NCBI RefSeq assembly: GCF_011806455.1 | Contig: NZ_JAATOT010000005.1 | Span: forward strand, 1-64,000 | DNA: 64,000 nt | Direction: 5' to 3' | From: Celeribacter sp. HF31 | GTDB taxonomy: Bacteria > Pseudomonadota > Alphaproteobacteria > Rhodobacterales > Rhodobacteraceae | Shown here: positions 1 through 64,000 of the stretch, piece after piece | How the letters are laid out: each line of letters opens with the position of its first letter | How positions within the stretch are numbered: position 1 is the first letter of the stretch | Notes under the pieces: generated by a model | The model's database searches: none | The model's input: only the letters and a program-made list of their open reading frames with translations | Told to the model about the DNA's origin: nothing | Made by a program: the position numbers and the translations under genes

Positions 1-127
1 CTGAAACTGTGATCGCCAAAAGAGTGCAGGATGGGCCCGTGACTCGGAGCAAGGGGTGGATTCCGGACCTTCGCTGCAAATGCGAAAACTGGCACGTCGA
101 CTGCCTATGCGTTTAGCCGAACCACCT
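1..127. other. Spacer downstream of hamB, possible dispersed-repeat fragment
   Basis: No gene is supported here. A stretch near 70-96 (ccttcgctgcaaatgcgaa) resembles a stretch near 12784-12802 (cattcgctgcaaacgcgaa), so this may be the edge of a copy of the intergenic repeat described at 3280-3470 and 12400-12830. No terminator hairpin for hamB is obvious. Confidence 0.35.
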
Positions 128-2209
128 TCACAAGGCTTGCTGCAACCACTCACACTCAAATTCTGATAGCGCTGCTTTCGGGTTGTGAATGGCTTCGTAC
201 AAACGGTTCCTCAAGGTCGTCTTGGTGTCACCGTCAACGTAGAACGCCTGCGAAATCTGAATTGGTACCCCTTCCTCGTCCAACTCCTTGAGGATTTCCG
301 GCTGAAACCAGCTGCCGATGCTGCCAAGAAACAGACTGTAGTCGGCTTGTGGCGAGGATTGGCGGACAAATAGCTCTACCAATGCAAAGTTCTGCGGCAA
401 ACCATACTCGCAAGCCCGCAAAAATTTGAAGATATTGTCTCGGTTTTCCGGTTGGCCCTTGTAGCTCTGATCTTGGTCCAGAAGGAAACTTTTTAGACTT
501 GTTGCCTTTCGAAGTCTGTCGATAAGTGTAGCAAGTTGTCTGGTATTGAACGCTCCAAAAGAGCCGACCTTCTGTTGAGAACAGAATACATCACAGACTT
601 CGAGAATCTCGGGCCATCTTGGCCAGTTTGCCCAAATCAATCTGTCGCTCTCTTCAAGGGAGCGGATTACTTGCTCTTTTATAGCTATGGCTGTTTCCAA
701 CCCGATTGAAGACGCCAGTTTAAGTTCGTCGCCCTCAAGACCTAACCTATCCCGGTAGTAACGAAACCGGTCATCTGACCGCTTTGATCTATCCAGTTTG
801 TCGATATGTACGATGTACTCGTCAGGTAGCTCGTCATCCTCTGAAAACAGTGTTGGGCTGACTTCCAGTTCTGTGTGTTCAGGGATATCATTGAAGACCA
901 TAACTTGGCCTACGTGATGTTGTCCGAGCCGCCCAGCGCGCCCCTTGATATTTGAGTAGGTGAAGAAGTCATATGAGTCCCGGTTAATCTTTTTATCATA
1001 GATCATGACGGTCTTTGCAGCCGTGTTGACGCCCTCAATGAGCGTTGAAGTACAAAGCAGTATGGGCAGTTTACCTTGATTGAAGAGGCGAACCATTTGT
1101 GCGGCAATTGCTCGGGGAATGCGGCCATGATGGACGCCAAACCCATAGTAGACTGCCAAAGACAGAAAGTTGTTTTGCCCAATATTGTTTTTCAACCAAA
1201 CAGCGAAGTCGCTTGTGTCTTCTGCCACGGCCATCTTTGCAGAAAGCTCGATTGCGAGTTTGTTGGCCCGGCCCGGTGACGAAATGAAGACAAGCGCAGG
1301 CCAGTTCCTATCCTCGCCAATTTCTTCAATCAGACGTTCGCGTTTGTCCGATACCCCTTGAAGGTCCAAGGTCTCTACTGCGACGGTGGAAAACCGAGTC
1401 CTCAGAAACTCAAAGTTCCACCGGGAATCTGGCGCAACTGATATTTTGTCGATATTGGGGCCAAGAAAAAAGAACTGCTTAGACTGCTTGAGCAAACGGT
1501 AAACCGCAGCGTTGAGTGTGATGCTGCGCTCGTCACGCCTGTCGGGATCAAGTTTGTAAAACTCGTCAACAACAGTGAGGTCCAAATCTCCCAAATCTTC
1601 GCGGTATATTAGTCGTTCTTGGGTCCCTAAGAAAATGGTCGGTTCGTCCGTCGATGTTTCACTCTGATGCATCACAAGCTTGAATTTTTCCGAAAAGCGT
1701 TCCCGAAAGCGCCTTCTGAATTCATCGAGTAACGCAATCGTCGGAAGTACAACCGCCACACGACGATAACGTTCCGTCGAGAGTAGGGCGTCGATCAGTA
1801 GGCTTTTTCCAAAACTGGTTGGGGCGCTCAAGATTAGATTTCGCCCCGCAAGGAGCGCATCCAGAGCTTTGACCTGTTCACGGTGAAACGTTACCCCGCC
1901 CAATTCAGGTGCAGTTACAGCCTCAGCGACAAGCGCGTCTGTCTCGTCCGCAAACTCAGTTTCGATATAGTTCCACAGGCCCGTGGACCGGGCCAGAGAG
2001 CTAACCAGTGGCCGATAGCTTAGGAGTTCTTCGTGGTGCCTGTCCAAAAGGTCAGCAAGTCTTGGGACAACCTCAAGCAAGCTTGGATCATCGGCGTCGG
2101 TTGACTGAATGGCGAACGACGCTGCTTGCAATACTCGAAAGGTTTCGCGCTTCAAATCGGAACCGGCTAGCGCATTCAGATCATTCCAGTTGATATCCAG
2201 AACGGGCAT
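128..2209 (-). CDS. hamB: Hachiman anti-phage helicase HamB
   Basis: A 693-residue superfamily 2 helicase-like ATPase, the predicted sensor and motor partner of the HamA nuclease in the Hachiman anti-phage system. Visible motifs: Walker A APTSFGKS at residues 129-136, motif Ia PTIALLDE near 156, a Walker B of the unusual form DEFY at 215-218, a motif III-like FFLGPN near 247, and a motif VI block SNIKGRAGRLG near 420. The start ATG lies 10 bases after the hamA stop and its ribosome binding site AAGGTG overlaps that stop, so the two are translationally linked. HamB proteins are often somewhat longer, so this is a compact member. Assignment rests on helicase motifs plus the HamA neighbour; a generic DEAD/DEAH call from the sequence alone would also be fair. 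Confidence 0.85.
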   Translation of the reverse strand: MPVLDINWNDLNALAGSDLKRETFRVLQAASFAIQSTDADDPSLLEVVPRLADLLDRHHEELLSYRPLVSSLARSTGLWNYIETEFADETDALVAEAVTAPELGGVTFHREQVKALDALLAGRNLILSAPTSFGKSLLIDALLSTERYRRVAVVLPTIALLDEFRRRFRERFSEKFKLVMHQSETSTDEPTIFLGTQERLIYREDLGDLDLTVVDEFYKLDPDRRDERSITLNAAVYRLLKQSKQFFFLGPNIDKISVAPDSRWNFEFLRTRFSTVAVETLDLQGVSDKRERLIEEIGEDRNWPALVFISSPGRANKLAIELSAKMAVAEDTSDFAVWLKNNIGQNNFLSLAVYYGFGVHHGRIPRAIAAQMVRLFNQGKLPILLCTSTLIEGVNTAAKTVMIYDKKINRDSYDFFTYSNIKGRAGRLGQHHVGQVMVFNDIPEHTELEVSPTLFSEDDELPDEYIVHIDKLDRSKRSDDRFRYYRDRLGLEGDELKLASSIGLETAIAIKEQVIRSLEESDRLIWANWPRWPEILEVCDVFCSQQKVGSFGAFNTRQLATLIDRLRKATSLKSFLLDQDQSYKGQPENRDNIFKFLRACEYGLPQNFALVELFVRQSSPQADYSLFLGSIGSWFQPEILKELDEEGVPIQISQAFYVDGDTKTTLRNRLYEAIHNPKAALSEFECEWLQQAL

Positions 2210-2219
2210 TTCTTACACC

Positions 2220-3074
2220 TTAATCAATTTGAAGCCCTTTGAGGCGGTCATCGAAGGCTTTGTTGAGCGCATCTTTGTCGGCCAATGGGACGTAAATGAG
2301 TTTGAGTCTTATTTTTTCAGCCAGCCCTGACGCCTTCAGTTTATCCCACAAGGCGTACATTTCGTCAGTCACCTCGGCGCTGTAGCCATCGTTTGCCGAT
2401 ACGTGGCTTGAAGTCGCGTCGCTATTTGCAGCAATCAAAACGGGGAAAACTGCACTCCCAATTAGTTCGTCTAGAGAAGCTTCGGCAGACAGAAGTTTCT
2501 TGATTTTCGCGCTGTGCGGAATGTCATTGGATACCTGTGGTCCAAGCAACAACTTTTCATTCTTGAGGAAACCCGCCGTGATGTGGCCTTTGATGGATGC
2601 GATTGCATCCTTGATAGCGTCGTTCCGGTTTTTGAAAAATTTCGCTTCACCCAGCCAAAGCTCTATACTGTCACCGTTGACGTACCGCACATGAACCAAG
2701 TCAAATGCCTTTACCGGATCGTTTGATGCGCTTAGGTAGTTCACCCTAGCAGCGACAGGTATGGTATTGAAATAGGTCCGGCAAACAGCGTGAGCAGCAA
2801 TCTCGCCTACCTCGCCACGCCGCTCATATTTTCCACTAGTATAAACCCTGGAAGCTGCCTGCTTTAGGCGAACAAATGTGTTGGTATGGTTCGTGTCGCG
2901 AAGTTCGTCAGATTTTAAAGCGTAGTCGATAATCCATTCAATCAGATTGTCAGCGAGACCAGAGCAACGCCATTCGGATAGTTCGAAGCCAGCGCAATAG
3001 CTCTCCCTGCTTTCATTAGCTTCGGTAAGTCGAGCTAGAATGCAATTGGGGGCAATTTCGTAAGGGTTTGACAT
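2220..3074 (-). CDS. hamA: Hachiman anti-phage nuclease HamA (DUF1837)
   Basis: A 284-residue DUF1837 protein, the nuclease effector of Hachiman. The pattern RRGEVGEIAAH (Glu88/Glu91), FDLVHV (Asp125) and LGEAKFF (Glu143, Lys145) is a PD-(D/E)xK-type active site. In characterised Hachiman complexes HamA is held inactive on HamB and released to degrade DNA when HamB senses damaged or phage-modified DNA; that mechanism is taken from family knowledge, not visible here. The gene is first in a two-gene unit with hamB. Base composition is visibly lower in GC than the flanking core genes, consistent with horizontal acquisition. All expected acidic and Lys residues are present, so activity is plausible. 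Confidence 0.88.
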   Translation of the reverse strand: MSNPYEIAPNCILARLTEANESRESYCAGFELSEWRCSGLADNLIEWIIDYALKSDELRDTNHTNTFVRLKQAASRVYTSGKYERRGEVGEIAAHAVCRTYFNTIPVAARVNYLSASNDPVKAFDLVHVRYVNGDSIELWLGEAKFFKNRNDAIKDAIASIKGHITAGFLKNEKLLLGPQVSNDIPHSAKIKKLLSAEASLDELIGSAVFPVLIAANSDATSSHVSANDGYSAEVTDEMYALWDKLKASGLAEKIRLKLIYVPLADKDALNKAFDDRLKGLQID

Positions 3075-3128
3075 TCAACACGCTGCTCTTGGTCTTATAA
3101 TATAATTAGACTTTGCCATAAGACCTTC
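3075..3128 (-). promoter_or_regulatory. AT-rich promoter region of hamAB
   Basis: Just upstream of the hamA ATG the minus strand carries an AT-rich stretch containing TATATTATA (about 3096-3104), a plausible -10 element in an otherwise GC-rich genome. No convincing -35 hexamer is seen. It is the only AT-rich stretch before hamA, so it is the best promoter candidate. Confidence 0.35.
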
Positions 3129-3274
3129 GACCCGGCAACTCGCAAGGGTTGCGCGCCCTGCTGTGTTGCACCCCGTTTCAATGATTTTGATGGCTCAGAT
3201 CAGACAGCTCAACAAAACGACGTCCGTCCATCTCGCAGCGATCGCCTCTGCATTTATCGTTCTAGGAGGAAATA

Positions 3275-3475
3275 GCAGCGTCCCGAATGTTGCGATGCGG
3301 CATTCGAGCATACGTTGAATGTCTGGTTTGGGCCGTCAGCGACCCTGCGCGAGGGGCGACCAGGCGCTTGGCTCTGCGGCACAGCAAAGGTCGGGAACGA
3401 GCCCAAAGTGTCGGATGCTGCGGAGCGCACGAACGGCGGCTCTTGCGCGATGATGTCTACCACAGCAAAGTTGCT
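3275..3475. repeat. Dispersed Rhodobacterales-type intergenic repeat, copy A
   Basis: Non-coding spacer of about 200 bases between hamA and the LysE gene containing the phrases gaatgtctggtttgggccgtcagcgacc and aaaggtcgggaacgagccc. Related phrases recur in the spacers at 4145-4300, 12400-12830 and 28085-28340, always intergenic and with no ORF conserved among them. This is judged by eye; no alignment was computed. Short ORFs crossing it differ in frame and are not supported. Confidence 0.5.
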
Positions 3476-3507
3476 ATGCAGTCTCCTCAAACGCACAGGA
3501 TTTGGCC

Positions 3508-4119
3508 ATGACAATTGAGCAGCTTCTCATCTTCCTTCCGGCCGCGCTGCTTCTGGGGGCATCGCCAGGAGCTAACAATCTGCTGGCCTTCACTTCGGCA
3601 ACGAAAGCCGGATGGCTTCGAACTGCCAAAGGCATCTTCGGTCGGCTGGCGGCATGGGCAGTGCTTGTCTTCTTGGTCTCTTTGGGTCTCGACGTATTAC
3701 TCCGTACGTCCGAGGTTGCCTTCATCGCTCTGAAGTGGATCGGCGTTTCGTATTTACTCTACCTCGCATGGCAATTCTGGACTGCGGATGTGTCCACGGA
3801 GATCGAAGTTCCAGAGGTATCGACACTGATGCGTCGGGAGTTTTTGACGCTGATGGGCAACCCCAAGGCCTATCTCTTGCTGACCGCCTTCCTTCCCCAA
3901 TTCGTGAACGACGGTTCTGCCCTAATGCCGCAGCTCTTCGCGCTTGGTGCGCTTTACCTGCTGGTCGAAGGCGTAGCTGCGCTTTTGTGGGTTTCGGCAG
4001 GAACTCTCGTCGGAGCGCATGCCCTCACTCCTCTTCGACGCAAGATCATCAACCGCGCCTCGGCCGGATTGATGGGGACTGCTGCTCTCCTGCTCGCGCG
4101 AACCGAAAAGGCAGCATAG
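3508..4119 (+). CDS. LysE/RhtB-family amino-acid exporter
   Basis: A 203-residue inner-membrane protein of the LysE/RhtB superfamily, which exports amino acids or related small molecules by proton antiport. It shows the family N-terminus, a hydrophobic helix ending in GASPGANNL (around residue 20), then five further hydrophobic segments and the conserved NPKAYLLLTAFLPQFV region in the middle. The ATG at 3508 is preferred over an in-frame TTG at 3502 because AGGA at 3497-3500 sits seven bases before it. Substrate cannot be read from the sequence. It stands alone between the Hachiman genes and a recombinase, flanked by repeats, so it may be cargo of the same accessory region. Confidence 0.85.
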   Translation: MTIEQLLIFLPAALLLGASPGANNLLAFTSATKAGWLRTAKGIFGRLAAWAVLVFLVSLGLDVLLRTSEVAFIALKWIGVSYLLYLAWQFWTADVSTEIEVPEVSTLMRREFLTLMGNPKAYLLLTAFLPQFVNDGSALMPQLFALGALYLLVEGVAALLWVSAGTLVGAHALTPLRRKIINRASAGLMGTAALLLARTEKAA

Positions 4120-4139
4120 CGTCGACAAGCGGATGCTCA

Positions 4140-4300
4140 CATCGTTCGAGTGGACGACAGCTTCGTCCCGCACTGCCGACTTTCAACCACGGATAATGCT
4201 GCACGATGCAACCGATGTCCGGTTCGGGGAAGCTGCACCGTAGCGACAGGCGTGCTGGCCAATGGCAGCTGTGGGCCGGGACCAGTCATCCGCTGGACCT
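4140..4300. repeat. Dispersed intergenic repeat, copy B
   Basis: Spacer containing cgtcccgcactgccgac, gatgctgcacgatgcaacc and tgtccggttcggggaagc in that order. The spacer near 12480-12560 contains a parallel series (gtcccgcactgcggac, gatgctgcgcggtgcc, gtccggtatggggaagcc) with the same spacing, so these are two copies of one element. No coding potential is supported. Confidence 0.55.
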
Positions 4301-4315
4301 GGCGTGAAGGTCAGT

Positions 4316-4978
4316 TCAGGGCCGTCCGTGAAGACGGCCCATGCTCCTAAATTTCGATAGCTTCGGCGATCGCCAACGCACTTCAAGCTCGACGCCGAGG
4401 TACCTGACAGTGCTGTCCATCTTGGTGTGACCCAAAAGAAGCTGGACTGCCCTGAGGTTGCCAGTCTTCTTGTAAATCTGCGTCACCTTCGTGCGCCGCA
4501 TCGAGTGCGTGCCATAGGCGCTGGCCTCCAGACCGATGGATGTCACCCAGTCACGCACAATTCGCGCGTACTGGCGGGTCGAGATGTGAAGCCTTTCGTG
4601 AAAGCGCCCCGGCCAGAGGTATTCGGATCCAATCATTAGCGGCTCCCGCATCCACCGAGCCAACGATGCTCGAGTGCCTTCAGAAATCTCGAAACGCACA
4701 GGTTTCTGGGTCTTGCTTTGCAGAACTGACGCGCGTTCTTTGATTTGGCCTGACGCCATGATATCGACCACCTTCATCTTCACCAAGTCGCAGCCGCGTA
4801 ACTTGCTGTCGATGGCAAGATTGAAGAGGGCCAGATCACGATGGTTTTCGGCTAGCTCCAGCCGCACTCTGATCGCCCAGACATGCTTTGGCTTAAGCGG
4901 TCGTTTCTGGCCGACGATCCGGCCTTTGTTCCAGGCTGGGCGCAGCGCGCGGATGGCGGGTAAGTTTGGTGTTTCCAT
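4316..4978 (-). CDS. Short tyrosine-type recombinase/integrase
   Basis: A 220-residue tyrosine recombinase with a full catalytic set: Arg61 (SKLRGCDL), Lys near 89, HSMRR with His158/Arg161, LLGH with His184, and the nucleophile Tyr193. The start at 4978 is favoured over upstream in-frame codons by a strong GGAGGA seven bases before the ATG; the upstream 18 residues look like read-through. It lacks the N-terminal SAM-like core-binding domain of classical phage integrases, having only about 35 residues ahead of the catalytic domain. It lies next to the Hachiman/LysE segment and could have mobilised it, but no flanking att duplication was found. The function, site-specific DNA cleavage and joining, follows from the family. 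Confidence 0.85.
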   Translation of the reverse strand: METPNLPAIRALRPAWNKGRIVGQKRPLKPKHVWAIRVRLELAENHRDLALFNLAIDSKLRGCDLVKMKVVDIMASGQIKERASVLQSKTQKPVRFEISEGTRASLARWMREPLMIGSEYLWPGRFHERLHISTRQYARIVRDWVTSIGLEASAYGTHSMRRTKVTQIYKKTGNLRAVQLLLGHTKMDSTVRYLGVELEVRWRSPKLSKFRSMGRLHGRP

Positions 4979-5275
4979 TACGGATCCTCCGATCCGCCGC
5001 GCCCTCCCACATCGACAACCCGACGTTGACAAGACATCATATCACATAATGCTGCGATGCATCCGAGGTCCGCAAGGAGCCCATCCTGTGAATTTGATTT
5101 CTCGCTGCGTGCGCTCGCAGCGCTACCATTGCGGCAGGCACACAGATATTCGCGCTGCCAGGCGGCGAGAAAACCAGCCATTCACGCAAGGCTAGGTAAG
5201 ACTTAATTTATGAAACCGCTCAGCTTGGTCTGTTGCGAGGTCTCAAACCTTGTTCAACTTAGTCGAGGATGTCGA

Positions 5276-5614
5276 TTAGTAGGCAGCGGTCACGATTATC
5301 TCGACCTTCAGTTCCGAGCGGGCAAGCTTTGCTTCGCCGCAGGCGCGCGCGGGGGCGTGGCCCTCAGGAACCCACGAGTCCCAGACGGCGTTCATCTCGG
5401 CGAAATCTGCCATATCGGCGAGCCAGATAACCACCTGCAACATCTTCGCGCGCGATGACCCGGCCTTTTCCAGAAGGGCGTCAACACGCGATAAACAGTC
5501 GCGGGCTTGCTCTGCGACGCTGGCCCCATCCCCGACCTGACCGCATAGATACGCGACCCCGTTGTGCTTGACGATCTTGCTCATTCGCGCACTCGTCTCG
5601 ATCCGTTCAATCAT
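5276..5614 (-). CDS. RidA/YjgF-family enamine/imine deaminase
   Basis: A 112-residue Rid-family protein. RidA proteins hydrolyse reactive enamines and imines made by amino-acid oxidases and PLP enzymes, releasing ammonia and a keto acid. Family features seen: the N-terminal VAYLCGQVG strand, the central helix with [24 protein letters not shown], and the C-terminal [11 protein letters not shown] strand. The Arg of the classic IPxTxxxRxxV segment appears as [21 protein letters not shown], slightly divergent from housekeeping RidA, so it is more likely one of the specialised Rid subfamilies. It is the last gene of the operon, nine bases after the FAD/iron-sulfur dehydrogenase subunit, consistent with clearing the imine that dehydrogenase makes. 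Confidence 0.88.
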
Positions 5615-5623
5615 AAAGGCCTC

Positions 5624-7015
5624 CTATTCAGCCGCGTCTTGTGTAGTTTCGTCCATAGCCGCGAGTTCGCTCAGAGTCACCGGTTTGAGAGGGGGACGGA
5701 TACGGTAGTAGCCTGTCTCATCCGCAGATTGTCCGTTGGCATCGGCCAGCAGCGCCGTCACCGTCAGCCCGCAATAGCGGCCCTGACAGGGGCCCATGCC
5801 CGCACGACCGAAGGCTTTGGTCTGGTTCGGGCCAAGGCACCCGAGTTTTGCATAGCTGCGGATGTCACCGGCGGTCACTTCTTCACAGCGACAAATCACA
5901 GTGCTGTCTGCTGGGGTCAAAGCCGCATCAAAGGGGGGATAGGCCGCATCCAGAAACGGGCGGACGGCCAATTCCCCGGCCAGAGCGCGACGCAGTGGAG
6001 CGGCCTTGCGATCGCGGTCTTGTGTAGAGAGGCGATTGGTCTCTGCGGCGATCTTCAGGGCTGCCAACTGGCCCGCATATTCGGCAGCCTTTGCGCCGCC
6101 AATCCCCGCCCCATCGCCCGCGATAAACACCCCGGCGGCGTCGCTTTCTCCCCATGCGTCAAGCACGGGTGCAAAGGCCGCCTGAGGCGCGTCCCAGATG
6201 TGAGAAACACCAAGCGATCGGGCCGCCTGCGTATTGGGCACAACGCCGTGATGCAGAAAGACCGTTTCGCACGGAATCCGCTGCTTGCGGCCATTGTGGG
6301 TGAAGGTCACGGCCTCGGCCTTGCCTTCACCTTCAACGGCGATCTGGGTCGCGCCCGTGTAACGGGGCACCTTGGCGCGCTTGATTTCGGCGAGCATCTT
6401 CAAGCCTTTCGCCATGTAGGGCCAGCCCCGCAGTGCGCCACCCACATGCCGCAAAGCGCGGATCATATCGCCCAGGGTCTGGGTCTCAATCATCGCGGCA
6501 GGGGGCGTGCCCGCGCGCACCATCTGGGCCGCGATCAGGTAAAGCAGAGGACCCGCGCCCACCAGCACGGACCCTCGCGCCGCGACACCGGATTGTTTCA
6601 GCAATATCTGCCCCGCCCCGGCAGTCATCACGCCCGGCAGGGTCCAGCCGGGTATCGGCATGGGGCGCTCCAATGCGCCAGTGGCCAGCAGAACGCGATC
6701 CGCCTCGACTTGCGCGCCACGCCCTTCGCGCGTGTAGGAAATGCGGAACGCGTCCTCAATGGCCCAGACAACCGCACTGGTGATGTGATCAACGCCACTA
6801 CGCCGGAGTTCCTCGGTCAGGCGTCTGCCATCGGTGTAATCCGCGCCAAGTATGGTCCCGCGCGCCGGTGACGCCCGATCTACATCGCGGTAAATCTGCC
6901 CGCCCGCGCGAGGTTGTTCATCCAGCACTGTAACACTCAGGCCCAGCTCGGCGGCCAGAGCGGCGGCGGCCATGCCAGCGGGGCCTGCGCCGATGATGGC
7001 GAGATCACGTTTCAT
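5624..7015 (-). CDS. FAD/[2Fe-2S] oxidoreductase, HcnB/opine-oxidase subunit type
   Basis: A roughly 463-residue pyridine-nucleotide-disulfide-type flavoprotein. The N-terminus carries the FAD fold IIGAGPAGMAAAALAAELG and a second nucleotide-binding segment; the C-terminus carries a BFD-like [2Fe-2S] motif (CRCEEVT, then CLGPNQTKAFGRAGMGPCQGRYCG), the arrangement of HcnB, OoxA/NoxA and D-hydroxyproline dehydrogenase subunits. It would pass electrons from the partner FAD subunit to the small ferredoxin-like subunit and on to the respiratory chain. ATG at 7015 is chosen because the run GGGGG lies nine bases upstream; an ATG at 7021 is also possible. It overlaps the end of the upstream [2Fe-2S] gene, so the subunits are translationally coupled. 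Confidence 0.85.
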   Translation of the reverse strand: MKRDLAIIGAGPAGMAAAALAAELGLSVTVLDEQPRAGGQIYRDVDRASPARGTILGADYTDGRRLTEELRRSGVDHITSAVVWAIEDAFRISYTREGRGAQVEADRVLLATGALERPMPIPGWTLPGVMTAGAGQILLKQSGVAARGSVLVGAGPLLYLIAAQMVRAGTPPAAMIETQTLGDMIRALRHVGGALRGWPYMAKGLKMLAEIKRAKVPRYTGATQIAVEGEGKAEAVTFTHNGRKQRIPCETVFLHHGVVPNTQAARSLGVSHIWDAPQAAFAPVLDAWGESDAAGVFIAGDGAGIGGAKAAEYAGQLAALKIAAETNRLSTQDRDRKAAPLRRALAGELAVRPFLDAAYPPFDAALTPADSTVICRCEEVTAGDIRSYAKLGCLGPNQTKAFGRAGMGPCQGRYCGLTVTALLADANGQSADETGYYRIRPPLKPVTLSELAAMDETTQDAAE

Positions 7016-7313
7016 TAGCATGTGCCCCCATTTCCTGAGGTCGCGTGATGGCCATACCTTCGGTCACCTCCAGCATACAGGCTTGGCGGGTCACGCCATC
7101 GATCTCGATCAGGCAATCAAAACAGGCCCCCATCATGCAGAACGGCGCGCGCGGCGCGCCCGAGACGGGCGTGTGTCGAAACACTTTGACCCCGGCCGCC
7201 AGCAAGGCGGCGGCCAGGTTTGCCCCCTCAGGCAGGCTGAGCGCTGTGCCGTCCCACGTCACGTCGACGCGGGGGGCGCTTTCAAGCTCAAGAAACGGTG
7301 AAGCGGGTTTCAC
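7005..7313 (-). CDS. (2Fe-2S)-binding small subunit, HcnA type
   Basis: A 102-residue plant-ferredoxin-fold protein with the cluster ligands C-x4-C-x2-C followed by a distant Cys (FCMMGACFDC then RQACM). It corresponds to HcnA/OoxX-type subunits of membrane-associated amino-acid and opine dehydrogenases. A longer reading from ATG 7340 exists, but GTG at 7313 has a GGAGG six bases upstream and gives the normal family length, so it is preferred. The gene overlaps the 3' end of the DAO-family subunit by 26 bases and the start of the next flavoprotein, a tight three-subunit arrangement. Confidence 0.84.
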   Translation of the reverse strand: MKPASPFLELESAPRVDVTWDGTALSLPEGANLAAALLAAGVKVFRHTPVSGAPRAPFCMMGACFDCLIEIDGVTRQACMLEVTEGMAITRPQEMGAHANET

Positions 7314-8388
7314 TGAACACCTCCAGATCTGGTGCTGCATCGGTGCCTTCTAACCAGTCGGGCAGAAGGCGGGCATGGGCGGCGGCAAGGGTGATTCCGC
7401 TGTGACAGGTGACAAGATAAGCGCCCGGCATGTCGGGGCTTTCCTGATAGATCGGCAACCCGTCGGGAGACAGAATGCGCAAGGCCCCCCAGCTGCGCAC
7501 CAGCTGCGCGCGCGCCAGGGCCGGATAGGCGGCGATGGCTTTGGCAGCAAGGCCTGACAGGCCCGGTTGCGTGACGCGATCATCAAGGCCGACTTCTTCG
7601 TTGGTGGCCCCGATCTGGATGCCCCCTTCGTCCACCTGCCGCGCAATCAGCGAGGGGCGGTTGATGAGTTTGGGCAGTTTCTCAGTGATCAGGACCTGAC
7701 CGCGCTGCGGGCGCACGGGCGCTTTGAAACCCATCTTCGGGCCAAGCTGGGCGGCCCCGAGACCAGCGGACAAGACGACCTTGCCCGATGTGACGGTTGT
7801 GCCGTCTGCGCAGGTGATCCGAAAGCCATCCGGCTTTGTCACCTCGGTCACTGTTTTTCCGGTCAACACGCGCCCGCCCATCCGCCGTACATCTGCGGCC
7901 AGCGCTACCAGCAGCTTTAGCGGGTTTGCGTGGCCATCCTGATAATGCAGGATCGCGCCGACAACTTTCGGGCCGATATGCGGCTCTTCCTTGCGCAGCG
8001 CGTTGTGGCCGAGCACCTCGTAAGGATAGTCGCCGCCGAGCTGTGCTTTTAAAATCTCATATTTGGCAACGGTCTCCTCCAGCGTCTCTTCTGAGAAATG
8101 GAAGTCGTAGCCGCCGTTTTGTTCCAGTGGAATGGACTTGCCGGTGTTGCCTGACACCTCTTGTGCAAAATCGGCCCAGATCGCAGCCGATTGTTGCGAC
8201 CATTGAGCATAGCGCGGTTGGTTCATCCCCTTGGACTGCACCCAGACCAGCCCAAAGTTACCTCGGCTGGCGCGGAATGAGCCGTCGTCGCCGTCCAGAA
8301 CCGTCACAGTTCGTCCGCGCCGCAGCAACCCCCAGGCAACAGAGAGGCCGACAACTCCGCCTCCGATGATGGCATAATCGGTTTCCAT
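7288..8388 (-). CDS. FAD-dependent oxidoreductase (DAO family), HcnC-type catalytic subunit
   Basis: A 366-residue D-amino-acid-oxidase/glycine-oxidase family flavoenzyme, the likely substrate-oxidising subunit of the dehydrogenase. METDYAIIGGGVVGLSVAWGLLRRG is a textbook dinucleotide-binding N-terminus (quoted in part: IIGGGVVGLSVA), and the C-terminus has RSWGALRILSPDGLPIYQ and CHSGITLAAAHARLL typical of DAO proteins. The ATG at 8388 is used because the 61 residues encoded upstream are the intergenic spacer read through. The substrate would be a secondary or D-amine, opine or imino acid; it cannot be read from the sequence. The gene follows the TRAP binding protein in the same operon. Confidence 0.88.
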   Translation of the reverse strand: METDYAIIGGGVVGLSVAWGLLRRGRTVTVLDGDDGSFRASRGNFGLVWVQSKGMNQPRYAQWSQQSAAIWADFAQEVSGNTGKSIPLEQNGGYDFHFSEETLEETVAKYEILKAQLGGDYPYEVLGHNALRKEEPHIGPKVVGAILHYQDGHANPLKLLVALAADVRRMGGRVLTGKTVTEVTKPDGFRITCADGTTVTSGKVVLSAGLGAAQLGPKMGFKAPVRPQRGQVLITEKLPKLINRPSLIARQVDEGGIQIGATNEEVGLDDRVTQPGLSGLAAKAIAAYPALARAQLVRSWGALRILSPDGLPIYQESPDMPGAYLVTCHSGITLAAAHARLLPDWLEGTDAAPDLEVFSETRFTVS

Positions 8389-8452
8389 GTGATCCGTTCC
8401 GATGGTGGGAAGAGGTGTCAGGGCAGCAGGTGCCGCCCTGACAAAATTTGGC

Positions 8453-9451
8453 TTAGTTGCCTGCGGCGGCAACCTTATCCAGGATTGCTTGGCCCCATTC
8501 GACGCCAACGTCTTCCAGTACTTGCGGCCAGACTTCGGCGCGGGCTTTGGCAGCCATGCCGGCCAGGTCATCCGCGCTCAGCTCGGCAACGGTCGCCCCC
8601 AGCTCGTCCACCAGACGCTGTTCGTTCTTGGCCTGATCTGCTTCGGCCACGTCCCAGCGGGTGGCTTCAAACGCGGCGGCTTGTTCTTTCAGCGCGGCCT
8701 GATCTTCCTCCGACAGCTCAGCAAGGCTGCCGTTGGAAATGATCATGTACCAGACCTCAAAGTGGGTGTTGGCGGGGATGTAGGTCTTGGTCACATCGCG
8801 GAACGAGGCATAGTAGCCTTCGGCCCCCGACCCGATCACGCCATCCACAACACCGGTTTGAACGGCTGTGAAGGCTTCGGAAAACGGGATGGGCGCGGGG
8901 ATATAGCCCAATGCCTCGCCGGTCAGCTGGAAGCTTTTGATGCCAGGCACGCGCACTTTGATACCGTTTGGTTCGGTCGAGCCGGGATTGGCGTTCTCAA
9001 CGTTCAGCGAGATACCACCGAAATAGACCGGATAGGCGGCCAGCATGGTGATGTCTTGTTCTGCATAAAGCCCGGCCATCACGTCGCGCACAACACCGCC
9101 CGGGCCATAAACCGCGCGGGCCTGATCCCAGTTGCCAGCCAGATAGGGGAACGAGCTGATTTGCATACGACGGTCAGCGGCCGCAGCTGCGGGCTGGGTT
9201 GCCATGTCGATTGCGCCCACGCTGATGCGTTCCTGAACGGTGGTGTAATCCCCAAGGGCGGATGCCGGAAACAGGTTGATGTTTACATCACCGCCCGTGG
9301 CCTCGGACACCGCTGCGGAAAAGGTGCGCAGTTCCACATCAATCGTGGCGTCTTGCGGGCGCACGTGGCTCATCTTTAGGTCTTGGGCTTGCGCGTAGCT
9401 GCCAAGCGCCATGAGGGCGGCAGTCGCAGTGGTTAGGAATGCATGTTTCAT
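8453..9451 (-). CDS. dctP: TRAP transporter solute-binding protein (DctP family)
   Basis: A 332-residue periplasmic binding protein with a clear signal peptide (MKHAFLTTATAALMALGSYAQAQ, cut after AQAQ). The mature part has the DctP-family layout, with SHVRPQDATIDVELRTFS at the start and IKVRVPGIKSFQL around residues 165-180, which contains the Arg that clamps a carboxylate in this family. It delivers substrate to the DctQM permease encoded just upstream. Gene order dctQ-dctM-dctP followed by dehydrogenase subunits implies the ligand is the compound oxidised by the enzyme. Confidence 0.9.
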   Translation of the reverse strand: MKHAFLTTATAALMALGSYAQAQDLKMSHVRPQDATIDVELRTFSAAVSEATGGDVNINLFPASALGDYTTVQERISVGAIDMATQPAAAAADRRMQISSFPYLAGNWDQARAVYGPGGVVRDVMAGLYAEQDITMLAAYPVYFGGISLNVENANPGSTEPNGIKVRVPGIKSFQLTGEALGYIPAPIPFSEAFTAVQTGVVDGVIGSGAEGYYASFRDVTKTYIPANTHFEVWYMIISNGSLAELSEEDQAALKEQAAAFEATRWDVAEADQAKNEQRLVDELGATVAELSADDLAGMAAKARAEVWPQVLEDVGVEWGQAILDKVAAAGN

Positions 9452-9494
9452 TTTAAGTCTCCTTGTTGGGGTGCATTTTTTGTTTGGGTTCGTT

Positions 9495-10805
9495 TCAGGG
9501 AGCTATGTCGTATCCAAAGAAGCGCGGCAGGAAGAGCGACAAATCGGGCCAGAGCGACGTCAGGAAAACCACGGGCACATAGCCAAACAAGATGAGCTTC
9601 ATGGCCGGCGGGATGACCTTGGTCACCTTCACGTTGCCGATGCGCGCGCCCAGATAAAGGATCGAGGCATAGGGCGGGGTCACACCGCCCATGGCGGTAT
9701 TGACGCCCATGATCGCGGCAAACTGCACCGGGCTTACGCCGATTGCATTCATCAGGGGCAGCAGCAGCGGTGCAATCAGAATGATCGCAGTCACATCGTT
9801 GACGACCATGCCGACGAGAAACAGCATGATGTTGATCAAGATCAGCAGCACGACCTTGTTTTCAGTGATCGAAAAGATGCCCTGAACCAGTTGCTGCGGG
9901 ATGCTTTCATAGACGAACATCTGGGAGAGGATCATAGAAAAGAGGATCATCATCATGATCGCGCCCACCGCGGTGGCGGCTTCTTTGCCTGCGAGCAAGA
10001 AGTTTTCCCAACGCAGGCCTTTGTAAATCAGAAAGCCCACGGGCACCGCATAGATCACGGCAACGGCGGCGGCCTCGGTTGGCGTCATGACGCCACCATA
10101 AATGCCGCCAAGAATGATGACAGGCATCAAAAGCGCCGGGAAGGCATGAAAACCGCGCTTCGCGACTTCGCTCGACAATTCCGAGAAGGACGGTTTTTCG
10201 TCCAAAATCAGGTTGAACTTGCGCGACATGAAAAGGTTGATCACGGAAAACGATGTCATGATCAGCAGGCCGGGGCCGAGCGTGGCAAGAAAGCAGGCCA
10301 AGATCGAGGTATCTGTCACCCAACCATAAACGATCATCGTCACTGAGGGTGGGATCAACAGACCGAGGATCGAGGAGTTGGCAATCAGGGCGGTGGCGTA
10401 TTCCCGGGGATAGCCGCGCTTTTCCATCTCTGGGATCAAGAGCGGACCAATGGCGGCAATACCTGTCAGACCAGAGCCCGAGATCGCGCCAATCACCGCA
10501 CAGGACACTGCCGCAACCACCCCCAAGCCTCCGCGCACATGACCAATAAAGGCATTCACGAAGCGCAGAAGTGACGCGGCAATCCCACTTTCCGACATCA
10601 CGGTTCCAGCAAGAACAAACAGCGGGATCGCGAGAAGCACCGGGTTGCCAAGCTGTTGCACACCCCACAGCATCATCCCCTTCATGGTCACACCGCCCAT
10701 GAAATACATGACCATCAAGGCAGACCCGAAACAGTAGGGTAGCGGCACACCAAGGGTCAGCGTGATGACCAGCAAGGCAATAGCAAGAAGAGCAATCTCA
10801 ATCAT
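9495..10805 (-). CDS. dctM: TRAP transporter large permease (DctM)
   Basis: A 436-residue polytopic membrane protein with about a dozen hydrophobic helices and typical DctM sequences such as GLTGIAAIGPLLIPEMEKRGY, LIPPSVTMIVYG and GVTPPYASILYLG. It forms the sodium-driven transport channel of the TRAP system. Its start ATG overlaps the stop of dctQ (ATGA at 10802-10805), showing translational coupling, and 43 bases separate it from dctP. Confidence 0.93.
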   Translation of the reverse strand: MIEIALLAIALLVITLTLGVPLPYCFGSALMVMYFMGGVTMKGMMLWGVQQLGNPVLLAIPLFVLAGTVMSESGIAASLLRFVNAFIGHVRGGLGVVAAVSCAVIGAISGSGLTGIAAIGPLLIPEMEKRGYPREYATALIANSSILGLLIPPSVTMIVYGWVTDTSILACFLATLGPGLLIMTSFSVINLFMSRKFNLILDEKPSFSELSSEVAKRGFHAFPALLMPVIILGGIYGGVMTPTEAAAVAVIYAVPVGFLIYKGLRWENFLLAGKEAATAVGAIMMMILFSMILSQMFVYESIPQQLVQGIFSITENKVVLLILINIMLFLVGMVVNDVTAIILIAPLLLPLMNAIGVSPVQFAAIMGVNTAMGGVTPPYASILYLGARIGNVKVTKVIPPAMKLILFGYVPVVFLTSLWPDLSLFLPRFFGYDIAP

Positions 10806-11272
10806 GCTGGTTCTCCGGATTGAAGGCTGCGGATATGGCGCACCAGATGTGACGCTGTGTAGATCATCATCAGTGCCAGACCGACGACCAACGCTACGTC
10901 TGAATAGAATGTCGGGATGTAAAGCGTCGGACTTTCACGCCAGACGCGCCAAGCATATTGGGTGTAGTCCCACGCCCAGGACAGCAGCCAAAGGCCAACG
11001 GTTAGGCTGATGAGCTCTCCGATGATGGCGAGGATCGTATGCCCACGATCCGTCTTGATGAAAATCTCGAGGACATTGGCTCGGATGTGAGTATTCTCGC
11101 GCGATGCGTTCACTGATCCGAGAATGTAGAGCCAGACGGTCGGATAGGCCATGGTCTCTTCAAGCCCCATGACAGGGACCTGCAATACATAGCGTGTAAT
11201 GACCTGAACGAACTGACCCAAAGCCACTGATACGATCAGCGCCGTGAGTAGATATTTGGCAAATCTATCCAT
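10802..11272 (-). CDS. dctQ: TRAP transporter small permease (DctQ)
   Basis: A 156-residue four-helix membrane protein of the DctQ family, the scaffold partner of DctM. The family signature around the second helix, AYPTVWLYILGSVNASRENTHI, is present near residues 43-65. The ATG at 11272 is preferred over an in-frame TTG further upstream because AGGGG lies just before it and the protein then begins MDRFAKYL. It is the first gene of the seven-gene operon reaching ridA. Confidence 0.9.
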   Translation of the reverse strand: MDRFAKYLLTALIVSVALGQFVQVITRYVLQVPVMGLEETMAYPTVWLYILGSVNASRENTHIRANVLEIFIKTDRGHTILAIIGELISLTVGLWLLSWAWDYTQYAWRVWRESPTLYIPTFYSDVALVVGLALMMIYTASHLVRHIRSLQSGEPA

Positions 11273-11385
11273 CTGTCCCCTATCCAGCAAGCGTTAGTGC
11301 CTAGGCCATCTGCCCATTTCACTGGACATTCGGCATAATTTCAATTTTATAATATCTCTAACATCATTAACTGAATTTATACCCT
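11273..11385. promoter_or_regulatory. Divergent promoter region, TRAP operon and LysR gene
   Basis: This short spacer is strikingly AT-rich for the genome (ttcaattttataatatctc). It contains ATAATTTCAATTTTAT (11335-11350), an inverted ATAA/TTAT pair that could be the LysR-type operator, and several possible -10 elements. Placement between divergent LysR and target operon is the usual arrangement; exact elements are inferred. Confidence 0.45.
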
Positions 11386-12315
11386 ATGCACCTGTCTCTC
11401 CGACAACTCTCAACCTTTCGCGAAGTCATGCGGTCCGGCTCCATCAGTCAGGCCGCGCGGGCGGTCGGCCGTACCCAACCCGCCGTATCAACAATGGTTC
11501 ATACCCTCGAAGATCAGCTGGGCTTCGCCCTGTTCTTAAGATCGCACGGCAAACTGACGCCCACACCCGAAGCCTATTTCTTTCTCGAGGAATGCGATGA
11601 CATCCTTGGCCGTGTTGAACGCACAGAACGCACTTTGGAACGGATCAGCTCATTGCAATCCGGCAAGCTCAAAATCGCCTGCCACCCTGCCGCATCGAGC
11701 GTTTTTCTCCCGCGCCTCTTAACCGAGTTCATGAAAGACCGGAACGATCTTGATGTGTCCCTTATCATGCGATCTTCAGACGTAATTGAAGACCTAATCG
11801 CATCGCAACAGTACGATCTTGGATTTGCCGAGACGCCACAGCCGCGCGCGTCGATTCGGCAAACAGACTACGATCTGGAATGCGTTTGCGTGTTGCCAAA
11901 AGACGATCCTTTGGCGCGGGCAGAGATTATTACGCCGGGTGATCTGGATGGCCGCCCGATGGCCGTTCTTTTCGATGAGCATGGAACAGCCGTTCAAACC
12001 GAGGCCGCTTTCCGCTCTGCCGGATGCCACTTCAACAAGCGGATTGAACTTCGTACCTTTCTTCCTGGACTGCAGTTTGTGGCGGCGGGCGTTTGTGTGA
12101 TGGTCTGCGATATGATCACGGCCTATAGCCATCTGGTACAGGCCCCGGAGAATGAAAGGCTGTCGATCCGGCGCTTCAGCCCGCACATATCGAACAGCAT
12201 TTCAATCCTGACGCCTGGCTACGCGACGCAATCCATGGCAGGCCAGGCCTTTATAGGCGAACTTCACACCGCGGTAGAGCAGATGCAGGTCGATATCCGC
12301 GAGGCATTAAGGTAG
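11386..12315 (+). CDS. LysR-family regulator of the TRAP/dehydrogenase operon
   Basis: A 309-residue LysR-type regulator. The N-terminal winged helix-turn-helix is standard (LRQLSTFREVMRSGSISQAARAVGRTQPAVS, residues about 5-35; cited for position), followed by a linker helix and a periplasmic-binding-like effector domain. It is divergent from dctQ with a 113-base spacer, so it most likely controls the TRAP importer and three-subunit dehydrogenase, using the imported compound as coinducer. The effector cannot be read from the sequence. Confidence 0.88.
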   Translation: MHLSLRQLSTFREVMRSGSISQAARAVGRTQPAVSTMVHTLEDQLGFALFLRSHGKLTPTPEAYFFLEECDDILGRVERTERTLERISSLQSGKLKIACHPAASSVFLPRLLTEFMKDRNDLDVSLIMRSSDVIEDLIASQQYDLGFAETPQPRASIRQTDYDLECVCVLPKDDPLARAEIITPGDLDGRPMAVLFDEHGTAVQTEAAFRSAGCHFNKRIELRTFLPGLQFVAAGVCVMVCDMITAYSHLVQAPENERLSIRRFSPHISNSISILTPGYATQSMAGQAFIGELHTAVEQMQVDIREALR

Positions 12316-12905
12316 TCGCGACTGAGCTGCACAGTTATGCAACTCAAAACGCTATCTGATGTGATGACATCGTGCCAATGTTCAATGTCTGCATTGGCGA
12401 CATGAACTACATCGCAGCGACAGGAGTGCTGCAAGCGCATAGCGATGCTGCGTCAACGAAGTGCGAAAAACGATCAGCTGGTTTGTCCCGCACTGCGGAC
12501 CTCGGGGCCCTGGACGATGCTGCGCGGTGCCATGAAGGTCCGGTATGGGGAAGCCGCTCTGCGGCAACGGTGAGCCCGACCAAGGTCGGCTCAGGGCCGG
12601 TCGCTTCGGTCGAGCAGGCTGCCGGTGAGCCATGCCTCGCTGCGCCCTAGCCGGACGTCAGCGAAGCGCAGGAAACAGACCCTGCAAAATCGCGAACTAT
12701 GGTCGTTCTTAAGGACGTGAACCGGCCCATACCGGACCCTCAGCGCCCTGCTAGGATGCTGCAATCGCAGCCCGCATTGCTGCCATTCGCTGCAAACGCG
12801 AAGTCAGGAAGAGCCCGAACTCACACTGTGCGGGACGAAGCCGACTTTGCGCCGCGCTGCGTGAGCGTCCGCTCCCGCCGGATCGGAACATTTACGACTG
12901 CCCGC
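12316..12905. repeat. Gene-free spacer built from dispersed intergenic repeat, copies C
   Basis: About 590 bases without a supported gene. It carries the repeat series gtcccgcactgcggac, gatgctgcgcggtgcc, gtccggtatggggaagcc (about 12483-12558), then cattcgctgcaaacgcgaagtcaggaagagcc (about 12784) and gtgcgggacgaagccgac. Parallel pieces occur at 4145-4300, 3280-3470 and 28085-28340, so this spacer probably holds one or two degenerate copies. A 92-residue reading at 12372-12650 crosses the repeat and is not believed. Confidence 0.5.
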
Positions 12906-13766
12906 TCAGACCCTGACCAAGATCAATCCGCTCGCGATCATGGCCGCTGCGCCCCATCTCCACGGTCCACCGCGCTCGCCGAGGAGGAGCACGCCGATCA
13001 GCATGGCCCAGAGCACGCTCGTTTCGCGCAGTGCGGCGACGAGGCCGACCGGCGCTCGCGTGAAGGCCCAGACCGCAACCCAGTAGGAGCCGAGGGACAG
13101 GACACCGGCGACGAGCCCCGATCGCCAGGCCGGTCGCAACTTGCCGAAGGCCGCTCGGCCCCGCGCGAGCACTGCGAAGGCGCTCATCGCAATGCCATCC
13201 ACCACGAACATCCACATCACAAAGCCCGAGGCGGTACCCGAGAGGCGCGCGCCAATAGTGTCGGCCAAAGTATAGGACGCCGTGAAGCCCGTCGTACCGA
13301 GCGCCCAGAGGATCGCGGTGCGGTTTGCTCCGATACCGCCGCCCCGCAGCGACATCGAGACCACGCCGAGCCCGATCAGGGCAATCCCGGTGGCACCGAC
13401 GGTTCCGATCTCCTCACCGAGCGCGAAGACCCCGACCACGGCGACGATCAACGGGGCCGTGCCGCGTGCGATCGGATAGACATAGGAGAGATCGCCATGG
13501 GTGTAGGCCTGCACAAGGAAGAGCTTGTAGCCGGTGTGCAGAAGACCGGAGCCAATGACCCAGGGCCAAGCCGCCGCGGCTGGCAGGGGGAAGACCGGGA
13601 TCAGGGACAGCGCCAGCCCCATCGACACCAGCGCGATCAGCAGCATGGAGGAGAAACGGTCGAGCCCGACCTTCACGATCGCATTCCAGCCCGCATGCAT
13701 CAGCGCGGCCGCGAGAACGGCGAGGAATGTCAGCGTGTCGAGACCGCCGGCGGTCGCGGGATTCAT
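12906..13766 (-). CDS. EamA/DMT-family transporter
   Basis: A 286-residue drug/metabolite transporter with ten predicted hydrophobic helices in two EamA repeats (LTFLAVLAAALMHAGWNAI at the start; SLGSYWVAVWAFTRAPVGLVAALRETSVLWAMLIGVLLLGE in the second half, cited for position). Members export metabolites, amino acids or toxic compounds. The ATG at 13766 is preferred because it lies one base after the stop of the upstream DUF1127 gene and the sequence becomes family-like from there; a longer reading runs through that gene in another frame. The GC content of this and the next genes is visibly higher than average. Confidence 0.87.
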   Translation of the reverse strand: MNPATAGGLDTLTFLAVLAAALMHAGWNAIVKVGLDRFSSMLLIALVSMGLALSLIPVFPLPAAAAWPWVIGSGLLHTGYKLFLVQAYTHGDLSYVYPIARGTAPLIVAVVGVFALGEEIGTVGATGIALIGLGVVSMSLRGGGIGANRTAILWALGTTGFTASYTLADTIGARLSGTASGFVMWMFVVDGIAMSAFAVLARGRAAFGKLRPAWRSGLVAGVLSLGSYWVAVWAFTRAPVGLVAALRETSVLWAMLIGVLLLGERGGPWRWGAAAMIASGLILVRV

Positions 13767-13767
13767 C

Positions 13768-14007
13768 TCAGTCGTCCCCACCTTGCCAGAACCAAAGGAC
13801 ACATTCGGCGCGACGCTCCGCTTCGCCGATCCCGATGTCACGCAACGCCTCGGCATCGATACGCGAGAGCTGCGCGCGGGTGTGGGCACGGCGATGCCAG
13901 AGTGCGAGGAGCGCCAGGGGTCGGGTGAGGCGAAAGGGCCCGAACTGCGCCGGAGGACGCGGCCTGCCAACGGTTGAGGTGAGCGGAGGGATAGGTGCAT
14001 GTGACAT
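13768..14007 (-). CDS. Small DUF1127-domain protein
   Basis: A 79-residue protein whose C-terminal half, LWHRRAHTRAQLSRIDAEALRDIGIGEAE, fits the DUF1127 family (Arg-rich, xLxxLDxxxLRDIG). Small DUF1127 proteins in alphaproteobacteria have been linked to RNA maturation and phosphate or stress responses; their C-terminal domain binds RNA-associated partners. The stop TGA is separated by one base from the ATG of the EamA gene, so the two are translationally coupled. The N-terminal 30 residues are Pro-rich and not recognised, and no good ribosome binding site is seen, so the exact start is uncertain. Confidence 0.7.
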   Translation of the reverse strand: MSHAPIPPLTSTVGRPRPPAQFGPFRLTRPLALLALWHRRAHTRAQLSRIDAEALRDIGIGEAERRAECVLWFWQGGDD

Positions 14008-14096
14008 ACGCGCAGGATGTCTGCGACGTGTGGCCTTGACAAACGATGTCTCGGCCGACCTGATGTGAGCTTAAATCACAGTACCGGACCCTTCCC

Positions 14097-14963
14097 TTGT
14101 CGCCCCTGCCGTCGCTCACTGCCCTGCGTACCTTCGAGGCCGCCATTCGCCACGGCCGCATGACCCGAGCGGCCGATGAGCTCGGCGTGACCCATGGAGC
14201 CATCAGCCGACAGGTGCGGCTTCTCGAAGAGACATTCGGCACGCAACTGCTGCGGCGGACGCATCAGGGCCTTCTCCCCACCGAGGCGGGTGCCATGCTG
14301 GCCGAGCATCTCACCCGCGGCTTTCGCGACATCGAGGCGGGCGTGGCGGCCTTGCGCGACGAGGCGGGCGGCACGCTCGACGTGTCGTGCCTCGGCACCT
14401 TCACCATGCGCTGGCTGATCCCGCGGCTCGGGCGGTTCGCCATGGCCCATCCCGGCATCGAGGTGCGACTGATGCAGTCCGACGCCCCCACGGACTTCTC
14501 TCGCGGCCGCTACGACGTGGCGATCCGGGTGACGGACCATGCCCTCCCCGAGGACGCGCATGTCACCAGGCTCTTTCCCGAAAGGGTCGGCCCCGTCCTG
14601 TCGCCCGGCCTGGCCGAGCGGCTGGACCTGCGGACACCCGCGGACCTCAACCGAGCCCCACGCCTCTGGGCACGCACCCGCCCCGCCGCCTGGGCCGATT
14701 GGTGCGACCACGCGGGGCTGGGCCGGCTCGACGGCGGCGCGCCCTATGAGCATTTCTACTTCATGCTGGAGGCCGCCGCGGCCGGCCTCGGCGTCGCCCT
14801 CGCCCCCGAGCCCCATGTCGCAGATGACCTCGCCGGAGGCCGCCTCGTCGCGCCCTTCGGGCTCATCCCCTCGGGCCTCGACTACGTCGCCGTCCGGCGC
14901 AGAGATGGCCCGCGAAAGGCACGGGTGTTCTGCGATTGGGTCGGAATGGAAGCCGCAGGCTGA
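14097..14963 (+). CDS. LysR-family (GcvA-like) regulator
   Basis: A 288-residue LysR-type regulator of the GcvA/AmpR branch: LPSLTALRTFEAAIRHGRMT and AADELGVTHGAISRQVRLLEE form the DNA-binding domain, followed by the effector domain with ILMQSD- and CDHAGL-type segments. The start is read as TTG at 14097, since no ATG or GTG lies upstream near the family N-terminus. It is divergent from the DUF1127-EamA pair across about 90 bases and probably regulates that exporter. Confidence 0.85.
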   Translation: MSPLPSLTALRTFEAAIRHGRMTRAADELGVTHGAISRQVRLLEETFGTQLLRRTHQGLLPTEAGAMLAEHLTRGFRDIEAGVAALRDEAGGTLDVSCLGTFTMRWLIPRLGRFAMAHPGIEVRLMQSDAPTDFSRGRYDVAIRVTDHALPEDAHVTRLFPERVGPVLSPGLAERLDLRTPADLNRAPRLWARTRPAAWADWCDHAGLGRLDGGAPYEHFYFMLEAAAAGLGVALAPEPHVADDLAGGRLVAPFGLIPSGLDYVAVRRRDGPRKARVFCDWVGMEAAG

Positions 14964-15403
14964 AACGCCAGCGGAACTACCGGAGCCGACATTCACGGCA
15001 CTCGCAGCATCCGGTAGAATGGGCTCAAAGCAGTCAAGCGGCGGCGCGGTTGGCCTTCCGTGTCCGATCGACTCCACTGGTGTCGTTCCGGCCCGGAGTC
15101 GACATTCGAGCCGGGCGTGGCGGATGACCGGTTAGCAGCCATTTCCGCCGATCAGCGCGCACCCAGCGCTGGACCCACAAATCTGCCGCCTCCAGTGGCC
15201 CTGACATCAGGTAGGTGTGTTTAGATGAGCCGTCACTTTGCTTGGCAATTGTGGCCGCAAAGGAAAGCGTGCCCGTAAGGGCAAGCGCGCTCTCCAAGGA
15301 GTTCAGGATCGACGCAGTGGGGTAGGGGACGGAGCGGGACTATTCGGTCAAGGGACTGGCGGAGTGGCTAGGGAGCGATTTGGGATCGAGTGATGCGCGT
15401 GTC
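14964..15403. other. Gene-poor spacer between LysR and histidine kinase genes
   Basis: About 440 bases with no supported gene. An 87-codon minus-strand reading at 15034-15297 starts with a hydrophobic stretch but matches no family I recognise, has no good ribosome binding site and ends in Arg-rich sequence; it is more likely a relic or chance. No strong terminator is seen for either convergent neighbour. Confidence 0.5.
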
Positions 15404-16765
15404 TCAAGCATGTGTGGCGCGCGGAAACCGAAGGCAAAATGTCGTTCCTACCTCGGTTGGCATAATGTCGACGCGTCCTGCGTGCCTGACCATCACCTTC
15501 TCCACGATGGCCAAACCCAATCCGGTCCCTTCGCCGTTCTCCAATTGCGAGAAGCGGCGAAATGCTGTGCCGACTTTGTCCTGTGGAATGCCGACGCCAT
15601 CATCCTCTACCGTGACCATGACACTCTCTTCATCGGCTGACGTCCCCACGCTGATGGCGGTCATCCCCTCTCCGCCGTGCTTCAGGGCGTTTTCGAGGAG
15701 ATTGATCAAGGCTTCTCCGACAAGAATCGGGTTGCCGAGGACCGGGAGAGGCTCCTCGGTCGGCGCGAGGGTAAACTCCAAGTCACGTGCAAGGGCCTTG
15801 GTGGCGAAGGTGCGGCAGACATCCTCGACAACCGTGTTCAGGTCGAAAGGCTCCGTGGCTGTACTGTTGTCATAGCGAAGCCGCTCCAAGGATAGCAGCT
15901 GCTCGGCCAGGCGCGCGGATTTGCGCGCCACGTCGACCAATTGCTCTTCGCACGTCGCACGTTCTGCCGGATCCTGGACACTCGGAAGCGTTTCGGCCAG
16001 GGCCAGGATCGCCGCAGCCGGATTGCGCAGCTGATGCGCGGCATCCGAGATAAAGGCCTGGTGCGCCTCGAAGCTGTCCTGCACCTGTCCCAGAAGTCGG
16101 TTCAGGGTAGAGACGATGCCAGAGACCTCCTGCGGCACCGGGCGACGGATCGGACCGAGTTCCTCGGGAGAACGCTGTCGGATCGCCGCTTGCAGATCGT
16201 TCAGCGGGCGCAGGCCAATCTGCACACCGAACCAGATGATCAGAGCCAGCGCCGCCATCAAACCCGCCATCAACGCGGCGGCGCGAAAGGCCAACGCTTG
16301 GGCAAAGGCGCGACGGTCGCTGACTCTCTGCCAGACCGTTACGACCGCGTCGCCCGTCAATGTGCCGATGGTGCGGTTTTCGATCATGCGCAAGACGCGC
16401 ATTTCTTCGCCGCGATAGTCGGCGAAATAGTAGAACGGCATATTTCGCGCGATGGGCACTTCGGGACGTGGCGGATAGGCGTAGCCCGTCACATAAATAC
16501 CGCCCGGTCCGGTGACGTGATAAAACAACTCACCGCCCCCGGCATCCGAAATGACCTGCCGGGTGCTGGGCGACAGCGCATCGCCTTCGGAGATCGCCAC
16601 ATCGCGCGAAATCGCCAGGGCGGCGGAGAGGAGTGAGCGATCGAACAGCTCCTCAGACGTCCGTTGTGCCACCTCGAACCGCCACCACCCCAGAAGGATC
16701 GAGACCAAAAACAGCGGCGGCAGGATCACGAGGAACAGGCGCAACCGGAGAGATCTGGCTCTCAT
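15404..16765 (-). CDS. tctE: Sensor histidine kinase, TctE-like
   Basis: A 453-residue membrane histidine kinase. It has a first helix at about 8-27, a periplasmic sensor domain (about 30-160), a second helix at 161-185, then a HAMP-like linker. The phosphoacceptor box ISDAAHQLRNP has His244; the ATPase domain shows LINLLENALKHGG (N box), VEDDGVGIP (G1) and GTGLGLAIV (G2). It overlaps the response regulator by four bases. Since the pair is divergent from a TctC/TctA-B transporter, the likely role is sensing external tri- or dicarboxylate as TctE does; the ligand is inferred from context only. Confidence 0.87.
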   Translation of the reverse strand: MRARSLRLRLFLVILPPLFLVSILLGWWRFEVAQRTSEELFDRSLLSAALAISRDVAISEGDALSPSTRQVISDAGGGELFYHVTGPGGIYVTGYAYPPRPEVPIARNMPFYYFADYRGEEMRVLRMIENRTIGTLTGDAVVTVWQRVSDRRAFAQALAFRAAALMAGLMAALALIIWFGVQIGLRPLNDLQAAIRQRSPEELGPIRRPVPQEVSGIVSTLNRLLGQVQDSFEAHQAFISDAAHQLRNPAAAILALAETLPSVQDPAERATCEEQLVDVARKSARLAEQLLSLERLRYDNSTATEPFDLNTVVEDVCRTFATKALARDLEFTLAPTEEPLPVLGNPILVGEALINLLENALKHGGEGMTAISVGTSADEESVMVTVEDDGVGIPQDKVGTAFRRFSQLENGEGTGLGLAIVEKVMVRHAGRVDIMPTEVGTTFCLRFPRATHA

Positions 16766-17433
16766 TGGGCGTCGACCTCAAGCATATACCCCAGCCCGCG
16801 CGCGGTCTTGATCCTGAGCCCGAAAGGGTCCAGCCGCTTGCGCAGTCGCGAGACATGCGGCTCGATGGCGCTTTCTTCGGCGTCTGAGCCGGTGCCGTAG
16901 ACATGGGTGATGAGCTGGGCCTTGGACACAATCCGGCCCCGCCGTTCCAACAGGCATTCCAGCGTCGAGATTTCCTTGCGCGGGATGTCGAGCGGGCGGT
17001 CACCCTGCATCAGTTGGCGAGAGGTCCGGTCGAACACCAGCGGCCCAAGTGTGTCGCGTGCCGTGAACTCAAGGTTCTTGCGCCGGGCCATGGCGCGCAG
17101 CCGTGCCTCAAGCTCGTCCATGTCGAAGGGTTTCGTCAGGTAATCGTCCGCCCCCGCATCGAGCCCCGCGACCCGCTCCGCCGTTTCGGACCGTGCGGTC
17201 AGGAGGATCACCGGCGTGCCGTCGCCCCGTCGCCGCAGGGCGCGCAACACGTCGATCCCATCCATGCCCGGTAGGTTCAGGTCCAGCACCACAAGATCCG
17301 CACCCTCCTGTGACAGGAATTCGTTCGCCTCGCGCCCATTGTGCAACAGGTCAACCGCGTGGCCTCGATCCCGCAGACGGACCGCAATTCCCTGGGCCAA
17401 TGCTTCGTTGTCTTCGATCACCGCAATGCGCAT
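16762..17433 (-). CDS. tctD: OmpR-family response regulator, TctD-like
   Basis: A 223-residue response regulator with receiver domain (acid pocket IEDNE, phospho-acceptor Asp51 in VVLDLNLPGMDG, Lys101 in YLTKPF) and C-terminal winged-helix DNA-binding domain with PRKEISTLECLLERRGRIV and the recognition region AEESAIEPHVSRLRKRL. It precedes the kinase gene with a 4-base overlap and is divergent from tctC with a 148-base spacer that contains an 11-base-period direct repeat (17454-17475), the form of site OmpR-family dimers bind. Predicted to activate the transporter operon. Confidence 0.88.
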   Translation of the reverse strand: MRIAVIEDNEALAQGIAVRLRDRGHAVDLLHNGREANEFLSQEGADLVVLDLNLPGMDGIDVLRALRRRGDGTPVILLTARSETAERVAGLDAGADDYLTKPFDMDELEARLRAMARRKNLEFTARDTLGPLVFDRTSRQLMQGDRPLDIPRKEISTLECLLERRGRIVSKAQLITHVYGTGSDAEESAIEPHVSRLRKRLDPFGLRIKTARGLGYMLEVDAQ

Positions 17434-17453
17434 GCTTCAATCTTTGTCATGAT

Positions 17454-17475
17454 GCGCAAGTTTCGCGCAAGGTTG
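17454..17475. promoter_or_regulatory. Tandem 11-base direct repeat, candidate response-regulator site
   Basis: GCGCAAGTTTC followed directly by GCGCAAGGTTG: two heptamers GCGCAAG exactly 11 bases apart in the spacer between the TctD-like regulator and tctC. OmpR/PhoB-type regulators bind head-to-tail half-sites with this one-turn spacing. A separate short palindrome GGGAATcATTCCC lies at 17503-17515, closer to tctC. Confidence 0.55.
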
Positions 17476-17502
17476 AGTCGGCATGATGCCTCTGTTGGAG
17501 GA

Positions 17503-17515
17503 GGGAATCATTCCC
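17503..17515. promoter_or_regulatory. Short palindrome upstream of tctC
   Basis: GGGAAT-c-ATTCCC is a perfect 6-base inverted repeat with a 1-base centre, 66 bases before the tctC ATG. It may be a second operator or a weak hairpin in the leader; no regulator can be named from sequence. Confidence 0.35.
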
Positions 17516-17581
17516 TTTAAATGAGAGTACATGGAACTCCGGGGCTTTGTCCCGGTGCGACAGGTTTACGGGAGGAAACCA

Positions 17582-18658
17582 ATGACTATCAAGCAACTTG
17601 CAACCTCGGTTGCGGCAGCCGCACTTCTGGCATCCCCGGCGCTGGCCGAGGTCGACTTTTCTGGCAAAACGATCGAATGGGTGATCCCGTTCTCGGAAAC
17701 CGGCGGATCGGCGAAATGGGCGAACTTCTTTGCCCCCCTGTTGTCCCAAGAATTGCCCGGCAACCCGACCGTCGTGGTGAAATTCATGCCGGGTGCCGGC
17801 TCTACCAAAGGCGCGAACTGGTTTCAGGAACAAGAATACGAAGATGGCACGGTGTTGTTCGGCACCTCTGGCTCGACCCAATTTCCGTACCTTCTGGGCG
17901 ATCCGCGCGTCCGTTACGAATACTCGGACTGGACCCCGGTCATGGCCTCGGGCACTGGCGGCGTCGCTTACCTGAACCCCACAGACGGCGCGAAATTCGA
18001 TGGCTCGGCCAATGCGCTGAAGGACATTGATTTCATCTACGGCTCGCAAGGCGCGACGCGTCTCGATCTTGTGCCGCTCTTGGCATGGGAAATGCTTGGC
18101 ATGAATGTCGAGCCGGTCTTTGGCATCAAGGGCCGCGGTGATGGCCGCCTGATGTTCGAGCGTGGCGAGGCCACCATCGACTACCAGACCTCTTCGGCCT
18201 ATCTCGGCGCCTCCGCCGAGCTGGTCACGCAGGGCAAAGCTGTGCCGATGATGACATGGGGCGCTTTGGACACCGACGGTAACATCGTGCGGGATCCGAC
18301 CTTCCCCGAGATTGCGACCTTCAAGGAAGTCTGCGAAGCGACCGAGGGGTGCGAGACTTCGGGCGAGGCGTGGGATGCATGGAAAGCCTTCTTCGTGGCC
18401 GGTTTCCCGGTGCAGAAAATCGCCTTCCTGCCCGCAGGCACCCCGGATGACGTGGCACAGACCTTTTCTGATGCGTTTGACGCGGTGCGCAAACGCGACG
18501 ATTTCGCCACCCTCGCCGCAAAGCAGGTTGGCAAGTATGAGGTCTTCGTCGGCGAAGGCGCGCTGAAGGCCACCAAAACTGGCACAACCGTATCGCCGGA
18601 GGCAAAAGCCTACGTGCAGAACTGGTTGCAAGACTCCTACGGCGTGTCGCTGAAATAA
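17582..18658 (+). CDS. tctC: Tripartite tricarboxylate transporter binding protein (TctC-like)
   Basis: A 358-residue periplasmic solute-binding protein of the tripartite tricarboxylate family. MTIKQLATSVAAAALLASPALAE is a signal peptide (cleavage after ALA). The mature N-terminus VDFSGKTIEWVIPFSETGGS and the following AKWANFF replace the usual VPFPPGGxxD loop of Bug proteins, a divergent binding loop. The start at 17582 is fixed by GGAGGAAACC just upstream; an upstream in-frame ATG is leader. It is first gene of the operon with the TctA-TctB fusion and sits opposite the TctDE-like sensor pair. The substrate is presumably a tricarboxylate or related acid. Confidence 0.87.
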   Translation: MTIKQLATSVAAAALLASPALAEVDFSGKTIEWVIPFSETGGSAKWANFFAPLLSQELPGNPTVVVKFMPGAGSTKGANWFQEQEYEDGTVLFGTSGSTQFPYLLGDPRVRYEYSDWTPVMASGTGGVAYLNPTDGAKFDGSANALKDIDFIYGSQGATRLDLVPLLAWEMLGMNVEPVFGIKGRGDGRLMFERGEATIDYQTSSAYLGASAELVTQGKAVPMMTWGALDTDGNIVRDPTFPEIATFKEVCEATEGCETSGEAWDAWKAFFVAGFPVQKIAFLPAGTPDDVAQTFSDAFDAVRKRDDFATLAAKQVGKYEVFVGEGALKATKTGTTVSPEAKAYVQNWLQDSYGVSLK

Positions 18659-18734
18659 GCGACCCCGTGCGGCCCCCGCCGGATCGGCGCGGGGCTGCCC
18701 CATACCCCACAACTTCAAATCGAAAGCCGGTGCA

Positions 18735-20765
18735 ATGGATCTATTTGCCACCGCCCTGCCTGCGCTTGGTCAGGCATGGGCCCTCATTCTGCAACCTGAT
18801 GTCTTGGGACACCTCGTACTCGGCGTGGTGATGGGCCTTGCCGTCGGCGTCTTTCCCGGCCTCGGCGGCATTGCCGGACTTTCGTTGCTCTTACCTTTCA
18901 TGTTCGGCATGGACCCGATTTTGGGGCTCGCGCTGATGGTCGGCATGGTCGCCGTGGTGCCGACCTCGGACACGTTTGCCTCTGTCCTCATGGGCATTCC
19001 CGGGTCGTCCGCGTCACAGGCCACCGTGCTCGACGGCTTCCCCTTGGCCAAGAAAGGCCAAGCGGCTCGCGCGCTCTCTGCGGCGTTCACCTCGTCCCTC
19101 TTTGGCGGATTGGTGGGGGCGGCCTTCCTGACGTTGTTCATCGTTGTGGCGCGGCCGCTTGTGCTGGCCTTTGGTCTGCCGGAAATGCTGATGATCTCGG
19201 TCCTCGGCCTGTCCATGGTCGCTGTCCTTGCTGGGCGCGTCGCGCTCAAAGGTCTTGCGGCGGCGGGCCTCGGTATGTTGATCGGCACCATCGGTGAGGC
19301 CGATGCGGGCGGCTCGCTGCGCATGGCGTCCTATGACATCCCTTACCTGACAGACGGGCTGAAGCTTGTGATCGTCGGTCTCGGCATCTTTGCGGTGCCA
19401 GAGATTGTTTCGCTGCTGCGCCAGGACCGTTCCATCGCCAAGGACGCCAAGCTGGGTGCAGGCTGGGGCGAAGGCGTGAAAGACTGGGTCGCCAATAAAT
19501 GGCTCTCGGTCCGCTGTTCGCTGATCGGCGTCGTTGTCGGCGTGATCCCCGGTCTCGGTGGCTCGGTCGTCGACTGGATCGCCTATGGCCACGCTGTCCA
19601 GACCACCAAGGACAAATCGCAATTCGGCAAAGGTGAAATCCGCGGCGTGATCGGGCCGGAAAGCTCCAACAACGCCAAAGAAGGCGGCGGCCTCGTGCCG
19701 ACCCTGCTGTTCGGCATTCCCGGCTCTGGTTCCATGGCGATCTTCATCGGCGCCATCGCGCTTCTGGGGTCGGGCGACATCGAAGTTGGACCGTCGATGC
19801 TGCGCGATAACCTCGACATCACCTATTCGATCGTCTGGTTGTTGGCGCTGGCCAACGTCGTGGGCACCGTGTTGTGCATCGCTGCCTCAGGTGGCATTGC
19901 CAAGCTGACAACGATCCGCTTCACCTATCTCGCGCCCTTCCTGTTCATGCTGATCTCCTTCGCGGCGTTTCAGTCTGGGCAGAATTTCGAGGATATTCTT
20001 GCGCTCTTCGTGATCGGCCTGATCGGCATCTTCCTGCGCCGTTTCGACTGGTCGCGCCCGGCCTTCCTGATCGGCTTCGTACTGTCCAACCCGGTTGAGA
20101 AGTTCTCGAACCAAGCGTTCCAGATCGCATCCTTCCGCTTCCGCAGCTCGTTCTCGGACGGCATGGATTACATCTTCTCGCCCATCGTGATCGTGCTCTT
20201 GATCATCACCGTGGTTTCGGTCGTGCTCGGCCTGCGCCAAGCGAAATCCATCATGGCCGAGGGCGACGTTCAGTCCGGCTCCAAGCGTGCACCGATTGTC
20301 TTTCTTTTGGTCCTCATGGCCTACGTGGTCACCGCGCTGATCAATGCGAACATGATCCCGGACTACAACATGACGGACAAAATCGTGCCGCTTATCGTCG
20401 GTGGCGTCACCGTGACGGCCCTGTTGATCTTGTTGGCGCAGATGATCCTGCGGCCTGAGACCGACACCATCTTTGCAGACAAGGAAATGGCAGGCGAGGA
20501 TGCCGACGCGCCCTATGGCCTCTGGTCGACGCTGGCGTGGTTTGCGGGCCTGATCGCGGCGACCTATGTGCTTGGCTTCATTCTGGCGCTGACCGGTTTC
20601 CTCGTGTCCTTCCTGCGGGTGCGTGCGCAGGCGCCGTGGCTCAAGACGCTGATCCTGACCGCTGCAGGCATCGCACTGATGTGCGTCATGGCCGGTGCGC
20701 TGAACCGCGATTTCCCGCCGGGCCTTCTGCAGGGCGTTGTCGATCTGCCCTGGCCCCTGAAATAA
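18735..20765 (+). CDS. TctA-TctB fused tripartite tricarboxylate permease
   Basis: A 676-residue membrane protein. Residues about 1-515 are a complete TctA permease (HLVLGVVMGLAVGVFPGLGGIAGL near the N-terminus, FGIPGSGSMAIFIGAIALLG near 325, cited for position), usually a 500-residue stand-alone protein. Residues about 517-676 form four further hydrophobic helices (APIVFLLVLMAYVV; IVPLIVGGVTVTALLILL; WFAGLIAATYVLGFILALTGF; LILTAAGIALMCV) that fit the small subunit TctB. No separate tctB is present in the operon, supporting a genuine fusion. Together with TctC it forms a sodium- or proton-driven high-affinity uptake system for a carboxylate. Confidence 0.88.
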   Translation: MDLFATALPALGQAWALILQPDVLGHLVLGVVMGLAVGVFPGLGGIAGLSLLLPFMFGMDPILGLALMVGMVAVVPTSDTFASVLMGIPGSSASQATVLDGFPLAKKGQAARALSAAFTSSLFGGLVGAAFLTLFIVVARPLVLAFGLPEMLMISVLGLSMVAVLAGRVALKGLAAAGLGMLIGTIGEADAGGSLRMASYDIPYLTDGLKLVIVGLGIFAVPEIVSLLRQDRSIAKDAKLGAGWGEGVKDWVANKWLSVRCSLIGVVVGVIPGLGGSVVDWIAYGHAVQTTKDKSQFGKGEIRGVIGPESSNNAKEGGGLVPTLLFGIPGSGSMAIFIGAIALLGSGDIEVGPSMLRDNLDITYSIVWLLALANVVGTVLCIAASGGIAKLTTIRFTYLAPFLFMLISFAAFQSGQNFEDILALFVIGLIGIFLRRFDWSRPAFLIGFVLSNPVEKFSNQAFQIASFRFRSSFSDGMDYIFSPIVIVLLIITVVSVVLGLRQAKSIMAEGDVQSGSKRAPIVFLLVLMAYVVTALINANMIPDYNMTDKIVPLIVGGVTVTALLILLAQMILRPETDTIFADKEMAGEDADAPYGLWSTLAWFAGLIAATYVLGFILALTGFLVSFLRVRAQAPWLKTLILTAAGIALMCVMAGALNRDFPPGLLQGVVDLPWPLK

Positions 20766-20783
20766 TCCAACGGAGTGAAGGAC

Positions 20784-21872
20784 ATGACACAGACAGGCAT
20801 TCCCTTCGTCTTTATGCGTGGCGGCACCTCGCGTGGACCGTATTTCAACAGCAAGGACCTGCCGCAGGATCGCGAGACCCTGACCGAAGTTCTGCTTTCC
20901 GTCATTGGCTCTGGCCATGCGATCAACATCGACGGCATCGGCGGCGGCGTGGCGGTGACCACCAAGGTCGCCATGCTGTCGCCCTCAGATGATGACTGGG
21001 CCGACGTGGATTACTTTTTCGCGCAGGTCTCTGTCGAGGATCGGCTGGTGGATTTCAAACCCACCTGCGGTAATATCCTCTCGGGTGTCGGCCCTGCGGC
21101 GGTCGAGATGGGGCTGGTCACGCCCTCCGGCGACGAGACCGAAGTCAAGATCCGCGCTGTCAACACAGGCGCGCGGGTGTTGGCTCGGGTTCAGACGCCG
21201 CAGGGGGCGCTACGCTACGACGGGGACACCGCGATTGCGGGCGTGCCGGGAACCGCAGCCCCGATCGCGCTGAGCTTCATGGGCGTTGTGGGATCCTCGA
21301 CGGGGGCGTTCCTGCCAACCGGCAATCTGCGCGACACGTTTGAGGGGGTCGAGGTCACCTGCATGGATGTCGCCATGCCGATGGTCATCGCCCGCGCCGC
21401 CGATTTCGGGCTGACCGGGTATGAAACCGTTCAGGAGCTGGATGACAATCGCGACTTCTTTGCGCGGATGGAGGCCGTCCGACGTCAGGCAGGGGCGGCT
21501 ATGGGCATGGGGGACGTGTCGCAATCCGTGACGCCGAAATTCGGTCTGCTCGCCCCGGCCCGCGACGGCGGCACCATTGCAACGCGCTATTTCATGCCTT
21601 GGACCACGCATCCGTCCATGGCGGTCACGGGCTCGCAATGCCTTGCGTCTTGCGCGTTGACACCGGGGACCGTGGCGGACGGGCTGCTTGAGCGCCCGAC
21701 CACCAGCCCCGCGAATGTCGTGCTGGAACATGCCTCAGGCACCATCGAGGTGCTGGTGGATTTCGAAATGAACAATCACTTCACGCTGAATTCCGCCGGA
21801 CTGGTGCGAACAGCGCGCAAACTTGCGGATGGGCTGATCTACGTGCCGTCCGCCGTATGGAAGGGGCACTGA
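20784..21872 (+). CDS. PrpF-family isomerase, 4-oxalomesaconate tautomerase-like
   Basis: A 362-residue PrpF-family protein of the diaminopimelate-epimerase fold. The N-terminus TGIPFVFMRGGTSRGPYF and FKPTCGNILSGVGPAAVE (with an active-site Cys) are typical. Family members shift double bonds in unsaturated tricarboxylates: 2-methylaconitate or aconitate cis/trans isomerases and 4-oxalomesaconate tautomerase (GalD). The sequence looks closest to the GalD annotation group, but the neighbours (TTT transporter, TcuA/TcuB) favour aconitate-type acids. GGAG eight bases before the ATG at 20784 sets the start; a GTG at 20775 is less likely. It lies 18 bases after the permease gene in the same operon. 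Confidence 0.85.
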   Translation: MTQTGIPFVFMRGGTSRGPYFNSKDLPQDRETLTEVLLSVIGSGHAINIDGIGGGVAVTTKVAMLSPSDDDWADVDYFFAQVSVEDRLVDFKPTCGNILSGVGPAAVEMGLVTPSGDETEVKIRAVNTGARVLARVQTPQGALRYDGDTAIAGVPGTAAPIALSFMGVVGSSTGAFLPTGNLRDTFEGVEVTCMDVAMPMVIARAADFGLTGYETVQELDDNRDFFARMEAVRRQAGAAMGMGDVSQSVTPKFGLLAPARDGGTIATRYFMPWTTHPSMAVTGSQCLASCALTPGTVADGLLERPTTSPANVVLEHASGTIEVLVDFEMNNHFTLNSAGLVRTARKLADGLIYVPSAVWKGH

Positions 21873-21873
21873 C

Positions 21874-22689
21874 ATGCCGATGATGAACCTCCTCGTGGCC
21901 TTCAACGGGTCTGACGGCTCGGTGGCTGCGCTGCGTTATGCGGCGTCGATGGCAAGCCGGCTGGGCGCGCATGTCACCGCCATGATGGCCCACACCACCC
22001 ATGAGGTGATCGACAAACGCTCACGTTGGATTTCGAAAGAAGCCCGCGCTTTGCTCGAAGCTGCCAACACCGGCATCCTGAGCGAGATCGAAGAGCGGTT
22101 TGAGGCAGAGCGCAAGGCGCTGGGGCTTACCAATGTGTTGCAACTGAAAGAGGTTTCTGGCCGCGTCGACAAAGTCCTGTCGGAGGCCGCGCGCCACTAC
22201 GACATGCTGATCGTCGGCTCCCGTTCGGACGACGATGACGAACACGTCACGCTACACCCCGACCGCATCGCACTCCTGTCGGGCCGTCCCGTCATCGTGG
22301 TGCCTGCGGGATACGATGCCGGAGCCACGCACAGCCATGCGGCCCTGGCCTGGGACGGCGGGCGCGCTGCTGCGCGGGCGCTCTCGGACAGTCTGCGCCT
22401 GCTCGAAGATGATGGTCGCGTCAGCGTGCTCACCGTCGGGCCGCGCAACGCCTGGCCCATCGACGATCTGATGCTGCATCTGTCCCGTCACGGGGTCGAG
22501 GCGATCCATGAAAATTGGCCTGAAACGCATCCCGTGGCTGACACTTTGCTTGCGTGGTGCAAGAAACATGACCCCTCGCTCTTGGCGATCGGTGCCTACG
22601 AGCATTCGAAGTTTCGAGAGGATTTTTTGGGTGGTGTGACCACCAACATTCTGTCGCGCAGCACCATCCCTGTTCTACTCTCTCACTGA
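21874..22689 (+). CDS. Tandem-domain universal stress protein
   Basis: A 271-residue cytoplasmic protein with two UspA-like domains. The first (residues 1-145) begins MNLLVAFNGSDGSVAALRYA; the second (about 150-271) starts ALAWDGGRAAARALSDSLRLL and ends with LGGVTTNILSRSTIPVLLSH, the nucleotide-binding end of the fold. It starts one base after the PrpF stop, in the middle of a transporter-catabolic operon; Usp proteins paired with TRAP or TTT transporters have been reported as regulatory, nucleotide-binding partners. Here that role is inferred from position only. Confidence 0.85.
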   Translation: MPMMNLLVAFNGSDGSVAALRYAASMASRLGAHVTAMMAHTTHEVIDKRSRWISKEARALLEAANTGILSEIEERFEAERKALGLTNVLQLKEVSGRVDKVLSEAARHYDMLIVGSRSDDDDEHVTLHPDRIALLSGRPVIVVPAGYDAGATHSHAALAWDGGRAAARALSDSLRLLEDDGRVSVLTVGPRNAWPIDDLMLHLSRHGVEAIHENWPETHPVADTLLAWCKKHDPSLLAIGAYEHSKFREDFLGGVTTNILSRSTIPVLLSH

Positions 22690-22699
22690 GGCCCCAACC

Positions 22700-22861
22700 A
22701 TGAGTGATTACGAAAAACTTGCCCGTGCCCGTCGCGATCTCGAAGAGACGCGCAACGACCTGTCGCAACGTATTGCCGAAGATTCTCCGGACAAGGCGGA
22801 CCTGATCCTCTTGCACGAACGGGTTTGTCGCGCGATCAAGGCGCTTTCGGGCAACTTCTGA
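22700..22861 (+). CDS. Small hypothetical protein (53 residues)
   Basis: An ORF starting MSDYEKLARARRDLEETRND and ending IKALSGNF, lying 10 bases after the Usp gene and 11 bases before the hydroxyacid dehydrogenase on the same strand. It is highly charged and predicted largely helical with heptad-like spacing of Leu/Ile, so it could be a short coiled coil. It matches no family I recognise. Tight operon placement and codon choice like the neighbours (GCC, CGC, CTG) argue that it is translated; upstream only a weak GAGGCC is available as ribosome binding site. Confidence 0.6.
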   Translation: MSDYEKLARARRDLEETRNDLSQRIAEDSPDKADLILLHERVCRAIKALSGNF

Positions 22862-22872
22862 AAGGCCAAGGC

Positions 22873-23847
22873 ATGAAGGTCCATATCCTCGACGACTGGT
22901 TCGATACCCTAGGGGAACTGCCATGTTTTCGGCTGCTCGAGGGACATGATGTCACCGTATGGACCGATCATGAACCTGATCCTGCATCGCTGGCCGCGCG
23001 GCTTGCCGATGCGGACTGCGTCGTGCTGTTCCGGGAGCGCACCCGCGTCACCCGCGATCTTCTGGAGCGGCTGCCGAACCTGCGGCTGATCTCGCAGCGC
23101 GGGGCCTGGCCGCATGTGGATGTGGACGCCTGCACGGACGCGGGCGTTTTGCTCTGTTCGAACAAGGGAGCGGATGGGGCGAATTACGCCGCCGCCGAGC
23201 TGACCTTTGCGCTGATCCTTGCCGCCATGCGCCAGCTGCCGCAGCAGATGGCCAGCGTCAAGGCCGGCGCGTGGCAGATGGGTGTCGGCCGCACTCTGCG
23301 CGGTCGCACGCTCGGCCTTTATGGCTATGGGCGCATCGGGCGCGTGGTGGCCGATTATGCCCGCGCCTTTGGGATGAATGTTGTCTGGTGGTCCTCGGAG
23401 GCGGGGCGCGACCGGGCAGAGGCCAATGGCGAGGTCGTTGCGACGAGCCGCGCGGCCTTTTTTGCCGACAGTGACGTGGTCTCCTTGCATTTGCGGCTGA
23501 CGCCGGAGACACGCGGGATCGTCACCACAGAGGATTTGGCCTGCATGGGGCCGAAATCCGTTTTGGTGAACACCTCACGCGCGGGTCTGATCGCTCCCGG
23601 CGCCCTGTTGGAGGGGCTGAATGCGGGCCGCCCCGGCCTGGCCGCCATCGACGTTTTCGACACCGAGCCGATGAAAGACCCGGCCGATCTGCTTCTGGCG
23701 CATCCGAATCTGATCGCCACGCCTCATATCGGTTTCGTGACCGAAGACGAATTCGACAAGCAGTTCTCCGACATCTTTGCACAGGTGAACGCCTACGCCG
23801 AAGGCGCGCCGATCCATATGGTCAATCCTTCCGTCTACGGGCAATAA
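22873..23847 (+). CDS. D-2-hydroxyacid dehydrogenase family protein
   Basis: A 324-residue NAD(P)-dependent D-isomer-specific 2-hydroxyacid dehydrogenase. The Rossmann motif LGLYGYGRIGRVVADYARAF lies near the middle, with catalytic Arg in VNTSRAGLI, Glu in VFDTEPM and His in ATPHIGFVTEDE. ATG at 22873 with AAGG just before it is taken as start. The family reduces 2-keto acids or oxidises D-2-hydroxy acids. In this operon it could act on a keto or hydroxy acid formed downstream of the isomerase; the exact substrate is unknown. Its 3' end overlaps the convergent AbrB gene by 26 bases. Confidence 0.87.
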   Translation: MKVHILDDWFDTLGELPCFRLLEGHDVTVWTDHEPDPASLAARLADADCVVLFRERTRVTRDLLERLPNLRLISQRGAWPHVDVDACTDAGVLLCSNKGADGANYAAAELTFALILAAMRQLPQQMASVKAGAWQMGVGRTLRGRTLGLYGYGRIGRVVADYARAFGMNVVWWSSEAGRDRAEANGEVVATSRAAFFADSDVVSLHLRLTPETRGIVTTEDLACMGPKSVLVNTSRAGLIAPGALLEGLNAGRPGLAAIDVFDTEPMKDPADLLLAHPNLIATPHIGFVTEDEFDKQFSDIFAQVNAYAEGAPIHMVNPSVYGQ

Positions 23848-24874
23848 GCCCGGCCATCACCGGCGCACCGACGATCACGATCACGATACGCGTCAGGTGG
23901 TGGGTGATGACAAAGCCGAGGTCCGCACCGGTGACGATGGCCAACACTGTCATCTCGGCCTGGCCGCCCGGCGCGAAGGCCAGAAAAGCGGGCACTGGAT
24001 CGCCCAGCCCGAGTAACGTCACCAACCCGGAAAACCCGGCAGCCAGCACCGCCAGAACCAGCACATATGCGACGCCTGCCGCGACCACGCGGGTCAACTC
24101 GCGCCAGGTGACGCCGAGAAAATGGACGCCGATACCGCAGCCGATAAAGAACTGCGCCGTCAGGATCGCCTCTGCGGGCGGGCGGAAATGCACGACACCC
24201 GAGAGAGACAAAGCCGCAGTGACAATCATCGGCCCGAGGATCGACGCCCCGAAGAGGCCCAGCCGCTCCCCGCCTTTCCAGCCGATGATAGCGGCGGCGA
24301 CCATGATCAGCAGTTCGGACCACGGCAGGTCGGCCACGGGCGCACCGATGGGATTGGTCAGAGCGGCACCGTAGAAATGGCTGAGGATAAAAGGCGCGAG
24401 TGTCACGATGATCAGTACCCTTGTCGCATGGATCAATGACAGTGCGCGGGGGTTTCCTCCCGCCTCGGTGCCGAAGATCACCATATCCTGAAGCCCGCCG
24501 GGCATGGCGGCGTAATAGGCTGTCGGCGCATCGAATCCCCAGAGCTTCCGAAAGAACGGCACGCCGACAAGCGCGATCAAGGCGATGAAGATCGGGATCA
24601 GCGCCACCGAAAGCGCCATACGCGGCAGATGCGCCACCACCTCTGGCGTGATCGACGCGCCCACCGCGACCCCAAGGATGGTGCGTGCGGCGACCGAGAT
24701 CTGCCCGAAGCCTTTCAGTGGCAGATGCGCCAATGCGCCCGCGAGGCAAAAGGTCATGGGGCCGAAGAGGAATGGCAAGGGCAGGCCGAGCGACCAAAAC
24801 AGTGCTGTGCCCGCAGCCGCGAGTCCGAAGGTCAGCGCACGACGTGCGTGCGGATGAGAAAGATGTTTGCGCAA
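23822..24874 (-). CDS. AbrB-family membrane protein
   Basis: A 350-residue polytopic membrane protein of the AbrB family (formerly called putative ammonia monooxygenase), made of two similar halves of about five helices each. FGPMTFCLAGALAHLPL and MPGGLQDMVIFGTEAGGN in the first half are mirrored by LAFAPGGQAEMTVLAIVTGADLGF in the second; the repeated PGG motifs are typical. Function is poorly known; members often sit beside tripartite tricarboxylate transporters, as here. It is divergent from the GntR regulator and shares its operator region. Confidence 0.83.
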   Translation of the reverse strand: MRKHLSHPHARRALTFGLAAAGTALFWSLGLPLPFLFGPMTFCLAGALAHLPLKGFGQISVAARTILGVAVGASITPEVVAHLPRMALSVALIPIFIALIALVGVPFFRKLWGFDAPTAYYAAMPGGLQDMVIFGTEAGGNPRALSLIHATRVLIIVTLAPFILSHFYGAALTNPIGAPVADLPWSELLIMVAAAIIGWKGGERLGLFGASILGPMIVTAALSLSGVVHFRPPAEAILTAQFFIGCGIGVHFLGVTWRELTRVVAAGVAYVLVLAVLAAGFSGLVTLLGLGDPVPAFLAFAPGGQAEMTVLAIVTGADLGFVITHHLTRIVIVIVGAPVMAGLIARRRKD

Positions 24875-24892
24875 ACCGACCTCCTACACGTC

Positions 24893-24933
24893 TTGACGTA
24901 TATTGTGTACACTTGTATCCACTCGGATACAAG
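24893..24933. promoter_or_regulatory. GntR promoter and operator palindrome
   Basis: Between abrB and gntR. TTGACG (24893-24898) and TATCCA (24916-24921) are 17 bases apart and can serve as a promoter for the rightward gntR-tcuAB unit. A perfect inverted repeat CTTGTATCC-actc-GGATACAAG occupies 24912-24933, overlapping the -10, and a GTGTACAC palindrome lies at 24905-24912. This is the form and position expected of a FadR-type GntR operator giving autorepression. Confidence 0.65.
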
Positions 24934-24956
24934 ATTGAATCAGAGGCTCGACACCC

Positions 24957-25634
24957 ATGGACGACGACAGCGCCCCACAGGGCAACGGTGCGTATCTGCG
25001 CCTGCTGACCGAACTGCGCGAAGGGCGGCTCAACCCCGGAGACCGACTGCGTGAAACCGAACTGGCGGAGCGGCTCGGTGTGTCGCGCACCCCCGTTCGG
25101 GAGGCCATCCGCCAGCTCGAGGCCGACGGGATCGTCACCCACGTCCCGCGCCAGGGCGCCACGATCCGCAGGCTCGATTACGCCGAGGTCATGGAACTCT
25201 ACGAGATGCGCGCCGTCCTCGAAGGCACCGCTGCGCGGCTCGCCGCCCGCGCCGCCTCGGACATCGAAATCGAAGAACTTTTCGAGATGAATCAGCAGAT
25301 GGCCGCATTGGGGAATGCGCCCGAGGCCTTTATCCTGAACCGGCAATTCCACGCGGCCTTGCTGGATGCGGCCAAGAACCGCTTTCTCACCCGGTCCATC
25401 CACGCGTTGCAAAAGGCGTTGATGATCCTTGGTCCAACAACCCTGACCGAACCAGACCGCGCCACGAAGGCCGTTGAAGAACATTTCGGCATTCTCGACG
25501 CGATCAAGGCGCGCGATGGCACATTGGCGGAAGCCGCCATGCGGGCACATATCGAGGCCGCCCAGCGGGTTCGTGTACGCGACCTGCGCGCCAGCAGCCA
25601 TAACCCCCCTAGCTACGATGGAGACTTGCTTTGA
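24957..25634 (+). CDS. GntR-family regulator (FadR/FCD type)
   Basis: A 225-residue GntR regulator. The N-terminal winged helix contains LREGRLNPGDRLRETELAERLG and VSRTPVREAIRQLEADGIV (about 17-60), and the C-terminal all-helical FCD domain contains the metal/ligand-binding region (EMRAVLEGTAARLAA, NRQFHAALLDAA, EHFGILDAIKARD). FCD regulators bind small carboxylates such as citrate or lactate. Its stop overlaps the TTG start of tcuA by TTGA, so it is the first gene of the tricarballylate dehydrogenase unit and likely represses it through the palindrome at 24912-24933. Confidence 0.87.
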   Translation: MDDDSAPQGNGAYLRLLTELREGRLNPGDRLRETELAERLGVSRTPVREAIRQLEADGIVTHVPRQGATIRRLDYAEVMELYEMRAVLEGTAARLAARAASDIEIEELFEMNQQMAALGNAPEAFILNRQFHAALLDAAKNRFLTRSIHALQKALMILGPTTLTEPDRATKAVEEHFGILDAIKARDGTLAEAAMRAHIEAAQRVRVRDLRASSHNPPSYDGDLL

Positions 25635-27019
25635 CCTCTCCCGACATCGCCATTATCGGCGGCGGAAACGCGGCGCTTTGCGCGGCCATCACGGCCGCCG
25701 AGGCAGGTGCGCGCGTCCTGATCCTCGAGACCGCGCCCAAATCCTATCGCGGCGGCAACTCCCGCCACACCCGCAACTTTCGCTGTATGCACCATGGCCC
25801 GCTCGGCCCGCTGGTCGACAGCTACACCGAAGAGGAATACCTTGCCGACCTGATGAAGGTCACCGGCGGCAAGACCGACGAAGGGTTGGCGCGACTGGCC
25901 ATCCGTACGTCCGAAGAATGCCTGCCGTGGATGGAAGAACACGGCGTCCGCTTTCAGCCGTCGCTCTCGGGGACGCTGTCACTGGCGCGGACGAATGCCT
26001 TTTTCCTTGGTGGTGGCAAAAGCCTTGTGAACGCTTATTACCGCACGGCTGAAAAGCTGGGTGTGCAGGTCGAATACGAAGCCGCCGTCACGCATCTGGA
26101 ACTGGACGAAGATCGCGTCACCCGCATCGACTACACTCAGAACGGTCAGACGCATACGATCGCGCCGAAATCCGTGGTCGTCGCCTCTGGCGGCTTTCAG
26201 GCCGATACCGACTGGCTTGCCCGTGCCTGGGGACCGGCGGCAAAGAATTTCCTGATCCGCGGCACGCCCTATAACCGTGGGGTCGTTCTGGCCGATCTTC
26301 TGGATCAGGGGATCGAACAGGTCGGCGACCCGACCCAGTGTCACGCCGTCGCCATCGACGGGCGCGCGCCGAAATTCGACGGTGGTATTGTCACGCGACT
26401 GGACTGCGTGCCGTTTTCCATCGTGGTGAACAAGGACGCCCAACGGTTCTACGACGAGGGCGAGGACGTTTGGCCCAAGCGCTACGCCATCTGGGGGCGC
26501 CTTGTCGCGGCGCAGCCCGATCAGGTGGGATACGTGATCATCGACGCCAAGTCGCTGGAACTGTTCATGCCGTCTGTTTTCCCGCCGATCAAGGCGGACA
26601 CGCTGGAGGAACTGGCCGACAAGATGGGCTTGCCCGCCGACGCGCTGGTGCAAACCGTGAGTGAGTTCAACGATGCCTGCGGCGATACCTCCAATTTTCA
26701 CCCGACAGAGCTCGATGGCGTCACCACCACGGGCCTCACCCCGGCCAAGACGAACTGGGCCCGCCCGATCACTGAACCGCCGTTCTATGGCTACTCGCTG
26801 CGCACTGGCGTGACGTTTACCTATCTCGGCCTGAAGGTCGACGAGCATGCACAATGCTCCATCGGCAACCGCCCCGTCACAAACCTCTGGGCGGCGGGCG
26901 AAACCATGGCCGGGTCGATCCTCGGCCAAGGCTATCTCGCCGGATTCGGCATGACCATTGGAACCGTCTTTGGACGCATCGCAGGCAAGGAGGCCGCGGC
27001 CCATGCAAATGCAAACTGA
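25631..27019 (+). CDS. tcuA: FAD-dependent tricarballylate dehydrogenase TcuA
   Basis: A 462-residue flavoprotein of the succinate dehydrogenase/fumarate reductase family. FAD-binding N-terminus DIAIIGGGNAALCAAITA followed by ETAPKSYRGGNSRHTRNFR, and the C-terminal LWAAGETMAGSILGQGYLAGFG, are characteristic of TcuA, which oxidises tricarballylate to cis-aconitate. The start is TTG at 25631, supported by GGAG seven bases upstream. It overlaps gntR upstream and tcuB downstream, so the three are translationally coupled. Substrate is inferred from family; related enzymes may use other saturated tricarboxylates. Confidence 0.88.
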   Translation: MTSPDIAIIGGGNAALCAAITAAEAGARVLILETAPKSYRGGNSRHTRNFRCMHHGPLGPLVDSYTEEEYLADLMKVTGGKTDEGLARLAIRTSEECLPWMEEHGVRFQPSLSGTLSLARTNAFFLGGGKSLVNAYYRTAEKLGVQVEYEAAVTHLELDEDRVTRIDYTQNGQTHTIAPKSVVVASGGFQADTDWLARAWGPAAKNFLIRGTPYNRGVVLADLLDQGIEQVGDPTQCHAVAIDGRAPKFDGGIVTRLDCVPFSIVVNKDAQRFYDEGEDVWPKRYAIWGRLVAAQPDQVGYVIIDAKSLELFMPSVFPPIKADTLEELADKMGLPADALVQTVSEFNDACGDTSNFHPTELDGVTTTGLTPAKTNWARPITEPPFYGYSLRTGVTFTYLGLKVDEHAQCSIGNRPVTNLWAAGETMAGSILGQGYLAGFGMTIGTVFGRIAGKEAAAHANAN

Positions 27020-28070
27020 TTTTCTGGAAGAGGCCCGCCGTCAGGCCGAGATTTGCAACGCCTGTCGGTATTGCGAGGGCTATTGTTCCGTCTTCCCCGC
27101 CCTGCACGCCGAACGCGCGTTCAGCGATGGGGATCTGACGCAACTGGCGAACCTCTGTCACAATTGCCGGGGCTGCTACTACGCTTGCCAATACACCGCG
27201 CCGCATGAATTCGACTTGAACCTGCCGCAGGCGCTGGCGAACGTGCGCCAGGACAGCTGGGAAGAGCTTGCCTTTCCCCGCGCCGCAGGGAAGGCGTTTC
27301 AGAAAAACGGTGTGCTGATTGCCATCGCGGCCGTCATCGGCTTTGCCCTGTTGTTCTGGGCCGCTCGCGCCCTGAGTTCTGCCGGAGGCGAGGGCTTCTA
27401 TGCCGTTCTTTCGCACAATGCGATGGTGGCGATCTTCTTGCCGGCTTTCCTGTTCCCGCTGTTCAGTATCGCGGTCAGCTTGCGCCGCTACTGGCGGCAC
27501 ATCGGGGCCGGTCCCTTCCGCCCCGCGCATCTGTTCGAGGCGTTCCGGCAGGCCGCCAATATGAAGGACCTCAAGGGCGGGCACGGCGACGGCTGCAATT
27601 TCGAGGATGAGGACCGCTTTACCCACGCCCGGCGCGCGGTGCATCAGGCGATAATGTACGGCTTTCTGTTGTGTTTTGCCTCCACCAGTGTCGCGACCGT
27701 GATGCACTACGTGTTCGACATGCCCGCGCCCTATGGGCTTTTGTCGCTGCCCAAATTGCTGGGCGTTTCCGGCGGTCTTTTGCTTGTGGTGGGCTGCATC
27801 GAGATGATCCGCCTGAAGCTGCGTTCGGACCGGTCCTTGGGCGCAACTGCCGCCTTTGGCGGAGAGGTGGCCTTTGTCGGATTGCTGGGCTTTGTCGGCT
27901 TCAGTGGACTTGCACTCTACGCGCTGGGTCAAACGACGGTCATGCCGACCCTCCTTGCGATCCATCTCGGCGCCGTTCTCGCGTTCTTCCTGCTAACGCC
28001 CTTCACCAAAATGGCGCATGGGTTCTACAGGTTGACCGCTCTGACGGCTGAGGCCGGTCGAAAAGGCTGA
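27003..28070 (+). CDS. tcuB: Tricarballylate utilisation 4Fe-4S membrane protein TcuB
   Basis: A 355-residue protein with two N-terminal cysteine clusters (CNACRYCEGYC near residue 15 and CHNCRGCYYAC near 55) for [4Fe-4S] centres, then about six transmembrane helices with conserved His residues that could bind haem. TcuB re-oxidises the reduced FAD of TcuA and delivers electrons to the membrane quinone pool. AAGGAGG before ATG 27003 inside the end of tcuA sets the start. It is the last gene of the island; after it comes repeat-derived spacer. Confidence 0.88.
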   Translation: MQMQTDFLEEARRQAEICNACRYCEGYCSVFPALHAERAFSDGDLTQLANLCHNCRGCYYACQYTAPHEFDLNLPQALANVRQDSWEELAFPRAAGKAFQKNGVLIAIAAVIGFALLFWAARALSSAGGEGFYAVLSHNAMVAIFLPAFLFPLFSIAVSLRRYWRHIGAGPFRPAHLFEAFRQAANMKDLKGGHGDGCNFEDEDRFTHARRAVHQAIMYGFLLCFASTSVATVMHYVFDMPAPYGLLSLPKLLGVSGGLLLVVGCIEMIRLKLRSDRSLGATAAFGGEVAFVGLLGFVGFSGLALYALGQTTVMPTLLAIHLGAVLAFFLLTPFTKMAHGFYRLTALTAEAGRKG

Positions 28071-28079
28071 GGTGACGTC

Positions 28080-28340
28080 CGACAATTCTCGAGAGCGAAA
28101 CGTCAGCGTTTCATGCTTTGCGGACATTCGTGATCCTTGCAGCGAATGTCCGGTTTCCGCCGTTGGTGTCGATCGAGCGGGCGCCGGTCTTGGTTCTCGC
28201 CCGAATGTCCGCTTCCATGGTGCGGCTTGGGCGCTTTCGCAAGTGCAGAGAATGACCGCAATCTGCCCTTCGTGCAGGCGCTCTGTGTCATGCTGCGCCA
28301 GCAACGAAGGTCGCAGAAGGGCTGGGAGCAGCCATTGTTG
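28080..28340. repeat. Dispersed intergenic repeat, copy D
   Basis: Spacer after tcuB with gcggacattcgtgatccttgcagcgaatgtccggtttccgccgttggtgtc and a second cgaatgtccgcttccatggtgcggcttgggcgc (described here in parts). The unit gaatgtccg-ytt occurs twice within the copy and again in copy A, giving it an internal tandem look. The strand has no supported gene; 28341-28494 next to it is also non-coding, with a C-rich run near 28461. Confidence 0.5.
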
Positions 28341-28494
28341 TTAAGTGTTAAAGAGGTCAGTTCACACTTCTCGTTCGCACGTGAACTAAACCGCAGCCGC
28401 AAGGGTGGGTAGGTTGCGACGGTTGTCTGCTCCCGCAACCAAGGTCGAATAATCCACACTCCCCCCCAAAAAACCATATCAACAAGGTCTTGCC

Positions 28495-28911
28495 TTAAAA
28501 CCTCAATAAAGAGAAGATCAAGGCAGGTTGGGGCTGTGGAATGGCCTGTTCCAAGGCATCAAGCACAATTCCAGCATGGGCGGACCTCCTGACCCGCCAG
28601 CCAACGATGCGCCGGGCAAAATGTATCGACCACGAAAACCACATAGACGCCCCCTTGCCTGGTCGCCACACAGGTGAGGTCTCTGACCCTGAGTATGTTC
28701 GGTGCCGGGCCTTGATTTGCCTGTTCACCTTGTCCAGTGGCACGGTTGTTTTTGTCAGGGATCGTCGTTTATGCGGCTTGCCCCGAATGGCGCCCTGCGC
28801 GCCCAAATCCTTCATCAACCGGGCTAACTCGCATCGGGCCATATCAAAACCCTCCCGCCGCAGCTGACTGCACCGCTCACGTTCTTCACTTGAAAAGGCT
28901 GCGCTCAACAT
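28495..28911 (-). pseudogene. IS3-family transposase (OrfB) remnant, double frameshift
   Basis: Minus-strand relic of an IS3-family DDE transposase. In one frame it reads ARLMKDLGAQGAIRGKP and LDKVNRQIKA, then the homology moves to the next frame (APNILRVRDLTCVATRQGG, VVFVVDTF), and returns to the first for ARRIVGWRVRRSAHAGIVLDALEQA. Two of the DDE acidic residues can be recognised in the shifted segment; the third, OrfA and both terminal inverted repeats are missing. It overlaps the 3' end of the adjacent glycosyltransferase gene by 26 bases, so the insertion or its decay may have replaced that gene's original end. Non-functional. Confidence 0.8.
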
Positions 28912-29830
28912 AGTCCGCAGGCAGCCGCCGTTTCTTGCGGCCGAGAAAACGGCTCATTCCCGCGCCTCCCGCATGAATGTAGTCTTGTTCTCTCAGGCGA
29001 CAGATCTGCCGTTGAAGCCCCAAATTCCACCCCAAAAGCATGACTTTTTCTACGGAGCGTGCATAAAGCGACCAGTGCAGGGCGGAGCCATTCAGGCCGG
29101 CGATGACACGGGCACGGGAGACGAGATCAAGCTGCTCCGCGATGGTCATGTTTTCCGGGTACACAATTGTGAAGCCGTGACGCTTGAACATGGTTTCAAG
29201 CTCCGCCTCCTCAAGCCCGGCGCGTTGGACATTATTCACAAGTTTGCCGCGGCTGAAATAAATGTCGAGATCAGGCGTCGTCTTGGACAGGGACAGTTGT
29301 TTGTCTAACACCTCTGCGACAAAGGGAGCGTATTGGTATTTCTTCACGAAGGCAGGCCGTGGCAGATAGAGATTTTCAATGGCGACGGGAGTGTCGACCA
29401 AATGAAACCGCTGGCAGTCGAGCCCGAGAAGGCCCAGGAAATAGGTGATGTAAGACGGCAGAGCGTTGAAGTCTTCGTGCGCACTCAGGGATTGGAAATA
29501 GATGGGACGCGGATCGTCGGGCCCCAGCTCATTGCAAATCGTCGCCAGGTTCGGCAGCGTTTCCGTGATGAAATGACCGAAATGGGAAAACCACACGCCG
29601 CCGTAGATCGCATCGGAAACATCATAGGCCTCAGTCATCGCGGAAATCCGGCTTTTGGGCACGAGTTGCGTGCTACGACTTGAGCCCAACACATGCCAGC
29701 CACGCAAACGCCGACCGTCGTCGTGGTACAGACCGCCATCGACCCAACCGACGCTGTTGCGATCAAAAGGGCGAATGCGGATGTTGTGTTCGATGCGGGG
29801 AAATCCGTTGAACTGCTGCGTGTGGGTCAT
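28886..29830 (-). CDS. Glycosyltransferase family 61 protein
   Basis: A 314-residue GT61/DUF563-type glycosyltransferase. Recognisable pieces are GGVWFSHFGHFITETLPNL near residue 78, DIYFSRGKLVNN near 190, the RHGFTIVYPENMTIAEQ segment, and GLNGSALHWSLYA near 245. Such enzymes transfer sugars onto surface polysaccharides or glycans; bacterial members usually lie in capsule or LPS loci. The C-terminus (RLPADYVERSLFK) runs into the IS3 relic and may not be original, so the protein could be slightly truncated, but the recognisable core is whole. It is followed on the same strand, upstream, by gtrA and the UbiA-like gene. Confidence 0.8.
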   Translation of the reverse strand: MTHTQQFNGFPRIEHNIRIRPFDRNSVGWVDGGLYHDDGRRLRGWHVLGSSRSTQLVPKSRISAMTEAYDVSDAIYGGVWFSHFGHFITETLPNLATICNELGPDDPRPIYFQSLSAHEDFNALPSYITYFLGLLGLDCQRFHLVDTPVAIENLYLPRPAFVKKYQYAPFVAEVLDKQLSLSKTTPDLDIYFSRGKLVNNVQRAGLEEAELETMFKRHGFTIVYPENMTIAEQLDLVSRARVIAGLNGSALHWSLYARSVEKVMLLGWNLGLQRQICRLREQDYIHAGGAGMSRFLGRKKRRLPADYVERSLFK

Positions 29831-29927
29831 GTTTCGGGCTTTTTAGGCTAAATGTTTTGTCTTGAACGATGCTCAGCCGGAGGTGAGCTCTTTTGCTTCA
29901 TGGCTGTGGTGCAAGAGAAAGTCGAGT

Positions 29928-30347
29928 CTACCCCTGAGTGATTTGAAAGACGAAGCGGCGATCCAGATGGAATTTCACGACATATCCGATGCCAAGGCCC
30001 AGGATCGCACCGATTTCGCGCGCCATTGTACTGTGCCAGATCGCCCAGGCGCCGGCTTCCATGCCCCAGAAAATGGCCGTGGTGATCAGTCCCATCGCCG
30101 TATAGAGCCCGAATTTGCGGCCATGAGCCCGCGCGCCGGTTTCCAGGTCGAAAAAAATCCAACGCTTGTCGAGCAGGTATTTCACCACAAGCCCGATGCC
30201 GGTGCCGAAGATCATCGCCACAAACAACCCCTTGGGCCAAACCCCCAAAACCATGCGTTGCGCACCGAGATTGGCAAGTGTCGCCAGAATGGCAAAGCCC
30301 GCATAGCGCAGCACCAGCGCAGAGGTCGACAGGTGGGGCGACGTCAC
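29928..30347 (-). CDS. GtrA-like family membrane protein
   Basis: A 139-residue four-helix GtrA-family protein (LRYAGFAILATLANLGAQRM at the start, FGTGIGLVVKYLLDKRWIF in the middle, GLGIGYVVKFHLDRRFVF at the end). GtrA proteins are thought to help flip polyprenyl-phosphate-linked sugars across the inner membrane. The start is taken as GTG 30347, which overlaps the stop of the upstream UbiA-like gene as GTGA; a longer reading would overlap that gene by more than 130 bases. Coupling to a polyprenyl-transferase fits a lipid-sugar pathway. Confidence 0.8.
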   Translation of the reverse strand: MTSPHLSTSALVLRYAGFAILATLANLGAQRMVLGVWPKGLFVAMIFGTGIGLVVKYLLDKRWIFFDLETGARAHGRKFGLYTAMGLITTAIFWGMEAGAWAIWHSTMAREIGAILGLGIGYVVKFHLDRRFVFQITQG

Positions 30348-31789
30348 AGCGAAGTGCCCGCAAATCCGGCGCCGAGAATGAGCGCGAAACAGATCAGGCT
30401 GACCCGGTCCTTGGCGGCGTAGAGCACCGGATCGTCGTTCATTTTGCCACGATGCGTTGTCATCACCATGCGGCTCAGCCAATACAAAAGCACCAGACAG
30501 GCGCCCCAGAGATAGCCCGGCTGACTATAGAGCTGCGCGATTTGCGGCGAGCTGATGTAGAGCGCCATGACCAGTACGGAGACATAGCCGGAGGCGAGCG
30601 CCATCATGGTCACGATCGGCACGTCATCGACATGGTAGCCGCGCCCATGGGCTTTGAGCTTGCCGGATTTGAGGCCGTCCACCAGCTCCGCCTGACGTTT
30701 GACGGCCGCGAGCGAGAAAAAGAAGAAAATCGAAAAGGCCAGAAGCCAGACCGACATCGGGATCGCGGAACTGGTGCCCCCCGCGAGAATGCGAATGGTG
30801 TACAGCCCGGCCAGTGCAAAGATGTCGACCACAAGCTGGCGTTTGAGACGCAGCGAATAGGCCATGGTCAGGACATAGTAGGCCACCATCACCTCGAGAA
30901 ACGGCAGGCCGAGCCAGATCGCCGGGATCAGCCCCGCGAGCAAAAGCGAGACGGCCATGACCGTGCCCCGTGCGATGGGAATCGTCCCCGCCGCAAAGGG
31001 GCGCAAGCGTTTGCGCGGATGTGCCCGATCGCCCTTCAGATCCAGCAAGTCATTGAGAACATAGACCGAAGACGCGATCAGACTGAAGGAGACAAAGGCG
31101 ACGAGCGCTCTGAAAAAGACCATCGCGCTCAGGTCATGCGCGGCCAGCATCGGAAAGAAAATCAGGATGTTTTTCAGCCATTGATGCGGGCGGATGGCCT
31201 TGAAATAGGGGGTCAAATCCCGCGCGGGGCGGTCAATGTGCTCGATGGGACCGTCGCAGGTCACCTTGGATTTCAGCTCTGGCTTGGCGTTGACGGTGAT
31301 CGCGCCGCCCGCCACGGCCCAGATCGCCAAATCCGCCTCGTGATCGCCCATATAGGTGAACCCGCCCGTGCCGTAGTGTGAAACCAGCGTTTCGGCCTTG
31401 GCCGGGCCTTTGAGGTTTGCGGTGCCATCCGAACCGATCACATCATCGAACAGGCCGAGATGAGCGGCGATCTGATCGGCAAGCGCCTGATCCGTCGCCG
31501 TCACCAACGCGGTGCGCCCGCCGTTTGCCCGCCAGTCTTTCAACCGCGTCAGAACGCGCTCGTCATAGGGCAGGGTGGTGACATCGACATTGGAATTTTG
31601 CGCCAAAAGCCGTTTGAGCGCGGCCTTGCCTTTGGGCAGGGTGGCGGCGGCCCGAAATGGCAATTTCCAATCGCCCGCAAAGCCGGACCAGAAACTCTCA
31701 TACAACATATCGGAACGGAGCAAGGTGCCGTCGAGATCGACGATGAGGGTTTGAGAGTCCTGTTTCAAAACAATTTTCCGATCAGCCAC
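30344..31789 (-). CDS. HAD phosphatase-UbiA prenyltransferase fusion (DPPR-synthase-like)
   Basis: About 481 residues in two parts. The first 190 or so residues are a HAD-type phosphatase (LIVDLDGTLLRSD, ALVTATD, YMGDHEADLAIW). The remainder is a UbiA-family membrane prenyltransferase with IRPHQWLKN and the metal-binding NDLLDLKGDRAHPRKRLRP (cited for position), the form seen in decaprenyl-phosphate phosphoribosyl transferases. In mycobacteria separate transferase and phosphatase steps make decaprenyl-phosphoryl-ribose; here the fusion could do both. The start is uncertain: GTG 31789 is used, but TTG 31831 or TTG 31768 (with GGAAA upstream) are possible. Confidence 0.82.
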   Translation of the reverse strand: MADRKIVLKQDSQTLIVDLDGTLLRSDMLYESFWSGFAGDWKLPFRAAATLPKGKAALKRLLAQNSNVDVTTLPYDERVLTRLKDWRANGGRTALVTATDQALADQIAAHLGLFDDVIGSDGTANLKGPAKAETLVSHYGTGGFTYMGDHEADLAIWAVAGGAITVNAKPELKSKVTCDGPIEHIDRPARDLTPYFKAIRPHQWLKNILIFFPMLAAHDLSAMVFFRALVAFVSFSLIASSVYVLNDLLDLKGDRAHPRKRLRPFAAGTIPIARGTVMAVSLLLAGLIPAIWLGLPFLEVMVAYYVLTMAYSLRLKRQLVVDIFALAGLYTIRILAGGTSSAIPMSVWLLAFSIFFFFSLAAVKRQAELVDGLKSGKLKAHGRGYHVDDVPIVTMMALASGYVSVLVMALYISSPQIAQLYSQPGYLWGACLVLLYWLSRMVMTTHRGKMNDDPVLYAAKDRVSLICFALILGAGFAGTSL

Positions 31790-32031
31790 ACCACGTGGCC
31801 AGAGACTGCAAGCGGCACGTAAGGGTGTCAATGGCCAAGCAGGGAACCGCGCGCATTGACGATGCGGCTGTGGCCTTCACGCCCGCGCGTCACCGTCCGA
31901 AATCTTCCGGGGAGCGCGCGGGGGTGGTTCGGCACATTTGCATCACATGGGAGGCGTCGGTCCGAGTGCCAAAACTGCTGATCCGGAGCAACCAGAGAAG
32001 AAGATGAAACATTGTTTTTGGTCTCGCTTTA

Positions 32032-32892
32032 TCAGGCAAATCGTTTCGCGCCTGCGACGCAAAACACGGTGAACACGGTGCAGGCGACCATCTGCCAGGC
32101 GATGGGTTCGCCCAGCAGGAGCGCGGCCAGCAAAAGGCCGAAGAAGGGCTGCAAAAGCTGCAATTGTCCGACCTGCGAAATGCCGCCAAGTGCCAGGCCG
32201 CGATACCAGAACACGAAGCCGAGCATCATACTGAACAGGGCGACATAGCCGAGGCTGATCCAGGCCGGGGTGGAGACCGTGCCGAATGTTGCGGGCCAGG
32301 TGATCAGGCTGAGCCCGGCCATCACCGGAAGCGCAATCAAAAGCGCCCAGGAGATCACTTGCCACCCTCCCAGGCGGCGCGACAGGCTTGCACCTTCGGC
32401 ATAACCGAGACCGCAGATGGCAATCGCGGCCAGCATCAAGAGATCGCCGCGCAGTGAACCGCCCTCGCTCTGCGTCAGGGCAAATCCCGACACGGTCGCC
32501 GCGCCTAAAAGCGAAAAGACCCAGAAGGCGGGTTTGGGCCGTTCGCCTCCCCTGATCACGCCGAAGATCGCCGTGGCCAAGGGCAAGAGGCCGATAAAGA
32601 CGATGGAACGCGCCGCCGTGATGGATTGCAACGCCAGCGCCGTCAAAAGCGGAAAACCGATGACGACGCCCAGAGCGACGAGCCCGAGGGGCATCAGGTC
32701 GCGGCTTGCGGGGCGGCTTTGGCGCAGGGCCAAAAGGCACAAGAGCCCCAAAAGAGCGGCGATCACCGCGCGCGCGGAGGTCAGGAACAGCGGTGTGAAA
32801 TCACTCACAGCCACGCGTGTTGCGGGCAGGGAGCCGCTGAAAATGAGAACGCCCAGGAAGCCGCTGCCCCAGCCTGTCAGTTTGTGATCCAT
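32032..32892 (-). CDS. EamA/DMT-family transporter
   Basis: A 286-residue ten-helix EamA exporter. It begins MDHKLTGWGSGFLGVLIFSG and has family segments FTPLFLTSARAVIAALLGL and GLGYAEGASLSRRLGGWQVISW. A longer frame upstream passes through the operator region and is not used. The gene is divergent from a MocR-type regulator with a 12-base-arm palindrome in between, the usual arrangement for MocR-controlled transporters of amino acids, polyamines or vitamin B6-related compounds. The substrate is unknown. Confidence 0.85.
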   Translation of the reverse strand: MDHKLTGWGSGFLGVLIFSGSLPATRVAVSDFTPLFLTSARAVIAALLGLLCLLALRQSRPASRDLMPLGLVALGVVIGFPLLTALALQSITAARSIVFIGLLPLATAIFGVIRGGERPKPAFWVFSLLGAATVSGFALTQSEGGSLRGDLLMLAAIAICGLGYAEGASLSRRLGGWQVISWALLIALPVMAGLSLITWPATFGTVSTPAWISLGYVALFSMMLGFVFWYRGLALGGISQVGQLQLLQPFFGLLLAALLLGEPIAWQMVACTVFTVFCVAGAKRFA

Positions 32893-32963
32893 TTGTGTGT
32901 CGTCGATCTTTTTCGTGATTTTCTTCTGGGTATGCGCCGGAGGCCGATGTAGACAGAGACAAT

Positions 32964-32991
32964 CCCATACAATTCCACAGAACTGTATGGG
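32964..32991. promoter_or_regulatory. MocR-type operator palindrome
   Basis: CCCATACAATTC-caca-GAACTGTATGGG is a 12-base-arm inverted repeat with one mismatch in the spacer between the EamA gene and the MocR-like regulator. Its length, symmetry and divergent position suit the dimeric GntR-type DNA-binding domain encoded next to it. Confidence 0.7.
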
Positions 32992-33034
32992 AGCCATGAG
33001 CGATACAGTTGCACGAAGCAGGCGGAGGCTTGGA

Positions 33035-34420
33035 ATGGCAGGCACGAAAACGGATCATCTGATGCAGGTTCTGCGCGACAGGATTGCCACGCGTGCGCTG
33101 GGGCCGGGGGATCGCATGCCCTCGATCCGACGTTTTGCCGGTCAGATGAATGTGTCGCCTTCGACCGTGGTCGAGGCCTATGACCGCCTTGCCGCCGAGG
33201 GGGTGATCAGCGCCAAACGCGGCTCCGGGTTTTATGTGTCGAACAGCAACCTGCCGCCGATGAAGCTGACGCAGGCGCGTTCGCCACAGGCGCGCAATGT
33301 CGATCCGTTCTGGGTGTCGCGCCAGTCGCTCGATGCGCGCCCCGGTGCGCTCCAACCGGGCTGCGGCTGGTTGCCGGAGGACTGGATGCCTCAGGAGGCC
33401 CTGCGCAAGGGGCTGCGCGCGGTGGCAAAAAGCGAGGCGGCGATCCTGACCAATTACGCCTCGGCGCGCGGGTCTATGGTGTTGCGGCGCAGCTTGCTTG
33501 GGCGGTTCTCAGAGGAAACGCTGAACGCCTCGCCGGAGCAGCTCATGCTGACGGCCTCGGCCTCTCAGGCGATGGACCTGATCTGCCGCCTGCTGCTGCG
33601 GCCCGGCGATACGGTGCTGGTCGACGATCCGGGGTATTTCAATTTTCGGGCGCTGTTGCGTGCCCATCAGGTCAACATCATTGGTATGCCCTACACGCCG
33701 CAGGGGCCGGATCTGGCGGCGTTCGAAGCCGCATTGGCGCAGGCGCCACGGCTCTACCTGACCAATTCCGCATTGCACAATCCGACGGGCGCCACGATGT
33801 CGCCGCAGGTGGCACATCAGCTTTTGACTCTGGCCGCCGCGCATGAGTTGACCATCGTCGAGGACGACACATTCGTCGATCTCGAACCGGAGCCCTCGCC
33901 CCGGCTGGCGGTGCTCGATGGGCTCAATCGGGTGCTCAGGATTGGCGGATTTTCCAAGACGCTTTCGGCCTCGGTGCGCTGCGGCTATATCGCCGGGCGG
34001 GCCGATTGGATCGAGGCGCTGGTCGACCTTCAGGTGGCAACGAGTTTTGGTGGGCCAAGCCCGGTGGCGACCGAGTTGCTGGCCCATGTGCTGACCGGCG
34101 GCATGTATCGGAAACACCTCGCTGAACTGCATCGCCGTCTGGCGGGCGCGCGCAAATCGGTTGTCGCACAGCTTGCGCCTTTGGGAATTACGCCTTGGGT
34201 TCTGCCGCGCGGGGGATTCTATCTCTGGTGCCGCTTCCCCGAAGGCTGTGACACGGGCGAGATCGCGCAACGAGCGATGGCGGAGAATGTGGTGCTGGCC
34301 CCCGGCAATGTGTTCAGCCCCTCGCAAACAGCGGCGGGTTTCATGCGGTTCAACGTCACGCAAATGCGCGATCCGCGGGTCTATGAGGTACTCGAGCGCG
34401 CCATGTCTGAACAAGCGTGA
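33035..34420 (+). CDS. MocR/PdxR-type PLP-dependent transcriptional regulator
   Basis: A roughly 461-residue chimeric regulator: an N-terminal GntR winged helix (DHLMQVLRDRIATRALGPGD, MPSIRRFAGQMNVSPSTVVEAYDRL) joined to a fold-type I aminotransferase-like domain. The PLP lysine is in RIGGFSKTLSASVRCGYI, with DDPGYFNF, NSALHNPTGATMSP and GGFYLWCRFPEG also recognisable. It binds PLP and an amino compound rather than catalysing transamination. ATG 33035 has CGGAGG six bases upstream and is preferred; ATG 32996 would add 13 residues but has a poorly spaced site and abuts the operator. It probably controls the divergent EamA exporter. Confidence 0.87.
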   Translation: MAGTKTDHLMQVLRDRIATRALGPGDRMPSIRRFAGQMNVSPSTVVEAYDRLAAEGVISAKRGSGFYVSNSNLPPMKLTQARSPQARNVDPFWVSRQSLDARPGALQPGCGWLPEDWMPQEALRKGLRAVAKSEAAILTNYASARGSMVLRRSLLGRFSEETLNASPEQLMLTASASQAMDLICRLLLRPGDTVLVDDPGYFNFRALLRAHQVNIIGMPYTPQGPDLAAFEAALAQAPRLYLTNSALHNPTGATMSPQVAHQLLTLAAAHELTIVEDDTFVDLEPEPSPRLAVLDGLNRVLRIGGFSKTLSASVRCGYIAGRADWIEALVDLQVATSFGGPSPVATELLAHVLTGGMYRKHLAELHRRLAGARKSVVAQLAPLGITPWVLPRGGFYLWCRFPEGCDTGEIAQRAMAENVVLAPGNVFSPSQTAAGFMRFNVTQMRDPRVYEVLERAMSEQA

Positions 34421-34590
34421 TGCTGTTGTGCCGAGGGACGCGGAAGTAATTTCAACGGAGTGTCCGGCGCAAATCTGATCATCACGCAGGGTGCGGTGAG
34501 GGGCAGGCCTGAACTTTCAATCGTCAAGGGATATGTCGCCGGCCGGTTGCTAGTTCTTTCATCGCCGTGATTCCCGGGTGGCGCAGTTTG

Positions 34591-34606
34591 TAAAATGAAT
34601 ATTTTA
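34591..34606. promoter_or_regulatory. AT-rich palindrome upstream of truncated TetR gene
   Basis: TAAAAT-gaat-ATTTTA, an inverted repeat 39 bases before the ATG of a TetR-type fragment, in an AT-rich stretch that may also contain its promoter. It resembles a TetR operator, now left without a complete regulator beside it. Confidence 0.45.
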
Positions 34607-34644
34607 AAATGAGCGACCTAGAATGGGAGTCACTTGGAAGACCC

Positions 34645-34776
34645 ATGGCGAGCACACAAGAATTCAATGAAGCAGACGCCTTAACGGCCGCGATGCACGC
34701 GTTTCGCAAATACGGCTACGCAGGCGTCTCGATCAAAACGCTGGAGGCCGAGACCGGACTGTCCTCTGGCAGCATT
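34645..34776 (+). pseudogene. TetR-family regulator, N-terminal fragment
   Basis: ATG at 34645 with GGAAG upstream begins MASTQEFNEADALTAAMHAF and continues RKYGYAGVSIKTLEAETGLSSGSI, a normal TetR helix-turn-helix of about 44 residues. Right after GSI the homology stops (expected YxxFxxKxxL) and the sequence becomes an integrase in another frame, so the ligand-binding domain is lost. This looks like a rearrangement junction at about 34776. Non-functional as a regulator. Confidence 0.7.
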
Positions 34777-34778
34777 CC

Positions 34779-35479
34779 CCCAAGCAGTTCGACTATTGCG
34801 GAACGGTTGTCACGAGGTTCCTGAACTGGGCTGAGGACAACGGTAAGATCAGCCGCCACTTCTGCCACAAGTTGCCAAAGGTCTATGAGGCGGATCGGGC
34901 CGAGATTGTCTGGACACCCGCCGACGTTGATCTCTTTTGCCAAGCTGCCCCCGAATACGCTCGCCGCATACTGATTTGTGCCTGTGAAACGGGGTTACGC
35001 CCCGGCGATCTGGCGGGCTCAACCGTGGGCACATTCACGAGACGCGACATGGTCGAAGGTTGCGCGTGCGTACGAACAAGCGCAGCAAGATCGCGACAAT
35101 TCCAGTATCCCAAAAGCTCGCAGCATTGTTGGATGCGACGCCAAGTGACCGCATGCTGATCCTCGTGGGGGACAAGGGGCAAAAGCTTGATGCGGGGAGC
35201 GCTTCAAAAGCGGTGAGCCGATCGCGCAACCGTATCCCAGAACTGGCGCCCGAGACCAAGGGTTTCGATCTTCGGCTCTACGACGCGCGTGGGACGACGG
35301 CAACGCGGCTGCTGGAGGCGGGGCTGGGGCTGAACGATATCGCGTCATACATGGGCTGGAGCATCCGCTACGCCAGCCAAGTCATTGAGCATTAAGCGGT
35401 GATTTCCGAAGACGAAACTGACCGTGTGAAGCGGGCGCTGGAAGCTGCCCAGAAGGCAAAAAATGGAACAAAACTGTAA
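34779..35479 (+). pseudogene. Phage-type tyrosine integrase remnant
   Basis: A decayed integrase missing its N-terminus. One frame gives KQFDYCGTVVTRFLNWAEDN, RAEIVWTPADVDLF and CACETGLRPGDLAG (catalytic Arg), then a frameshift near 35060 leads to VRTNKRSKIATIPVSQKLAALLDA, GFDLRLYDARGTTATRLLEAG and YMGWSIRYASQVIEH. The reading ends there with TAA, after which the same frame continues AVISEDETDRVKRALEAAQ to a stop at 35477-35479. The TAA falls where the family has the catalytic Tyr (VIEHY or VIERY). With a frameshift, a missing start and a stop at the nucleophile, it is dead. It lies next to the 3' end of tRNA-Cys, the typical attachment side. Confidence 0.8.
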
Positions 35480-35541
35480 ACCGACCTGTAAACGGTCGCA
35501 CTCTCAAGGACGCTATGATGACGCAAGTGCTTGAAAGTAAA

Positions 35542-35615
35542 TGGAGGCGAGTACCGGAATCGAACCGGTGTACACGGATTTGCAATCCGCTGCGTCACCA
35601 CTCCGCCAACTCGCC
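35542..35615 (-). tRNA. tRNA-Cys (anticodon GCA)
   Basis: Read on the minus strand: 7-base acceptor stem GGCGAGT/ACTCGCC, anticodon arm GGATTGCAAATCC with anticodon GCA, T arm ACCGGTTCGATTCCGGT, discriminator T and encoded CCA (35542-35544). The 3' end faces the integrase remnant, consistent with past use as an attachment site. Confidence 0.95.
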
Positions 35616-35762
35616 TGAATGGTGAGCCGCTGTCTATACCATGCTTGAAACCTGTGCAAGCCGCCTTTTGCCAGTTTCCGCAAGTGCATTGATATGTTGC
35701 CCCTGCCGGGGGCTTATGGCAAAACGACCCAAGAGATGCCCATGAACGAAAGAGTTCAGCCT

Positions 35763-36416
35763 ATGCCAGATTTCACCCAGCTCCGCACCACTATGGTCGA
35801 CACGCAGGTTCGCCCCTCCGATGTGACCAAGTTCCCGATCATCGAAGCCATGCTGACCGTGCCGCGCGAAAATTTCGTGCCGAATGACAAACGCGCAGGC
35901 GCCTATGTCGGTGAACATGTCGATCTCGGCAACAGCCGTGTCGTGCTTGATCCGCGGGTTCTGGCGAAGATGCTCGATGTGCTGAATATCGAAAACGATG
36001 AGCTGGTGCTCGATCTGGGTTGTGGCATGGGCTACTCCTCTGCCGTCATCGCGCGCATGGCGCAGGCGGTGGTTGCGGTTGAGGAAGATGAGACGCTGGC
36101 CAAAGAGGCCGCGAGCGCTCTGACCGCCAACGGATCGGACAATGTCATCCTTGAGACCGGGCCGATTGCCCAAGGTGCTGCGCAGCACGGTCCCTACGAT
36201 GTTGTGATCCTGCAAGGCGGGGTTGAAGAAATGCCTGATGAAATTCTGTCGCAGGTGAAGGAAAAAGGTCGCATCTGTGCTATTTTCCTAGACGGAGCCC
36301 TTGGCATCGTGCGTATAGGGTACAAGATAGATGGCGACATTACATGGCGCATGGCGTTTAATGCCACTGCGCCGGTACTGCCGGGTTTTGTAAAACGTGC
36401 GCAATTCGCGCTATAA
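35763..36416 (+). CDS. pcm: Protein-L-isoaspartate O-methyltransferase
   Basis: A 217-residue SAM-dependent methyltransferase. It begins MPDFTQLRTTMVDTQVRPSD, has the PRENFVP segment, motif I LVLDLGCGMGYSSAVIA and PYDVVILQGGVEEMP. The family repairs isoaspartyl residues; members upstream of tolC in Rhodobacterales are short and lack part of the canonical VVPVG substrate loop, so the annotated activity is by family only. Upstream in-frame ATGs exist (35742); 35763 gives the usual N-terminus. It precedes tolC by about 60 bases on the same strand. Confidence 0.85.
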   Translation: MPDFTQLRTTMVDTQVRPSDVTKFPIIEAMLTVPRENFVPNDKRAGAYVGEHVDLGNSRVVLDPRVLAKMLDVLNIENDELVLDLGCGMGYSSAVIARMAQAVVAVEEDETLAKEAASALTANGSDNVILETGPIAQGAAQHGPYDVVILQGGVEEMPDEILSQVKEKGRICAIFLDGALGIVRIGYKIDGDITWRMAFNATAPVLPGFVKRAQFAL

Positions 36417-36480
36417 GATGCGAACGTAGGATCGGCCGGGACGGCCCCGGCGTTCGAGATAACGAAGGGGCATGAGGCCA

Positions 36481-37872
36481 ATGAGCAAGAGCAAAACAAT
36501 CAGGAATGCGCTGTATGCCGGTGTGGCAGCGCTTGGCATGGGCGCGGTGCCGATGGCATCTTGGGCGGAAACGCTTGGGGATGCTCTGGCGTCGGCTTAT
36601 AAGAATTCGGGACTTCTGGACCAGAACCGCGCCACCCTGCGCGCGGCGGACGAGGGGGTGGCCTCTGCGCTGTCCGATCTGCGTCCGTCTTTGACGTATA
36701 ACTATCAGGTCGGCAAAAAACGCGGTTTCGAAACACGCGATGTCTGGTCGGACTGGAGTGACACGCTTTCCTTCATTGCCTCGATGGACATCTACACCTT
36801 CGGCCGCAACAAGCTTTCGGTTGATTTGCAAAAAGAGGTCGTGCTGGCGACGCGGGCCTCTTTGGTCAATGTTGAACAGGCCGTTTTGGCCTCTGCCGTC
36901 GACGCCTATATGAGCGTGCGCGAAGCCCAAGCCCTGGTCAATCTGCGCCAGAACGCTGTGCGTTTGAACCAACAGAACCTTCGCGCTGCGCAAGACCGGT
37001 TCGATGTCGGTGAAATCACCCGCACAGAAGTGGCGCAATTCGAGGCGCAGCTGGCCTCCGTGCGCGCCGATCTGGCCTCTGCGCAGGGCACTCTTTCCGC
37101 CGCGCGCGAGACCTACAAGGTCGCCGTGGGGCATTACCCGACGAAGCTGTCGACCCCGCCCAATATCAAATTGCCGGTGCCGTCGCTGGAGGCCGCTGTC
37201 TCCACCGCGCGTCAAAGACATCCGGGCATTATTGCCTTGCAACACCAGGCCGCCGCTCAGGACATCGCCGTCGATATCGCCGAGCGCAATATGTTCCCGA
37301 CCGTGTCCGGCACCGTGACCCAGAGCTATTCCGACAATTTCGACAATGACACCACCTCGATCGGTCTCGGCGTCTCAGGCACGATCTATTCCGGTGGGGC
37401 TGTGGCCTCCGGCGTGCGGGGCGCGATTGCCAATCGCGATGCGGCGCGGGCCGAATTGCTGCAAACCACCCGCGAAGTGGAACAGGGCGTGCGCACCAAC
37501 TGGGCTATGTTGTCTGTGTTCGCGGCCTCTGAAAGCGCGTCGAACTCCTATGTTCAGGCCCAGCGTGTCGCCTATGACGGCGTGCGCGAAGAGGCCGATC
37601 TGGGCGCTGCGACCACGCTCGATGTGCTGGATGCCGAACAGGACCTGCTCGATGCACAGGTCTCTGCCATCCAGGCCCGCATCGCGCGCGAAACGCAATC
37701 CTACGCGGTGTTGCAGTCTCTGGGCATGCTGACCGTCGAGCAATTGAAACTCAACGTTCCGGTCTACGACCCGGCGGCCTATTACAACGCCGTCAAAAAC
37801 GCGCCGACCCGCTATGTCAGCCCGCAGGGGGAAAAGCTGGATCGTGTGCTCGAAGGTTTGATGAAAAAATAA
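36481..37872 (+). CDS. tolC: TolC-family outer membrane efflux protein
   Basis: A 463-residue outer-membrane channel. Signal peptide TIRNALYAGVAALGMGAVPMASWA is followed by two TolC-type repeats with long helices; ETLGDALASAYKNSGLLDQN opens the mature chain and RVAYDGVREEADLGAATTLDVLDAEQDLL (cited for position) is the classic second-repeat signature. It serves as exit duct for type I secretion and RND efflux. ATG 36481 has GAGG before it; ATG 36472 is an alternative adding three residues. A strong hairpin follows the gene. Confidence 0.92.
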   Translation: MSKSKTIRNALYAGVAALGMGAVPMASWAETLGDALASAYKNSGLLDQNRATLRAADEGVASALSDLRPSLTYNYQVGKKRGFETRDVWSDWSDTLSFIASMDIYTFGRNKLSVDLQKEVVLATRASLVNVEQAVLASAVDAYMSVREAQALVNLRQNAVRLNQQNLRAAQDRFDVGEITRTEVAQFEAQLASVRADLASAQGTLSAARETYKVAVGHYPTKLSTPPNIKLPVPSLEAAVSTARQRHPGIIALQHQAAAQDIAVDIAERNMFPTVSGTVTQSYSDNFDNDTTSIGLGVSGTIYSGGAVASGVRGAIANRDAARAELLQTTREVEQGVRTNWAMLSVFAASESASNSYVQAQRVAYDGVREEADLGAATTLDVLDAEQDLLDAQVSAIQARIARETQSYAVLQSLGMLTVEQLKLNVPVYDPAAYYNAVKNAPTRYVSPQGEKLDRVLEGLMKK

Positions 37873-37900
37873 CAGCCGCAGTCTTCAGCTGGCTGAAAAC

Positions 37901-37940
37901 ACCCCCGCATGTCGGTTTTGCGACGTGCGGGGGTTTGCGT
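37901..37940 (+). terminator. Rho-independent terminator after tolC
   Basis: ACCCCCGCATGTCG (37901-37914), 6-base loop, then CGACGTGCGGGGGT (37921-37934) followed by TTGCGTTT. The stem is 14 base pairs with one U-G pair. The T tract is short, but the stem is strong and lies 29 bases after the tolC stop. Confidence 0.7.
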
Positions 37941-38010
37941 TTGAGAGCGGCTTCTATTGTATGTAAAGCGGAAGCTGGCTACCTTCAGAGGTAGTGTAAG
38001 GGGAGTCGGG

Positions 38011-39144
38011 ATGTCTGATCCGATGACAAATCTTGATGCGGACGATGTCTTGGCCTCGATCCGCCGTTTGGTGGCAGAGACCCACAGTCATGGTGCTGAG
38101 CATAGTGCCGTGCAAGGCGCGGGGCAGGGGACTGCTCCGGCAAGCCCTGTGCAATCGATGCCGAGCATGGAACAGAAGCTCACCACATCCTCCGACGTGA
38201 AAGACACAGCCCCCGGGCCGGCTGCGCTGATTTTGACGCCTGATTTTCGGGTGGAAAAACCGACCGCCACGGACGCAAATACTGGCTCCGAAGAGCCCGC
38301 AGAGCCGCTCGTGCTGTCGATGGACCAGGCCGTGCATGTTCCTCAGGGGGAGGGCGAGCCGACACCGGGACCGGGCGTGGAAAGCCTGGTTGCCGAAGAG
38401 GTGCAATCCGCCGCCCGGCACCCGGCAGACCCTGCGCCTGCGACAGAGGATTGGAGCGCCGAGCTGGACGACACGCCCGATGAGGTCGCAGCGGCCCATG
38501 TCGCGCGCCTGTCGCTTGAACAGCGCATTGCCGAGCTGGAAGCCGCGGTCGGTGCGCAAAGAGTTGAATGGGAGCCCGACGGCTCAGAGGACCTTGAGGC
38601 AGAAATCCCGCGTGAAATGCCGCGCGCCTTTACGGAACCGGGCGCGCGCGTGTTGCGTTTCGGCCCGGTGGAGACCGTGCCGTTCGAACCCCGTGCGGAT
38701 GAGACGCCGTCCGAGGACGAGACTGATGACGCCTATGATGCTGACGGAGCTGCGATGACACAGGCTGAAGACCGGGCTAATGACGAGATGAATGAGATCG
38801 CCGATGCCGAGGTGATCGAGGAAGCCGCTTTTCAGCCTGCGCATGAGGCGGTTGAGGACACTTCAGTCGAGGCTGCAACGGATATCGAAGACGCTGAGAT
38901 CGCAGAGGATGAAACGCCCGCGCAAGGTGTCGCGCCCGATCCCGATCCGAGCCTTGAAGAAGAGCTCGCTTTGGCGGGCTACGCCGATGAGGACATCCTC
39001 GACGAGGAAGCGCTGCGTGATTTGATCGCTCAGGTGATTCGTGAAGAATTGCAGGGCGAGCTGGGCCAGCGCATCACCCGCAACGTCCGCCGTCTGGTGC
39101 GGCGTGAGGTGCAGCGTGCCTTGACGCTGCGCGAGTTTGAGTGA
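38011..39144 (+). CDS. Acidic PopZ-like scaffold protein
   Basis: A 377-residue highly acidic protein. The N-terminus has a short helix DADDVLASIRRLVAET, similar to the ILASIRRI segment of PopZ; residues about 30-310 are Pro/Glu/Asp-rich and probably disordered; the last 55 residues (DEEALRDLIAQVIREELQG, LGQRITRNVRRLVRREVQRA) are amphipathic helices like the oligomerising C-terminus. PopZ forms pole-localised condensates that tether the chromosome origin in alphaproteobacteria. The architecture matches, the overall sequence identity looks low, so the call is by layout. GGGGAG five bases before ATG 38011 sets the start. Confidence 0.6.
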   Translation: MSDPMTNLDADDVLASIRRLVAETHSHGAEHSAVQGAGQGTAPASPVQSMPSMEQKLTTSSDVKDTAPGPAALILTPDFRVEKPTATDANTGSEEPAEPLVLSMDQAVHVPQGEGEPTPGPGVESLVAEEVQSAARHPADPAPATEDWSAELDDTPDEVAAAHVARLSLEQRIAELEAAVGAQRVEWEPDGSEDLEAEIPREMPRAFTEPGARVLRFGPVETVPFEPRADETPSEDETDDAYDADGAAMTQAEDRANDEMNEIADAEVIEEAAFQPAHEAVEDTSVEAATDIEDAEIAEDETPAQGVAPDPDPSLEEELALAGYADEDILDEEALRDLIAQVIREELQGELGQRITRNVRRLVRREVQRALTLREFE

Positions 39145-39192
39145 TCAAAGCGTCACGCCTTTAACCTGACAGACTGCTTTCGGCGGACCGCG

Positions 39193-40653
39193 TTAGCTCG
39201 CTTTGATCTCTTCGGCCAGGGCGTGAATCCGGTCGAGGTCCAGATGGGCCTCGATGTGATCGGCCAGCGCATCCAGCGTCTGCTCCACCGTGGCGTCGAA
39301 ATTCATCCCGGTCTCTACTGCGCCAAACCGCGCCAGATAGGCGGCGCGAAACGCATCCGCTGTGAACAGCCCGTGCAAATAGCATCCCATCACTCGCCTG
39401 TCCTCTGATGCAGCACCTTCCGGGCGCCCGTCGACTGTCAGCCAAGCGCGGGCCATATCGGGACCTCTTGTGCGCCCGATGTGGATTTCATAGGCGTGCA
39501 CCTCATGGCCGCTGGCGTGATCGGAGGCCATGACCTCCGCCAGCCTTTTGTCGCCGCCCATCGTGGTCTCGACATTCAAAAGCCCAAGCCCCGGATGGCG
39601 CCCTTTCGGCCCTTCGATGCCGTCCGGGTCGTCGATCCATTGGCCAAGCATCTGATAGCCGCCACAAATTCCCAAAACATGGCCACCGCGTCGGACATGG
39701 GCGTGCAGGTCGATGTCCCAGCCCTGCGTCCGGAAAAATGCCAGATCGCCCAGCGTCGATTTCGTACCGGGGAGCAGCAAAAGATCGGCGTCGCCGGGCA
39801 GGGGCTGGCCCGGATCCACGATCTGCACAGTGACATCGGGTTCAGCGGCGAGCGGGTCGAGGTCGTCGAAATTCGCAATGCGCGAGAGTTTCGGCACGGC
39901 GATTTTGATCCGGCCGTTGCCGCGGGAGCTGATCTCCATCACATCTTCGGCGGGCAGGCGATGGGCCTCGGGAAACCACGGCAGAGTGCCAAGATCGGCC
40001 CAGCCGGTGCGCTGGGCGATGTCTTTCGAGCCTTCTTCGAACAGCTTCGGATCGCCGCGAAATTTATTGACCGCAAAGCCCCGGATGCGGGCGCGATCCT
40101 CTGGTGAGAGCACGGTGTGAGAGCCAACGAGCTGTGCGATCACGCCGCCCCGGTCGATGTCGCCAACCAAGATGACGGGCACATCGGCGGCTTCGGCAAA
40201 GCCCATATTGGCGATGTCGCCCCGACGCAGATTGGTCTCCGCCGGGCTGCCCGCGCCTTCGATCACCACGAGATCGGCGGCGGCGGCGAGGCGGTGGAAG
40301 CTTTCCAGCGCCTTGGGCATGAGATTGGGCTTTTCCTGACCGTAATCGCGCGCCTTGAGGGTGCCCATGCGTTTGCCCTGCACCACGACCTGCGCACCGC
40401 TCTCGCTTTCGGGTTTCAACAGCACCGGGTTCATGTCGGAATGTGGCGACAGGCCACAGGCCCGCGCCTGAAGCGCTTGGGCGCGGCCGATCTCACCGCC
40501 ATCGGTCGTCACGGCGGCGTTATTCGACATGTTTTGCGGCTTGAAGGGCGCGACTTTGAACCCGCGGCGCGTGAAGGCCCGGCACAGCCCCGCCACCAAC
40601 ATGGATTTACCCACGTTGGAGCCGGTGCCCTGGATCATGATCGCCTTGGCCAT
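39193..40653 (-). CDS. cobQ: Cobyric acid synthase CobQ
   Basis: A 486-residue amidotransferase of adenosylcobalamin synthesis that amidates carboxyl groups b, d, e and g of adenosylcobyrinic acid a,c-diamide. N-terminal dethiobiotin-synthetase-like ATPase ([32 protein letters not shown]), then a class I glutaminase domain with the Cys in [12 protein letters not shown] and His in CYLHGLF. GGGAGAGG directly before ATG 40653 fixes the start; a longer frame upstream runs antisense through the cupin gene. No cobalamin riboswitch is seen upstream. Confidence 0.93.
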
Positions 40654-40708
40654 CTGCCTCTCCCTTTTGAGCGCATGAGTATTTGAGCTGCCATGAAGAG
40701 GGAAGGGG

Positions 40709-41200
40709 TTAATCCTCGCCGGGGCCACGGCGGCGGATGTCGGGGTAGGGGGTGCCGTCGAGGTGGAAATAGAAATTGTCCTGCGCCGTGTCGGCCATGA
40801 GATCGAAGCCGGGGTAGAAGGCGCGTTCGCCCTCTTTGCGGGAGCCGACTTCCAACACGACCACATCGCTGTCCGTGTCGTTGCGCAGGCAATGGCCGAC
40901 CTCCTCGCCCGCTTTGAAGCCCGCGCAATCGCCTGGCGACAGGCGTTCTTCGGTTTCGCCATAGACCAGTGTTGGGTGGCCCGCGACGATATAGACAAAC
41001 TCGTCTTCCTGTTCGTGCCAATGGGGCAAGGCCGAGGCACAGCCGGGCGGAAGAGTGGTCAGGTTGACGCCGAATTGTGTAAGCCCGGCCTGATCTCCAA
41101 GCGCGCGTTTGATGCGGTCGCGGGTGCCAATGTGATGCGGCGTCGGGTAGAGGGTGCCGATTTTGGGAGTGATCGCGGCGATATCGATTTTCTTGCTCAT
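40709..41200 (-). CDS. Cupin-domain protein
   Basis: A 163-residue single-domain cupin. The metal-binding motif 1 is [16 protein letters not shown] and motif 2 is around [11 protein letters not shown]. The protein starts at ATG 41200, with GGAGAG just before it. A predicted metal-binding enzyme or sugar/amino-acid binding protein; function not assignable. It precedes cobQ by 55 bases on the same strand, which may be transcriptional company only. Confidence 0.82.
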
Positions 41201-41292
41201 GGGACTCTCCTTTGAAGGACAGCATGCGCGCAAAAGAAAAGACGCGCCAGCAGCTTGGCGCGTCTTGTTCAAAACATCGGCAATTGCGTATT

Positions 41293-41613
41293 TTACGCGG
41301 CCTCTGCAGCCTCTTGGGCGTGACGACGTTCGCTTTCCTCGCGCGACAGCGCGACGGAGGTCCGAATGCCTTTGGAGACGAATTCCATCAGACCGGAGAC
41401 GACGCGTTCACACGGGTCGATGCCGGCACAGGACAGAACTTCGCGGCCATCACGAGACCGCGCCCAACGGGCGATCTGTTCCGGGCCATTGCCATATTTT
41501 TTATCATCGGCGATCGCATCATCGAGCGCAGCCAAGACGACGGCCGCAAAAAGTTTGCGGGAGCGTTGTCCTTGCTCGTAATTGAAAGCGGTGCCATCCA
41601 CGAACTCAGCCAT
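41293..41613 (-). CDS. Conserved Rhodobacterales small protein (DUF6280-like)
   Basis: A 106-residue soluble protein beginning MAEFVDGTAFNYEQGQRSRK with the central KYGNGPEQIARWARSRDGRE and CAGIDPCERV. I associate this sequence with the Rhodobacterales family DUF6280, whose function is unknown; the family name is from memory. Strong conservation of the wording suggests a core role. It is monocistronic, divergent from efp over 272 bases. Confidence 0.75.
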   Translation of the reverse strand: MAEFVDGTAFNYEQGQRSRKLFAAVVLAALDDAIADDKKYGNGPEQIARWARSRDGREVLSCAGIDPCERVVSGLMEFVSKGIRTSVALSREESERRHAQEAAEAA

Positions 41614-41885
41614 GAGTTATCCTTGTATTATTGCTCTTGTCTTTCTGGCGTGCGGGCCCTTATGGCAGGTTTGTAACGATTCGGATACAACGCAAATGCA
41701 TACCTAGGTTGCGCTGTGTGCATATCCGTTTGCGCGAACATCCTACCCTGACCCGCCGAGACAAAGCGGTACTCCATACTCTTGAGCGCCCGAAAGGCGC
41801 ACATGCCGTGAGCCTTGTCAGCCAGCGACTGGCCAGATATAGGATGCGCTGAGATATCTTCAACCAAACGCCACGGTTTAGTGAC

Positions 41886-42449
41886 ATGCCCAAAATCAAC
41901 GGTAACGAAATCCGCCCCGGCAATGTGCTGGAACATGACGGGGGCCTTTGGGCCGCTGTGAAAGTCGACCACGTGAAGCCCGGCAAGGGCGGCGCCTTTG
42001 CTCAGGTCGAACTGAAAAACCTCCGCGACGGGCGCAAGCTCAACGAGCGCTTCCGCTCTGCGGACAAGGTCGAGCGCGTGCGTCTTGAGCAAAAAGACAT
42101 GCAGTTCCTCTATGAGAGCGACGGTCTTTTGAACATCATGGACACCGAGACCTACGAACAGGTCACGATCCCGGCCGACATTCTGGGCGAGCGCCGTCCG
42201 TTCCTTCAGGACGGTATGACCATCGTCGTGGAATTCTACGAAGAAGAGGCGCTGAACGCGACCTTGCCGCAGAAAGTCGTCTGCAAGATCGTCGAGACCG
42301 AGCCGGTCGTCAAAGGTCAGACCGCTGCGAACTCCTTCAAACCCGCGACGCTCGACAACGGCGTGCGCGTCATGGTGCCGCCTTTCGTGGGCACCGATGA
42401 GGACATCGTGGTGAACACCGAGACCATGGAATATTCGGAGCGCGCGTAA
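41886..42449 (+). CDS. efp: Translation elongation factor P
   Basis: A 187-residue EF-P of three beta-barrel domains that relieves ribosome stalling at polyproline. [20 protein letters not shown] starts domain I; the tip loop VKPGKGGAF places Lys34 at the usual modification position. Domain III ends with [12 protein letters not shown]. Length and sequence are normal. A strong terminator follows. Confidence 0.96.
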
Positions 42450-42472
42450 CGCTCGGCCCATTCGCTAAAAGT

Positions 42473-42503
42473 AAAAAGCCGCTCTTTTCGGGCGGCTTTT
42501 TTT
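42473..42503. terminator. Bidirectional terminator between efp and BKACE gene
   Basis: AAAAAGCCGC-tcttttcgg-GCGGCTTTTTTT: 10-base stem with A tract on one side and T tract on the other, so it can stop transcription from both convergent genes. Confidence 0.88.
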
Positions 42504-42522
42504 CGTTTCCAGAAGGCGAGAT

Positions 42523-43368
42523 TTATCCCGCCCGCAGGCCAAGAATTTTGCGCGCCTGTGCAGGTGTCGCGATGGGGCGGTTGTGGCGCTGGGCGGCCAG
42601 AACCGCGAGTTCCACCAAGGCGGCATTCGAGGGCGCCAAGGTGGTTTTGTCGAGGCGGATGTTGTCCTCAAGCCCGGTGCGCAGATGACCACCGGCGGCT
42701 GCGGCCCATTCGTTGACTTCGAGCTGATGCCGCCCGATGCCCGCCGCGCACCACGGAATATCCGCGCCGAACAGCTCATGCACCGTGTCGACATAAATGT
42801 CGAACACGCGTTTCACCGCAGGCATGGCGTTTTTCACCCCCATGACGAATTGCACATAGGGCCGCGCGCCGATTTGAGCGTGTTCCATCATGTCGTGGGC
42901 TTTGTAGATATGCGACAGATCGAAGGCCTCGATCTCCGGTTTGACGCCGTAGAGTTTCATCTCGGAGGCCAGCCAATCGACGAGATCCGGCGGATTCTCA
43001 TAGACGCGGGTCGGAAAATTGTTCGAGCCCACGGACAGCGAGGCCATCGGCGGACGCAGGGACAACATGCACCCCCGCGTCTTGCCCGCGCCCGAACGCC
43101 CACCGGTCGAAAGCTGAACGATCATGCCGGGGCAATGGGTTTGGATCCCTTCCATCAGGCGTCGAAAGCGTTCCGGATCAGAGATCGGTTTGCCTTCGTC
43201 GTCACGGACATGACAATGGGCAATTGAAGCCCCCGCCTCATAGGCTTCATGGGTGCTCTCGATCTGTTCGTCGATGGTGATCGGCACGGCCGGATTGTCG
43301 GCCTTGGTCGGCAATGAGCCGGTGATCGCCACACAAATAATACAGGGTTTGCCCGCGACATCGCTCAT
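42523..43368 (-). CDS. BKACE-family beta-keto acid cleavage enzyme (DUF849)
   Basis: A 281-residue TIM-barrel enzyme of the 3-keto-5-aminohexanoate cleavage family. Zn ligands in ASIAHCHVRDDEGKP (His-x-His) and later VELAVLAAQRHN-type segments match the family. BKACE enzymes condense a beta-keto acid with acetyl-CoA to give a CoA ester and acetoacetate; substrates vary (KAH, dehydrocarnitine, beta-ketoadipate), and this one is not assigned. No kal or carnitine genes are adjacent. Confidence 0.88.
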   Translation of the reverse strand: MSDVAGKPCIICVAITGSLPTKADNPAVPITIDEQIESTHEAYEAGASIAHCHVRDDEGKPISDPERFRRLMEGIQTHCPGMIVQLSTGGRSGAGKTRGCMLSLRPPMASLSVGSNNFPTRVYENPPDLVDWLASEMKLYGVKPEIEAFDLSHIYKAHDMMEHAQIGARPYVQFVMGVKNAMPAVKRVFDIYVDTVHELFGADIPWCAAGIGRHQLEVNEWAAAAGGHLRTGLEDNIRLDKTTLAPSNAALVELAVLAAQRHNRPIATPAQARKILGLRAG

Positions 43369-43482
43369 GGTCGCCTTTTCCTTTCAATCGGACTGCCGTT
43401 ACGGCGTACAAATTGCCTCCCGTAGGCGGGCCCATCATGGCGTCACCTGTGCGGATTGAACAGAAAAGAGTTTGCGATTTTG

Positions 43483-44217
43483 TTAAAGCGTGATGAGCGC
43501 GTCACCGGCCTTGAGGGGACCCTTGGCGCGATCAAAGCGAAGATAGGCAATGGCGCGCCCGCCGGATTGGGTAAAAAGCGCACCTGCGGTTTTGCCGTCC
43601 TCGGTCATAATCTCGGTGCCGACAGGTGCCGCGCCGTCGATTTCAACGGTTTTCAACCCTTTGCGCAGCTCGGTCTTATGATGCATCCGGGCGGTGACTT
43701 CCTGGCCGACATAACAGCCTTTCTTGAAATTGACGCCGTTCAGATGCGCGAAACCTGCTTCCAAGATGAAGGTGTCCGGTGTGAGCTCGACACCGAATTC
43801 CGGCACACAATGGGCCACGCGGATCGCATCCCAATCGACGTCCTCCGAGGGACGTCCATCATAGGCGCGCCAGCCCATCTCAAACGTGCGGGGGTCTTGG
43901 AAAGCGCCTTCGGGCGCCTCGCCCAGGCCCCGAGACACCCCACGATCAGTGGGTGTCAGTGTGACTTTCGAGCGCAATTTATACATGGTGAGCCGCTTCA
44001 TCAGGCTCTCTTCCTCAGAGGCCGGGATGTCCATCAACACCACATCGCCTTCAGGGACGAGGAAGAAATCGACGAGGAATTTGCCCTGCGGCGTCAAAAG
44101 CGCGGCATAGACGGCGCCGGTCACGAGGCCTTTGACATCATTGGTGATCAGCCCTTGCAGGAAGTGCAACCGGTCCTCGCCCGAGACTTCGATCACTTTG
44201 CGCGCGTGGTCAGTCAT
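43483..44217 (-). CDS. ygfZ: Folate-binding YgfZ/IBA57-family protein
   Basis: A 244-residue GcvT-like protein that helps assemble or repair [4Fe-4S] enzymes using tetrahydrofolate. The signature KGCYVGQEVTAR is present at about 167-178 with its essential Cys. The N-terminus VIEVSGEDRLHFLQGLITND is typical. It is divergent from the glycosyltransferase gene, with 79 bases between starts. Confidence 0.9.
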   Translation of the reverse strand: MTDHARKVIEVSGEDRLHFLQGLITNDVKGLVTGAVYAALLTPQGKFLVDFFLVPEGDVVLMDIPASEEESLMKRLTMYKLRSKVTLTPTDRGVSRGLGEAPEGAFQDPRTFEMGWRAYDGRPSEDVDWDAIRVAHCVPEFGVELTPDTFILEAGFAHLNGVNFKKGCYVGQEVTARMHHKTELRKGLKTVEIDGAAPVGTEIMTEDGKTAGALFTQSGGRAIAYLRFDRAKGPLKAGDALITL

Positions 44218-44296
44218 GTGAACCCTTTCCCCTTTTGTTGCCCTTCATATAGGAAGGGGAGAAGCCAAGAGAAGCTGCAAACCTGTTGAGGGGCCT

Positions 44297-44983
44297 ATGC
44301 GCGCACCGATTTCTGTCATTATCCCGACGCTGAACGCGACGCCAAAGCTGCGGGAGACGATGCTGTCCCTGATGGAGGGGCTGGATGCCGGGCTGGTGCG
44401 TGAGTTGATCCTGACGGATGGCGGCTCCACCGATGGGGTGGAGAAAATGGCGGATTTCGTTGGCGCCGAACTGGTGAACGGTGCGCCCGGACGTGGCGCA
44501 CAGCTCAAGCGTGGAGCCGAGGCGGCCCAAGGCGATTGGTTGCTGTTTCTCCATGCCGACACTTGGATGCCGGAGGGCTGGGCCGAGGCGACCGTGCAGC
44601 ATCTCGCGAAATCCTATGATCGCGCGCTGGTCTACCGGCTGTCGTTTCGCGACGCCCAAGGCATGGGACCGAAAGTCACCGCAGGCTGGGCCAACCTGCG
44701 CACGAAACTGTTCGATCTGCCCTATGGCGATCAGGCGCTGTTGATCTCGCGTGAGCTCTACGACGAGATCGGCGGTTTTGCCGAGCTGCCCCTGATGGAA
44801 GACGTCGACATCGCCCGCCGCCTCAAAGGCAGGATCGAACTCAGTCCTTTGTGCGTCCAAACAGACCCATCACGTTACCAAACATCCGGCTGGTGGCGGC
44901 AAGGAGCCCGGAACCTTTGGCGTCTTCTGCGCTATCGGTGCGGGGCCGCCCCAGAGCGCCTCGCACGGGGCTACCGTCCATAA
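44297..44983 (+). CDS. GT2 glycosyltransferase, TIGR04283-type
   Basis: A 228-residue family 2 glycosyltransferase. SVIIPTLNATPKLRETMLSL, LTDGGSTDG and LLFLHADTWMP are typical of the TIGR04283 group annotated in arsenosugar biosynthesis; the C-terminus YQTSGWWRQGARNLWRLLRY matches that group too. No arsenic genes are adjacent, so the precise acceptor is uncertain. Its last 143 bases overlap the 3' end of the convergent ABC-exporter gene, an unusually long antiparallel overlap. Confidence 0.85.
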   Translation: MRAPISVIIPTLNATPKLRETMLSLMEGLDAGLVRELILTDGGSTDGVEKMADFVGAELVNGAPGRGAQLKRGAEAAQGDWLLFLHADTWMPEGWAEATVQHLAKSYDRALVYRLSFRDAQGMGPKVTAGWANLRTKLFDLPYGDQALLISRELYDEIGGFAELPLMEDVDIARRLKGRIELSPLCVQTDPSRYQTSGWWRQGARNLWRLLRYRCGAAPERLARGYRP

Positions 44984-46808
44984 CAGTGCGCCCGTCGGCG
45001 TATTGCAGACGATAGAGATCGGCATAAAGCCCGCCACGCGCGAGCAATTCGTCGTGCGTACCCTCGTCCACCACGCGGCCCTTGTCCATCACAACGATCT
45101 TGTCCGCGTTACGAATGGTCGAGAGACGATGCGCGATCACCAAAGTGGTGCGGCCTTTCGACAGCTCTTCGAGCGCGTTCTGCACGATCTTCTCGGATTG
45201 CGCATCCAGCGCCGAAGTGGCCTCGTCCAAAAGCAACACCGGCCGGTCGCGCAACACGGCGCGGGCGATGGCGACACGCTGACGCTGGCCGCCCGACAGA
45301 CCCGATCCGCGCGGGCCGACAGGGGTATCGAGGCCCTGATCCAGACGGCTGGCGAAGTCCTCGACATGGGCGGCTTTGAGCGCGGCAGTGAGCTTGGCCG
45401 CGTTGGCCTCGCTGCCCATGAGCACATTATCCCGCAGGCTTTCGTCGAACAAAAGCGCATCCTGCGACACCACAGAATAGAGCCCGCGCAAGTCTGTCAG
45501 GTCCAGTTTCGTGGTCGGGACGCCGCCAATGCTGATCTGACCTTTGACCGGGTCCGCGAGGCGGGTCATCAGGTGAAACAGTGTTGATTTGCCGGCGCCG
45601 GACGCACCGACAAGCGCGGTGGTCTTGCCCGCCTGCGCCGTAAACGTCGTGCCGCGCAGCACCGGCGAGTCGGCATAGGCGAATTCGACATTCTCAAACC
45701 GAATGTCCGCGGCCGTTGGTTTGACGGGCAGGGCGATAGGTTTGGCGGGGCTGGTGATGCCCGGGCGCTCGGCAAAGATGGCATAAAGCCGTTCGAGCGA
45801 GGCCCGTGCGGCCTGCCAGGCGCCCGACACGTTGCCGAGACGCCGCAAGGGTTCAAAGACCAAGGCCATGGCGGTGAAAAACGACATGAATTCGCCGACC
45901 GTCTTGGTGCCGTCGATGATCTGTTGCCCGCCGTAAAGCAGCACCCCGAAAAAGCCCATTCCCGCGACCAGATCCATCAGTGCGGGAATGCCCGCCTGAC
46001 CGGCGTCGGATTTGATCTGGGCGCCGACGAGATGGGACATTTCATCTTCGAACCGGCTGGCTTCGCGGCGCTCGGTGCCTGAAAGTTTGATCGTGGTGGC
46101 GCCATGGAAAATCTCGTCCAGACGGGTGGAGACACGGGCAGAGGCCTCGCGCGCGCGCCGTGTTGTGCGTCGCACGAGGTTTTGCAGCACAGTGATCGGC
46201 ACCGCCAACAAGGGCGCGCCCGCAACGGCAATCAACGTCCAGCGCCAATCGGCCGCGATGGCCACAGCCAGAAGCGAGATCAGCGAAATCAAATCGCGGG
46301 CGGCGACGGACAGGACCGTGCTCCAGATCGTGGCGGCGGCGGTGCTGTCGCCGCGGGTGCGTTCGATCAAGGTGCCCGGTGGGTTGTCCTGAAAGAACCG
46401 CCCGTCGAGGGTCAGCATATGGCCGACGAGATCGCCCTGAATCTTGGCCGAGATTTGCTGGCCGATCCGTGACATCAGAACCCGTTGCCCGAAAGAGGCG
46501 AGCGCGCGGAAGGAAAACACACCAAAGACCGCAAGCGCGACCCAGGTGAGCGCGTCGGATTGACCCGCGACCAGCACCTTGTCGAACATCGGTTTGATCA
46601 GATAGGACAGCGCGCCCAGCATCGCGCCTTCGATCGCCATCAGGATCAGCGCGAGAAGGATAAAACCCAGATGCGCCTTGAGATAATCGCGCCAGAGCCA
46701 GCGGATCAGAACCCGCGACTCCGTTTCCGGGATGTGCTGCAACCCGCGCCTTTTGGTGGGCGTGTCGCTGGACGATTCGCGCGCGGGGAGAGGCGTTTTC
46801 TCTGTCAT
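44841..46808 (-). CDS. MsbA-type ABC exporter (permease-ATPase)
   Basis: A 655-residue half-transporter: six-helix transmembrane domain (about 45-335) fused to an ATPase domain with Walker A GASGAGKST, signature LSGGQRQR, Walker B VLLLDEATSALD and switch His in VIAHRLST. It resembles lipid A flippase MsbA and related lipid/drug exporters. The start ATG overlaps the phosphatase stop as ATGA. The C-terminal 45 residues after the normal end (LYRLQYADG) are an extension that overlaps the glycosyltransferase gene antisense. Confidence 0.9.
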   Translation of the reverse strand: MTEKTPLPARESSSDTPTKRRGLQHIPETESRVLIRWLWRDYLKAHLGFILLALILMAIEGAMLGALSYLIKPMFDKVLVAGQSDALTWVALAVFGVFSFRALASFGQRVLMSRIGQQISAKIQGDLVGHMLTLDGRFFQDNPPGTLIERTRGDSTAAATIWSTVLSVAARDLISLISLLAVAIAADWRWTLIAVAGAPLLAVPITVLQNLVRRTTRRAREASARVSTRLDEIFHGATTIKLSGTERREASRFEDEMSHLVGAQIKSDAGQAGIPALMDLVAGMGFFGVLLYGGQQIIDGTKTVGEFMSFFTAMALVFEPLRRLGNVSGAWQAARASLERLYAIFAERPGITSPAKPIALPVKPTAADIRFENVEFAYADSPVLRGTTFTAQAGKTTALVGASGAGKSTLFHLMTRLADPVKGQISIGGVPTTKLDLTDLRGLYSVVSQDALLFDESLRDNVLMGSEANAAKLTAALKAAHVEDFASRLDQGLDTPVGPRGSGLSGGQRQRVAIARAVLRDRPVLLLDEATSALDAQSEKIVQNALEELSKGRTTLVIAHRLSTIRNADKIVVMDKGRVVDEGTHDELLARGGLYADLYRLQYADGRTVMDGSPVRGALGRPRTDSAEDAKGSGLLAATSRMFGNVMGLFGRTKD

Positions 46809-47503
46809 GGGAAGGACCGCAACGTTTTGAACGTGCGGGCTTTTTCCTGGTCGTAGCGGGTCAGGAACCACTCGCGGATCGGGATCGGGCCGTTTGTCTC
46901 CACGTCTTTTTCATAGAGGCGCAGGATGTAATCGAGAATGCCGGTTTTCGTGCTTTTGAGATGCATGAACCGCCAGGACAGCATTTTCTTGGCATCCTGG
47001 ATCGACGCGCCTTCGTAATGCAAAAGATAGAGTGCGGATGCCAGCCCGGCGCGATCCGCCCCCGATTTGCAATGGATCAGAAAGGGTTTTTCGAGCGAAG
47101 CCATGAGGTCGATCAACTCGACATATTCCGCCCCGCTGAGCGCCCCGCGTGCGGCCGCCTTGTTCGTGGTCACAAGCGTAATGCCATGCTTTTCGCAGGC
47201 TTGTCGTTCCAACAGGTTAAAGGACACATCCCGTGTGCCTCTGAGCGACAGGATCGTCTTGATCCCCATCTCGGCATAAAGTGCGATCCGTTTCGGAGAG
47301 GGTTGGTTCGACCGCCAGACGCCTGGCGCGATCTCATAGAGATTGGTCCAAAGCCCGCGCAGGAACGCATGATCGAACAGGTGGAAATGCCACATCGCCA
47401 GGCGCCGGGTGCGCGGGGTCGAGACGTCATTGCCGAACTGGCCGACCTCAGCGCGTTCAAGCCTCTTGAACCCTTTTTTCAGCGTCTTGAACATCTGGTC
47501 CAT
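46805..47503 (-). CDS. Dual-specificity/tyrosine phosphatase family protein
   Basis: A 232-residue phosphatase with the catalytic P loop HCKSGADRAG (Cys-x5-Arg) near residue 145. The N-terminal part includes YEIAPGVWRSNQPSPKRI, common in bacterial dual-specificity phosphatases of this type. The start is ATG 47503 or 47494; a longer frame from 47572 lacks a good site. It overlaps the ABC exporter start, so a coupled role, for example in lipid or envelope phosphate chemistry, is possible but unproven. Confidence 0.82.
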   Translation of the reverse strand: MDQMFKTLKKGFKRLERAEVGQFGNDVSTPRTRRLAMWHFHLFDHAFLRGLWTNLYEIAPGVWRSNQPSPKRIALYAEMGIKTILSLRGTRDVSFNLLERQACEKHGITLVTTNKAAARGALSGAEYVELIDLMASLEKPFLIHCKSGADRAGLASALYLLHYEGASIQDAKKMLSWRFMHLKSTKTGILDYILRLYEKDVETNGPIPIREWFLTRYDQEKARTFKTLRSFP

Positions 47504-47662
47504 TCCCAAGAAAGATCGCGTCTCTTTAGCCGTCTTTGCGCATCGGAGCAAGCGAGGCAGGTCAGGTGACATCTGTGCAAGGCCGATGTGCCATCAGATG
47601 CAATTGACGTAGACGCGATGCGGCGTTAGTCGAAAGAGCTTCACAGATTTTCGAGGGTTCTC

Positions 47663-48862
47663 ATGTCGCTTGCCAACGGTCGTCATTATCTTGCCATTCC
47701 GGGTCCCTCCGTGATCCCCGATCCCGTGTTGCAGGCGATGCATCGCCCCGCGCCGAACATCTACACCGGCGAATTGGTCGAGCTGACCCACGGTCTGATC
47801 CCCGATCTCAAGACCATTGCCGGGACCTCTGGCGATGTGGCGCTTTATATCACCAATGGTCATGGCCTTTGGGAAGCCTCTCTCACCAACATGATCTCGC
47901 GCGGGGACAAGGTTCTGGTCTGTGTGACCGGCAATTTTGGCCACGGCTGGGCCGATGTTGCGGCGCGTCTGGGCGCCAATGTGGAAATTCTCGACTTCGG
48001 CAAACAGGCCCCGGTTGATCCGGCCCGCCTCGAAGCGGCTTTGAAGGCTGACACCGCACATGAGATCAAAGTGGTGCTCGCCACCCATGTCGACACAGCC
48101 ACCTCTGTGCGCAACGACATCGCGTCGATCCGCAAGGCCATCGACGCCGCCGGGCACCCTGCGGTTTTCGGGGTCGATTCCATTGCGTCCCTCGGCTGTG
48201 ACCGGTTCGAAATGGACGCCTGGGGTGTCGATGTGATGATTGCCGCCTCGCAAAAGGGGCTGATGACGCCTCCGGGCATGGGCTTTGTCTGGTTCTCGGA
48301 AAAGGCCCGTCAGGAGGGGATGGGCAATGATCTGCGCACGCCCTACTGGGACTGGGAAACGCGTGCCAAGCCGGTGCATCTATACGAATATTTCGATGGC
48401 ACGCCGCCGACGCATCATCTCTATGGCCTGCGTCAGGCGGTTTCGATGATCCTGGACGAAGGTCTGGAAAACGTCTGGGCCCGGCACGAAACGCTGGCGC
48501 GGGCCTATTGGGCCGCCTTTGATGCATGGGGCCAGGGCGGCGCTTTGCGTCTCAACATTGCCGATCCCGCCTATCGCTCGCATGCGGTGTCGACGCTCAG
48601 CCTCGGCGCCGGGGACGGCACGCGGCTGCGCACATGGTTGACCGAGCATCTGGGCATCACCTTGGGGATTTCCCTGGGCTTTGGTGGCATCGGGTCGCCC
48701 GAGGCTGACGGCTATTTCCGCATCGGTCACATGGGCCACATCAACGCGCATATGGTGCTGGGCATCATTGGGGCGATGGAAACAGGGTTTACGGCGCTGG
48801 ATATTCCGCATGGCGAAGGCGGCTCTGTCGCAGCGGCCAAGCTCTTGGCCAGCCGAGTGTAA
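47663..48862 (+). CDS. Alanine/serine-glyoxylate-type aminotransferase
   Basis: A 399-residue fold-type I class V aminotransferase. HYLAIPGPSVIPDPVLQAM opens it; THVDTATSVRNDI and the PLP lysine in MIAASQKGLMTPPG are characteristic of serine-glyoxylate, alanine-glyoxylate and related aminotransferases. It probably moves amino groups to glyoxylate in C1/glyoxylate metabolism. Monocistronic, with a short terminator right after the stop. Confidence 0.88.
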   Translation: MSLANGRHYLAIPGPSVIPDPVLQAMHRPAPNIYTGELVELTHGLIPDLKTIAGTSGDVALYITNGHGLWEASLTNMISRGDKVLVCVTGNFGHGWADVAARLGANVEILDFGKQAPVDPARLEAALKADTAHEIKVVLATHVDTATSVRNDIASIRKAIDAAGHPAVFGVDSIASLGCDRFEMDAWGVDVMIAASQKGLMTPPGMGFVWFSEKARQEGMGNDLRTPYWDWETRAKPVHLYEYFDGTPPTHHLYGLRQAVSMILDEGLENVWARHETLARAYWAAFDAWGQGGALRLNIADPAYRSHAVSTLSLGAGDGTRLRTWLTEHLGITLGISLGFGGIGSPEADGYFRIGHMGHINAHMVLGIIGAMETGFTALDIPHGEGGSVAAAKLLASRV

Positions 48863-48863
48863 T

Positions 48864-48890
48864 GAGGTGGCCTTCGGGCCCCTTTTTCTT
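48864..48890 (+). terminator. Terminator after aminotransferase gene
   Basis: AGGtGGCC-ttcg-GGCCcCTT followed by TTTCTT. The UUCG tetraloop and a T-rich tail lie two bases after the stop codon. Confidence 0.65.
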
Positions 48891-49010
48891 CTCGTGTGAC
48901 CTGCCCTTCCAGCATGTGAGGCGCAGGGCTTCGACCTCTCTCCCATGCGTTAACCTTAATCAGATTAATCTTAATGCGAGCTGAGGGGGCGTGGTGCAAA
49001 GCGTCGGCCG

Positions 49011-50114
49011 TTACCCCAGATCCGCAAGCGCCAGAGGCAGGCGCTCCGCGAAAATCTCGATCTCTGCCGGCAGCCCGACAGAGACGCGGATGCAGCGATC
49101 CAGCGGAGCTACACCGGGCATGCGGACAAAGACACCGTGGCTGTCCAGCGCCTTTACAAGCGCCCGCGCATGGTCGCCATCGCGCCCACAATCCATCGTG
49201 ACGAAATTCGTGGCCGACGGAAGCGGGGTCAAACCCACAGAATGTGCGATTTGTGCAAGTCTTTCGCGGCCTTGTGTAACCTTTTCGATGGTCTCGGACA
49301 GATACTCCTGATCCGCAAACGCCGCCAAAGCCCCCGTCTGTGCCACGCGGTTGACGCCAAAATGGTTGCGAATTTTGTCAAAGCTCATGGCCACATCGCG
49401 ATGCGCGATACCATAGCCGACACGGGCGCCCGCCATACCATAAGCCTTTGAAAAGGTGCGGAAGCGGATGACGCGGGCATTCGAAGTGTCGAGCGCGGGG
49501 CGCGTGTTCTGCGGGGCGAATTCGGTATAGGCCTCGTCCAAAATCAGCAGACAGCCTTCCGGCACAGCGTCAATCATGGCCTGCACGGTTTCTGCCGAAT
49601 GCACCGATCCCATCGGATTGTTCGGATTGGACAAGTAAACCAGTTTGGCGCCGACCTCTTTGGCCTTGGCGATCAACGCCTCGGGATCCTCATAATAGCC
49701 CTTATAGGGCACAGTATGCAGCACCCCGCCAAAGCCCGCGACATGGTAGTTGAACGTCGGATAAGACCCCGCCGAGGTGACCACCGCATCGCCCGGACCG
49801 ACATAGAGCCGGACCAGATTGCCCAGAAGGCCGTCGATGCCTTCGCCCACGGTGATCTCATCTGCGTCTAGGCTATGGTGCGCAGCCAAAGCCAGTCGCA
49901 AATTGCGATTTTCCGGTTCGCCATATTTCCAGACCCCGCTCAGACTGTCGGCCATCGCCTCCAAGGCCTTCGGAGAGGGTCCAAAGGACAGCTCATTTGC
50001 GCCCAGACGGACGTCAAAGGCGGCACCACGCAGCTCTTCCATCCGCTCGGGCGCGACGAAAGGCACGGTGGCAGGCAGGGATTGAGCGAGCGGGGTTTGG
50101 CGCGTGTCTGTCAT
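49011..50114 (-). CDS. HisC-like class I/II aminotransferase
   Basis: A 367-residue PLP aminotransferase related to histidinol-phosphate aminotransferase. RLGANELSFGPSPKALEAM, YLSNPNNPMGS, ILDEAYTEFAP and the PLP lysine in FRTFSKAYGMAGARVGYG are present. As HisC or aromatic aminotransferase it would transfer amino groups between 2-oxoglutarate and imidazole-acetol phosphate or aromatic keto acids. No other his genes are nearby, so aromatic or general specificity is possible. Start at ATG 50114 (MTDTRQTP); a longer frame is leader antisense to the enoyl-CoA hydratase. Confidence 0.85.
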   Translation of the reverse strand: MTDTRQTPLAQSLPATVPFVAPERMEELRGAAFDVRLGANELSFGPSPKALEAMADSLSGVWKYGEPENRNLRLALAAHHSLDADEITVGEGIDGLLGNLVRLYVGPGDAVVTSAGSYPTFNYHVAGFGGVLHTVPYKGYYEDPEALIAKAKEVGAKLVYLSNPNNPMGSVHSAETVQAMIDAVPEGCLLILDEAYTEFAPQNTRPALDTSNARVIRFRTFSKAYGMAGARVGYGIAHRDVAMSFDKIRNHFGVNRVAQTGALAAFADQEYLSETIEKVTQGRERLAQIAHSVGLTPLPSATNFVTMDCGRDGDHARALVKALDSHGVFVRMPGVAPLDRCIRVSVGLPAEIEIFAERLPLALADLG

Positions 50115-50214
50115 GCCGGCTTTCCTGCCCCAAAGCGCGGGGGCGCGCAAGCGCCGCAACGTCAGACATGACGGATTTGCGCGTGTTGATAATGTGGGCG
50201 CAGGAGGACCCGCC

Positions 50215-50997
50215 ATGACCGTCACGCTCGAGATCAAAGACCACATCGCCCATCTGACCCTCAACCGTCCCGACAAGATGAATGCGGTGACGGAAGAGAT
50301 GATCGCCGATCTTCTGGCACGCGTGGCGGAGATTGCCGCCTCAAATGCCCGTGTCGTTTTGCTCTCGGGCGCGGGTAAGGCCTTTTGCGCAGGCCTTGAT
50401 ACCTCGAACTTCCAACGCTTTCTGTCCGAGGATTTGGACCAACTCGTGATGGAGCGCACCCACGGGGATTGCAACGCGTTCCAAGCCTTTTCTCTGGCGC
50501 TTTACGACCTGCCGATCCCGGTGATCGCGGCGATCCACGGCCCCTGTTTCGGCGCTGGCATGCAGCTGGCTATCGCCGCCGACATCCGCATCGCAAGCTC
50601 AGAAGCCCAACTGTCGATCATGGAGATGAAATGGGGACTGATCCCCGACATGGGAGGCATGATGCTCTTCCCGCGCGTGCTGAGATCAGATGTGCTGCGG
50701 GCTCTGACATATACCAATGACATTGTTCCTGCTGACCGGGCGGTCGAGCTGGGGCTCGTCACCGAAGTGGCCGAAGATGCGCACACGCGCGCCTTGGAGA
50801 TGGCCACCACCATTGCAAGCAAAAGCCCGTCGGCGATGCGCGCCGCCAAGCGGTTGATCGGCGTGGCAGAGACCTCGCAGGATCGCGCGCATATCCTCAT
50901 GGAGGAAAGCCGCGAACAGCGGGCGCTGATCGGCACGAAAGACCAGATGGAAAGCGTCATGGCACAAATGCAGGGCCGCGCGGCTCATTATGACTGA
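50215..50997 (+). CDS. Enoyl-CoA hydratase/isomerase (crotonase) family protein
   Basis: A 260-residue crotonase-fold enzyme. The oxyanion-hole segments LSGAGKAFCAGLDT and IHGPCFGAGMQLAIAADIRIAS are present, and the second catalytic region is EMKWGLIPDMGGM. It probably hydrates or isomerises an enoyl-CoA; substrate unknown. CAGGAGG nine bases before ATG 50215 sets the start. Head-to-head with the aminotransferase gene. Confidence 0.86.
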   Translation: MTVTLEIKDHIAHLTLNRPDKMNAVTEEMIADLLARVAEIAASNARVVLLSGAGKAFCAGLDTSNFQRFLSEDLDQLVMERTHGDCNAFQAFSLALYDLPIPVIAAIHGPCFGAGMQLAIAADIRIASSEAQLSIMEMKWGLIPDMGGMMLFPRVLRSDVLRALTYTNDIVPADRAVELGLVTEVAEDAHTRALEMATTIASKSPSAMRAAKRLIGVAETSQDRAHILMEESREQRALIGTKDQMESVMAQMQGRAAHYD

Positions 50998-51018
50998 GCC
51001 TGTGTTTCCTTTGTTGCT

Positions 51019-51133
51019 CTAAAGCGTTTTTCAAAAAACTTGAGGCACTCAATTTTTGAAAAACGCAGCAAGATCAATTCAGTGTCGCAACGTTTTTCGC
51101 TCAATCTGATTCAGATTAAACGAAAAACGCTTT
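51019..51133. repeat. REP-like palindromic intergenic element
   Basis: The spacer has outer arms AAAGCGTTTTTC (51021-51032) and GAAAAACGCTTT (51122-51133), with two more inner copies of GAAAAACG/CGTTTTTC at about 51058-51066 and 51091-51098, and the phrase ctgattcagattaaac before the last arm. This matches a type of alphaproteobacterial interspersed palindrome ending in gattcagattaaacgnnnnnngctt that I know from the group. It could fold into a long hairpin. Confidence 0.6.
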
Positions 51134-51180
51134 AAATACTCAAAAGGCCCGCCGGTGTGGCGAGCCTTTCATGAGTATTT
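51134..51180. terminator. Bidirectional terminator, crotonase and valS genes
   Basis: AAATACTCA...TGAGTATTT flanks an inner stem AAAGGCcCGCC-ggtgt-GGCGaGCCTTT. The whole 47-base hairpin has A/T tails on both sides and lies 16 bases after the valS stop, so it can serve both convergent genes. Confidence 0.7.
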
Positions 51181-51196
51181 TCAACTGCAATGAAGA

Positions 51197-54100
51197 TCAG
51201 GCAATCTCGGAGAGGCGCGCGAGTGCGGCCTTGAGTTTGCCCTCTTCTTCTTCGCGGGCGCTGAGGTTTTCCTGTGCTTCGGCGACGACCTCTTCGGGTG
51301 CGCTTTCGACGAATTTCGGGTTGTTCAACCGACCGCGCAACCCGCCCAGTTCCTTGGCCAATTTGCCCAGAGCTTTTTCCAGCCGCGCCTTTTCCTCAGC
51401 GATGTCGATCACGCCTTCGAGGGGCAGGGCGAAGGTGCCGCCCGCGACAGAAATCGTGATCGCGCCTTTCGGCATTGGGCCTTCGTAGAGGCTGTCGAGG
51501 CGCGCGAGTTTCATGATCATCGCTTCGTTGTTGGCCCAGGCGGTTTTGCCCGCCTCGTTCAGTTCGACCTGCACCATCGGGATTTTGAGACCCGCAGGCA
51601 CATGCACCTCGGCGCGCGAGGACCGGATGGATTCGATCAGATCGATCACCCAGTTCATCTCCGCATCGGCCTCCGCATCGATCAGATCGGAGGACAGCTC
51701 CGGCCAATCGGTCAGCGCCAGCATCCCGCGACCCGGTTTGACCGTGCCCCAGAGCTCTTCGGTGATGAAGGGCATGATCGGGTGCAACATGATCAAAGCC
51801 TGGTCGAGGACCCAGCCCATGGTTTGACGGGTTTCGGCTTTGGTCGCCTCATCGCCGTCGTAGAACAGCGGTTTCGACAGTTCGACATACCAGTCGCAGA
51901 GCTTGCCCCAGACGAAGGCATAGAGCGCGTTTGCAGCGTCGTTGAACCGGTATTCTTCGAAGGCGGTGTTGACCTCAGAGAGCACCTTGGCGGTTTCACC
52001 GATGATCCATTTGTTCACCGTCGCGCTGGGCGTCGGTGTGAGGCCCGGCTCATAGGCCTCGAAGACCTCGTTCATCTCGGCAAAACGCGCGGCGTTCCAG
52101 ATCTTTGTGGTGAAGTTCCGATAGCCTTTGATGCGGTCCACGGAGAGTTTGAGCACACCGCCGATGGAGGCCATGGAGGCATTGGTAAAGCGCAGCGCAT
52201 CGGCGCCGTATTCGTCGATGATCTCCAGCGGGTCGATGACGTTGCCGGTGGTTTTCGACATCTTCTTGCCCTTCTCGTCGCGGACGAGCTGGTGCAGGTA
52301 GATGGTGTGGAACGGCACTTCGTTCACCACGGCAAGCTGCATCATCATCATCCGGGCGACCCAGAAGAACAGGATGTCAAAGCCGGTGACCAAGACATCG
52401 GTCGGGAAGTATTTCGACGTGCTCTCGTCCCAGTTCGGCCAGCCGAGCGTGCCGATGGGCCAGAGGCCGGAGGAGAACCAGGTGTCGAGCACGTCCGCAT
52501 CGCGCCAGACCGGGTAGACCAGTTTGGTCGGGTCCTGGGTGACGTTATACTGCGCGAGACCCTCGGCGAAGGCTTCGATGCCTTCCTGACGATCCGCGAC
52601 CTCGATGACGCGGCAATGGTTCAGCGGCGTCGGCAGACTGTCCATATCGGCGAAGAATTTCGCGTGCACGGCGTCGAAATCGGAGGCGCAGTGGTGGACG
52701 GAACCGGCGTGCAACATGCCGCCCTCTGTCAGAAGGCGCATGAGTTCGACCTCATCCAGCGCGCCGTCGCCTTCGTCATCCTTGAAGTTCGGCGCGGAGA
52801 GATCGAGCCCGTACCAGACCGGGATTTGATGCCCCCACCAGAGCTGACGCGAAATGCACCAGGGTTCGATGTTCTCCAACCAATGGTAATAGGTCTTCTC
52901 ACCGCTTTCCGGCATGATTTTGGTCTTGCCAGAGCGGACAGCGTCCAGAGCGGGACCCACGACTTTTTCGGCGTCCACATACCATTGGTCGGTCAGCATC
53001 GGTTCGATCACGACCTTGGAGCGGTCGCCAAAGGGCTGCATGATCGGTTTGTCTTCGACGTAGGGGACGGTCTCGGTGACCTCGGACTCAGTGCCGTCTT
53101 CGTCTTTGACCTTTTTCGTGATGGTCGTCATCACGGCGAGACCTTCGTCGCTGATCTCTTCGACCACGGCCTTACGCGCCTCGAAACGGTCAAGACCGCG
53201 CAGATGATCCGGAACGAGGTTGATCGTGTCGACTTCGGCCTCGGTAAACGGTTTGCCCGCGAGGATTTCAGCCGCCAAAACAGCGCTGTCCTCATAGGAC
53301 AACCCATCCGCGCGCATCGCGCCTTTGGTGTCCATCAGGCGATACATCGGCAAGCCGCCGCGTTTCGCCACCTGATAGTCGTTGAAATCATGCGCGCCGG
53401 TGATCTTCACAGCCCCCGAGCCAAAATTCATATCCGGGTAGTCGTCGGTGATGATCGGGATCAGACGACGGTGCTCTTTCGGCCCGACCGGGATTTCACA
53501 GAGCTTGCCGACGATGGGCGCGTAACGTGCGTCATCCGGGTGCACGGCCACCGCACCATCGCCCAGCATGGTCTCGGGCCGCGTCGTGGCGATGGAGATG
53601 TAGTCGCGCTCCTCGGAGAACACGACACTGCCGTCCTCGTCCTTCTCGACATAGGTGTAGGTTTCGCCGCCCGCGAGCGGGTATTTGAAGTGCCACATGT
53701 GACCGGCGACTTCGATGTTCTCAACCTCGAGATCGGAAATCGCGGTTTCGAAATGCGGGTCCCAGTTCACAAGCCGTTTGCCGCGATAAATCAAACCCTT
53801 GTCGTACATGTCGACAAAAACCTTGATCACCGCATCATGGAAATTCGGGCTGTTTTCATGGCCGATGCGCGGGTCCCCCGGCGCGCCGGCCATAGTGAAG
53901 GCATTGCGCGACCAGTCACAGCTAGAGCCGAGGCGTTTGAGCTGGTTGATGATCGTGGCACCGTATTTGCCCTTCCACTCCCAGACCTTCTCGATGAAAG
54001 CCTCGCGGCCCAATTCGGCGCGCGACGGCTGGCCGGTTTTGGCAAGCTCTTTTTCGACCATCAACTGTGTCGCGATGCCCGCATGGTCCTGACCCGGCTG

Positions 54101-54334
54101 CCACAAAGTGTCAAAGCCGCGCATCCGGTGCCAGCGCACGAGGATGTCCTGAATGGTGTTGTTGAACGCATGGCCGACGTGCAGCGCGCCCGTCACATTT
54201 GGCGGCGGGATCATGATGGTAAAGGTTTCGTCGCGGCTCTTGTTGGCCCCGGCCTTGAAGGCGCCTGCCTTTTCCCATTCCGCATAGATGCGGGCTTCCG
54301 CCTCATGTGCGTCGAATGTCTTTTCCATCGCCAT
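51197..54334 (-). CDS. valS: Valyl-tRNA synthetase
   Basis: A 1045-residue class I aminoacyl-tRNA synthetase. The HIGH motif is [14 protein letters not shown] near residue 40, the KMSKS loop is [14 protein letters not shown] near 690, editing-domain sequence [19 protein letters not shown] lies between, and the C-terminal coiled coil ([19 protein letters not shown]) is present. Length is normal for the group, with an acidic insert around residues 410-440 ([14 protein letters not shown]). Start at ATG 54334, with a second ATG six bases on. Confidence 0.97.
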
Positions 54335-54523
54335 CTTATGTCTCGCTCAGTCGGATTTCGTTCGGTTCTTTTCGTCTCGCGATGTTTAGCCTGTGCGACA
54401 GTGAAGGAAAAGGGCGAAAGACCGCGCGCGCTTTGGCGGAAAGGTCTCGCGAAGGCTTGAAATTTGACCTGATGTTAACGGCTGTCGTGCAAACAACTCC
54501 TCGGAAGAAGAGAGGAGAGCCCC

Positions 54524-55675
54524 ATGAGCGGGACGCCATCGCGTTTAGAGAGACTGGCCGACCGGATGAGCCGCAGTGCCTGGCACAATGGCGTGGCGCT
54601 TTCGCTCTATGATCGCGAGACCGGGCGGGAAACCCATGTCGGCGGCGGCGCTTTGGACAAACGCACGCCCTATTTCGCGACAGGCGTGACCAAACTTTAT
54701 GTGACCGCGATCCTGTTGCAGCTCCTTGAAGAAAAGAAAATCGACCTCGATGCGCCGTTCCTGCACTACATCGGGGACCGGGCCCCGTTTCAGGACCTGC
54801 ATGTCAAAGAGGGCGTGGATCGCACCGATCAGATCACTTTGCGACACCTGATGTCGCACACCTCCGGCTTCGGTGACCATTTTCTTCTGAAATATCAGGC
54901 GCGCACGCTCAAGCATCAGGTTGCGGAGGGTGTCGACAGTTCCTGGACCTTCGAGGATGTTTTGCAACGCACCCGCTCCCACGGTGCCATTTTCGCGCCG
55001 GGCGTTGACAGGCGCGCGCGCTACACCGACACGAATTTTCATATCCTCGGTCGTGTGATCGAAGAGATCGAGGGCATAAGTTTTGCCCGCGCCGTGGACA
55101 CCCGGATTGCGGAGCGGCTCGGGCTGCGCGCGACCTATGTTTACTGCGACCCATCGGATCGCCACCCGGTCGATCCGATGTCGCGGAGCCGCGAAATCAA
55201 TGTGCCGCGCACTCTGGCGTCGTTTCAGGCCGATGGCGGCATCGTGACGACCTCGCGCGAGTCCATGGTCTTCGCGCGCGGTTTTTTCGAGGGGTATCTT
55301 TTCGACAAACGGGTCCTGCCGCGGCTTTATAGCTGGCGGCCCATCGTGTTTCCGGCGGACTACGGCGCGGGGTTGATGCACATGCAGGTGCCCTGGTGGA
55401 TGACGGTGCCCTATCGGCTGCGGTATTGTCTTTTGGACCTGTTCCGCGCGCCGCCGCGTCTGATCGGCCACATCGGACGGGGCTCCGTCTGCTTCTATGC
55501 CCCCGATGAGGGGGTCTATGTGGCGGGGACGGTCAATCAGCTCAACGATCCGGCACGCGGGCTGGTGTTTGCCATGCGCGGCATCGAAGAGGTCGCCGGG
55601 CGCCTGCGTCCGCAACAGATGCGGGCCGCGCGCGTGCATCCGATGCAAGGCACGCCCACGAGCTCGCGCCACTGA
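54524..55675 (+). CDS. Beta-lactamase-fold protein lacking the catalytic serine
   Basis: A 383-residue protein of the serine beta-lactamase/penicillin-binding-like fold (pfam Beta-lactamase). The position of the SxxK nucleophile reads FATGVTKLY, with Gly54 in place of Ser and Lys57 kept. The second motif, usually YxN, is YTD (Tyr167-Asp169), while HTSGFG and the GHIGRG region near the C-terminus are in their normal places. There is no signal peptide. If correct, this is a pseudoenzyme or uses another mechanism; the codon is an unambiguous GGC. It is divergent from valS and convergent with the Lrp gene. Confidence 0.78.
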   Translation: MSGTPSRLERLADRMSRSAWHNGVALSLYDRETGRETHVGGGALDKRTPYFATGVTKLYVTAILLQLLEEKKIDLDAPFLHYIGDRAPFQDLHVKEGVDRTDQITLRHLMSHTSGFGDHFLLKYQARTLKHQVAEGVDSSWTFEDVLQRTRSHGAIFAPGVDRRARYTDTNFHILGRVIEEIEGISFARAVDTRIAERLGLRATYVYCDPSDRHPVDPMSRSREINVPRTLASFQADGGIVTTSRESMVFARGFFEGYLFDKRVLPRLYSWRPIVFPADYGAGLMHMQVPWWMTVPYRLRYCLLDLFRAPPRLIGHIGRGSVCFYAPDEGVYVAGTVNQLNDPARGLVFAMRGIEEVAGRLRPQQMRAARVHPMQGTPTSSRH

Positions 55676-55703
55676 GGCGCGCGAAGGTGCTCAAAGAACG
55701 GGA

Positions 55704-56135
55704 TCAAATGGATCGGTCGAATTTCACCGAGAGGTGGATGAGGCTTTCGATGTCCTGCACGCCGGTGATGCCGTTGATTTGATCGAGAGTCTGGTCGATC
55801 TCTTCCGTCGTCTCGCAGGCAATCTGCGCGATCAGATCGACACGCCCGGTCGAGGTCGCGACCATCTCCACCTCCGGCAGCGCCTTCAGTTTTGTCACCA
55901 CAGAGGCCGAGGTGCGGGGTTCGACCTGGATGAGCACGGTGGCCTTGATCCGCCGTGCCAGTGCCACATCGCCCAGTTTGATCGTATAGCCTGCGATGAT
56001 GCCGGTGGTCTCCAACCGCTCCAGACGCGCCTGCACGGTCGAGCGCGCGACTTTGAACCGGCGCGCAAGACGCGACACGGAGGTCGAGGAATCGGCGGCC
56101 AGCGCCATCAGAATCTTGTTGTCGAGATCGTCCAC
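55704..56135 (-). CDS. Lrp/AsnC-family transcriptional regulator
   Basis: A 143-residue Lrp-type regulator. N-terminal helix-turn-helix (STSVSRLARRFKVARSTVQARLERLETTGI, cited for position) and C-terminal RAM domain with the IEQTLDQINGITGVQDIESLIHLS tail. Such proteins sense amino acids. It is divergent from ornithine decarboxylase across a 297-base spacer and may regulate it; ligand unknown. Confidence 0.88.
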   Translation of the reverse strand: MDDLDNKILMALAADSSTSVSRLARRFKVARSTVQARLERLETTGIIAGYTIKLGDVALARRIKATVLIQVEPRTSASVVTKLKALPEVEMVATSTGRVDLIAQIACETTEEIDQTLDQINGITGVQDIESLIHLSVKFDRSI

Positions 56136-56269
56136 AATCGTCCCTCAAAGTTCACGGCATGGGCCGGAAAGGCCGTAAAATCTATGCCATGTCAATTTGA
56201 CCGATAATTTCGTCAAAATGATCGGCATTTCGCATGATTTTACCCTTTCGAACGGCAAAATCAACACGC

Positions 56270-56432
56270 ATATAGCGGTCATTGATTTACAGGATCAAAG
56301 GGCGGTCGAGACCCCCGGGAGGACCCGGGCGACCCGCACCTGGCCTGGTTCGGATAACCGCGTAAGCGCAATCCCAACCGGACTATTCCCGGGCAAGATG
56401 TGGCTGCGCTCTGTTGGTAAAGGACGACACCA
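56270..56432 (+). ncRNA. Candidate speF-type leader RNA of ornithine decarboxylase
   Basis: The ornithine decarboxylase gene has a leader of more than 150 bases rich in C/G tracts able to pair: CCCGGG at 56315-56320, again at 56334-56339 and 56388-56393, and gcacctggcctggtt between. Alphaproteobacterial speF genes are known to carry a conserved structured leader (speF motif). The phrase cccgggcgacccgcacctgg looks like that motif as I remember it, but I could not compare to the covariance model. Start and end are approximate. Confidence 0.5.
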
Positions 56433-57575
56433 ATGGGGCTCTCAAAGACCATCTGGGCAACGCCCAGCGAATTCCTGCGCACGCATGCTCCCGAGCATCC
56501 CGTGCTGTTCTTCTCTCCCTCGATCCTGCAAGCGACCGCGCGTCGTTTTCTCAAGGGGTTTCCGGGGCTTGTGACCTATGCGGTCAAATCCAACCCAGAT
56601 GAAGGTGTGCTCGCCAACCTCGTCGCTGCAGGTGTCAAAGGGTTCGACGTGGCCTCGCCTGTCGAGATGGACACGATTGCCCGCATCGCGCCGGGTGCTG
56701 CCATGCATTACAACAACCCGGTTCGCTCGCGCACCGAGATTCTGCACGCCGTCAAAATGGGCGTGAAATCCTACTCCGTGGACAGCCACTCCGAGCTTGT
56801 GAAGCTTGGCGAATTGGTGCCCGCCGACGGTGTCGAGATTTCCGTGCGTTTCAAATTGCCGGTCGAGGGGGCTGCTTATAACTTCGGCGCCAAATTCGGC
56901 GCGACCGTTGAGTCTGCTGTCGAACTTTTGACGCTCGCGTCGCAGCTCGGCTTCACGCCGTCCTTGACCTTTCACCCGGGCACCCAGTGCACCGATCCGC
57001 ACGCCTGGGACAAATACATCCGTGCCGCCGCCGAGATCGCACGCATGGCCGACGTCAAAATCGCGCGTCTGAACGTGGGTGGCGGCTTCCCGTCACACCG
57101 TTTGAACGAAGTTGTGCCGCAGCTTGAGCCGACCTTCGAGCTCATCGGTCGTGTGGCGCGAGAGGCCTTTGGCGACGACATGCCGGCGCTCGTCTGTGAG
57201 CCGGGTCGTGGTCTTGTGGCCGAAAGCTATAGCCTCGTGACACGCGTCAAGGCGATCCGTGACGACGCCCATGTGTTCCTGAACGATGGCGTCTACGGTG
57301 GTCTGTCCGAGCTGCACCTCGTCGGTGTCATCGACCGCATCGGCGTGTTCGGCCCGCAAGGCGTCAAACGCGAGGGCGAGACCGTGAACCGCACGGTGTT
57401 TGGCCCGACCTGCGACAGCCTCGACAAACTGCCGTCCGAGCTGGCGTTCCCTGTGACGATGGAAGAGGAAGATCACGTGATCTTCTACGGCCTCGGCGCC
57501 TACTCCTTGGCGACCGCGACGAAGTTCAACGGCTTCGGTCAGATCACCGTGGAAACCGTGCACCGTCACCTGTGA
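56433..57575 (+). CDS. speF: Ornithine decarboxylase (fold type III PLP)
   Basis: A 380-residue alanine-racemase-fold decarboxylase making putrescine from ornithine (some members also use lysine). PLP Lys52 is in VTYAVKSNPDE; FDVASPVEMD, FHPGTQC, CEPGRGLVAES and the substrate Cys in FGPTCDSLDKL match the alphaproteobacterial ODC group. AAAGGA eight bases before the ATG sets the start. It has a long leader and a strong terminator, so it is a self-contained regulated unit. The divergent Lrp protein may control it. Confidence 0.92.
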   Translation: MGLSKTIWATPSEFLRTHAPEHPVLFFSPSILQATARRFLKGFPGLVTYAVKSNPDEGVLANLVAAGVKGFDVASPVEMDTIARIAPGAAMHYNNPVRSRTEILHAVKMGVKSYSVDSHSELVKLGELVPADGVEISVRFKLPVEGAAYNFGAKFGATVESAVELLTLASQLGFTPSLTFHPGTQCTDPHAWDKYIRAAAEIARMADVKIARLNVGGGFPSHRLNEVVPQLEPTFELIGRVAREAFGDDMPALVCEPGRGLVAESYSLVTRVKAIRDDAHVFLNDGVYGGLSELHLVGVIDRIGVFGPQGVKREGETVNRTVFGPTCDSLDKLPSELAFPVTMEEEDHVIFYGLGAYSLATATKFNGFGQITVETVHRHL

Positions 57576-57645
57576 TTGGCACTTGTGATCCATCAGGTGC
57601 GTGCGCCCCTCTGAGATACGCCTGAGAGTCGTTCCTCATGCGAAA

Positions 57646-57703
57646 CCCCTCCTTGGACTTCGGGCCCGAAAATCGGGCCGGAAAACCGGGGAGGGGATTT
57701 TTT
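57646..57703 (+). terminator. Rho-independent terminator after ornithine decarboxylase
   Basis: Outer stem CCCCTCC (57646-57652) with GGAGGGG (57690-57696), inner hairpin GGCCCGA-aaa-TCGGGCC (57663-57679), followed by a run of six T (57698-57703). Confidence 0.75.
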
Positions 57704-57727
57704 GCGATTCTATGCTAACTCTCCAGA

Positions 57728-58777
57728 ATGGAAGAGAGAAAAAGCCTCATCGGCCGTCTCGGCCCTCTGTTCAAATTCCGCAAACGCATCCGCACCTCCG
57801 GTGGGCATCATGCGCGCGGGCCGCTGAGCCATGTGATCCTGATGGATGGCACCTTGTCGTCCTTGCAGCCCGGTTTGGAGACCAACGCGGGGCTGGCCTA
57901 TAAGCTCTGCTCCGAGGCGGCGCAGGGGGCGAATATGCTGGTGCGCTATGAAGCTGGCATCCAGTGGCTCGATTGGCGCGATACGCGCGATGTGATCGAA
58001 GGCCGCGGCATCAATCGGCAAATCCGGCGCGTTTATGGCGCGCTCGCGTCACGCTATCGGCCCGGCGACAAGATTTACCTCTTCGGCTATTCGCGCGGCG
58101 CCTATGCCGTGCGCTCGCTGTCGGGCTTCATCGACATGATCGGGCTCTTGCGCGCCGAAGAGGCGACCGAGCGCAACATCCGTGACGCCTACCGGCACTA
58201 TCAAATGGCGCCCCACGCCCGCGCGGCGCAGGCGTTCAAAAAGGCGCATTGTCACGACAAAGTGGAGATCGAATTTCTGGGCGTCTGGGACACGGTGGCG
58301 GCATTGGGGCTGCATATGCCTTTGGTGTGGCGCTATTCTTCGGTGTTTCACGAGTTTCATACCCAAGAACCCGCGCGCTGTGTCAAAGCGGTCTATCACG
58401 CGTTGGCCTATCATGAACGCCGCCGCGCCTATGCGCCGGTCTTGTTCGACAGCCCCTCTGATCCGCCTGTGTTCAATGGGCGCAAACAGGTGTTGCAGCA
58501 GATGTGGTTCCCCGGCACCCATGGCGATGTCGGTGGGCAATTGTCGGGCTATAACCCGGAGCGGCGGCTCTCGAATGCGGCGCTGGTCTGGATGCTCGAC
58601 AAGGCGGAGCAGGCGGGGCTGGAGCTGCCGAATGGGTGGCGGATGCGCTATCTCGCGGACCCGCATGGGCCGTCGATCGGGCTCAATCGCGGTTGGGGCA
58701 AGTTCTTTTGGCTGCGCGCACGGCGCGGGGTGGGGCAGGACCCGTCAGAGATCCTGCACCCTGCGTTGAAGTCTTAG
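57728..58777 (+). CDS. DUF2235 alpha/beta-hydrolase-like protein
   Basis: A 349-residue DUF2235 protein, a family of alpha/beta hydrolases that includes type VI secretion phospholipase effectors. The nucleophile elbow is FGYSRGAYAVRSL (Ser in GYSRG), the aspartate is in GVWDTVAALG and the His in FPGTHGDVGGQ. There are no type VI genes nearby and no signal peptide, so it is likely a housekeeping cytoplasmic hydrolase of unknown substrate. Start ATG 57728; its stop overlaps the metF stop by four bases, convergent. Confidence 0.85.
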   Translation: MEERKSLIGRLGPLFKFRKRIRTSGGHHARGPLSHVILMDGTLSSLQPGLETNAGLAYKLCSEAAQGANMLVRYEAGIQWLDWRDTRDVIEGRGINRQIRRVYGALASRYRPGDKIYLFGYSRGAYAVRSLSGFIDMIGLLRAEEATERNIRDAYRHYQMAPHARAAQAFKKAHCHDKVEIEFLGVWDTVAALGLHMPLVWRYSSVFHEFHTQEPARCVKAVYHALAYHERRRAYAPVLFDSPSDPPVFNGRKQVLQQMWFPGTHGDVGGQLSGYNPERRLSNAALVWMLDKAEQAGLELPNGWRMRYLADPHGPSIGLNRGWGKFFWLRARRGVGQDPSEILHPALKS

Positions 58778-59607
58778 ATCACACCCAGATTGGCGCAGAC
58801 CGCCTTGGTCAGGGTCGGCCGGTTCAGTGTATAGAAATGCAAATCCTCAATGCCTTCCGCCAGAAGCTTTTCGCAAAGCTTGGTGCACAGATCGATGGAG
58901 AGCTGGTGGTGGTCCGTTGAATGCTCAAAGGCCGCCTCATAGCTGATCGGGATCGGCGTGCCGCAGGAGGCGGCAAACCTCTGGATGCCTTTCCAGCTGG
59001 TGATCGGCAGGATGCCGGGGATCAACTGACCGGTGATGCCCGCGCGGTCGCAACGGTCGCGGAAGCGGAAAAAGTTTTCCGGCTCAAAGAAGAATTGCGT
59101 GATGGCGGAATCGGCACCCGCCTCGAATTTCTGTTTCAGCCAGGAGACATCCGCATTCTCGTCAGCGGCTTCGGGATGCGGGTCCGGGTAGGCGCCGACG
59201 CGGATTTTGAAATCGCCGGTCTCTTTCAGCGCGGTAATCAGCTCGACCGAATTGGCAAAACCGCCCTCGGCGGGGGTGAATTTGCCCGCGCCTTTCGGCG
59301 GATCGCCCCGCAGGGCGACGATTTCATTCACGCCAGCATCTTTGTAACTCTTTGCAATCGCGAGCGTTTCTTCCTTCGTGGCGTTCACGCAGGTCAAATG
59401 CGCGGCGACGTTCCAGCCGTATTCTTTGTGCAGCAAAGAGACCGCGTCATGGGTCAACTCGCGCGTCGTGCCGCCCGCGCCATAGGTCACGGAAACGAAG
59501 GTCGGGTCCATGCCCTGAAACGCCTCGACGGTTTCGAACAGGCTGAAACAGGCCTGAATATTCTTCGGCGGGAAGAATTCGAAAGAGATATTGGGCGCTT
59601 TGGTCAT
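58774..59607 (-). CDS. metF: Methylenetetrahydrofolate reductase
   Basis: A 277-residue FAD-dependent TIM-barrel reductase producing 5-methyl-THF for methionine synthesis. NISFEFFPPKN at the start, GAGGTTRELTHD, EIVALRGDPPKG and FFFEPENFFRFRDRC identify it. AAGGAAAAAATC before ATG 59607 sets the start; upstream residues in the same frame are leader. It is divergent from metR over 92 bases with two candidate MetR boxes. Confidence 0.94.
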   Translation of the reverse strand: MTKAPNISFEFFPPKNIQACFSLFETVEAFQGMDPTFVSVTYGAGGTTRELTHDAVSLLHKEYGWNVAAHLTCVNATKEETLAIAKSYKDAGVNEIVALRGDPPKGAGKFTPAEGGFANSVELITALKETGDFKIRVGAYPDPHPEAADENADVSWLKQKFEAGADSAITQFFFEPENFFRFRDRCDRAGITGQLIPGILPITSWKGIQRFAASCGTPIPISYEAAFEHSTDHHQLSIDLCTKLCEKLLAEGIEDLHFYTLNRPTLTKAVCANLGVI

Positions 59608-59653
59608 GATTTTTTCCTTGGTCTTTTGTCGCCTTGTGTCATGCCTCGGCATG

Positions 59654-59697
59654 TGAGACAAATTCATAATTCTCAAGAACAACATGAGCGTTACTCA
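59654..59697. promoter_or_regulatory. Two MetR-type operator boxes
   Basis: TGAGACAAATTCA (59654-59666) and TGAGCGTTACTCA (59685-59697, a perfect TGAG-N5-CTCA palindrome) fit the MetR pattern TGAA-N5-TTCA with small changes. They are 31 bases apart, about three helical turns, in the metF-metR divergent spacer; the second abuts the metR start. Confidence 0.65.
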
Positions 59698-59699
59698 AG

Positions 59700-60605
59700 A
59701 TGCATCTCGAATTTCGCCATCTGCGGACGATCAAGGCCATCTATCAGGAGGGCGGTTTGGCGCGCGCCGCCGAGCGGCTCAACATCACGCAATCTGCGCT
59801 GAGCCACCAGGTCAAGGGGCTGGAGGATCAGGCGGGGGTGGAATTGTTCGTGCGCCGCTCGAAACCGCTCAAGCTCTCGGCGGCGGGGATGCGGCTATTG
59901 GCCTTGGCCGAAGATGTGTTGCCCAAGGTCGAAGCGCTCGAAGACGAGTTTCGCGGCATCGAGGCAGGCACCTTGGGGCGGCTTCACATCGCGATGGAAT
60001 GCCACGCCTGTTTCGACTGGCTCTTTCCGGTGCTGCATCAATTCCGCGAGGCCTGGCCCGAGGTCGATATCGACATCCGTCAACGCCTCGCCTTCGGAGC
60101 GCTGCCGGCGCTGGAGCGCGAGGAGGTGGATTTCGTCATCTCGTCGGACCCGGAGAACATCCACGGCATCACCTTTGTGCCGCTGTTCGATTACGCGCCG
60201 ATGTGTGCCATGTCGTCGAAATCGCCGCTGACGCAGAAAGCCTATGTCGAGGCAGAGGATTTCCGCGATCAGACCCTGATCACCTATCCAATGGACCGCA
60301 CGCGGCTCGATGTGTTCAAGGATTTGCTGATCCCGGCGGGGGTCGAGCCGTTGCAACAGCGTAAGGTCGAGCTGACGGATGTCATCCTGATGCTCGTGGC
60401 CGCTGGGCGCGGCGTGGCGGTGTTGCCCGATTGGGTGATGCGCGACATTCGCAACATGCCGGATTACGCCGTGCGCCCGCTGACCGCCAAAGGGGTCAAG
60501 CGCACGATGTATGCCGCCGTGCGCGACACCGATCTGGAAAAACCCTATATGACCGATGTGCTGCGCATCGCGAAGGCCGAGGCGATGAAACTCAGAGGCG
60601 CTTAA
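59700..60605 (+). CDS. metR: MetR-like LysR-family regulator
   Basis: A 301-residue LysR-type regulator closely resembling MetR: LEFRHLRTIKAIYQEGGLARAAERL, then SALSHQVKGLEDQAG, and the diagnostic MECHACFDWLFPVLHQFREAWPEVDIDI (cited for position) where MetR senses homocysteine. It is divergent from metF and should activate it when homocysteine builds up. The stop is immediately followed, convergent, by the DUF1428 gene. Confidence 0.9.
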   Translation: MHLEFRHLRTIKAIYQEGGLARAAERLNITQSALSHQVKGLEDQAGVELFVRRSKPLKLSAAGMRLLALAEDVLPKVEALEDEFRGIEAGTLGRLHIAMECHACFDWLFPVLHQFREAWPEVDIDIRQRLAFGALPALEREEVDFVISSDPENIHGITFVPLFDYAPMCAMSSKSPLTQKAYVEAEDFRDQTLITYPMDRTRLDVFKDLLIPAGVEPLQQRKVELTDVILMLVAAGRGVAVLPDWVMRDIRNMPDYAVRPLTAKGVKRTMYAAVRDTDLEKPYMTDVLRIAKAEAMKLRGA

Positions 60606-60959
60606 TCAGCGTTTCAGCATCGTCTCAAAGGTGCCGAAAATCATGCGTTTGCCGTCAAAGGGCATGTCCGCGCCCATCTCAGCGAAACGCGGGTCGGTTT
60701 CCATCGCTTTCATACAGGCCATGGCTTTCGCCTCATCGGGCCATTCGATGAAGGACACGACGACGGTCTCATCCTCCTTCAGTTGAACTGCCAGGGGCAG
60801 GGAGGTCACCTCACCCGGCGGCACCATGCTGCCCCAGCCTTCGAACAGTTGCAGCGCACCGTATTCCATGAACAGCGGCGCCATGGTTTCGGCCACGGAT
60901 TTATATTGGTCGCGATGGGCCGTGGGCACGGGGATGACCGCGATCTGGAAATAGGACAT
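60606..60959 (-). CDS. DUF1428 (YbaA-type) protein
   Basis: A 117-residue protein of the DUF1428 family with the ferredoxin-like dimeric fold: MSYFQIAVIPVPTAHRDQYK at the start, SFIEWPDEAKAMACMKAM and MPFDGKRMIFGTFETML. Function is unknown in general; homologues bind metal or act in stress. The stop abuts the metR stop. Confidence 0.88.
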   Translation of the reverse strand: MSYFQIAVIPVPTAHRDQYKSVAETMAPLFMEYGALQLFEGWGSMVPPGEVTSLPLAVQLKEDETVVVSFIEWPDEAKAMACMKAMETDPRFAEMGADMPFDGKRMIFGTFETMLKR

Positions 60960-61120
60960 GGTGAAACTCCGAGGGATAGCTCTTTAAGTGCGAAGGGTCA
61001 CGATAACATGGTTTCGCGACGTTTGATTGATTTCTTTGCCCGCAAACCCTTGGCAGACAGGGTTTGGCGGCGTATACGCCCCGTCTGAACATCTTACCCA
61101 TCTACGCCCCGGAGCGACCC

Positions 61121-61909
61121 ATGCAAGGCAGTGCCAATCTCAACGTCATGATCAAAGCTGCGCGCGCCGCAGGCCGTTCGCTGGTGAAAGACTTCCGCGA
61201 GGTCGAGAACCTTCAGGTGTCTTCGAAAGGTGCTGGCGACTTTGTGTCCAAGGCCGACATCCGCGCCGAAGAGATCATCCGCGATATGCTGATGGAAGCG
61301 CGCCCCAACTACGGTTGGACCGGCGAAGAGAGCAAATCCGTCGAGGGCAAGGACCCGACGCGCCGCTGGATCGTCGATCCGCTCGATGGCACGACGAACT
61401 TCCTGCACGGCCTGCCGCATTGGGCGGTGTCCATTGCGTTGGAGCATAAGGGCGAGATCGTTTCCGGTGTGGTCTTCGATCCGGCCAAGGGCGAGCTGTT
61501 CTGGGCCGAAAAAGGCAATGGCGCCTGGATGAACGACACGCGCATTCGTGTGTCCGGTCGCACCAAGATGATCGAGTCGATCTTTGCCACCGGCCTGCCG
61601 TTTGGCGGTCGTGCCGACCTGCCGGAGACGCTGCGCGATCTGGCGCGGCTTTTGCCCGCCACCGCCGGTGTGCGCCGCTGGGGCTCTGCCGCGCTCGATC
61701 TCGCTTATGTGGCGGCGGGGCGCTACGACGGGTTCTGGGAACGCCGCCTCAATGCCTGGGATATGGCCGCGGGCGTGCTTTTGGTGAAAGAGGCCGGCGG
61801 TTTCGTCGAGGCGCTTCACCCGGAGGACAATCCGGTCGACAGCGGCGAAGTGATCTGTGGCAACGAGGGGCTGTTCGAGCGTTTCGCGAATGTGATCCGT
61901 TCCGCCTGA
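61121..61909 (+). CDS. suhB: Inositol monophosphatase family protein (SuhB-like)
   Basis: A 262-residue Mg-dependent phosphatase. The metal-binding sequences WTGEESKS, IVDPLDGTTNFLHGLPHW and NAWDMAAGVLLVKEAGG are complete. As SuhB it hydrolyses myo-inositol-1-phosphate or related sugars and may also act in rRNA processing. ATG 61121 has GGAG eight bases upstream; the longer frame upstream is leader. A terminator follows. Confidence 0.92.
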   Translation: MQGSANLNVMIKAARAAGRSLVKDFREVENLQVSSKGAGDFVSKADIRAEEIIRDMLMEARPNYGWTGEESKSVEGKDPTRRWIVDPLDGTTNFLHGLPHWAVSIALEHKGEIVSGVVFDPAKGELFWAEKGNGAWMNDTRIRVSGRTKMIESIFATGLPFGGRADLPETLRDLARLLPATAGVRRWGSAALDLAYVAAGRYDGFWERRLNAWDMAAGVLLVKEAGGFVEALHPEDNPVDSGEVICGNEGLFERFANVIRSA

Positions 61910-61944
61910 GACGCCTCTGACGGGCTGACAAACATCTCATGAGA

Positions 61945-61970
61945 CGCGCCGCCTTCGGGCGGCGTTTTCT
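61945..61970 (+). terminator. Terminator after suhB
   Basis: CGCCGCC-ttcg-GGCGGCG (61947-61964) followed by TTTT. Stable GC stem with a UUCG tetraloop, 36 bases after the suhB stop. Confidence 0.8.
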
Positions 61971-62059
61971 GTCCTCACCTTTCATTTGTACGCATTTCGC
62001 CTCAGTTTCGGCGCTTTTGGCGCAGATAGATGAAGCTGTTATCGGAGGGATGTAATGTG

Positions 62060-62275
62060 ATGGACGCGATGAAAATCTCTTGGCGCAAGTTTCGGACCGC
62101 AGAGGACGGCGCGGTGACGGTGGATTGGGTCGTGCTCACCTCTGCCGCTGTGGGTCTTTGTATCGCATTGCTGAATGTGATTTGGGGCGGCGCCTATTCC
62201 ATGACGACGAATGTGACCACGGAAATCGAAAACCTCGATGTCGAGCGTTACATCAGCGGCATGGATGGCGGCTGA
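62060..62275 (+). CDS. Flp/Fap-pilin-like small protein
   Basis: A 71-residue protein with an N-terminal basic helix KISWRKFRTAEDGAVTVDW followed by a hydrophobic helix VVLTSAAVGLCIALLNVIW. The EDGAVTVDWVVLT segment resembles Flp-type pilin processing regions (usually G-x-x-AIEY), here ending D-W, so TadV-type cleavage after Gly is imaginable. GGAGGG at 62044-62049 fits either GTG 62057 or ATG 62060. No Tad genes are nearby. It may be a minor pilin or a membrane peptide. Confidence 0.65.
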   Translation: MDAMKISWRKFRTAEDGAVTVDWVVLTSAAVGLCIALLNVIWGGAYSMTTNVTTEIENLDVERYISGMDGG

Positions 62276-62308
62276 AACACCCCTCTTTTTCTGATCTCTC
62301 AAGACCAG

Positions 62309-63052
62309 TCACCGGCGTCTGCGGACGACCGGAACCGAGCTTTCTGTAAAGCGATAGCGGGCTTCGGCATGGCTCGGATGACCGCGCGTGCGTGACCAAA
62401 ATGCCGTGCCACCCAGCCGTGTCCACATCGGGTAGGTGACGACCACTCCGGCGATGAAGCCGCCGATATGCGCCAGATGCGCGACGCCACCTGCGCCGGT
62501 CGATCCCATTTCCGCGAAAATCTGCAAGCCGAACCAAAGCCCCAGCATGATCCAGGCGGGCATCGGGAAGACTTTGAAAAAGATGATGAAAATGAACAGG
62601 ACATCGACGCGCGCCTTGGGGAACAACAAAAGGTAGCCGCCCATGACGCCTGCGATCGCGCCCGAAGCACCCACCATGGGCACGCGCGAGCCGGGATCGG
62701 CCAGATATTGCGCGAGACCCGCCGCGATGCCGCAGATCAGGTAGAACCCGAGATAGCGCAGATGTCCCATCTCATCTTCGAGATTGTCGCCAAAAATCCA
62801 CAAAAACAACATGTTACCCGCGATATGCAGGATGCCGCCATGCATGAACATGGAGGTGAAAAACGTATAATAGCCGTCGCCATGGCTGATCCGCGCGGGC
62901 AAGAGCGCCCAGTCCGAATAGATCTGCAACAGCGCGCGCTCGTGGCCGTAGCTGGGCAGCATGGCCATGAACACCGCGATGTTCACCGCGATCAACGCAT
63001 AGGTGACAAAAGCGGGGCGGCGGGACGGGTTATGATCGCGGATCGGGAACAT
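62309..63052 (-). CDS. Rhomboid-family intramembrane serine protease
   Basis: A 247-residue polytopic protease. Nucleophile Ser130 is in the GASGAIAG motif, general base His195 in AHLAHIGGF, and Asn80 in HIAGNMLFLW forms the oxyanion site. Six helices precede a short charged tail ending RRRR. It cleaves transmembrane segments of unknown partners. Start ATG 63052; convergent with the pilin-like gene. Confidence 0.92.
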   Translation of the reverse strand: MFPIRDHNPSRRPAFVTYALIAVNIAVFMAMLPSYGHERALLQIYSDWALLPARISHGDGYYTFFTSMFMHGGILHIAGNMLFLWIFGDNLEDEMGHLRYLGFYLICGIAAGLAQYLADPGSRVPMVGASGAIAGVMGGYLLLFPKARVDVLFIFIIFFKVFPMPAWIMLGLWFGLQIFAEMGSTGAGGVAHLAHIGGFIAGVVVTYPMWTRLGGTAFWSRTRGHPSHAEARYRFTESSVPVVRRRR

Positions 63053-63267
63053 ATCGCCAATGTGGGCGTCTGTGGCGAGAGGTCAAGTGAAACTCTATGC
63101 CGCATCTGCAAAGGCACGGCAAGGTGATGTTTTTCGAGTTCGGCAAACGCCCGCCCGCTTTGCCGCGCATCAAGGCAAGATCGCGCCAAATGTCCGCGCA
63201 TTGCCACATTTTCGCCGCACTGAGGACGCTGGCCCTTTATAGCCTTGCAAAAAACGACGAGGCTTCG

Positions 63268-64000
63268 ATGCGCAATCTCTTCATATTGGCGGCTCTTGTG
63301 CTCATGCCCACAGGTGTTTTCGCGGATAAGGCCGGGGTCGGTGCTTGGGAAAACTCCAGCAATTCCATGTTGCGCTGGATCGAAGAGGCGCCTGCGCTCG
63401 ACTGGTATTACACGTGGCGCCCGACGCAGATGTGGACACAAAGCCGGTCGCGGCGCTCGGTCGAATTCGTGCCGATGATCCGCGACGCCTCTGATGTGAC
63501 CAAGAAAATCGTCTCCGACCTGCCGGTGCGGGCGCTCTTGGCCTTCAATGAACCGGATTCGCGCAAAAGCGAGGGCAGCAATCTCTCCGTCGAACAGGCT
63601 GTCGCGCTGTGGCCGAAACTCGAAGCCCGCGGTCTGCGCCTTGGTAGCCCGGCGGTGACCCAAGGCCAGACGCTCGGGAAATCCTCGTGGCAGGGGCGGT
63701 TCATGGCCCAGGCCGAGGCCAAAGGCCTGCGCGTCGATTTCATGGCGGTGCATTACTATTCGACCAATGGCAATGTGAAAGACTTTGAAAACTGGCTGCG
63801 CAGGGTGCACGCCGAATACAAACGCCCGATCTGGGTCACGGAATTTGCCTTTATCGATTGGCAAAACGTGCGTGGGGTCAGTTACGCCCAAAACGCCGCC
63901 TTTGCTGAATCCGCGATTTTGATGATGGAACGTCTGCCCTTCGTCGAGCGCCACGCCTGGTTCGCGGCCAATCCTTATCCTTATGGTGGGGCCAAACCGC
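63268..64000 (+). CDS. Glycoside hydrolase (GH128/Asl1-type), partial at window end
   Basis: At least 244 residues, open at the window edge. Signal peptide MRNLFILAALVLMPTGVFA, then the TIM-barrel of the glyco_hydro_cc (Asl1-like) family: KAGVGAWENSSNSMLRWIEE, LLAFNEPDSRKSEGS with the acid/base Glu, and PIWVTEFAFIDW with the nucleophile Glu. Family members hydrolyse beta-1,3-glucans. GAGG five bases before ATG 63268 supports the start. Probably secreted to act on external glucan such as laminarin. Confidence 0.83.
   Translation, partial: MRNLFILAALVLMPTGVFADKAGVGAWENSSNSMLRWIEEAPALDWYYTWRPTQMWTQSRSRRSVEFVPMIRDASDVTKKIVSDLPVRALLAFNEPDSRKSEGSNLSVEQAVALWPKLEARGLRLGSPAVTQGQTLGKSSWQGRFMAQAEAKGLRVDFMAVHYYSTNGNVKDFENWLRRVHAEYKRPIWVTEFAFIDWQNVRGVSYAQNAAFAESAILMMERLPFVERHAWFAANPYPYGGAKP

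Follow-up and report, generated by a model that had tools for sequence, protein, structure and literature searches.

The Hachiman locus

The window, by which we mean the whole 64,000-nucleotide stretch of DNA analysed here, carries near its start a Hachiman gene pair, hamA and hamB. The pair lies between a contig edge and two neighbouring genes:

1-77: contig-end overlap, identical to the ends of contigs C1 (a 6145-base rRNA operon) and C11; outside the hamA-hamB operon
128-2209, minus strand: hamB, 693 aa, ATG start; compact Ski2-like SF2 helicase
2210-2219, minus strand: intergenic gap of 10 nt from hamA stop to hamB start, holding most of the ribosome-binding-like site of hamB
2220-3074, minus strand: hamA, 284 aa, ATG start, stand-alone; PD-(D/E)XK-type effector nuclease (DUF1837/HamA)
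3075-3331, minus strand: upstream (promoter) region shared with relatives, the match ending at 3331 (L004), 3251 (L005), 3310 (L006) or 3336 (L007)
3135-3152, minus strand: inverted repeat GCAAC-N8-GTTGC, about 75 nt upstream of hamA
3502-4119: LysE gene (PF01810); no PADLOC match
4316-5032: tyrosine recombinase (integrase; PF00589), short, 238 aa from a TTG start; no PADLOC match

Both proteins match their families far beyond chance and over nearly their full length. The PADLOC subtype is mixed: HamA is matched by 21 HamA profiles, best by HamA1 (E 1.9e-111, residues 9-282), and HamB is matched equally well by HamB2 (8.4e-190) and HamB1 (9.8e-190), among the best 25 listed of 33 matching families. 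Pfam finds PF08878 in HamA at 139.4 bits (cut-off 25), beginning at residue 8 of 284 and the sole Pfam domain, and DEAD (PF00270) and Helicase_C (PF00271) in HamB, both above their cut-offs. With NCBIfam, HamA has no match, and HamB draws just distant helicase models, none of which reaches its cut-off. The original prediction had read these two ORFs as a Hachiman pair 10 bases apart and had proposed an HMM search in which HamA might draw no hit. Run with PADLOC, that search returned both HamA and HamB, Pfam likewise returned HamA, both ORFs lie where they were placed, and positions 2210-2219 separate the first stop from the second start. In every intact relative that we located, hamA sits directly beside hamB.

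The two genes are likely translationally coupled, judging from the short gap and from the placement of AAGGTG, the ribosome-binding-like site of hamB, which on our reading of the sequence shares bases with the hamA stop codon and finishes 6 nt short of the hamB ATG; hamA's own site is weak. Further upstream, the inverted repeat is a possible operator for some regulator. Its core, CAAC-N8-GTTG, lies 72-78 nt ahead of hamA in six of the 14 loci compared (the window, L004, L005, L006, L007 and L009) and was not found in the remaining ones (L008, L010, L083, L073, L074, L066, L069 and L084). The repeat arm reads G..C in the window versus A..T in L009, and the core has two matches within the 64-kb window.

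Catalytic and helicase motifs are intact. HamA keeps D125 and G142-E143-A144-K145, which do not vary across 8 near relatives, the window among them. HamB keeps a Walker A motif (SAPTSFGKS, K135), DEFYKL at 215-220 and NIKGRAGR at 420-427; SAPTSFGKS, DEFYKL and GRAGR are conserved among HamB relatives, and nine diverse compact HamBs all carry DEFYKL unchanged. Neither frame is interrupted or truncated, the start sites agree with those of relatives, and dN/dS of 0.06-0.10 against near relatives in seven comparisons indicates purifying selection (dS was saturated in two further HamB comparisons). AlphaFold models built from shallow alignments of 8 and 7 rows are poor, with pLDDT 53.6 for HamA and 41.6 for HamB. 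Within the latter, N-terminal helices at 8-98 form a block of pLDDT 62-88, the remainder of the model being poor, and are a candidate HamA-binding region.

Surroundings and horizontal transfer

The operon lies 50 bases beyond the 77-base overlap, and both genes point toward an rRNA operon, that of contig C1, which ends in tRNA-Met. The overlap, shared by the start of the window's contig (C9) with the ends of C1 and C11, is the sole exact repeat; its length suggests the assembler k-mer. Since C11 shares it as well, at least two rRNA copies are likely. The dispersed repeats that the original prediction placed around the system did not materialize: no repeat of at least 24 bases involving the region was reported in the window, the search otherwise gave only short chance-like pairs, and the only other match to region 3075-5620 in its own genome covers 90 bp of the integrase at 73% and lies on contig C8.

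Several observations support horizontal gain of the operon well, as had been predicted. hamA and hamB are 88.3% and 92.2% identical at the DNA level to those of a Roseovarius contig (L004), where gyrB reaches only 74%; the corresponding figures for Paracoccus caeni (L005) are 84.5% and 87.1%, against 76% for a core gene that we take to be lon-like. The system is also sporadic, with a HamA match at E <= 1e-10 in 4 of 394 family genomes, its own counted. Identity exceeding that of core genes and this scattered presence together argue for arrival from outside, with related bacteria as the source. The differing base composition noted earlier is confirmed, the two genes having 48.2% and 49.8% GC versus 60.7% for window positions 5276-64000.

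Only about 3.2 kb is common to the different hosts. DNA shared with other genera covers window positions 64-3331 (L004), 64-3251 (L005) and 112-3310 (L006), and the flanks differ: two IS transposases in L004, and an upstream tRNA-Asn with a downstream resolvase and integrase in L005. L008 has a tRNA-Ser and an integrase directly upstream, and L009 carries a gene that looks similar by appearance. A bare 3.2-kb unit beside different landmarks in different genera is a small example of a mobile defence operon, one that moves with no recombinase of its own inside the shared stretch. The short Jannaschia contig L006 also encodes, at 330-1067, a HEPN_RiboL-PSP protein upstream of its Hachiman pair.

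The integrase and LysE exporter adjoin the operon as the original prediction described, but neither lies within the unit that moves, similarity stopping near 3251-3336. As candidate parts of the system both were rejected: no window match in L004-L010 covers either (query, window 1-14000). The recombinase, which is not linked to the Hachiman unit, has a 78% identical DNA match in the same-genus genome G260. G260, the sole same-genus genome compared, lacks HamA and, among the first 11300 bases of the window, matches from 4319 onward only; the 19.9-kb stretch around its integrase match holds no rRNA operon and so offers no clean empty site.

HamA is matched by 10 of 72,556 plasmid records (best 54.7%, Paracoccus aminovorans) and HamB by 5 of 50,697 phage records (best 34%). 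One scan of IMG/VR with six peptide patterns, whose reach is close relatives, returned no relative of the window HamA. Our literature search found no dedicated paper on Hachiman in Rhodobacteraceae and one bay-metagenome paper that mentions Hachiman.

Family placement and proposed function

The nearest solved relative of the pair is AbpAB (8zue), deposited under the title 'the Hachiman defense system from Escherichia coli'. HamA has one match at E <= 1 among solved structures, 8zue_A (E 7.4e-5), which is also the sole match at E <= 0.001 in a fold search with the HamA model, whose pLDDT is only 53.6. For HamB the best match is 8zue_B (AbpB, 729 aa; E 4.4e-79), and similarity to the ECOR31 HamB (8vx9, 1174 aa) is confined to residues 329-430. 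The compact size of the 693-residue HamB, which the original prediction had singled out, is real but has precedents: it fits PADLOC profiles of 709 and 721 positions, and AbpB is itself compact, so this is an established kind of HamB.

Trees place the pair more closely. In a 41-HamB tree, a compact clade of 26 rows (support 100/100) comprises 16 stand-alone and 10 fused systems, with AbpB inside; its intact members measure 677-729 aa; of the two incomplete rows, L007 runs off a contig end and L088 is split by an IS. In a 30-row HamB tree rooted on four longer HamBs, Cap4-fused rows form a clade (96/98), two trypsin-fused rows group together (100/100) and the window belongs to a stand-alone branch of 11 rows, moderately supported (89/75). 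The HamA-domain tree recovers both fused clades and the 11-row window branch (96/95), though several long branches in the HamA and HamB trees leave deep joins unsure. By sequence, then, the window system is part of a stand-alone branch with an apparently live HamA, within the compact clade to which AbpAB and trypsin-fused Hachiman also belong.

The pair very probably makes up a complete anti-phage operon of the Hachiman (HamAB) type, in the compact-HamB branch, which would act by the mechanism described for ECOR31. Direct support comes from gene order, full-length family matches, intact motifs, purifying selection and transfer between genera; complex formation, trigger, DNA clearance and the defence phenotype we infer from relatives. 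In ECOR31 Hachiman (PMC12278908), HamB keeps HamA in check until it senses free 3' ends and then releases HamA to clear all DNA, and the system responds to DNA damage without phage. For AbpAB the trigger is given in PMC10732053 as DNA damage or phage SSB.

By analogy, HamB would keep HamA complexed and inactive as long as the duplex DNA that it surveys is intact. Free 3' single-stranded DNA ends, or damage of a like kind arising during phage replication, would set off ATP hydrolysis by HamB, which would free or activate the HamA nuclease; active HamA would then degrade phage and host DNA and abort the infection. This scheme carries the ECOR31 mechanism over from a long HamB to a distant, compact one by family membership. 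We know of no phage of this host.

Three other readings deserve weighing. Filing the pair as AbpAB with an AbpB-type helicase, rather than as Hachiman, would suit the nearest solved helicase and the compact clade (100/100) that holds AbpB, and the authors of the mSphere paper (PMC10732053) speculated that AbpAB is not a direct equivalent of Hachiman. The absence of a Cap4 domain largely refutes this filing: AbpA is Cap4 fused to a HamA that lacks active-site residues, whereas the window HamA has no Cap4 and keeps D-GEAK, and the Cap4-fused rows form a clade of their own with the window outside. The refuting case named by the original prediction, a helicase from another two-gene family, is half touched, in that AbpB is its nearest solved relative, but AbpAB has itself been proposed as a Hachiman variant (PMC12278908) and its structure is deposited as Hachiman. 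We consider the AbpAB filing very improbable.

The operon might also be a decaying passenger that no longer functions. It sits next to an rRNA operon at the very edge of a contig, and decay does occur in the group, as a Plesiomonas plasmid relative with an IS-broken hamB illustrates; yet open full-length frames, start sites as in relatives and the low dN/dS speak for maintained function, and decay, too, seems very unlikely. A role as a DNA-repair nuclease-helicase instead of a phage defence earns hardly any credence. HamB does resemble Hel308/Pol-theta helicases, and a reaction to DNA damage in the absence of phage, as reported for Hachiman (PMC12278908), would fit repair, but patchy presence (4/394), mobile neighbours in relatives and GC unlike the host are what one expects of an accessory defence and not of a housekeeping repair system.

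Possible effector swapping and comparison with known systems

Loss of the HamA active site goes with fusion. In an alignment of 35 HamA domains (the weak match L060 was dropped, and iterative search missed the HamAs of six further loci), the catalytic D and ExK are kept in all 25 stand-alone HamAs, the window included, and the catalytic E is absent from all 10 HamAs with an N-terminal fusion. Eight of these carry Cap4 and two trypsin, nine having been domain-scanned and L087 counted from its record's AbpA annotation. Instances of such loss are already known: the dead HamA of AbpA has been called enigmatic (PMC12278908), and active-site loss in protease-fused HamA has been described (PMC12799240).

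Tentatively, and with somewhat less than even confidence, we propose that the compact-HamB branch is a chassis for Hachiman effector swaps. The window would preserve the condition before any swap, with a live, stand-alone HamA still paired to an AbpB-type helicase; Cap4 and trypsin fusions would have arisen within the branch, and the HamA active site would have been lost afterwards. If true, this would explain the inactive HamA of AbpA, which PMC12278908 describes as enigmatic. The evidence, tree positions and a count of fusions, is suggestive only. Fused HamA occurs in 3 of 8 compact pairs versus 0 of 19 others (Fisher p 0.019, for a hypothesis formed post hoc), with four loci (L095-L098) classed as non-compact by HamB length (844-1140 aa) and not by tree, and with partial HamB frames in L052 and L056. 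These 27 pairs were drawn from 29 distinct genomes, G463 and G528 being dropped with no HamB located near a contig end. The other seven fused rows are a biased sample, six found by similarity to the window HamB and one being the known AbpAB. The HamB tree prefers two origins for the Cap4 and trypsin fusions, an AU test does not reject a single clade (p 0.174), and the HamA-domain tree weakly favours a single origin (52/0).

Two records carry fused relatives. A Plesiomonas shigelloides plasmid (L088, 3800-7309) encodes a trypsin-fused Hachiman whose hamB is broken by an ISVsa5-family IS4-like element. The unverified record of Klebsiella phage Kp4865-2 (L089, 275-4040) encodes, near one record end, an AbpAB-like Cap4-fused HamA with a compact HamB.

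Among known systems, the closest are the compact Hachiman loci of other Rhodobacterales (L004, Roseovarius sp.; L005, Paracoccus caeni; L006; L007), which share the same two genes, a 9-10-nt gap and the upstream region, with HamA 85-91% and HamB 92-96% identical (the contig-end-cut L007 HamB excluded from the latter figure). They differ in their flanks, which hold IS transposases, tRNA-Asn or other genes. ECOR31 Hachiman (8VX9) likewise pairs a stand-alone D-ExK HamA with a Ski2-like helicase; the ECOR31 helicase has a HamA-binding N-terminal helical region (PMC12278908). Its HamB chain, however, is 1174 aa long in the PDB, with DEGH as motif II (PMC12278908) versus DEFY in the window. The trypsin-fused Hachiman HamMAB, described in PMC12799240, has its HamB in the same compact clade (L071, L088). 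There HamA is inactive and fused to a trypsin-like protease, and in L088 an MBL-fold gene lies upstream; the window HamA has PF08878 only, with no trypsin-like domain, and its upstream neighbours are LysE and the integrase, not MBL.

AbpAB (E. coli K-12, 8ZUE) is a further comparison. Both systems have a compact DEFYKL helicase of the same clade, 729 aa in AbpAB, with a HamA-domain partner. AbpA, however, joins an N-terminal Cap4 nuclease to a HamA domain without catalytic residues, and the window HamA stands alone, intact, with no Cap4 (PF14130) found by Pfam. The window pair is a useful unfused comparison, being related to AbpAB and having a compact helicase but an apparently live HamA. It lets two questions be put: does the compact helicase keep a live HamA under its control, and did AbpA gain Cap4 before its HamA activity was lost? 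The system itself is already known, and the window adds one intact member to an established defence family.
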